Source: a virus
IMG/VR virus record: IMGVR_UViG_3300020430_001555
Coordinates: 1-24,078 of that record
DNA length: 24,078 nucleotides
Strand: one strand, 5' to 3'
A program made the position numbers and the translations under genes. Shown here piece by piece: positions 1 through 24,078 of this stretch. Numbering within the stretch: position 1 is the stretch's first letter; each line of letters starts with the position of its first letter. The notes beneath the pieces are model-generated. The model did no database searches. It worked only from the letters and a program-made list of their open reading frames with translations, and was not told the origin of the DNA.

Positions 1-2
1 AT

Positions 3-614
3 GAAGAAATTAAAGACATTGAAGGATCGCTTATTGTTAAAGAGTATCCGACTAAATCTGCCTCCACAAATACAATCCGAGCACATCTTTCTCGCCTTGT
101 TAAGCGGGGTATTACTCCTGGAATGGTTATTGTAGATTACGCAGATCTATTAAAGCCAATTCAAATGAGAAAAGAAAAGAGAGAAGAACTTGGTTCTATT
201 TATGAAGAGTTGAGAGCATTATCAACTGAGTTCCAATGCCCAGTATGGACTGCATCCCAAACTAATCGCTCCGGCTTAAGTGCTGAAGTGATCACAATGG
301 AACAGATCTCAGAAGCATTTAACAAGTGCTTTGTGGCTGACTTTATATTCTCTGTATCGCGCACAATCGAAGACAAACAAAACAATCAAGGAAAGATTTT
401 TATTGCAAAAAATAGAAACGGACCTGATGGAATGGTGTATAATATATTTATGGACACCTCAAACGTTAACATTAAAATATTGCCAAAAACAGCGTTACCA
501 AATAGTGCAAATGGTTCCCAACAAGTAGTTACTACTCCCGTTGCCTTGGGCCCAAAACAGCAACAACAATTATTAAAAGCAAAATATACCAAACTAAGAA
601 GGAAAACAAATTAA
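3..614 (+). CDS. DnaB-type replicative DNA helicase, C-terminal part (cut by window edge)
   Basis: The reading frame is open from base 3, so the gene begins before the window and only about 203 C-terminal residues are present. What remains looks like the RecA-fold ATPase core of a DnaB/T4 gp41-type hexameric helicase. It has a Walker B-like strand ending in VIVDYADLL, followed later by the segment KNRNGPDG, which matches the conserved arginine-containing motif near the end of DnaB helicases (K-x-R-N-G-P). The tail is Gln/Lys-rich and probably disordered. In a phage this enzyme would unwind DNA ahead of the replisome, consistent with the DNA polymerase III alpha gene 5 kb downstream. The stop lies one base before the nrdJ start, so the two genes are probably co-transcribed. 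The Walker A part is outside the window and cannot be checked. Confidence 0.82.
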   Translation, partial: EEIKDIEGSLIVKEYPTKSASTNTIRAHLSRLVKRGITPGMVIVDYADLLKPIQMRKEKREELGSIYEELRALSTEFQCPVWTASQTNRSGLSAEVITMEQISEAFNKCFVADFIFSVSRTIEDKQNNQGKIFIAKNRNGPDGMVYNIFMDTSNVNIKILPKTALPNSANGSQQVVTTPVALGPKQQQQLLKAKYTKLRRKTN

Positions 615-615
615 A

Positions 616-2583
616 ATGAGAACAATCGACAATATCCGTAGATTTAGATTATCAGATACATTTATCGACCCATACAAAGAAGCACAAGTCCCATGGGGTC
701 CACTGGGCTATATCACTTTTAAAAGAACATATTCTAGAAGACTAAGTGAATTTGATCCTGACTCTTCGGGAACAGAAGAATGGTGGCAAACCTGTCGTCG
801 TGTTGTTGAGGGCATGTTTAATATGCAAAAACAACATGTTTTTTCTATGGGCCTGGACTGGAACGACACAAAAGCACAAAGGACCGCGAAAGATGCATAT
901 GATCGATTGTTCAATCTTAAGTGGACCCCTCCTGGTCGCGGCTTATGGATGATGGGAACCAAGTTTATCGAAGAGAGAACGGCGGCCGGATTATTTAATT
1001 GTGCCTTTCGCTCCACAAAAGATTTGCCTACAAAGGGCGGCTATCTGTTTGCTTGGATGATGGACGCTTTGATGGTTGGTATCGGAGTAGGGTTTGATAC
1101 TGAAGGCGCAGGAACAATTACAATTTGTGAACCACAATACACCAATGATACTTTAATTATTGATGATTCTAGAGAAGGTTGGGTCGATTCAGTGCAGGCG
1201 TTATTGGATGGTTTCTTTTTTGGTGATAAAGTCCCTAAGTTTGACTATTCTGCTATTAGGCCAGAAGGTGCTCTGATAAAAGGTTTCGGAGGCACATCAT
1301 CGGGCCACGGACCCTTAAAAGAATTGCACGAAAGCTTGATAGAACTTTACACTCCCAAAATTGGAGAACCCATTTCCTCAGTTGATATTGTCGACACCGA
1401 AAATCTTATTGGTCGTTGCGTTGTGGCGGGTAACGTGCGTAGATCTGCTGCTTTGGCAATGGGTCGACACGATGACACTCACTATCTTGAAATGAAAAAT
1501 GATTCAGAGAAATTACGCCATCACCGATGGGGTTCAAACAACTCATTTAATGCTGTGGTCGGGATGGACTACACATGGCATGCAGAACAGTCACAAAAAA
1601 ACGGTGAACCGGGATACATCTGGCTCAACAATGCTAGAACCCGTGGCAGGTTCAAGGACGGAGAAAGACTGGACGATGTAAATGTTGCTGGATTCAACCC
1701 TTGTGTCGAGCAACAACTTGAAGACGCCGAGTTGTGTTGTCTTGTTGAAACTTTTCCGGCAAAACACGAAGATTTAGAAGATTACCTCAAGACATTAAAA
1801 ATCGCATATCTTTACGGAAAGACGATTACCTTGTCCAACACGCACTGGCCAGAGACTAATGCAAAGATGCTCAAGAACCGCCGCATTGGATTGTCTCAGT
1901 CGGGAGTTGTTCAAGCATTTAACAAACATGGCCGTCGTGAAATGTATGAATGGTGTGATAAGGCATATGGGTATGTTCAAAGTTTAGATGAAGAATATTC
2001 TAATTGGCTTTGTATACCTAAATCTGTTCGAACAACATCTATTAAGCCCTCTGGCACAGTTTCGTTGTTAAATGGCTCGACGCCAGGCATTCATTTTCCT
2101 GAAGATGAATATTACATTCGCAGGATTAGGTTTTCCACTACATCACCCTTGCTTGATGCACTTAAGCAAGCCGGTTACAAAACAGAAAAGGATGTTTACT
2201 CCCCAAATACTATTTGCGTTGAATTTCCGGTTCATGAGCCTTACTTCAAAAAAGGCAAGCGCGACGTAAACATGTGGGAGCAACTAGAAATAGCAGCACA
2301 ATACCAACACTACTGGGCCGATAATTCCGTTTCAATCACTGTAACTTTTAAGCCCGAAGAAGCAAGTAGCATAAAAGATGCATTGGAGATGTATGAATCA
2401 AGACTTAAGGCTGTGTCATTTTTGAGATACGAAGAAACTGGATATGAGCAGGCGCCATATGAGCCAATTAGCAAAGAAACTTATCAAAAACTAATTAGTA
2501 AAATAACCCCAATTACCAAGCTAAACACTGAGCAACAAGGAACTGGGAGTAAATTTTGCACTAATGATAGCTGCGAACTATAG
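616..2583 (+). CDS. nrdJ: Adenosylcobalamin-dependent (class II) ribonucleoside-triphosphate reductase
   Basis: This enzyme reduces ribonucleotides to deoxyribonucleotides using a B12-derived thiyl radical, supplying dNTPs for phage replication. The 655-residue product has the residue set of the monomeric Lactobacillus-type enzyme: Cys129 in FNCAF, then NPCVE with Cys363 and Glu365, then Cys374 eleven residues later. That matches the family spacing of the radical cysteine, catalytic glutamate and redox partner. The C-terminus carries Cys648 and Cys653 as C-x4-C, the pair that passes electrons from thioredoxin. The Lactobacillus protein is about 739 residues; here the stretch between the first and second active-site cysteines is about 55 residues shorter, so the dimer-mimicking insertion may be reduced (inference). 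The ATG follows the helicase stop by one base. The phage also encodes a thioredoxin at 13968, a possible reductant. No intron or intein interrupts the gene. Confidence 0.93.
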   Translation: MRTIDNIRRFRLSDTFIDPYKEAQVPWGPLGYITFKRTYSRRLSEFDPDSSGTEEWWQTCRRVVEGMFNMQKQHVFSMGLDWNDTKAQRTAKDAYDRLFNLKWTPPGRGLWMMGTKFIEERTAAGLFNCAFRSTKDLPTKGGYLFAWMMDALMVGIGVGFDTEGAGTITICEPQYTNDTLIIDDSREGWVDSVQALLDGFFFGDKVPKFDYSAIRPEGALIKGFGGTSSGHGPLKELHESLIELYTPKIGEPISSVDIVDTENLIGRCVVAGNVRRSAALAMGRHDDTHYLEMKNDSEKLRHHRWGSNNSFNAVVGMDYTWHAEQSQKNGEPGYIWLNNARTRGRFKDGERLDDVNVAGFNPCVEQQLEDAELCCLVETFPAKHEDLEDYLKTLKIAYLYGKTITLSNTHWPETNAKMLKNRRIGLSQSGVVQAFNKHGRREMYEWCDKAYGYVQSLDEEYSNWLCIPKSVRTTSIKPSGTVSLLNGSTPGIHFPEDEYYIRRIRFSTTSPLLDALKQAGYKTEKDVYSPNTICVEFPVHEPYFKKGKRDVNMWEQLEIAAQYQHYWADNSVSITVTFKPEEASSIKDALEMYESRLKAVSFLRYEETGYEQAPYEPISKETYQKLISKITPITKLNTEQQGTGSKFCTNDSCEL

Positions 2584-2591
2584 GAGAAATA

Positions 2592-2873
2592 ATGTTCAAA
2601 CCAGTTAACAGATATATTCAAGTTGAATTATCAGAACCCGAGCCAATTCAAACATCTACTGGCATCCTGCTACCAAGCGATTACGAGCCGAAAGAAGAAA
2701 GGTATATCCAAGCTTCAACAATTTCTTGGTCTCCAGACGTCAGATTTGCTGAAGAATTAACCTTAGATTCTAAAATTATTATTGACAAGTCTATGGTAGA
2801 GGAAATAAAAAGCAATGGCAGAACTATGCACCTTATACTTGATAATTATGTTCTCGGACTAATTAAAGAATAG
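2592..2873 (+). CDS. groES: GroES-like co-chaperonin
   Basis: This 93-residue protein has the size and layout of GroES/Cpn10, the lid of the GroEL folding chamber. The N-terminus (FKPVNRYIQVEL) resembles the first strand of GroES. It is followed by a likely disordered mobile loop with the hydrophobic triplet I25-L26-L27 after a glycine, equivalent to the GroES tripeptide that docks on GroEL. The C-terminal strand NYVLGLIKE resembles the usual end of the fold. The central part is divergent, as in T4 gp31-type phage co-chaperonins. A GroEL gene lies in the same window at 19707, so the phage appears to carry both partners, though not in one operon. The start follows nrdJ by eight bases with the ribosome-binding site AGGAG at the nrdJ stop. 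The call rests on fold pattern, length and the presence of groEL. Confidence 0.72.
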   Translation: MFKPVNRYIQVELSEPEPIQTSTGILLPSDYEPKEERYIQASTISWSPDVRFAEELTLDSKIIIDKSMVEEIKSNGRTMHLILDNYVLGLIKE

Positions 2874-2897
2874 GGCCATATCTGGAGATAGATCCTC

Positions 2898-3851
2898 ATG
2901 CCAATTGATAAAAACTTTTACAACGAAGCATCAGCAGCCAAGCTTGGGTGGGAACCTTCTTGGTTTGGTGAAAAATATTTTGATGATCAACTTGTCAGAT
3001 CAATCAAAAAATGGCAAAAAAGAAACAATATTAAATCTGATGGTCTGTGCGGGCCCTCAACGTATCGTCGTATTTGGACAGAGAGACAGTCAAATATTGA
3101 TGCATATGCACCTGAAGATAAGCAATATTCAAACTATATTGTATACAACGGAGAATTTTTTCCTATAAACTGGCCAAAAGTTGTTCTGTGGTCTGAGCGC
3201 GGTGGCATGAAAGCTCGAAAAGGAACGTATTATGATTACACTGGAAGACCCAAGAGGCCTGTGAGGTTGTTTGTAAATCACTGGGATGTTTGTTTGAACT
3301 CTAAAGCGTGCCAAACTGTGTTAGATAAGCGCGGCATATCCGTTCATTTTTTAATTGATAACGACGGAACTATTTATCAAACACTTGATATGCAGCACGG
3401 TGCTTGGCATGCTGGCTCCGAGAGAGTCAACCGTGCATCTTTGGGAGTAGAAATATCAAACGCATACTATCCAAAATATCAATCTTGGTATACAGAAAAC
3501 GGTTTTGGAGAAAGACCAATAAAAGAAAATATTAGAGTTCACGGAGAGCTTTTACAGCCGTTTACAGATTTTTATCCCGTTCAAGTAGAAGCACTCAAAG
3601 AACTTTGGAAAGCAATAAATAAATCAACCAATATACCTTATGAAACTGTAACTAATCAATTTTCGACAACTTCCAAAAGGTATGAACAAGATGCAAAATA
3701 TGGTAAGTTCAGCGGGTTTGTTAGCCATTATCATGTTTCTAAAGAAAAGATTGATTGTGCCGGCTTGGATATCAAAAACATCTTAGAAGATGTAAGAACG
3801 GAAGAAGAAACAGGTTATCCAGTAAAGGGTGATTTCTGTAAAAATAGTTAG
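2898..3851 (+). CDS. N-acetylmuramoyl-L-alanine amidase (endolysin) with N-terminal peptidoglycan-binding domain
   Basis: This is a probable lysis enzyme that cuts the bond between muramic acid and the L-Ala of the peptide stem. Residues about 30-60 (LVRSIKKWQKRNNIKSDG, then GPSTYRRIW) look like a PG_binding_1 domain. Residues about 120-295 match Amidase_2 (PGRP/T7 lysozyme fold): His128 in NHWD, the central WHAGSERVNRASLGVEISN pattern including His171, and His279 followed eight residues later by Cys287. That reproduces the His-x7-Cys zinc-ligand spacing of T7 lysozyme. No signal peptide or membrane helix is visible, so export would need a holin, which I do not see here. The ribosome-binding site GGAG lies in the 24-base gap upstream. 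The last 23 bases overlap the next gene. Such a domain can also sit in tail or structural lysins. Confidence 0.9.
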   Translation: MPIDKNFYNEASAAKLGWEPSWFGEKYFDDQLVRSIKKWQKRNNIKSDGLCGPSTYRRIWTERQSNIDAYAPEDKQYSNYIVYNGEFFPINWPKVVLWSERGGMKARKGTYYDYTGRPKRPVRLFVNHWDVCLNSKACQTVLDKRGISVHFLIDNDGTIYQTLDMQHGAWHAGSERVNRASLGVEISNAYYPKYQSWYTENGFGERPIKENIRVHGELLQPFTDFYPVQVEALKELWKAINKSTNIPYETVTNQFSTTSKRYEQDAKYGKFSGFVSHYHVSKEKIDCAGLDIKNILEDVRTEEETGYPVKGDFCKNS

Positions 3852-4737
3852 TAAATTGATATACGAGCATAAAAATATAGTAGTTGGTTCTTGTCTAAGA
3901 TCAATCTTGTTTGCTTTTAATAACAACTATCCAATAGTCTTCGCAAGTGTTAACAGACCCTTCAGGTTTGATCATTTAACACCAGAACAGTTATATCCTA
4001 ATTTGAAAATTCCAAACTTTAATTCAACAATTAAAACTTTTGATGGCGATATAGATTTAGGACTGCCTAAAGAGTTGCTTTGGGAGCGTTTGATGTTTTT
4101 GCTGTCGATTAACTCTAAAGTTCCGCTTTCAAATATGATTCACAATATGAGAAATATTGACAAAACAATTAACTGTTACAATGAATATTCTAAAATTGCT
4201 GAAATAAGATATGAAAAGTGTTTTTATTTTGGAGATGATAACGCGCACGGATTTGTATCCAAAAAAAACCTTGCGGGAAAAAATTTTATATGCTATGATT
4301 GGATTGCTTTCAATAGAGGTGGTAAACACGAAATCGACTATATTAGAACAGACGACGACTTTGTCAGCCAAGTATGGTTTTATCCATCGGACAGGATTGA
4401 TGGAAAAACAGCTGTAAAGGATGCATGCGTGGTTTCATTTTTAAGTGAAGCCGATTTGCTTGATTTCAATTACTCTGAAACTATGGCTCGGTTTAAGCTT
4501 GTTCATGAAATGGAAGCAAGAGGAATGAAAGGAACACTGAATGGATACGGACCAAATGGAAAACCAAAATATTACAAATTTAGAACTACTAGCATCGCTC
4601 GCACAAAAAATCAGCGAGCAGATAAAAACAAACCCAAATCAAAACATATTGAGATCCCGTCGTGTAGCGAAGAAACTCTGCTACAAGATCTACAAAAGAG
4701 TAGCTTGGCACCCAATTTATTTTTGAGGTGGCTGTGA
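3829..4737 (+). CDS. Protein of unknown function (302 residues)
   Basis: I do not recognise this protein. It begins with GTG inside the 3' end of the amidase gene (23-base overlap), and no ATG allows a comparable length. It has an N-terminal segment of alternating hydrophobic strands, a middle part rich in aromatic and acidic residues, and a basic Lys/Arg/Asn-rich stretch near residues 255-275 that may be disordered or contact nucleic acid. No signal peptide, membrane helix or catalytic motif is evident. The downstream gene starts at its stop codon, and the two proteins are nearly equal in length, so they may act together. The lack of stop codons, the tight overlaps and the A+T-rich codon use shared with the neighbours support a genuine gene. 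Confidence 0.8.
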   Translation: MISVKIVSKLIYEHKNIVVGSCLRSILFAFNNNYPIVFASVNRPFRFDHLTPEQLYPNLKIPNFNSTIKTFDGDIDLGLPKELLWERLMFLLSINSKVPLSNMIHNMRNIDKTINCYNEYSKIAEIRYEKCFYFGDDNAHGFVSKKNLAGKNFICYDWIAFNRGGKHEIDYIRTDDDFVSQVWFYPSDRIDGKTAVKDACVVSFLSEADLLDFNYSETMARFKLVHEMEARGMKGTLNGYGPNGKPKYYKFRTTSIARTKNQRADKNKPKSKHIEIPSCSEETLLQDLQKSSLAPNLFLRWL

Positions 4738-5636
4738 GTCGTCTACACCTAGCGGGAATTATACCTGTTTCTGGATTAAAAACTGATTTTGATATCGATA
4801 CACCAGAGGTTTTGTTGCCAATTGATGCTGGGTTTACAGCGATTCAAAAATCTGTTTATGAGTGTGCTTTAGCTGGCTGCAATACGATCTGGATTGTGGC
4901 TAATCAAGATCTAGCACCAATAGTGCGTCATAGAGTGGGTGAGTGGACGTATGACCCGGTTTATTTTAATCGCTGGCAGTATGGAGAGGGATCAGAAAAT
5001 AGGAGAGAGATTCCTATTTATTACGCCCCAATACACCCAAAAGATATTGATCGTCGAGATTCTTATGGTTGGTCGGTTTTGAACGGTATTTATACATCAT
5101 GGAGAGTAGCAAACCATATATCAAAATGGCTAATTCCAGATAAGTATTTTATATCATTCCCGATGACCGCATATGATATAAGCATTATTAGAAAAAATAG
5201 AAAACTGATCAACAATCCAGACAGTAACTTTTTCCTGAGTTATAAGAAAAAAACTGTTGCCAAAAACATACCGCTACCATTTACTATGAGAGGCGAAGAT
5301 TATATAGCATGCCGAAGAGATGTTAATCAAAAAACCACCAAAAGCTATTACAACACTGAAGCGGGAGAACAATACCCTACACGTAAATTACCACTAAATG
5401 AAAGATGGTCAGCGAAAAACTTTAGCCTTTCCGAAGTTTTTGAAAAACTGAAGGTCCCTAAGTCATCCAAATTAGAAGTTGATTGGTTTTACGATTTATC
5501 TTCTTGGGAAGGATACAGAGAATATATAAGCTCAGATTTTTTAATAAAAAAGCCTCATGAGGTGTTGACAAAGCCGCACACACATGATAAGATACCATAT
5601 ACAATTCATCAGGAGGGCACTAATGAATCGGACTGA
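4734..5636 (+). CDS. Nucleotidyltransferase-like protein of unknown specificity
   Basis: The N-terminal 60 residues follow the pattern of sugar-nucleotide NTP-transferases. A strand and turn (HLAGIIPVSGLKTDF) stands where these enzymes have their Gly-rich loop, then comes a PEVLLPID segment like the substrate-positioning region. Next is FTAIQKSVYECALAGCNTIWIVAN, resembling the helix and second strand before the base-binding residues. The Gly-rich loop is not canonical (no GxGTR), so activity is uncertain; a GT-A-fold protein with another role is possible. A D-rich motif IHPKDIDRRD lies near residue 106. The chosen start is the GTG at 4734 because GAGG at 4725-4728 sits five bases upstream; an in-frame GTG at 4728 is the alternative. 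The 3' end overlaps dnaE by 14 bases and contains its probable promoter. Confidence 0.75.
   Translation: MSRLHLAGIIPVSGLKTDFDIDTPEVLLPIDAGFTAIQKSVYECALAGCNTIWIVANQDLAPIVRHRVGEWTYDPVYFNRWQYGEGSENRREIPIYYAPIHPKDIDRRDSYGWSVLNGIYTSWRVANHISKWLIPDKYFISFPMTAYDISIIRKNRKLINNPDSNFFLSYKKKTVAKNIPLPFTMRGEDYIACRRDVNQKTTKSYYNTEAGEQYPTRKLPLNERWSAKNFSLSEVFEKLKVPKSSKLEVDWFYDLSSWEGYREYISSDFLIKKPHEVLTKPHTHDKIPYTIHQEGTNESD
5553..5562. repeat. 10-base perfect palindrome just upstream of the dnaE promoter candidate
   Basis: CCTCATGAGG reads the same on both strands and ends two bases before the -35 hexamer at 5565. It lies inside the coding end of the nucleotidyltransferase-like gene. Its position would suit an operator, but a 10-base palindrome can arise by chance, and no second copy was noted. 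Confidence 0.3.
5565..5593 (+). promoter_or_regulatory. Candidate sigma-70 promoter for dnaE
   Basis: TTGACA (5565-5570) is followed after exactly 17 bases by TAAGAT (5588-5593), preceded by an extended -10 TG (5585-5586). Transcription would start near 5600, about 20 bases before the dnaE start and just ahead of its strong ribosome-binding site. The -10 box matches 4 of 6, so this is weaker than the other promoters. It is embedded in the upstream coding region. Confidence 0.45.
5611..5616 (+). promoter_or_regulatory. Strong ribosome-binding site that fixes the dnaE start
   Basis: AGGAGG stands six bases before the ATG at 5623. This is the reason for choosing that start over the in-frame ATG at 5584, which has no such site and would add 13 residues absent from the family pattern. 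Confidence 0.75.
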
Positions 5637-8600
5637 TTCTAAAATTAAATTTGTTGGACTGCACGCACACTCTGTGGCGGGCTCTATCTTTGACGCTATC
5701 GGATATCCACAGGATCATATGGACTTTGCATATGAAAATGGGTGTGACGCTCTAGCACTAACAGACCACGGTAATATGAATGGCCTGGCTTATCAGGTAT
5801 TGCATGCCAAGAAAATGAAAGAAGAGGGTAAAGATTTCAAACCTATCTTCGGGTGTGAGGCATATTTTATTCCCTCTATTGAGGAGTGGAGAGAAGAATA
5901 TACAAAGGCCATGGAGGACAAGAAGCGCGCCCGTGCCGTAAAGAAGGATGCTGCCTCTGGTGCTACAGTGGAGGACGAAGGTGCATCTAAGAAGACACAA
6001 GATGTTCTCCGCCGGCGCCGCCACCTTGTTCTTTTGGCCCAGAACCAAACTGGTTTGAATAACTTATTTAAATTGGTATCAGAGTCTTATAAGGCTGAGA
6101 ATTTTTATCGGTATCCACGGATTGATTATGCACTTCTTAAGAAATATAACGAGGGCATTATTGCTTCTTCTGCTTGTCTTGGCGGGGTTTATGCTGGTAA
6201 CTATTGGGAAAATAGAGAAGAGGGCCCCGAAGCCGTTATTGACGCCATGCGTGACACTACTAAGCGCATGGTTGACATTTTCGGTGATCGCTGGTATGCC
6301 GAGATACAATGGAATAACATTAAAGAGCAGCACGAACTGAATCAATATGTGATTCAAGTTGCTCAAGAGTTTGGCGTTGGACTGCTGACAACAGCCGACA
6401 GCCATTACCCCAACCCTGACGCTTGGAAGGACAGAGAGCTTTACAAGCGTCTTGGTTGGCTTGGTAAGGGTCGACCATCATGGGCTGAAGAAGAATCCCA
6501 ACTTCCAGACGGGGTTGAAGAGATTGGTTATGAATTGTTCCCTAAGAACGGCGACCAGATTTGGAAAAGTTATAAGCAGTATTCAGAATCAACGGGTTTT
6601 GATTATGATGATGACGTGGTGCTGCATAGCATCGAGGAATCTTACAGGATTGCCTTTGAACGCATTGAATCATTTCTTCCCGATAATACAGTTCGTCTTC
6701 CTGAGTTCGTGGTGCCAGCCGGATTCACAGCAACTCAAGCGCTTGTTAATTATGCACTTGAGGGCCTAAAAGAAAAAGGACTGCATAAAAACAAGGAATA
6801 TACCGATCGATTGCGTCAAGAACTTAACGTTATTGATGATCGTGGGTTCTCAAAATATTTTCTCACTATGAAGTCAATTGTCGATGTAGCAACTGGGATG
6901 ATGCTTACAGGCCCTGGCCGCGGCTCAGCCGCCGGTTCTCTCGTGGCTTACGCACTAAACATCACACAGGTTGATCCAATTAAATATGACCTTCTGTTCT
7001 CTCGCTTCTTGCGGTCTGACGCAACAGACTATCCAGATATCGACTATGATGTATCTGATTCAATGGCCCTTAAGGAGAAGCTAGTTGAGATGTGGGGCGA
7101 GGATTGTGTTGCGCCCATTTCTAACTGGAATACACTGCAACTCAAGTCTTTGATTAAAGATATCTCAAAGCTTTACAATATTCCATTTACAGAAGTCAAC
7201 ACAGTAACCTCCATCATGATCCGAGAGGCCACACCAGAAGCTAAGCGTAAGCACGGCATCAAGGCAGGTGTATATGCGCCAACATGGGAAGAGGTTATGG
7301 AGTTTTCACCGTCCCTGCAAGCTTATCTAAATAAGTATCCGGCAGTCAAGACACACGTTGAGGGACTTGTTGGTCAAGTTCGCTCTTGTTCTCGGCACGC
7401 AGGTGGTGTGGTTATTGCGGAAGACCTCGACAAGAACATGCCCCTAATTAACTCAGGCGGTGTCCGTCAGGCCCCATGGGCAGAAGGCCAGAACGTCCGG
7501 CACCTTGAGCCAATGGGATTCATTAAGTTCGATTTGCTTGGGCTCTCTACGCTCAAGATGATGGAGGGTGCGATTTACCATATCCTGAAGCGCCACCATG
7601 GTGTCGAAGAGCCTACATTTACACAGATTCGAGACTACTATGAAAGACACTTGCACCCAGATGTGCTGAATATGAATGACTCAAATATCTATGAAAACAT
7701 TTTCCACACTGGCAAGTGGGCTGGAATCTTCCAGTTTACAGAAAACGGCGCACAACAGTTTTGCGTGAGAGCGAAGCCGGACAATATTATTGACGTGTCT
7801 GCTATCACATCAATCTTTCGTCCTGGCCCGCTTTCTGCAGGTGTTGACGGTGACTACGTTGAAGCCAAGGGGCACCCACAGCGAATCAGCTACCTATCTG
7901 AAGAAGCAAGAGAGATTACTGAAGAGACATTTGGCTTCCTGATTTTCCAAGAGCAGATTGCATTGCTGGCCCACAAGCTCGGTGGTCTAACTCTTGATGA
8001 AGGCAACATGCTCCGTAAGGTGTTGACCAAGAAGGGAACCGGCAAGGGCTCTGTTAAGGGCAAGTTGCATGACAAGTTTATCAGCGGCTGTGTTGAGAAG
8101 AACATCGACCGTGACGAGGCACAAGCTCTCTGGGATAAGTTTGAATACTTCTCAGGATATGGTTTCAACAAGTCACATGCCGTGTCATATTCTATCATTT
8201 CATACCAGTGTGCTTGGTTGTGGAACTACTACCCGGCAGAGTGGATGGCTGCATTCTTGGACAAGGAGCCTGAGACACGCAAGGAGAAGGCCATTAACAT
8301 CGCCAAGCAATATGGTTTCAACATCGCACCCTTGGATGTCAACAAGTCTGGCACAGTCTGGGAGATCAGCGAAGATGGCAAGACTTTGATTCAACCCCTG
8401 ACCTCTATCAAGGGTCTGGGTATGGCAGCGATTGAACAGATTTTGGCTAACCGCCCAATTACAAATGCTGAGGATTTGTTGTTCAATGAAAATATTACCT
8501 ATTCAAAACTTAACAAGAAGTCTTTAGACGCGCTCTGTCGCGGCGGTGCGCTGGACAACATTGTGGACGACCGATTCACAGGCCGCAAACACTTTTGGTC

Positions 8601-9054
8601 TGCATGTATTGTGGATAGGCCAAAGAATCTGAAAAAGCTATCGGACAACATGGAGACATATCGCCCAGAAGGCGATTTTAGTGAAGAAGAGATTATACAA
8701 TTTAAGTCTGAACTAACCGGTGTGTTCCCCATGAATTTGGTCATTAGTGCCGAAACGGTCCAAAGGCTGCAGGATAAATTTATCCCACCGATTTCTGAAT
8801 TCGACCAAGAACTTCAGGTGTGTTGGTTTATTCCGCGCAAAATCATCCCAAGAAAAACGAAGAAAGGTAAAGATTATTGGATCGTAGAAGTTATCGATTC
8901 CAATAATGAACTGACTAGAATTCGATGCTGGGGTATCAAACCAGAAAAGGATCGTGTTCATCTTAACCGTCCTTACATGGCGAGACTTAACTACGACGAA
9001 AATTGGGGGTTCTCCACCTATGCAGTCGGTAAAACATTTAGGTTATTAGCATGA
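5623..9054 (+). CDS. dnaE: DNA polymerase III alpha subunit (C-family replicative polymerase) with intact PHP site
   Basis: This is the phage replicative DNA polymerase, 1143 residues against 1160 in E. coli. The N-terminal PHP domain (about 1-270) keeps all nine expected metal ligands: His14, His16, Asp24, His49, Glu79, His134, Cys185, Asp259 and His261. The E. coli site is degraded. The catalytic palm has Asp472 and Asp474 in YPDIDYD and Asp637 in KFDLLGL, with GPGRGSAAGS and SRHAGGVVI around them. FRPGPL and GYGFNKSHAVSYS follow in the fingers and beta-binding region. The C-terminal 100 residues look like an OB fold. There is no separate DEDD exonuclease, so the PHP domain may proofread (inference). 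The start follows AGGAGG at 5611. The gene overlaps the previous one by 14 bases and the next by four. Its middle is visibly richer in G+C than its neighbours. Confidence 0.96.
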   Translation: MNRTDSKIKFVGLHAHSVAGSIFDAIGYPQDHMDFAYENGCDALALTDHGNMNGLAYQVLHAKKMKEEGKDFKPIFGCEAYFIPSIEEWREEYTKAMEDKKRARAVKKDAASGATVEDEGASKKTQDVLRRRRHLVLLAQNQTGLNNLFKLVSESYKAENFYRYPRIDYALLKKYNEGIIASSACLGGVYAGNYWENREEGPEAVIDAMRDTTKRMVDIFGDRWYAEIQWNNIKEQHELNQYVIQVAQEFGVGLLTTADSHYPNPDAWKDRELYKRLGWLGKGRPSWAEEESQLPDGVEEIGYELFPKNGDQIWKSYKQYSESTGFDYDDDVVLHSIEESYRIAFERIESFLPDNTVRLPEFVVPAGFTATQALVNYALEGLKEKGLHKNKEYTDRLRQELNVIDDRGFSKYFLTMKSIVDVATGMMLTGPGRGSAAGSLVAYALNITQVDPIKYDLLFSRFLRSDATDYPDIDYDVSDSMALKEKLVEMWGEDCVAPISNWNTLQLKSLIKDISKLYNIPFTEVNTVTSIMIREATPEAKRKHGIKAGVYAPTWEEVMEFSPSLQAYLNKYPAVKTHVEGLVGQVRSCSRHAGGVVIAEDLDKNMPLINSGGVRQAPWAEGQNVRHLEPMGFIKFDLLGLSTLKMMEGAIYHILKRHHGVEEPTFTQIRDYYERHLHPDVLNMNDSNIYENIFHTGKWAGIFQFTENGAQQFCVRAKPDNIIDVSAITSIFRPGPLSAGVDGDYVEAKGHPQRISYLSEEAREITEETFGFLIFQEQIALLAHKLGGLTLDEGNMLRKVLTKKGTGKGSVKGKLHDKFISGCVEKNIDRDEAQALWDKFEYFSGYGFNKSHAVSYSIISYQCAWLWNYYPAEWMAAFLDKEPETRKEKAINIAKQYGFNIAPLDVNKSGTVWEISEDGKTLIQPLTSIKGLGMAAIEQILANRPITNAEDLLFNENITYSKLNKKSLDALCRGGALDNIVDDRFTGRKHFWSACIVDRPKNLKKLSDNMETYRPEGDFSEEEIIQFKSELTGVFPMNLVISAETVQRLQDKFIPPISEFDQELQVCWFIPRKIIPRKTKKGKDYWIVEVIDSNNELTRIRCWGIKPEKDRVHLNRPYMARLNYDENWGFSTYAVGKTFRLLA

Positions 9055-9464
9055 AAAAGAAGCAATGGTCAGACAAGACTATTTTAAAATCTATCCCAAA
9101 CCCATCTTCGGGTGCATATGAGATCAAACTAAAAGCACCAGAGATCACATTTGAAGGCGTGCGAGGTCAACCAGACTTTGCCTTGTTGTATATTACGTTC
9201 TATCCTAATAAAAAAGTGATTGAACTGAAATCTATGAAAGAATATTTTTACCAATTCAGAAGTAAAATTTACTCGTATGAGCGCCTAATTAATGTGATAT
9301 TCGACGACATGATGGAAGTTTATGAGCCTGAGCGATTACGACTTGTTATGGTGTGCAATGCTCGTGGAGGTATAAGTTCAAAGCTAACTATTGATTCAGA
9401 CTGGGAAGCTCGCGGAGGCGAGGAAAAATATAAAGATTGGATTGGCCAAAAGGAGGAATGGTAA
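9051..9464 (+). CDS. QueF-like T-fold protein lacking the catalytic cysteine
   Basis: The 137-residue protein matches QueF, the NADPH-dependent nitrile reductase that turns preQ0 into preQ1 in 7-deazaguanine synthesis. The segment GQPDFA with Asp42, the NADPH-binding motif ELKSMK, YFYQFR, a following Glu at SYERL, the DDMME helix and NARGGISS are all in family order. In QueF the residues before GQPDFA are CPVT, where Cys forms the covalent thioimide with preQ0. Here they are EGVR, with Glu35 replacing the Cys. It therefore probably cannot do the normal four-electron reduction. It could bind 7-deazaguanine, carry out another reaction on the T-fold, or be a regulator. It is coupled to dnaE by an ATGA overlap, suggesting a link with DNA replication or modification. 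No other queuosine-pathway gene is in the window. GTP cyclohydrolase I is a less likely relative because the QueF NADPH motif is clear. Confidence 0.85.
   Translation: MKKKQWSDKTILKSIPNPSSGAYEIKLKAPEITFEGVRGQPDFALLYITFYPNKKVIELKSMKEYFYQFRSKIYSYERLINVIFDDMMEVYEPERLRLVMVCNARGGISSKLTIDSDWEARGGEEKYKDWIGQKEEW
9451..9456 (+). promoter_or_regulatory. Ribosome-binding site that fixes the clpP start
   Basis: AGGAGG ends seven bases before the ATG at 9464. Upstream in-frame ATGs at 9437 and 9458 are badly placed for it, so 9464 is preferred. Confidence 0.7.
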
Positions 9465-10069
9465 TGAATATTTTAAAAAACTTTAGTCCACTTTTAAAAG
9501 AGGCAAAGCTGATAGATGATTTGCCGGTAGTAATTCGAGTAAGAAAATTTGATGAGCTGTCCGCAAAAGAATTTTCATCGCTTGTCTCAAAAGCACAGAA
9601 CACAGGCCAGCCAGTTTTACCAGTTATAATTGATAGTTATGGTGGCCAAGTGTATAGCTTGATGTCTATGATATCAGACATTAAACATAGTCGTATCCCT
9701 GTAGCCACAATCGTGCAAGGGAAGGCAATGTCCTGTGGCGCAATACTTTTTAGTTTCGGCGCTGAAGGTAAGCGCTATATGGACCCAGATGCCACTGTGA
9801 TGATACATGATGTTAGCTCTATGGAGTATGGAAAAGTAGAGGAAATCAAGGCTTCGGCCGAGGAAACGGAGAGGCTTAACAAAAAGATTTATCACATGAT
9901 GGCCGAAAACTGTGGCCACCATAAAGATTATTTTTTAGACATTGTGCACGAAAAGGGTCATGCTGATTGGTTTTTAGAAATTGATGATTGCGTGAAACAT
10001 AACCTAGCAAACCACACACATGTTCCAGAACTAAAAATAGAAACTAAGGTCAGTTTCAACTTCAAGTAG
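9464..10069 (+). CDS. clpP: ClpP-like serine protease (first copy)
   Basis: This 201-residue protein has the ClpP/crotonase-type protease fold. The first glycine loop reads DSYGGQVYS (oxyanion region). The nucleophile is Ser90 in GKAMSCGA, His115 is in VMIHDV, and the third triad residue is Asp168 in HADWFLE, aligned with the Asp of E. coli ClpP. The triad is therefore complete. It lacks an obvious propeptide. ClpP forms a barrel-shaped peptidase that normally works with an AAA+ unfoldase; none is encoded in this window, so the host ClpX or ClpA may be used (inference). The start overlaps the QueF-like stop by one base (TAATG) after a strong ribosome-binding site. It sits in the dnaE transcription unit. 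An alternative role is as a prohead protease, but the second ClpP at 17187 is better placed for that. Confidence 0.88.
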   Translation: MNILKNFSPLLKEAKLIDDLPVVIRVRKFDELSAKEFSSLVSKAQNTGQPVLPVIIDSYGGQVYSLMSMISDIKHSRIPVATIVQGKAMSCGAILFSFGAEGKRYMDPDATVMIHDVSSMEYGKVEEIKASAEETERLNKKIYHMMAENCGHHKDYFLDIVHEKGHADWFLEIDDCVKHNLANHTHVPELKIETKVSFNFK

Positions 10070-10082
10070 GTCTATTTAATAT

Positions 10083-10817
10083 GTGTCTGCTACAACTAAA
10101 TTAAAATGGAAAAAGATAACCACACAGCTAAGGTATCTTTATAGTGAATTGGATATTGTAAAAACTATATCCAACGAAGCTGCTGTTGAGTTTCAAGAAT
10201 ACTATGAAAATTATTGTTTGAAAAAGAATATAGACAGAAAATCTTTAAATAAACAACATGAAGATAGGATAAGTAAATTATATTCCAAAAAGAAAGAAGA
10301 TAAAGAAGAGCCGCGACAAATAGAACACTCAGATTCAACAGCATTGGTTTCCGCAAACAAGCCTGAGAACAAAAAAGAACAAGCTGATGTAAACAATATC
10401 CAAGAACCACCACTTGATGCTGGAGATGACAAGGAATTATATGATGTATTCTCCAAACTTTTTCGTAAATTAGCCACGGTGCTTCACCCAGACAAACTAA
10501 ACAATTCTGACTATAGTGATGAGAAAAAACAAGAAATGAGCAGTATGTTTACAGAAGCAAAAAATGCTTTAGAACAGAAGAGGTATTTTATATTAATCGA
10601 CTATGCTGAGCAACTAGATGTTCCCATACCAAAAAACTACAGGCAACAAATAAGATGGATGAAGAAAGAGCTTGATAAAGTCCGTGCCGAGATAGCGGCT
10701 GTCACAAGAACTTACAACTATTCTTTTTCAGAGACTGAAACGGATGAACAAAGAGATCAACTAATTGAAAAATTTATGAGGCAAGTTTTTGGGAATATTT
10801 CATCTAATAACCAATAA
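10083..10817 (+). CDS. J-domain (DnaJ-like) protein
   Basis: The 244-residue protein contains a J domain at about residues 118-172. Its helix II segment FRKLATVLHPDK carries the His135-Pro136-Asp137 triad that stimulates DnaK ATPase, followed by a helix-III-like stretch with the pattern FTEAKNALEQKR. Unlike DnaJ, the J domain lies in the middle, after a highly charged Lys/Glu-rich linker and an N-terminal helical region. There is no Gly/Phe region or zinc-finger domain. It is likely an adaptor that recruits the host Hsp70 to a phage process, by analogy with specialised J-proteins (inference). The start is GTG, 13 bases after the clpP stop. The ribosome-binding site is weak (TAGG about 10 bases upstream). 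Confidence 0.75.
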   Translation: MSATTKLKWKKITTQLRYLYSELDIVKTISNEAAVEFQEYYENYCLKKNIDRKSLNKQHEDRISKLYSKKKEDKEEPRQIEHSDSTALVSANKPENKKEQADVNNIQEPPLDAGDDKELYDVFSKLFRKLATVLHPDKLNNSDYSDEKKQEMSSMFTEAKNALEQKRYFILIDYAEQLDVPIPKNYRQQIRWMKKELDKVRAEIAAVTRTYNYSFSETETDEQRDQLIEKFMRQVFGNISSNNQ

Positions 10818-10823
10818 ATTTAG

Positions 10824-10852
10824 TTGACAATCGTGTTCGCAACTGATATATT
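10824..10852 (+). promoter_or_regulatory. Sigma-70-type promoter upstream of the small 84-residue gene and dut
   Basis: TTGACA (10824-10829) and TATATT (10847-10852) are separated by exactly 17 bases, with an extended -10 TG at 10844-10845. The match is 11 of 12. It occupies the only noncoding stretch (10818-10878) in this area and precedes a strong AGGAGG ribosome-binding site at 10868. An imperfect dyad, GTTG at 10823 and CAAC at 10840, spans the -35 and spacer and might be an operator. Confidence 0.8.
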
Positions 10853-10878
10853 AATAAAGAATTAAAAAGGAGGGCCGA

Positions 10879-11133
10879 ATGGCTACAACAAACGATGAAC
10901 GAAAGCGCTATGTTAAGGAATATATCCGATCCATGGTAGCTATTGAAGAGGCAATGGAGCCTTACAAGGAACAGAAGCGCGATTTGCGTGCTGAATATAA
11001 AGAAAACGGCTGGTTAAACACTGATGAGATTCGTGCTGCTGTGAAGGCATATCGACTTTTCAAGGACAATGTAAACATTGATGAGGTTGTTGAGAACTTT
11101 GAGATGTTTAGTGGAGGTGGCAGTGATTCTTGA
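10879..11133 (+). CDS. Small protein of unknown function, possibly GapR/DUF2312-like
   Basis: The 84-residue protein is charged and helical. A first helix contains YVKEYIRSMVAIEEAMEPYKEQK, followed by RAEYKENGWLNTDEIRAAVKAYRLFK. This succession (long helix, K-x-N-G-W/F turn, then a short basic helix) resembles GapR-type DNA-binding proteins, which encircle overtwisted DNA. The resemblance is by eye and weak. The C-terminus is acidic then Gly/Ser-rich. It is the first gene behind a good sigma-70 promoter with a strong ribosome-binding site, so it is probably expressed early and well. It overlaps dut by 11 bases. Confidence 0.8.
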   Translation: MATTNDERKRYVKEYIRSMVAIEEAMEPYKEQKRDLRAEYKENGWLNTDEIRAAVKAYRLFKDNVNIDEVVENFEMFSGGGSDS

Positions 11134-11581
11134 GTATGCCTTAACTAGACCTAACGCACATAGTCCACAGCGAGCAAATCCCTCTGATGCAGGACTGGAT
11201 GTGTTTTATTCTCCTGATCAAGACAACCAAGCCATTGCAATTGGCCCTGGCGACAGCAAGGTGATTCCCACTGGCCTTCGTTTTGGTGTTCCGCATGGTT
11301 ATATGCTTGAGGTTAAGAATCGTAGTTCCGTTGCCGCCAAGCGTTCTCTTATTGTGGGAGCATGTGTAGTTGATTCTGGATACGATGGAGAAGTGTTTGT
11401 AAATTTACACAACGTCGGATCCTCTACACAATATATTAGAAAGGGAGACAAGATTGCGCAGTTAGTGATGATCCCTGTTGTTCATTTTAGAACAATGCAA
11501 AGCGAATCAGGTAACCTGTATCAAAGTCCGATCACGATTAGCGATAGAGGTGATGGAGCCTTGGGGAGCACCGATGCATAA
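11123..11581 (+). CDS. dut: dUTP diphosphatase (dUTPase)
   Basis: It hydrolyses dUTP to dUMP and pyrophosphate, keeping uracil out of DNA and feeding dTMP synthesis. The 152-residue protein shows the five trimeric dUTPase motifs in order: DAGLDV (22-27), NRSS (66-69), VVDSGYDGE (82-90) with Asp84 and Tyr87, GDKIAQL (108-114) and RGDGALGST (142-150). In the last motif Leu replaces the usual Phe that stacks on uracil. The start is GTG at 11123, five bases after GGAGG (11113-11117) and inside the end of the previous gene. An upstream ATG at 11078 would add 15 residues with no family match. The next gene overlaps its stop by eight bases. Confidence 0.93.
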   Translation: MILEYALTRPNAHSPQRANPSDAGLDVFYSPDQDNQAIAIGPGDSKVIPTGLRFGVPHGYMLEVKNRSSVAAKRSLIVGACVVDSGYDGEVFVNLHNVGSSTQYIRKGDKIAQLVMIPVVHFRTMQSESGNLYQSPITISDRGDGALGSTDA

Positions 11582-12041
11582 GATTGCATTTGATCAAACC
11601 TATACATTTGACTTGTCTGGGACTTTTTCGTTTGGAAACTTATCAACAGATATGCTAATTGATATCTATAAAGATGGTCGTGTAGCATCTCACCTTTTGG
11701 AGCGACAACTCGTGTTTTGGTTCCCAGAACTGAGGCACATCAAGGGTTGCGAAGACCACGATCATGTTAACAGATTGGATGAAAACATACAATATGATGC
11801 AAAGAACTTTACTGCAGGTGGTTGTAAGTTTCTGCCATCTAGCATGATTGGCACTGGTCGAACATTTGATGAAGAAAGGTTTATTTATAAGACCCAAAAA
11901 ATGAATTACATCATTTGTGATATTGTTGACTTTCCCAAGATTAATGTTGTTTTCAAGAAAGGTAGCGAGCTATCTGAGAAATATCCTAATGGGTGTATCA
12001 GCAAAAGTAAAAGAAAGGAATTCTTTGATGCCGCCGCATAG
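11574..12041 (+). CDS. Unknown protein, possible PD-(D/E)XK-type nuclease
   Basis: The 155-residue protein is not firmly recognised. A helix with Glu43 (LLERQL), an acidic DHDHV stretch and a strand QYDAKNFT with Asp75-x-Lys77, followed by a conserved-looking MIGTGR segment, could form the E...D-x-K site of PD-(D/E)XK nucleases. It is directly upstream of two adenine methyltransferases, as in restriction-modification loci, which supports but does not prove the idea. The start ATG at 11574 has GGGGAG five bases upstream and overlaps the dut stop. Another in-frame ATG at 11553 is possible. The 3' end overlaps the methyltransferase by 14 bases. Confidence 0.75.
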   Translation: MHKIAFDQTYTFDLSGTFSFGNLSTDMLIDIYKDGRVASHLLERQLVFWFPELRHIKGCEDHDHVNRLDENIQYDAKNFTAGGCKFLPSSMIGTGRTFDEERFIYKTQKMNYIICDIVDFPKINVVFKKGSELSEKYPNGCISKSKRKEFFDAAA

Positions 12042-12894
12042 ACTAGATCAGTTTTACACAAAACCAGCCATCGTTGAGCAAGTTTTGAGATTAGTGGACT
12101 ATAATCAATATGATTTAATTATTGAGCCTTCTGCGGGTGCCGGTGATTTTTTGAAAAGACTACCGCCCGATAAGAGCGTTGGGATTGACTTAGAGCCAGC
12201 AACATCAGGAATAACAAAGAAGAACTTTTTTGACTTCAAGCCTACAGAAACAAAAAATGTATTAACTATTGGCAATCCGCCATTTGGTAAAAACTCTAGC
12301 ACTGCGGTTAAATTTTTCAACCACGCTGCACAATTTTCTGACTGTATAGCATTTATATTGCCGCGAACATTTAGGAAGCCTTCTATCATAAATCGCTTGA
12401 ATAGACACTTTCACTTAGTAGAACAAAAGCTTCTACCACTACAAGCATTTTACACACCATCGGGACAGTCATATGAAGTTCCAACTGTGTTTCAAGTTTG
12501 GAAAAAAAAGCAAATTGAAAGAGGCACAATAAAAACATTATCTAAACACGAGGATTTTGACTTTGTTCCGATTGGTAAGCCAGTTAACGAAGAACAAAAA
12601 AAGCTTCAATGTGACAATTCAGACTTTTGTGTGCGCCGAGTTGGAGGTGCCGCAGGGAAGATTTATAAAGATTACAACATAATATACAGAGACTGGAAAA
12701 GCCATTATTATATTAAACAGAACTGCCGTGACGTAGAATATATAATGTCTAACATAAAATGGGACGACAACGAAAGCCCAAAATACGATACTGCTGGAAA
12801 TCCCAGCATATCAAAACACGAACTAATAACATCTTATAAGGAAACAAAAGAAAAATATGAACACAGAAACTCAAAAAACCATGTTCAGTTCTAA
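12028..12894 (+). CDS. DNA adenine-N6 methyltransferase-like protein (NPPF type)
   Basis: The 288-residue protein has an AdoMet motif I (EPSAGAGDF, about residues 35-43), an acidic end of strand 2 (VGIDLEPA) and the catalytic motif IV as GNPPFG, in the order typical of gamma-type N6-adenine methyltransferases. The N-terminal DQFYTKPAIVEQVL is a common opening of this group. The C-terminal third has no recognised domain and may hold the target-recognition part. It would methylate adenine in DNA, perhaps to protect phage DNA from host restriction. The start ATG at 12028 follows AAAGGAA with good spacing. An upstream in-frame ATG at 11917 would place 37 unrelated residues inside the previous gene. 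It overlaps the next methyltransferase by 38 bases. Confidence 0.85.
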   Translation: MPPHRLDQFYTKPAIVEQVLRLVDYNQYDLIIEPSAGAGDFLKRLPPDKSVGIDLEPATSGITKKNFFDFKPTETKNVLTIGNPPFGKNSSTAVKFFNHAAQFSDCIAFILPRTFRKPSIINRLNRHFHLVEQKLLPLQAFYTPSGQSYEVPTVFQVWKKKQIERGTIKTLSKHEDFDFVPIGKPVNEEQKKLQCDNSDFCVRRVGGAAGKIYKDYNIIYRDWKSHYYIKQNCRDVEYIMSNIKWDDNESPKYDTAGNPSISKHELITSYKETKEKYEHRNSKNHVQF

Positions 12895-13330
12895 AACTGG
12901 AAATTGGGCAACACCACAAGACTTTTTTAATAAACTAAACTGGCGCTTTGGTCCGTTCAATTTGGATCCTTGTGCTAGTCCGCACAATACTAAGTGTGCA
13001 AATTTTTTCACTGAAGCAGAGAATGGCTTGGAAAAGAGTTGGGAAGGCTTTACGTGTTTTGTAAACCCTCCATATGGGAGAGGTATTGACAAGTGGATTG
13101 AAAAAGCATATAATGAAGCTAAGAATTCAGGCACAAAGGTTGTTATGCTTATACCTGCAAGAACAGATACCAAGTATTGGCACAATTACGTTATGAAGGC
13201 ATCCGAAATTCATTTTGTGAAGGGTCGTCTTAAATTTGGAGACAGTGAAAACTCTGCACCGTTTCCCTCCGCTGTAGTTGTGTTTGACGGAGGCGGAGAA
13301 CTTTGGAGAGTTGAAGGCATTAATAGATAG
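12857..13330 (+). CDS. Phage-type DNA N-6-adenine-methyltransferase (Dam-like)
   Basis: The 157-residue protein matches the compact phage Dam family: WATPQDFFNKLNWRFG at the N-terminus, FNLDPCASP, then FFTEAENGLEKSW and the catalytic FVNPPYGRGIDKWIEKA, followed by VVMLIPARTDTKYWH. The core is complete for the family's usual short length. It should transfer a methyl group from AdoMet to adenine N6 in a short motif, GATC being typical of relatives but not shown here. It overlaps the previous methyltransferase by 38 bases, so the two are translationally linked. The coding region for the segment IDKWIEKAYNE also contains a perfect sigma-70 promoter sequence at 13086. A later in-frame ATG at 12881 is a possible alternative start. 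Confidence 0.9.
   Translation: MNTETQKTMFSSKTGNWATPQDFFNKLNWRFGPFNLDPCASPHNTKCANFFTEAENGLEKSWEGFTCFVNPPYGRGIDKWIEKAYNEAKNSGTKVVMLIPARTDTKYWHNYVMKASEIHFVKGRLKFGDSENSAPFPSAVVVFDGGGELWRVEGINR
13086..13114 (+). promoter_or_regulatory. Perfect-consensus sigma-70 promoter sequence inside the Dam-like gene
   Basis: TTGACA (13086-13091), a spacer of exactly 17 bases and TATAAT (13109-13114) give a 12 of 12 match. It lies about 230 bases before the gene at 13342, so it would drive the cluster from 13342 to 15966 with a leader inside the methyltransferase gene. Conserved protein sequence at this site could contribute to the match. Confidence 0.6.
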
Positions 13331-13341
13331 GAGAAAATATA

Positions 13342-13719
13342 ATGACCGAAGAAATTTTACAATCAGCCATCACGGGCTTAAAAGCAAAAGCAACCGAGCG
13401 ATTTGCAATAATCAAAGATCTATATCATAGACCAGCAACAATTGAAACTGTTGACCAAATTACCCAACATGCAATTGCGCTAGCCCAACTTGAGGGAGCC
13501 ATGGTCACTTTGCAACAATATGCACCAATTTTGGCTAAACAGACCGATGCAGAAGCAGAGTCAAATTTGCCCGAAGAAGCTACAGAAGTTTTAGTCGAAG
13601 AAGAGCCAGAACAACAAGCTATCACTGAAGAGCAATTAGCAACCAGATCAGGCACGTATCGCAAGGCCATGAATAATGAGGCGCTAAAGTCAAGAGCAAA
13701 CGAAAAAGATGAATCGTAA
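13342..13719 (+). CDS. Small acidic protein of unknown function
   Basis: This 125-residue protein is not recognised. Residues 1-65 are predicted helical (two amphipathic helices rich in Ala, Leu and Gln), residues 70-98 are strongly acidic with many Glu, and the tail is basic and Ser/Arg-rich. It has no cysteine, signal peptide or membrane segment. A good ribosome-binding site (AGGAG) lies within the end of the preceding gene and the short gap. Its 3' end overlaps the zinc-ribbon gene by 11 bases. It is the first complete gene after the promoter at 13086. Confidence 0.8.
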   Translation: MTEEILQSAITGLKAKATERFAIIKDLYHRPATIETVDQITQHAIALAQLEGAMVTLQQYAPILAKQTDAEAESNLPEEATEVLVEEEPEQQAITEEQLATRSGTYRKAMNNEALKSRANEKDES

Positions 13720-13981
13720 GCAACGCCGCGCACTGTCAAAAATGACCAACAAGGATAGCTCTAAGCAGCTGTCGGATAAAGTAACACAATTTGGTAACTT
13801 ACCAGATAAGTGTCTTACATGTGAAAAGCCTTTTGACAAAAAAAATAAAAAGATGGTTAAAACATGGAGTGTGGTGGTTAGAGATGAAGAGACTGTGAGG
13901 CTTTATTGCCCTGAATGTTGGAAAATGGCAAATCATGTAATCAATGAATGGAGAAAGGAGATAGAAAATGTCCGTAAGTAG
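13709..13981 (+). CDS. Small zinc-ribbon-like protein
   Basis: The 90-residue protein opens with a very basic MNRKQRRA segment. It then has two C-x2-C pairs (Cys35/Cys38 and Cys67/Cys70) about 29 residues apart, the layout of a zinc ribbon. The strand-rich sequence between the pairs fits that fold. The C-terminus is a charged helix. Such proteins often bind nucleic acid or RNA polymerase, but no specific role can be assigned. It is embedded between overlapping neighbours (11 and 14 bases). Confidence 0.78.
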   Translation: MNRKQRRALSKMTNKDSSKQLSDKVTQFGNLPDKCLTCEKPFDKKNKKMVKTWSVVVRDEETVRLYCPECWKMANHVINEWRKEIENVRK

Positions 13982-14336
13982 AATATCTAAAGAATCAATT
14001 TTAAAAATGATCAAGGGAGAAGTAACAGTAGAAGACGACACCCTTTGTGTGGTAAAGTTTTATTCAAATAGCTGCCACCTGTGTCACGCTCTGAGCAGTT
14101 ATTATGTAGATATATCAAATTCATACGAAGATGTATTATTCTTTGCTTTCAACGTGGACGACGACGAAGAAATCTCAGAGAAATTAAAACTGAATGGGGT
14201 GCCGTCAGTTACTACTTTTAAGATTTCACGCGGTAAAAGAGCAAAAATATCAAACTTGAAAGATCCTGAGAACCCAAATGAGAAGACTTGGTTTACCACC
14301 AAGCAGATTAAAAACTTTATCGATAAGGAGAGATAA
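13968..14336 (+). CDS. Thioredoxin-like protein
   Basis: The 122-residue protein has the thioredoxin fold signature: strand VVKFYSNS followed by the redox motif Cys36-His-Leu-Cys39 at the start of a helix, and the cis-proline Pro79 in NGVPSVTTFK. The C-terminal strand and helix are extended by a loop of about 15 residues. The active-site pair (HL rather than the thioredoxin GP) suggests a different redox potential. It could reduce the C-terminal Cys pair of the phage NrdJ. It overlaps the zinc-ribbon gene by 14 bases and has AAGGAG upstream. No signal peptide, so it is cytoplasmic. Confidence 0.85.
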   Translation: MSVSRISKESILKMIKGEVTVEDDTLCVVKFYSNSCHLCHALSSYYVDISNSYEDVLFFAFNVDDDEEISEKLKLNGVPSVTTFKISRGKRAKISNLKDPENPNEKTWFTTKQIKNFIDKER

Positions 14337-14337
14337 A

Positions 14338-15378
14338 ATGTTCGATAACAGAAAGTATAAACAGGGCTTATCATACGATGATGTTCTTCTTGTTCCACAG
14401 TATTCTGATATAAACTCTAGAAGTGAAATAGATATTTCTGCGGACCTAGGCAATTCGCTACAGCTAAGGTTTCCCATTTTTGCTTCACCGATGGATACAA
14501 TATCAGACACAGAAATGGCAGTTGCTCTAGACAAAGCGGGTGGTGCTGCTATAATCCACAGATACAACACTATTGATGAACAAGCAAGTATTGTTTCCAA
14601 TTCTGTCGATAGAGTCAGAGATAATGTGGGTGCTGCCATTGGAATCACGGGAGATTATTTAGAAAGAGCAACCGCTGTGTTTAATGCTGGTGCAACATTT
14701 ATTTGTGTTGATGTCGCTCATGGTCATCATAATATGATGAAGATTGCCTTACATAGATTGAGAGTTATGCTTGGCGACGATTATCATATCATGGCTGGGA
14801 ACGTTGCCACCTTGCAGGGGGTTAATGATTTGGCAGACTGGGGTGCTGATTCCGTGCGCTGCAACATTGGTGGCGGCTCGATTTGTTCAACTCGTATACA
14901 AACTGGCCATGGCGTCCCAGGACTACAGACAATTATTGATTGTGCTCAAACTGATAGAGATGTGAAAATCATTGCTGACGGAGGCATAAAAAACTCCGGA
15001 GATATAGTCAAGGCAATTGCCGCTGGAGCAGATGCTGTCATGTGTGGTTCTTTGTTTGCAGGAACACACGAAGCGCCTGGAAATGTAATAACTGACGAAC
15101 GCGGTAATAAGTGGAAAACTTACCGTGGAATGGCTAGCAAGGAAGCTCAAGTTGACTGGAAAGGCAAGTATTCATCTTTTGAGGGTGTGTCTACACGTGT
15201 GCCTTATCGCGGTGCCATGGCAGATATTTTAGATAACCTTGAAAGAGGTATTCGTTCTGGCTACTCATATTCGGGAGCCAGAAACGCCACAGAACTTCAA
15301 GCTAAGGCTGATATGATGTTGCAAACCTCTTCTGGGCTTTCGGAAAGCAAAACCCATATTAACCATAGGTCGTGGTGA
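14338..15378 (+). CDS. IMP dehydrogenase / GMP reductase family enzyme without CBS domains
   Basis: The 346-residue TIM-barrel protein has the family features: [20 protein letters not shown] at the N-terminus, [12 protein letters not shown], and the catalytic loop GGGSICSTR with Cys183. Then come [24 protein letters not shown] and [10 protein letters not shown]. The N-terminal half resembles IMP dehydrogenase. The length equals GMP reductase, there is no CBS pair, and the flap region before VPYRG is short like that of GMP reductase, without the Arg-Tyr dyad of IMP dehydrogenase. It may therefore convert GMP to IMP, or be a CBS-less IMP dehydrogenase. Either way it shifts the guanine/adenine nucleotide balance. 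The start ATG at 14338 follows GGAGAG. An upstream ATG at 14278 lies in the thioredoxin gene and is rejected. Confidence 0.92.
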
Positions 15379-15379
15379 A

Positions 15380-15706
15380 ATGGAACATAATATAGATTAC
15401 GGAAAACTAAACAAACGAATAGTGTTCACTGAAAATGACCACCGGCATGTCAATTTTCTGATGAAACTAAAATCGATAGGCCTGACACAATCAAAGTTTT
15501 TTAGATATGTTATAACCGGCTTGATTAACGATGACGCAAGATTATATGAATTTATCGAAGACATAAGTGATGTATCCATAAAAAAGAAGAAGAAAAGCAA
15601 AAAACTTCGAGAAAATGGAAATAAAAAAATGCAAGAGATGGGTTTAAATAACACGGAAGTCGAAAATATATTCGATATGATTGCAGAGGTGTTTCCAGAG
15701 TTATGA
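15380..15706 (+). CDS. Small basic/acidic protein of unknown function
   Basis: The 108-residue protein is not recognised. Residues 15-55 form a strand-helix-helix pattern (TENDHRHVNFLMKLKSIGL, then TQSKFFRYVITGLI) that could be ribbon-helix-helix-like. It is followed by a run of lysines and an acidic C-terminal helix. It is therefore a candidate DNA-binding regulator, but this is only an impression. It starts two bases after the purine-enzyme stop and overlaps the sigma-like gene by four bases (ATGA), so it is co-translated with it. Confidence 0.8.
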   Translation: MEHNIDYGKLNKRIVFTENDHRHVNFLMKLKSIGLTQSKFFRYVITGLINDDARLYEFIEDISDVSIKKKKKSKKLRENGNKKMQEMGLNNTEVENIFDMIAEVFPEL

Positions 15707-15966
15707 AAAATACTGATGGACTATTGCCATGCTCAAGAAAATGCATGAAAACAGGCACCTCTTGTAAGGTGGATGAATGTAGGCACTGGATAAATTATCC
15801 GAAAGAGTTTAACTGTTGTTTGGTATCTGTTTATGAAAATGGGCCAATGACTCTCAGGCAAGTTGCGGAGAGGATACACCTTTCTTTTGCAAGAATAAAA
15901 CAAATTGAATCTAAAGCCCTGCAGAAAATTAAAAAACGGATTGGAAACATTGATTCTTATTTTTAA
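15703..15966 (+). CDS. Small sigma-factor-like protein with region 4 helix-turn-helix and Cys-rich N-terminus
   Basis: Residues 48-82 (GPMTLRQVAERIHLSFARIKQ, then ESKALQKIKKRI) match the sigma-70 region 4 helix-turn-helix that reads the -35 element. There is no region 2, so on its own it is not a complete sigma factor. The N-terminal 40 residues contain Cys10, Cys14, Cys21, Cys26 and a Cys38-Cys39 pair, suggesting a bound metal or a redox switch. In function it may be a phage transcription factor acting at the -35 side of RNA polymerase, or a late-gene regulator. Its position just before the block of probable structural genes is consistent with that. The start overlaps the previous stop (ATGA). 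Confidence 0.8.
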   Translation: MKNTDGLLPCSRKCMKTGTSCKVDECRHWINYPKEFNCCLVSVYENGPMTLRQVAERIHLSFARIKQIESKALQKIKKRIGNIDSYF

Positions 15967-16034
15967 TGCCGTTATTGTAACACACAACTACTTATTTTTG
16001 AGTTTCTTTAAATAGAAAAGGAGATTTTTTTAAA
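15967..16034. other. Short noncoding gap before the acidic protein gene
   Basis: This A+T-rich gap separates the sigma-like gene from the acidic protein gene and holds a ribosome-binding site (AAAGGAG, about 16018-16024). I see no good sigma-70 promoter or hairpin. An A+T-rich stretch, TTTAAATA at about 16008, could be a promoter for a phage-specific factor, but nothing firm supports it. Confidence 0.35.
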
Positions 16035-16709
16035 ATGGCTCGTAAAACACTTTTAAACGAACACGAGGTTCGTAAATTTTTAAAACTCGCTAACATCGGT
16101 AGCGTTGGTGAGGATAAAATCCAGGAATACGGAGGCACTATGGCGCCAGGCGACCGTGACGTGGACGACATGGGTGATCCCGCCCCAGAGGCTGAGTTGG
16201 ACGTTTCGATGGACGATGAGCCAGGAGACAACGACGAGTTAGAGGTCGACCTTGCCGCTGACGATGCAGATGTTGATTTAGACGACGACGCAGGTAGCGA
16301 CTTGGACGTTTCCGAGAGAGAAGAGATTATGGCCGACGTCGTGGCGGCTGTAGCACAAGCGCTTGGTATTGAAGATCGGGTAGATGTTGAAGCCGGCGAG
16401 GAAGATGCAATGGGCGACATGGACATGGGAGCAGATCCCTTAGATATGCCCGCACCGGAAGCCGAGCCAGAGGCCCCAGAAGGAGGTGATGTTTCACTTG
16501 ATACGGGCCCAGCTGACCTCGACGGAGCAGATGACGAGGATGAGGATGAAGATCCTATGATGGAAGATGAAGAAGACTTTACTCTTTCCGAGGACGAAAT
16601 TGTATCTGAAGTTGCACGTCGAGTTGCAATGCGACTTAAACAAGAGGACTCTAAAGAAAAGCTAGTTGATCAATTGGCAGAAAGAATCCTCAAAAGATTA
16701 ACAAAATAA
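16035..16709 (+). CDS. Highly acidic protein, possible head scaffold or other structural component
   Basis: The 224-residue protein has a basic/hydrophobic N-terminus (KTLLNEHEVRKFLKLANIG). A long Asp/Glu-dominated middle (about 35-190) contains DD, DE and Ala/Pro-rich runs, and the C-terminal helix (SEVARRVAMRLKQ and onward) is amphipathic and basic. Such charge layout suits a disordered scaffold, a DNA mimic, or a capsid-core protein; I recall the N-terminal pattern from marine phage structural regions, but I cannot verify it. It is higher in G+C because of its Asp, Ala and Gly codons. A strong terminator directly follows it, so it ends a transcription unit. Confidence 0.8.
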   Translation: MARKTLLNEHEVRKFLKLANIGSVGEDKIQEYGGTMAPGDRDVDDMGDPAPEAELDVSMDDEPGDNDELEVDLAADDADVDLDDDAGSDLDVSEREEIMADVVAAVAQALGIEDRVDVEAGEEDAMGDMDMGADPLDMPAPEAEPEAPEGGDVSLDTGPADLDGADDEDEDEDPMMEDEEDFTLSEDEIVSEVARRVAMRLKQEDSKEKLVDQLAERILKRLTK

Positions 16710-16710
16710 C

Positions 16711-16739
16711 TTGACTAAATAAATACGAGCAGTTATAAT
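16711..16739 (+). promoter_or_regulatory. Sigma-70 promoter interlocked with a terminator
   Basis: TTGACT (16711-16716) and TATAAT (16734-16739) have a 17-base spacer (11 of 12). The -10 box shares its last three bases with the left arm of the terminator hairpin that follows. Expected initiation near 16746 falls inside that arm, so transcripts made here should lack most of the left half of the hairpin. It would drive the gene at 16785 and clpP2. Confidence 0.72.
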
Positions 16740-16775
16740 AACCACTGGAGCTATATACTCTAGTGGTTATTTTTT
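16737..16775 (+). terminator. Rho-independent terminator after the acidic protein gene
   Basis: The left arm AATAACCACTGGAG (16737-16750) pairs with CTCTAGTGGTTATT (16758-16771) over 14 base pairs including one G-U, around a seven-base loop. It is followed by T residues to 16775. The gene at 16035 ends 27 bases upstream. Confidence 0.88.
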
Positions 16776-16784
16776 GGAACTAAT

Positions 16785-17174
16785 ATGCAATTTTTACTAT
16801 ATGCCCTAGTTTTTTTATTTGGATTTTTTACATATAGAACATTTTTTATATATCGCGTTGCACGCAATAGTCTATTCATGTTAAGATCTGCTCAAAGAAC
16901 TTCGCTGATGATGATGGTAAGGACAATCGAAAACTACAGCTATGCTAAAACGTTTTGCATTGAAAGAATGATTAAATCAAATGCATCAGAAAGAGATATA
17001 GATAATTTTAAATTATATCTAGAAAATGATATGAAGCATCTGAAAGTAAACGCAATTAGAGATATAAATAAAGTATTCCCAGAACATTTCAAGACCGCCA
17101 TCTTGTTTGATGACTGGGATTCCGCTATCGCATTTCTAGACGCCACCACACCTAACAGCCAACTCAAAGATTAA
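16785..17174 (+). CDS. Membrane-anchored protein of unknown function
   Basis: The 129-residue protein starts with a hydrophobic helix (residues 2-23, FLLYALVFLFGFFTYRTFF) that should insert in the membrane. A helical soluble part follows, with Met-rich stretch residues 38-47 and amphipathic helices to the end. There is no signal-peptidase site, so it is probably anchored with the C-terminal part in the cytoplasm. No enzyme motif is seen. It begins nine bases after the terminator, with only a short GGA as ribosome-binding site. It lies immediately upstream of clpP2 and shares its transcription unit. Confidence 0.8.
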   Translation: MQFLLYALVFLFGFFTYRTFFIYRVARNSLFMLRSAQRTSLMMMVRTIENYSYAKTFCIERMIKSNASERDIDNFKLYLENDMKHLKVNAIRDINKVFPEHFKTAILFDDWDSAIAFLDATTPNSQLKD

Positions 17175-17186
17175 AAGGACACTTTA

Positions 17187-17858
17187 ATGATTAAAAAAAT
17201 AAAAGAGATACTGACAACAGATTCGAGCGGTTCAACATCTACTGATAAATCAAATAAAGAGAAAAAAATTATTATGATAGATCCCGCAGCCCTGGGCCTG
17301 GATGACGAAGCTGGCCCGCCACCAGAACCAGATTTAAGAATTATAGGTTTGTTTGCTGATGTTCATGAAGAAAAAATTGCAGAACTAATTCACGGCTTAT
17401 TAGTGCTGGATGAAATGAACAAATTAACAAAAGAAGACAAGAGAAAACCAATAGAGTTTTATATTTCAACATATGGTGGCAATGCTGATGATATGTTCGG
17501 TCTCTATGATGTTATTAGACAAGTAAAAGAGACCAGCGAAATACACACTATCGGGCTCGGTAAAGTAATGTCCGCCGGCGTTCTACTTTTGGCGTCTGGC
17601 ACCAAGGGCAAGCGCAAGATTGGCAAAAATTGTCGCGTTATGATTCACTCTGTTATGGGTGGCAACCATGGCTCGCTTCACAACATGATGAACGAATTAG
17701 AAGCTATAGAACAGTTACAGGACATGTATTGCGATGCACTAATTGCTGAAACCAAACTGACAAGAGCAAAACTTAAAAAAATGATAGAACGTAAAGTAAA
17801 TGTCTATTTATCTGCAGAAGAAGCGGTAGAATTAGGGATCGCTGATATTATTATCTAG
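17187..17858 (+). CDS. ClpP-like protease (second, divergent copy; Asn at the Asp position)
   Basis: The 223-residue protein has the ClpP fold: STYGGNADD oxyanion loop, nucleophile Ser129 in GKVMSAGV, His154 in VMIHSV, and the C-terminal segment VYLSAEEAVELGIAD. The residue where E. coli ClpP has its catalytic Asp is Asn205 here, so the triad is Ser-His-Asn, reduced or redirected in activity. Residues 1-48 are an extra N-terminal extension, polar then Pro-rich, that could be a cleavable propeptide. It differs strongly from the copy at 9464. The neighbourhood (acidic protein, membrane protein, a 594-residue unknown) suggests a link to virion assembly, for example a prohead protease, but that is inference. 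The start has AAAGGA eight bases upstream. Confidence 0.88.
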   Translation: MIKKIKEILTTDSSGSTSTDKSNKEKKIIMIDPAALGLDDEAGPPPEPDLRIIGLFADVHEEKIAELIHGLLVLDEMNKLTKEDKRKPIEFYISTYGGNADDMFGLYDVIRQVKETSEIHTIGLGKVMSAGVLLLASGTKGKRKIGKNCRVMIHSVMGGNHGSLHNMMNELEAIEQLQDMYCDALIAETKLTRAKLKKMIERKVNVYLSAEEAVELGIADIII

Positions 17859-17868
17859 AGGAAATTAA

Positions 17869-19653
17869 ATGGCTGATTACATTAAAGATATGTTCATAGA
17901 AGTTGAGAGACACGAACAAGATGTTCCACAAATAGAGCAAGTTTTGAAAGAAGATTTTATCAAAGAGGCTCAAAAAATAGACTTGAGGACTTTGATGTCG
18001 ATGATTGAAGAAGCTGTTTCTTCTACCGAAGCAGTGGACCAAATAAAGGAAGAGGCACCAAATATCGATGGAGCATCTGATGAAGAGGCTATCGAAATGA
18101 TTCTCAAGATGATCCCTAACATTGAAGTTTCTGAGATTGGCTGGTCTGATGTTCGAACCCCTGGCGACGGAGAAGCTGGTGAAATAAAAGGCCCGCAAAG
18201 GAAGCTTCTAGAGGGTTACCTTAGTAATATTCAAGGTTCAGATTTTGCAGACAAGATTAGAAGTGTCTCCCAGTTCTACTCCAACGGCGTTGGCATGGTT
18301 GAGCAGCAAGCCGGGAACGACAGAACGAAAAGAATCGCACAGGCTATCTCATATCTTGTGTTTTATAAAACACTTACGAAAGTTATCACGAACTTCAATG
18401 CATCATCAGCCGGCTTTAGCTTTGAATCGTTTCTTGCCGCACTGGTAAATGGGTTCCAAATCCCAGCAAACACTGGAACTATTGCCGACTATGTTGATAG
18501 AGCAAGTGGCGAAGAAATCCCAGTGAGCCTTAAGCTCTACAAAGAAGGTAATCTGGAGGTTGGCGGCAGCTATACAGACCTTGTTAGGGATTTGGTTGAT
18601 CCAAAGTATCCCAACTCTATTGGGGGCGCTATGCGCTACGTGGTATGCACAAAGACGTTAGCCGGCGATGACTTAGAACAAGAAGGCCAAATCGATTTCT
18701 ACCAGTTCGATTTTAGTTTGGATAATGTTTTAGATATTATTGCTGTTTCTAAACCAAAGTCACAACAATGCATTATGCTACCCAAAGAAATTGTTAGTGC
18801 CTTAAGGGCCGGCCGAGTCGATGGTGTAAGCATGGCTGATCGATTACCAAGTGAGCAAAACTTACCAAGTGATGAAGAGCTTGAAAAACAATTTATTGCT
18901 TACCTTAATGAAATACTTACCCAAAAAGGTGTAGCGTTATCTCAAATGCAAACCGATGATGTTCTGCAAGGCTTAGACTATGGAAAAAAAGACGAACTAT
19001 TCTTAGACTGGACTCCAAAATTAGGCGACGAAACAGTCAACAAAGGTGTAGTAAGAGGCCGCTCTGCACTGAATAAGCAACTTGTGAGAAAAATATTGGA
19101 TGACCTTGATTGGCTTCCAATGAGAACAGAGGCCGGCGCCAAGGTAGGAGAGTATCAATTAGCAAGCATGGTTGTTGCTGCCAATAATGCTGTCATTAAA
19201 GGTCAATCAAAGAAACGCCAAGCTGATGAGCGTGCTAGCGAAATTAAGCGCATGGTTGCTGAAGGAGAATTCTTGAGCCCTGAAGAGTCTGCAAGAGCAT
19301 ATAAAGAAATGGGTCCACGTCAAAAGCGCGTGGCACTATTGAATAGCTGGGGCTATCTTACAACCGGTCACTTTTCTTTAAATCAAAGACAAGCAGTAAA
19401 CCAAGGAGCGCCCACGAACACAATAGCAGTAGGTTCAATTAGAGTTGGCCGCGAAGAAGTTGCAAAAGTTGTGAACAACATCAGGGACATATTGAATGAC
19501 GAGGTAACAGAAATATTCAGGTCGCTTAAAATATTATCTGACAGTCTCAACACTTTCTTTGCTGGAGGCTTAGCTGATGATTCTTTAGCTAATGCTTCAA
19601 TTCAAAATGCCAATAATATTAGTTCAAAAGAAATCCTTAAAACTGATAAATAA
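17869..19653 (+). CDS. Large protein of unknown function, possible virion-associated or nuclease-like protein
   Basis: I do not recognise this 594-residue protein. The N-terminal 80 residues are acidic and helical. Around residues 180-225 there is a pattern GFSFESFLAALVNG, then GTIADYVD, then IPVSLKLYKEG, reminiscent of the Glu, Asp, (S)xLys order of PD-(D/E)XK nucleases but not diagnostic. A further domain runs to about 440, followed by a basic coiled segment and a C-terminal helical region ending in many Asn and Ser. No signal peptide or membrane helix. It begins ten bases after clpP2 behind GAGGAA and ends just before the groEL promoter. It may be an internal head or portal-associated protein (inference from position). 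Confidence 0.8.
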   Translation: MADYIKDMFIEVERHEQDVPQIEQVLKEDFIKEAQKIDLRTLMSMIEEAVSSTEAVDQIKEEAPNIDGASDEEAIEMILKMIPNIEVSEIGWSDVRTPGDGEAGEIKGPQRKLLEGYLSNIQGSDFADKIRSVSQFYSNGVGMVEQQAGNDRTKRIAQAISYLVFYKTLTKVITNFNASSAGFSFESFLAALVNGFQIPANTGTIADYVDRASGEEIPVSLKLYKEGNLEVGGSYTDLVRDLVDPKYPNSIGGAMRYVVCTKTLAGDDLEQEGQIDFYQFDFSLDNVLDIIAVSKPKSQQCIMLPKEIVSALRAGRVDGVSMADRLPSEQNLPSDEELEKQFIAYLNEILTQKGVALSQMQTDDVLQGLDYGKKDELFLDWTPKLGDETVNKGVVRGRSALNKQLVRKILDDLDWLPMRTEAGAKVGEYQLASMVVAANNAVIKGQSKKRQADERASEIKRMVAEGEFLSPEESARAYKEMGPRQKRVALLNSWGYLTTGHFSLNQRQAVNQGAPTNTIAVGSIRVGREEVAKVVNNIRDILNDEVTEIFRSLKILSDSLNTFFAGGLADDSLANASIQNANNISSKEILKTDK

Positions 19654-19655
19654 AC

Positions 19656-19684
19656 TTGACAAAGTTTTCATATGATATTATAAT
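19656..19684 (+). promoter_or_regulatory. Perfect-consensus sigma-70 promoter of groEL
   Basis: TTGACA (19656-19661), exactly 17 bases, TATAAT (19679-19684): 12 of 12. Initiation near 19691 leaves a short leader of about 15 bases with a GAGGT ribosome-binding site at 19698. It lies in the 53-base noncoding gap and gives groEL its own strong host-read promoter. Confidence 0.88.
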
Positions 19685-19706
19685 ATAACATAACTTCGAG
19701 GTAACA

Positions 19707-21284
19707 ATGAGTCGAGAATACGACGACAACCAAACACTACAACAAAAAATTATGAGAGGGGCCAACATTTTAGCAGACAATGTTGCATCAACACTTGGCC
19801 CAAGAGGTCGAAATGTTCTGCTACAAGAAAAGGGTAAGACCCCATTTGTCACAAAAGATGGCGTGACAGTGGCACAGTTTGTTGCTCTTGAAGATCCTAT
19901 TGAAAACGCAGCCGTGCAAGTTATCAAACAAGCAGCAGTGCAAACTAATTCTGATGCTGGTGATGGCACAACGACTGCGACAGTGCTAGCGCGTGCTATT
20001 TTGCGAGAGTCACAGCGGTTTATTGCATCAGGTGTCTCCCCTACTGAGCTACAGCGCGGCATTCTGTTAGCCGTCGATGAGGTGGTTAAGAACCTAAAAG
20101 ACTTATCTCACCCAATTCGGAGCATTGAGGATATCGAACACATTGCGACCATTTCCGCTAATAATGACGTCACGATTGGCAAACTGATCGCTATGGCTGT
20201 TGATAAGGTTGGCCAAGATGGATCAATCACAATCGAAGAATCTCGGTCGCTTGAAACATCTGTTGATATAACTGAAGGATTTAGATTTCAGGCAGGGTAT
20301 GCCGCTGGCGCATTTGTAACAGATGAGCGCAGATCAATCATGTCACATGAGGAACCACTTATTTTGGTAACAGACCATAAGATTTCTGCTGTTGAGCCCA
20401 TCATGCCTATCTTGGAGATGGCCGCAAGAGAAAGTCGTCCACTTATCTTTGTTGCAGAAGATATTGAAGGTCAAGCATTGGCAGCGATGATCATGAATGC
20501 TATGCGTGGCACGCTGAAGATAGCAGCGATCAAGGCTCCATTTTATGGAGAGGAACGCAGAGATCTGCTGCAAGATCTTGCAATATCTACTGGCGCCTCG
20601 TTTATCAGCCGCGAGAGTGGCACAAAATTAAACGAAGTAACATTAGCTGACTTGGGTAGTGCTAAGTCAATCGAATGCAGTAAGTATTTTACAACAATTG
20701 TTGGCGGAGAATGTGACTTTGAAGGCGTCGAAACAAAAATTGAAAGTCTAAAATCACAAATACAAGAAACAGAATCAATGGATGAGTGTGAAAGAATACA
20801 AGGTAGGATCGTCAGACTCTCTTCGGGAGTAGCGGTTATTCGAGTCGGAGGCTCAACAGAAGTTGAAATGACCGAAAGAAAACATCGTATCGAAGATGCC
20901 TTGGAGGCTGTTAGATCAGCGCTTGATGAGGGTATAGTTGCCGGCGGTGGTGCCTCGTTACTGAGAGCAAGCAGTTCTCTTGTGGTTACCACGAACAGCA
21001 CGGATCAAGCTATAGGCGCCTCAGTTATACAAGCGGCATGCCGTGAACCAATAAGACAAATGGCTACAAACTCAGGGCAGATATCTGCTGATATTATTAT
21101 ATCAAAAATTTTAGAAACTAGTGATGATGACTGTGGTTGGAATTTTAAAACTCAAGAGTTGACAAAATTATTCGACAGTGGTATAGTTGATCCTGTAAAA
21201 GTAACAAGAACAGCACTTCAAAATGCTGCAAGTTGCGCTGGCACACTAATTACTACCAACTACGGCATCATTCAAACGGAGTAA
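19707..21284 (+). CDS. groEL: GroEL-type chaperonin (Cpn60)
   Basis: The 525-residue protein is a group I chaperonin, which folds proteins in an ATP-driven double- or single-ring chamber. STLGPRGRNVLL, the ATP-binding GDGTTTAT with Asp86, and the equatorial RIEDALEAVRSALDEGIVAG segment with Asp397 are all present, so the ATPase site looks intact. The apical domain (about 190-375) is complete. Compared with E. coli GroEL (548 residues) it lacks the Gly-Gly-Met C-terminal tail and ends in a short IIQTE. A groES-like gene is present at 2592, so this may be a complete phage GroEL/ES pair. Phage chaperonins are known for folding capsid and polymerase proteins. The start follows a short leader behind a perfect promoter. 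Confidence 0.96.
   Translation: MSREYDDNQTLQQKIMRGANILADNVASTLGPRGRNVLLQEKGKTPFVTKDGVTVAQFVALEDPIENAAVQVIKQAAVQTNSDAGDGTTTATVLARAILRESQRFIASGVSPTELQRGILLAVDEVVKNLKDLSHPIRSIEDIEHIATISANNDVTIGKLIAMAVDKVGQDGSITIEESRSLETSVDITEGFRFQAGYAAGAFVTDERRSIMSHEEPLILVTDHKISAVEPIMPILEMAARESRPLIFVAEDIEGQALAAMIMNAMRGTLKIAAIKAPFYGEERRDLLQDLAISTGASFISRESGTKLNEVTLADLGSAKSIECSKYFTTIVGGECDFEGVETKIESLKSQIQETESMDECERIQGRIVRLSSGVAVIRVGGSTEVEMTERKHRIEDALEAVRSALDEGIVAGGGASLLRASSSLVVTTNSTDQAIGASVIQAACREPIRQMATNSGQISADIIISKILETSDDDCGWNFKTQELTKLFDSGIVDPVKVTRTALQNAASCAGTLITTNYGIIQTE
21159..21187 (+). promoter_or_regulatory. Candidate sigma-70 promoter in the 3' end of groEL
   Basis: TTGACA (21159-21164), 17 bases, TATAGT (21182-21187), 11 of 12. 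It is in coding sequence for ELTKLFDSGIVDP, about 100 bases before the gene at 21288, and would drive the small genes downstream of groEL. Confidence 0.5.
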
Positions 21285-21287
21285 AAT

Positions 21288-21512
21288 ATGATAACCATGA
21301 AGAAAGGGGACCTAATTTATATTCCACAAGATGTTGATTTGTGGGACGTTGAAGAGAATACACCTAATCTAAACTATTTCAAAACTAAGAAGCCAATTAC
21401 AGGAGTCTTTTTAAAAATGGATGCATTTAATACTTGTAGGGTTTTTGCCTTGGGCCAAGAAACATCAGTGTCGTTAAAGTGTATATATCCGATGGAGCAA
21501 GAATGCTGGTAA
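21288..21512 (+). CDS. Small protein of unknown function
   Basis: This 74-residue protein, mostly predicted beta strands (KGDLIYIPQDVDLWDV, then ITGVFLKMDAFNTCRVFALG), looks like a compact barrel but no family is recognised. GGAG precedes the ATG with good spacing. A second in-frame ATG at 21297 could also serve. It is separated from groEL by three bases and overlaps the next gene by ten, so it belongs to the same operon as 21503 and 21795. Confidence 0.72.
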   Translation: MITMKKGDLIYIPQDVDLWDVEENTPNLNYFKTKKPITGVFLKMDAFNTCRVFALGQETSVSLKCIYPMEQECW

Positions 21513-21793
21513 AACTAACAGAAGTATGTCAAAATGGTGCACTTACTACAAAACAAGATTACACTTTAAGAGATGTTTTCGTGAACCCTGAGCACGTGAT
21601 TATGATAAGAGAAGAGGCTAGAATGCGTTCACTAAATGAACAAGGTTTATTGCCAACTGGTCTACGTTCAGAACATAGATTCACTAAATTAACGATCAAC
21701 AGGGGTCACACAGGAACTGAAATAATTGTTGTGGGCTCACCAGAGGTTGTAGAAAACTCATTAAATTCAAACAAACAATTACTAAGAGGTTAA
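21503..21793 (+). CDS. Small protein of unknown function
   Basis: The 96-residue protein has an N-terminal strand (MLVKLTEVCQNGA) and a middle with VFVNPEHVIMIREEARM. A C-terminal strand pair follows (KLTINRGHTGTEIIVVG, then SPEVVENSLN). The overall pattern (short strands ending in a helix that follows VVG-x-P-E-V-V) is somewhat like the FlbD/small regulator fold, but this is only a resemblance. The start ATG at 21503 is preferred because GGAG lies eight bases upstream; a GTG at 21479 is further upstream in frame. The next gene begins one base after the stop. Confidence 0.75.
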   Translation: MLVKLTEVCQNGALTTKQDYTLRDVFVNPEHVIMIREEARMRSLNEQGLLPTGLRSEHRFTKLTINRGHTGTEIIVVGSPEVVENSLNSNKQLLRG

Positions 21794-21794
21794 A

Positions 21795-22259
21795 ATGTCA
21801 CAAAGAGTAAACATTCAATATTCCGTTGATATTGAGGAACTTCCGTCTGAATTGGATAGATTGTCTAAGCTAATCGATTCGCAATTAAAGCAATTGTCGA
21901 TGATGACAGTAAGCGAAGGTGATGAGCAAGTTGATATTTCGTTGCAATCCATATATAATATCAATGAAATAAGATCTAAAATTGCTTCTATCGATCACTC
22001 CTTGCTCGATGTTGCCAATATAATGAACGGATATATTAATTATGTTACCACACCTGAGAAGCAAGAAGATGAGCAGGCCCAAGATCAAGAGTTGGAGCCA
22101 GAACTCTATCCGGCACCCGAAGTGCACGCAGAAGATAAGCTAGATGAATTAGAATCAAAATTACAACAATTTAAATCCAATAGTATGCAAGATACATATG
22201 ATACAGTCGCCTCTCAAAAATCCAAATTCTCCAAAGAAATGCCTAAGACAACTGCTTGA
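21795..22259 (+). CDS. Coiled-coil protein of unknown function
   Basis: The 154-residue protein begins with a strand (RVNIQYSVDIEELP) followed by helical segments with heptad-like Leu/Ile spacing (residues 20-75). An acidic Glu/Gln-rich linker (90-112) and a final helix follow. It may be a small structural or regulatory protein; no family is recognised. Its last 62 bases overlap the next gene in another frame, an unusually long overlap for this window. AGAGG lies six bases before the ATG. Confidence 0.75.
   Translation: MSQRVNIQYSVDIEELPSELDRLSKLIDSQLKQLSMMTVSEGDEQVDISLQSIYNINEIRSKIASIDHSLLDVANIMNGYINYVTTPEKQEDEQAQDQELEPELYPAPEVHAEDKLDELESKLQQFKSNSMQDTYDTVASQKSKFSKEMPKTTA
21931..21959 (+). 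promoter_or_regulatory. Candidate sigma-70 promoter inside the coiled-coil gene
   Basis: TTGATA (21931-21936), 17 bases, TATAAT (21954-21959), 11 of 12. It is in coding sequence, about 240 bases before the D12-like gene at 22198, and might drive that gene and the mannose genes. Confidence 0.4.
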
Positions 22260-22965
22260 AATTATACCTGCTGGATCGGCTGTAGATACCTTTTTGTTGT
22301 TTGCCGGCGATGTAGAGATAAACTTAGCAGAATACGAACGCTTTGTCATAGCGCACACAAACAAGTATGCAATATACGAATTCTGGTGGTCGCTTCAATC
22401 AGATCCAGCTAGAATGTATAAGATTGTAACAGCAGATCAGTTTAAGTTTCACCCCACAATGTATGAGATCATGCAAAGAAGATGGGTGGAGTTTAAAGAT
22501 CCTATTGTTCGTAGCGCTATATTTTTTACACTGAACCAGATGTCTGAAACTGGTGCGGTGTCTTTTGGCAAATTGGTGAATCAATCATTTAACCCGGTGG
22601 CCTTGGGAAACTTGAGGACTTTCAAATCATCGAGCAATATACATTTTGTTTTAGATAAAACAGAAGATTTCATAGAGCCAATTAAAGGTGAATTACATGG
22701 TGATTACGTTCTTGTGTTTGCTGGAAACTTTAGTTATAATTTATTTGAACATGGTAAAAGCCAAAGTTATGATACTTACACAATCGATCACCGAAAACTA
22801 AAGAAGCTATTGGGTGAAACAGATAAAAAACTAATGCTGATTTACAACTTCGACAAGAGGGTTGACAAGTTTTTTAAATCAAGTAATAAAATTTTTATTG
22901 ACAAATATGGTAAAAAAACAGATAATAAAGAAAACGCAGTCGAGGTTATAATTGCCAACTTTTAA
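22198..22965 (+). CDS. Degenerate D12-class adenine methyltransferase-like protein
   Basis: The 255-residue protein follows the layout of D12 (Dam-type) DNA adenine methyltransferases. The N-terminal SPLKNPNSPKKCLRQLLEIIP corresponds to the usual SPLRYPGGKS...IP opening. Then comes a hydrophobic strand with AVDTFLLFAGDVEINL in place of the Gly-rich AdoMet motif, VIAHTNKYAIYEFWW in place of the acidic D-x-N segment, and RSAIFFTLNQMSETG in the middle helix. The catalytic DPPY is not found; VLVFAGNFSYNLFEHG stands about where it should be. The glycine loop is also altered. It is probably a catalytically dead relative, perhaps a DNA-binding or methyltransferase-interfering protein (inference). 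The ATG at 22198 is right because it starts the D12-like opening, though it overlaps the previous gene by 62 bases. Confidence 0.7.
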   Translation: MIQSPLKNPNSPKKCLRQLLEIIPAGSAVDTFLLFAGDVEINLAEYERFVIAHTNKYAIYEFWWSLQSDPARMYKIVTADQFKFHPTMYEIMQRRWVEFKDPIVRSAIFFTLNQMSETGAVSFGKLVNQSFNPVALGNLRTFKSSSNIHFVLDKTEDFIEPIKGELHGDYVLVFAGNFSYNLFEHGKSQSYDTYTIDHRKLKKLLGETDKKLMLIYNFDKRVDKFFKSSNKIFIDKYGKKTDNKENAVEVIIANF

Positions 22966-23302
22966 TATTTTATTTGCATGCTTTTTGTTTGTGATGGGGC
23001 AAACATTAGGATGGTTCCAGCTTAATTCTCAGTTCGTGTGGGATTGGTGGAAGGACAAGCCGATACTATCAGCAACGTTGTTCTCTATTCCAACAGGCAT
23101 CTGTTTTTGGTATGGAATCAAGCTTTGTTATGAAGAGTGGGGAGAAGTGTGGGGTCCAAGATTTTTAATCTTTTGTATGTCATATTTTACCTTTCCTATT
23201 TTAACTTGGTATTTTTTAAATGAAAGTATGTTTACAGTGAAAACAATGCTTTGCGTAGCACTATCGTTTGCTATCGTTGGTATACAATTATTTTGGAGAT
23301 GA
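22952..23302 (+). CDS. Small four-helix membrane protein of unknown function
   Basis: The 116-residue protein is hydrophobic with four likely transmembrane helices: residues about 4-22, 37-56, 68-88 and 95-113. It is reminiscent of small drug/metabolite transporter subunits or other integral membrane proteins, but no residue signature settles it. The start is TTG at 22952, preceded by GAGG (22942-22945). No ATG in frame precedes the first helix; the next in-frame ATG (22994) would cut into it. It overlaps the D12-like gene by 14 bases and lies directly upstream of the cupin gene. Confidence 0.72.
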   Translation: MPTFNILFACFLFVMGQTLGWFQLNSQFVWDWWKDKPILSATLFSIPTGICFWYGIKLCYEEWGEVWGPRFLIFCMSYFTFPILTWYFLNESMFTVKTMLCVALSFAIVGIQLFWR

Positions 23303-23303
23303 T

Positions 23304-23633
23304 ATGAGAAGAGTTGAAAAACCTTGGGGACACGAAATTATCTGGGCTGAAACTGGCGACTATGTAGGTAAAATTTTGCATATCAATGCTGGCCATCGCC
23401 TATCAAAACAATTTCACGAGGTCAAAGAAGAGACAGTGTATGTCCTTAAGGGCACATTGTATAACTATGACCAAGACGACAACATCCAGAAATTCACACC
23501 AGGCCAATCATTTCATGTCAACGTAGGACAAATACACAGGTTTGGCGCCAACGAAAGCTCCGTCGAGATTGTTGAAGTTAGCACACCGCATTTGAACGAT
23601 GTTGTGAGACTTGCGGATGACTACGACCGATGA
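23304..23633 (+). CDS. Cupin of the mannose-6-phosphate isomerase type
   Basis: The 109-residue single-domain cupin begins with VEKPWGHEIIWAETGDYVGK, typical of the C-terminal isomerase domain of type II phosphomannose isomerases. The metal-site pattern SKQFHEVKEE places Gln36, His38 and Glu43, and the second motif GQIHRFGA gives His78. It would interconvert fructose-6-phosphate and mannose-6-phosphate, or act as a related sugar-phosphate cupin. The next gene is a phosphomannomutase, so together they could make mannose-1-phosphate. The start ATG at 23304 follows GGAG. It overlaps the next gene by four bases (ATGA). Confidence 0.83.
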   Translation: MRRVEKPWGHEIIWAETGDYVGKILHINAGHRLSKQFHEVKEETVYVLKGTLYNYDQDDNIQKFTPGQSFHVNVGQIHRFGANESSVEIVEVSTPHLNDVVRLADDYDR

Positions 23634-24078
23634 AAACTATCTATTTGTTCGATGTAGATGGCACACTGACACCAGCAAAAAGTAAAATAGAGCAGAGCTT
23701 TGCCAAAGATTTTTATAATTGGCAGAAGCAGAAAGAAGCCTATATTGTGTCTGGTGGTTCGTTTCCAAGAATTGTAGATCAACTTGGTCGCAAAATCACT
23801 GATCAAATGCTTGGGGTGTTTTCTTGTATGGGAAATGCGCACTATAAAAAAATAACAGACATAGATGGATATAGCTCTTGGTCACTTATATATGAAAACA
23901 AATTTACTGTTGATAAGCCTAAGTTGTTCTTTAGCGAACTTGAACGCTATGTTATGAATTCGGGCTACCACACCAAGACCGGTCGCCATTATGAAGAACG
24001 TGTCGGCATGGTAAACTTTTCTATTGTTGGTCGTAACGCTACGATGAAACAACGCAAAGAATACGAAGAGTATGATAA
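23630..24078 (+). CDS. Eukaryotic-type phosphomannomutase (HAD family), 5' part cut by window edge
   Basis: At least 149 residues are open to the end of the window. The HAD nucleophile motif is FDVDGTLTP with Asp8 and Asp10, followed by VSGGSF and the segment GRHYEERVGMVNFS with VGRNATMKQRKEY, which match the eukaryotic PMM family (R-x-G-M-x-N-x-S and G-R-N-A). This family converts mannose-6-phosphate to mannose-1-phosphate and is uncommon in bacteria, which use a different, larger phosphohexomutase. It is translationally coupled to the cupin gene. The C-terminal half is outside the window, so completeness cannot be judged. Confidence 0.87.
   Translation, partial: MKTIYLFDVDGTLTPAKSKIEQSFAKDFYNWQKQKEAYIVSGGSFPRIVDQLGRKITDQMLGVFSCMGNAHYKKITDIDGYSSWSLIYENKFTVDKPKLFFSELERYVMNSGYHTKTGRHYEERVGMVNFSIVGRNATMKQRKEYEEYD

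What the first reader, a model, noticed from the sequence alone, without database searches (positions are those of the whole stretch)
9051..9464. QueF-family protein in which glutamate replaces the catalytic cysteine
The protein keeps the QueF NADPH motif (ELKSMK), GQPDFA and RGG landmarks but has EGVR where active QueF has CPVT, so the thioimide-forming Cys is Glu35. A 7-deazaguanine enzyme that cannot do its known reaction, coupled to the replicative polymerase gene by an ATGA overlap, suggests a new activity, binding role or part of a DNA-base modification path. No other 7-deazaguanine gene lies in this window, so the rest of the path, if any, is elsewhere or host-borne.
Basis: partly seen in the sequence, partly recalled or inferred. 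Interest (0 to 1): 0.66.

Follow-up and report, generated by a model that had tools for sequence, protein, structure and literature searches.

The report
Cysteine-less QueF: probable methyl-folate reductase
A small phage gene labelled as a tRNA-base enzyme (QueF) has lost that enzyme's key cysteine and belongs to a large overlooked protein family, shared by marine phages and hundreds of bacteria, whose gene neighbours say that it works in the folate-methionine cycle, most likely as an unrecognised, flavin-free form of the enzyme that makes methyl-folate.

Summary
The ORF at 9051-9464 is real, and the QueF nucleophile is missing. But Glu35 is not a catalytic replacement. In 145 distinct relatives that position is Leu, Glu, Ile or Met. 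Alignment with true QueFs puts an invariant Gly (Gly36) in the cysteine column and makes the loop one residue shorter. The family is one clade (97/91). It keeps the QueF Asp, the NADPH motif and the base-anchoring Glu, and adds an invariant C-terminal TIDSDWxxRGG motif.
It is not a DNA-modification gene. No TGT/DpdA-type gene lies in 32 phage records, including the 195-kb contig that contains this window. The family also occurs in at least 578 bacterial stretches. There the gene sits between the two halves of split MetH, next to MetE or ThyX, or between a Cys/Met PLP enzyme and homoserine dehydrogenase. SAM riboswitches head 7 of 18 loci scanned. In phages it adjoins MetK, SAH hydrolase, a nucleosidase or MetE. 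Twelve of 15 split-MetH carriers have no MetF.
Best explanation: an NADPH-dependent, flavin-free 5,10-methylene-THF reductase on the T-fold. The methyl-cycle role is well supported. The exact reaction is inferred and untested, and 45 of 79 carriers also have MetF. NCBIfam calls the protein preQ1 synthase, probably wrongly.

The parts
9051..9464 (+). Cys-less QueF-related T-fold protein, 137 aa ('Q'); predicted NADPH-dependent methylene-THF reductase
   Evidence: ORF and translation; PF14489 9e-20; model pLDDT 87, best PDB match QueF 4fgc Z 16.0; clade 97/91
9153..9176 (+). Loop E35-GVRGQP-D42 that carries the thioimide Cys in QueF; here one residue shorter, Gly36 in the Cys column, Asp62-equivalent D42 kept
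9222..9245 (+). ELKSMKEY: QueF NADPH-binding motif (E58, K60, S61, K63)
   Evidence: invariant or nearly so in 145 relatives; motif definition PMC5372742
9273..9284 (+). S75-Y76-E77-R78: contains the equivalent of QueF Glu97, which anchors the 2-amino-4-oxo base
   Evidence: invariant; role of Glu97 from PMC5372742
9387..9419 (+). Family-specific C-terminal motif TIDSDWxxRGG, absent from true QueF
5584..9054 (+). DNA polymerase III alpha gene, overlapping by ATGA; neighbour conserved only in the close group L001-L010
9437..10069 (+). ClpP-like protease gene downstream; true start probably the ATG at 9464, overlapping the Q stop codon
   Evidence: PF00574 3.8e-22; sequence

Best explanation
The gene encodes a member of a distinct, widespread subfamily of the QueF branch of the T-fold superfamily that serves the folate-methionine cycle. 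Most likely it is an NADPH-dependent, flavin-free 5,10-methylenetetrahydrofolate reductase: 5,10-CH2-THF + NADPH -> 5-CH3-THF. Shown by sequence: fold relationship, loss of the nucleophile, retention of the NADPH motif, Asp and base-anchoring Glu, and genomic linkage to methionine synthase, SAM-cycle and ThyX genes. Inferred mechanism: Glu77 holds the 2-amino-4-oxo pyrimidine ring of the pterin as Glu97 holds preQ0. The N5-CH2 carbon of methylene-THF then lies where the C7 nitrile carbon of preQ0 lies. Asp42 or a neighbouring acid protonates N10 and opens the 5-iminium cation. NADPH, bound by ELKSxK and Arg105, gives one hydride directly to that carbon. An iminium ion is already electrophilic, so no thioimide cysteine is needed. 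In phage infection this would supply methyl groups for methionine and SAM.
For: Bacterial context: Q lies between the homocysteine S-methyltransferase half and the pterin/B12/activation half of split MetH. It is adjacent to MetE in L122 and to ThyX in L100, L103, L104, and lies between Cys_Met_Meta_PP and homoserine dehydrogenase genes in Chitinophagaceae. A SAM riboswitch lies just upstream of the gene set holding Q in 7 of 18 bacterial loci scanned, with no preQ1 riboswitch. Phage context: all 15 MetK genes found within 10 kb of Q are within two genes of it, 14 of them directly adjacent; SAH hydrolase is at +2 in 8 of 8; MetE is adjacent in 3 of 3. Methyl-cycle neighbours recur in 5 of 22 clusters of Q at 80% identity. 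MetK occurs in 2 of 32 long phage records, both times next to Q. MetF (PF02219) is absent in 12 of 15 genomes with split MetH around Q, including the isolate Crocinitomix algicola, against 22 of 64 other carriers (Fisher p 0.003, not corrected for kinship). No MetF in 32 phage records. Direct hydride transfer to methylene-THF without flavin is known in mycobacterial Mfr, with N10 protonation to a 5-iminium cation (PMC11094777).
Against: 45 of 79 carrier genomes also have MetF; in L153 and L162 it follows Q and MetH in the same gene order. Many phage and some bacterial loci have no methyl-cycle neighbour, including this window. Most MetF-negative carriers are MAGs, and PF02219 may miss unrelated MTHFR types. 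No activity, folate binding or genetic phenotype has been tested. NADPH use is inferred from a motif. The substrate geometry was argued from chemistry, not docked.
Confidence: 0.6

Rival explanations
1. It is a folate/pterin enzyme of the same cycle but with another reaction, for example reduction of an oxidised folate (5-methyl-dihydrofolate, dihydrofolate) or a folate-binding accessory protein. It would protect or deliver methyl-folate to MetH, MetE or ThyX.
For: Coexists with MetF in 45 of 79 carriers and in the same gene order in L153 and L162. ThyX as neighbour points to folate in general. DHFR (PF00186) is absent from 31 of 32 phage records.
Against: Does not explain why MetF is missing in 12 of 15 split-MetH carriers that still have folate-dependent MetH.
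Confidence: 0.23
2. It acts in a 7-deazaguanine path after all, for example on CDG, preQ0 or a DNA-bound base, with a chemistry that needs no cysteine.
For: Homology to QueF; retained base-anchoring Glu and NADPH motif; NCBIfam TIGR03139 calls it preQ(1) synthase just above cut-off (89.7 against 86.9).
Against: No TGT/DpdA-type gene in 32 phage records; no QueC or QueD in 13; SAM riboswitches but no preQ1 riboswitch at bacterial loci; neighbours are methionine and folate genes.
Confidence: 0.08
3. It is a partner of methionine synthase, for example a factor that reactivates or stabilises split MetH.
For: Position between the MetH halves.
Against: It also adjoins cobalamin-independent MetE (L122; phages L078, L079, L081) and ThyX. 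The split MetH already has its own activation domain PF02965.
Confidence: 0.05
4. It is a decaying QueF without function.
For: Loss of the catalytic cysteine.
Against: Strong purifying selection and dozens of invariant residues, an added conserved C-terminal motif, and one clade spread over several phyla and many phages.
Confidence: 0.01

Closest known systems
Unimodular QueF, NADPH-dependent 7-cyano-7-deazaguanine reductase (B. subtilis QueF, PDB 4f8b/4fgc; TIGR03139)
   Same: T-fold; Asp62, Glu97 and QueF-motif equivalents; Arg of RGG; about 30% identity
   Different: No Cys55; loop one residue shorter with an invariant Gly; extra C-terminal TIDSDWxxRGG motif; separate clade; methionine/folate gene context, no queuosine genes nearby
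QueF-L, archaeosine synthase
   Same: A T-fold QueF relative with a changed reaction (PMC5485725); structural match Z 13.5
   Different: QueF-L keeps the Cys (Cys21) and the thioimide chemistry; this family lacks the Cys
MetF / MTHFR (PF02219), flavin-dependent methylene-THF reductase
   Same: Proposed reaction and place in the methionine cycle; follows Q and MetH in L153 and L162
   Different: Unrelated (beta-alpha)8 barrel with FAD; no sequence relation
Mfr, flavin-independent methylene-THF reductase of mycobacteria
   Same: Proposed chemistry: direct hydride from NAD(P)H to methylene-THF after N10 protonation (PMC11094777)
   Different: (beta-alpha)8 barrel; found so far only in mycobacteria, according to that paper

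Membership tests
QueF (definition in PMC5372742: Cys55, Asp62, Glu97, QueF motif with Glu78) | Catalytic Cys55 | tested here: not met
   Invariant Gly36 in that column, position 35 L/E/I/M, in 145 relatives. Only 3 of 145 have a Cys anywhere in loop 33-42, at position 37.
QueF (definition in PMC5372742: Cys55, Asp62, Glu97, QueF motif with Glu78) | Asp62 | tested here: met
   D42 in 68/68 phage and 76/76 bacterial readable
QueF (definition in PMC5372742: Cys55, Asp62, Glu97, QueF motif with Glu78) | Glu97 and QueF motif E(S/L)K(S/A)hK | tested here: met
   E77, E58, K60, S61, K63 invariant or nearly so. The motif's seventh place (L/Y) is Glu in this protein.
QueF (definition in PMC5372742: Cys55, Asp62, Glu97, QueF motif with Glu78) | preQ0 reductase activity | not testable with these tools
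   Needs an enzyme assay
T-fold superfamily | T-fold structure | tested here: met
   AlphaFold2 model pLDDT 87, pTM 0.84; QueF Z 16.0, QueF-L 13.5, GTP cyclohydrolase I 13.3, DHNA 9.1
Phage 7-deazaguanine DNA-modification system (DpdA type) | A TGT/DpdA-type transglycosylase in the genome | tested here: not met
   PF01702: 0 of 32 phage records, found in all 14 control genomes. The records are contigs without a completeness estimate, and a very divergent DpdA could be missed.
Methylene-THF reductase (functional class) | NAD(P)H-dependent reduction of 5,10-CH2-THF | not testable with these tools
   Only genomic linkage and MetF absence support it
MetF family PF02219 | Sequence membership | tested here: not met
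   Pfam scan finds only QueF families

The most novel reading that the evidence does not exclude
A third, structurally unrelated kind of methylene-THF reductase exists: a flavin-free, NADPH-dependent T-fold enzyme derived from QueF by loss of its nucleophile. It replaces MetF in some bacteria (split-MetH operons) and is carried by marine phages as a methyl-supply gene, while databases list it as preQ1 synthase (queF).
Probability: 0.58. Interest if true: 0.88.

Novelty: new variant of a known kind. Interest (0 to 1): 0.76.

Why it matters
If true, a widely distributed protein now named preQ1 synthase is a folate enzyme. It would fill a gap in methionine synthesis in bacteria without MetF, add a further fold for methylene-THF reduction, and show how a nitrile reductase can turn into an iminium reductase by losing its nucleophile. 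It would also change how 'queF' genes in marine phages are read: supply of methyl groups and SAM rather than 7-deazaguanine DNA modification. A single complementation test in E. coli can decide.

Tried and rejected
Glu35 as a new catalytic residue: rejected, not conserved. A compensating cysteine: Cys102 is C, F, S or L, and Cys37 occurs in 3 of 145. Loss of His96 as further evidence: dropped, because that position varies in Cys-bearing Bacteroidota QueFs too. Functional link to the polymerase: the neighbour is limited to one phage group. DNA modification: no TGT in 32 records. Q as a strict replacement for MetF: not general, since 45 of 79 carriers have both. A phylum-wide anti-correlation of Q and MetF in Bacteroidota had no power: only 2 of 392 sampled genomes carry Q. 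A DHFR role was considered: DHFR is rare in these phages, but the MetH/MetE context favours methyl-folate. DpdL (recalled from memory as a predicted 7-carboxy-7-deazaguanine decarboxylase of phages) could not be compared: the paper is not held. A search of the held open-licence papers for QueF with methylenetetrahydrofolate found only two tRNA-modification reviews, so novelty is judged on a limited library. Phage near-DNA search: no match.

Full report
What was checked. The ORF 9051-9464 (+) encodes 137 residues and overlaps the stop of the DNA polymerase III alpha gene by ATGA. Pfam assigns it to QueF (PF14489, E 9e-20). The nearest solved structures by sequence are B. subtilis QueF (4fgc, 4f8b). 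The same gene is 100% identical in two other contigs. One of these, 195,690 bases long, contains the window, 100% identical over the 19,461 bases compared, so whole-record searches on it speak for this phage.

The cysteine. Two scans of viral contigs gave 80 loci with 68 distinct relatives; a scan of bacterial genomes gave at least 578 stretches, the best 80 kept. No member has a cysteine at position 35 or 36. Position 35 is Leu, Glu, Ile or Met; Gly36 is invariant. In a joint alignment with 28 bacterial and 6 phage QueFs, the Cys55 column holds Gly36, and Glu35 aligns with Leu/Val54. One of the 28, L265, also has Gly in that column, with a loop of full length. So the nucleophile is gone, but 'Glu replaces Cys' is not the right description. 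By the family definition used in PMC5372742 (Cys55, Asp62, Glu97, QueF motif) the protein is not a QueF, although NCBIfam TIGR03139 names it preQ(1) synthase by a margin of 3 bits.

What is conserved instead. Asp42 (Asp62 of QueF), Glu58/Lys60/Lys63 (NADPH motif), Ser75-Tyr76-Glu77-Arg78 (Glu97 region), Arg105 and a C-terminal TIDSDWxxRGG motif missing from QueF are invariant or nearly so across phages and bacteria. Non-synonymous differences are few while synonymous sites are nearly saturated. The AlphaFold2 model is confident (pLDDT 87) and matches QueF (Z 16.0), QueF-L, GTP cyclohydrolase I and dihydroneopterin aldolase, all T-fold proteins that bind purine- or pterin-like ligands. In a tree of 89 sequences the Cys-less family is one group (97/91), with phage and bacterial members mixed. 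In 392 Bacteroidota genomes the scores fall into two far-apart classes, about 258 bits for this family and at most 88 for QueF.

Not DNA modification. TGT/DpdA-type genes are absent from 32 phage records of 67 to 332 kb; QueC and QueD are absent from the 13 records tested. The Pol III neighbour is found only in the window's close relatives.

Gene neighbours in phages. MetK lies within two genes of Q in all 15 loci where it occurs within 10 kb, on either side and in canonical as well as shortened forms; SAH hydrolase is at +2 in 8 of 8; a nucleosidase of the PNP_UDP_1 family, a phosphoribosyltransferase and MetE also recur. Such neighbours appear in 5 of 22 clusters of Q at 80% identity. In whole records MetK is rare (2 of 32) and both times adjacent to Q.

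Gene neighbours in bacteria. In Crocinitomix, Flammeovirgaceae and relatives the order is homocysteine S-methyltransferase half of MetH, Q, then the pterin-binding/B12/activation part of MetH. In Chitinophagaceae Q lies between a Cys/Met PLP enzyme and homoserine dehydrogenase. In three MAGs (L100, L103, L104) it follows ThyX; in L122 it precedes MetE; in L108 it follows MetH. SAM riboswitches lie just upstream of these gene sets in 7 of 18 loci scanned.

MetF. PF02219 was sought in 79 carrier genomes. It is missing in 12 of 15 with Q inside split MetH, among them the isolate Crocinitomix algicola, and present in 42 of the other 64 (Fisher p 0.003, without correction for kinship). In L153 and L162 the order is MetH half, Q, MetH half, MetF, which suggests, without showing it, that MetF was lost where Q is present.

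Interpretation. The common denominator of MetH, MetE, ThyX and the SAM cycle is methylene- and methyl-tetrahydrofolate. A QueF-type pocket holds a 2-amino-4-oxo pyrimidine ring by a Glu and places NADPH next to the substituent at C7. In methylene-THF the carbon on N5 has the matching place, and its activated form, the 5-iminium cation, accepts a hydride directly, as in Mfr (PMC11094777). A nucleophilic cysteine is then not needed. This is why a flavin-free methylene-THF reductase is the preferred reading, at 0.6. A role in the folate-methionine cycle of some kind is more secure (about 0.85). The weak points are the carriers with both Q and MetF, the loci without telling neighbours (this window among them), and the lack of any biochemical test.

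Novelty. No held paper connects QueF with methylenetetrahydrofolate beyond two tRNA-modification reviews; the library is limited to open licences. I rate it as a new variant of a known kind: a known fold and family branch with a predicted new function.

Noticed in passing
L265 (Bacteroidota genome G183): A second kind of Cys-less QueF-like protein: TTLGPVNRQPDFA, Gly in the Cys55 column with a loop of full QueF length; long branch in the tree.
   Followed up: no
L025, L027, L071 (phage loci): Three phage members read TFEGCRGQPD, with a Cys one position after the invariant Gly; possibly a secondary change.
   Followed up: no
Downstream of Q in 14 phage loci, e.g. L046:10387-10815: A DUF2452 protein (PF10504) lies close downstream of Q in 14 phage loci; function unknown.
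   Followed up: no
L026, L033, L041, L071, L025, L027: A single-cluster ferredoxin (PF13370) gene directly follows Q in six phage loci.
   Followed up: no
window 9437-10069 and 17187-17858; 2592-2873 and 19707-21284: Two ClpP-like genes (the first PF00574 3.8e-22; the second by reading) and GroES/GroEL-like genes (by reading of the ORF list) in one 24-kb phage window.
   Followed up: no
window 14278-15378: IMP dehydrogenase (PF00478, E 5e-100) encoded by the phage; unusual nucleotide-supply gene.
   Followed up: no
window 3829-4737, 4728-5636, 11917-12894: Three ORFs of 302, 302 and 325 aa without any Pfam match at E 1e-4; the first two recur together upstream of Pol III in close relatives.
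   Followed up: no
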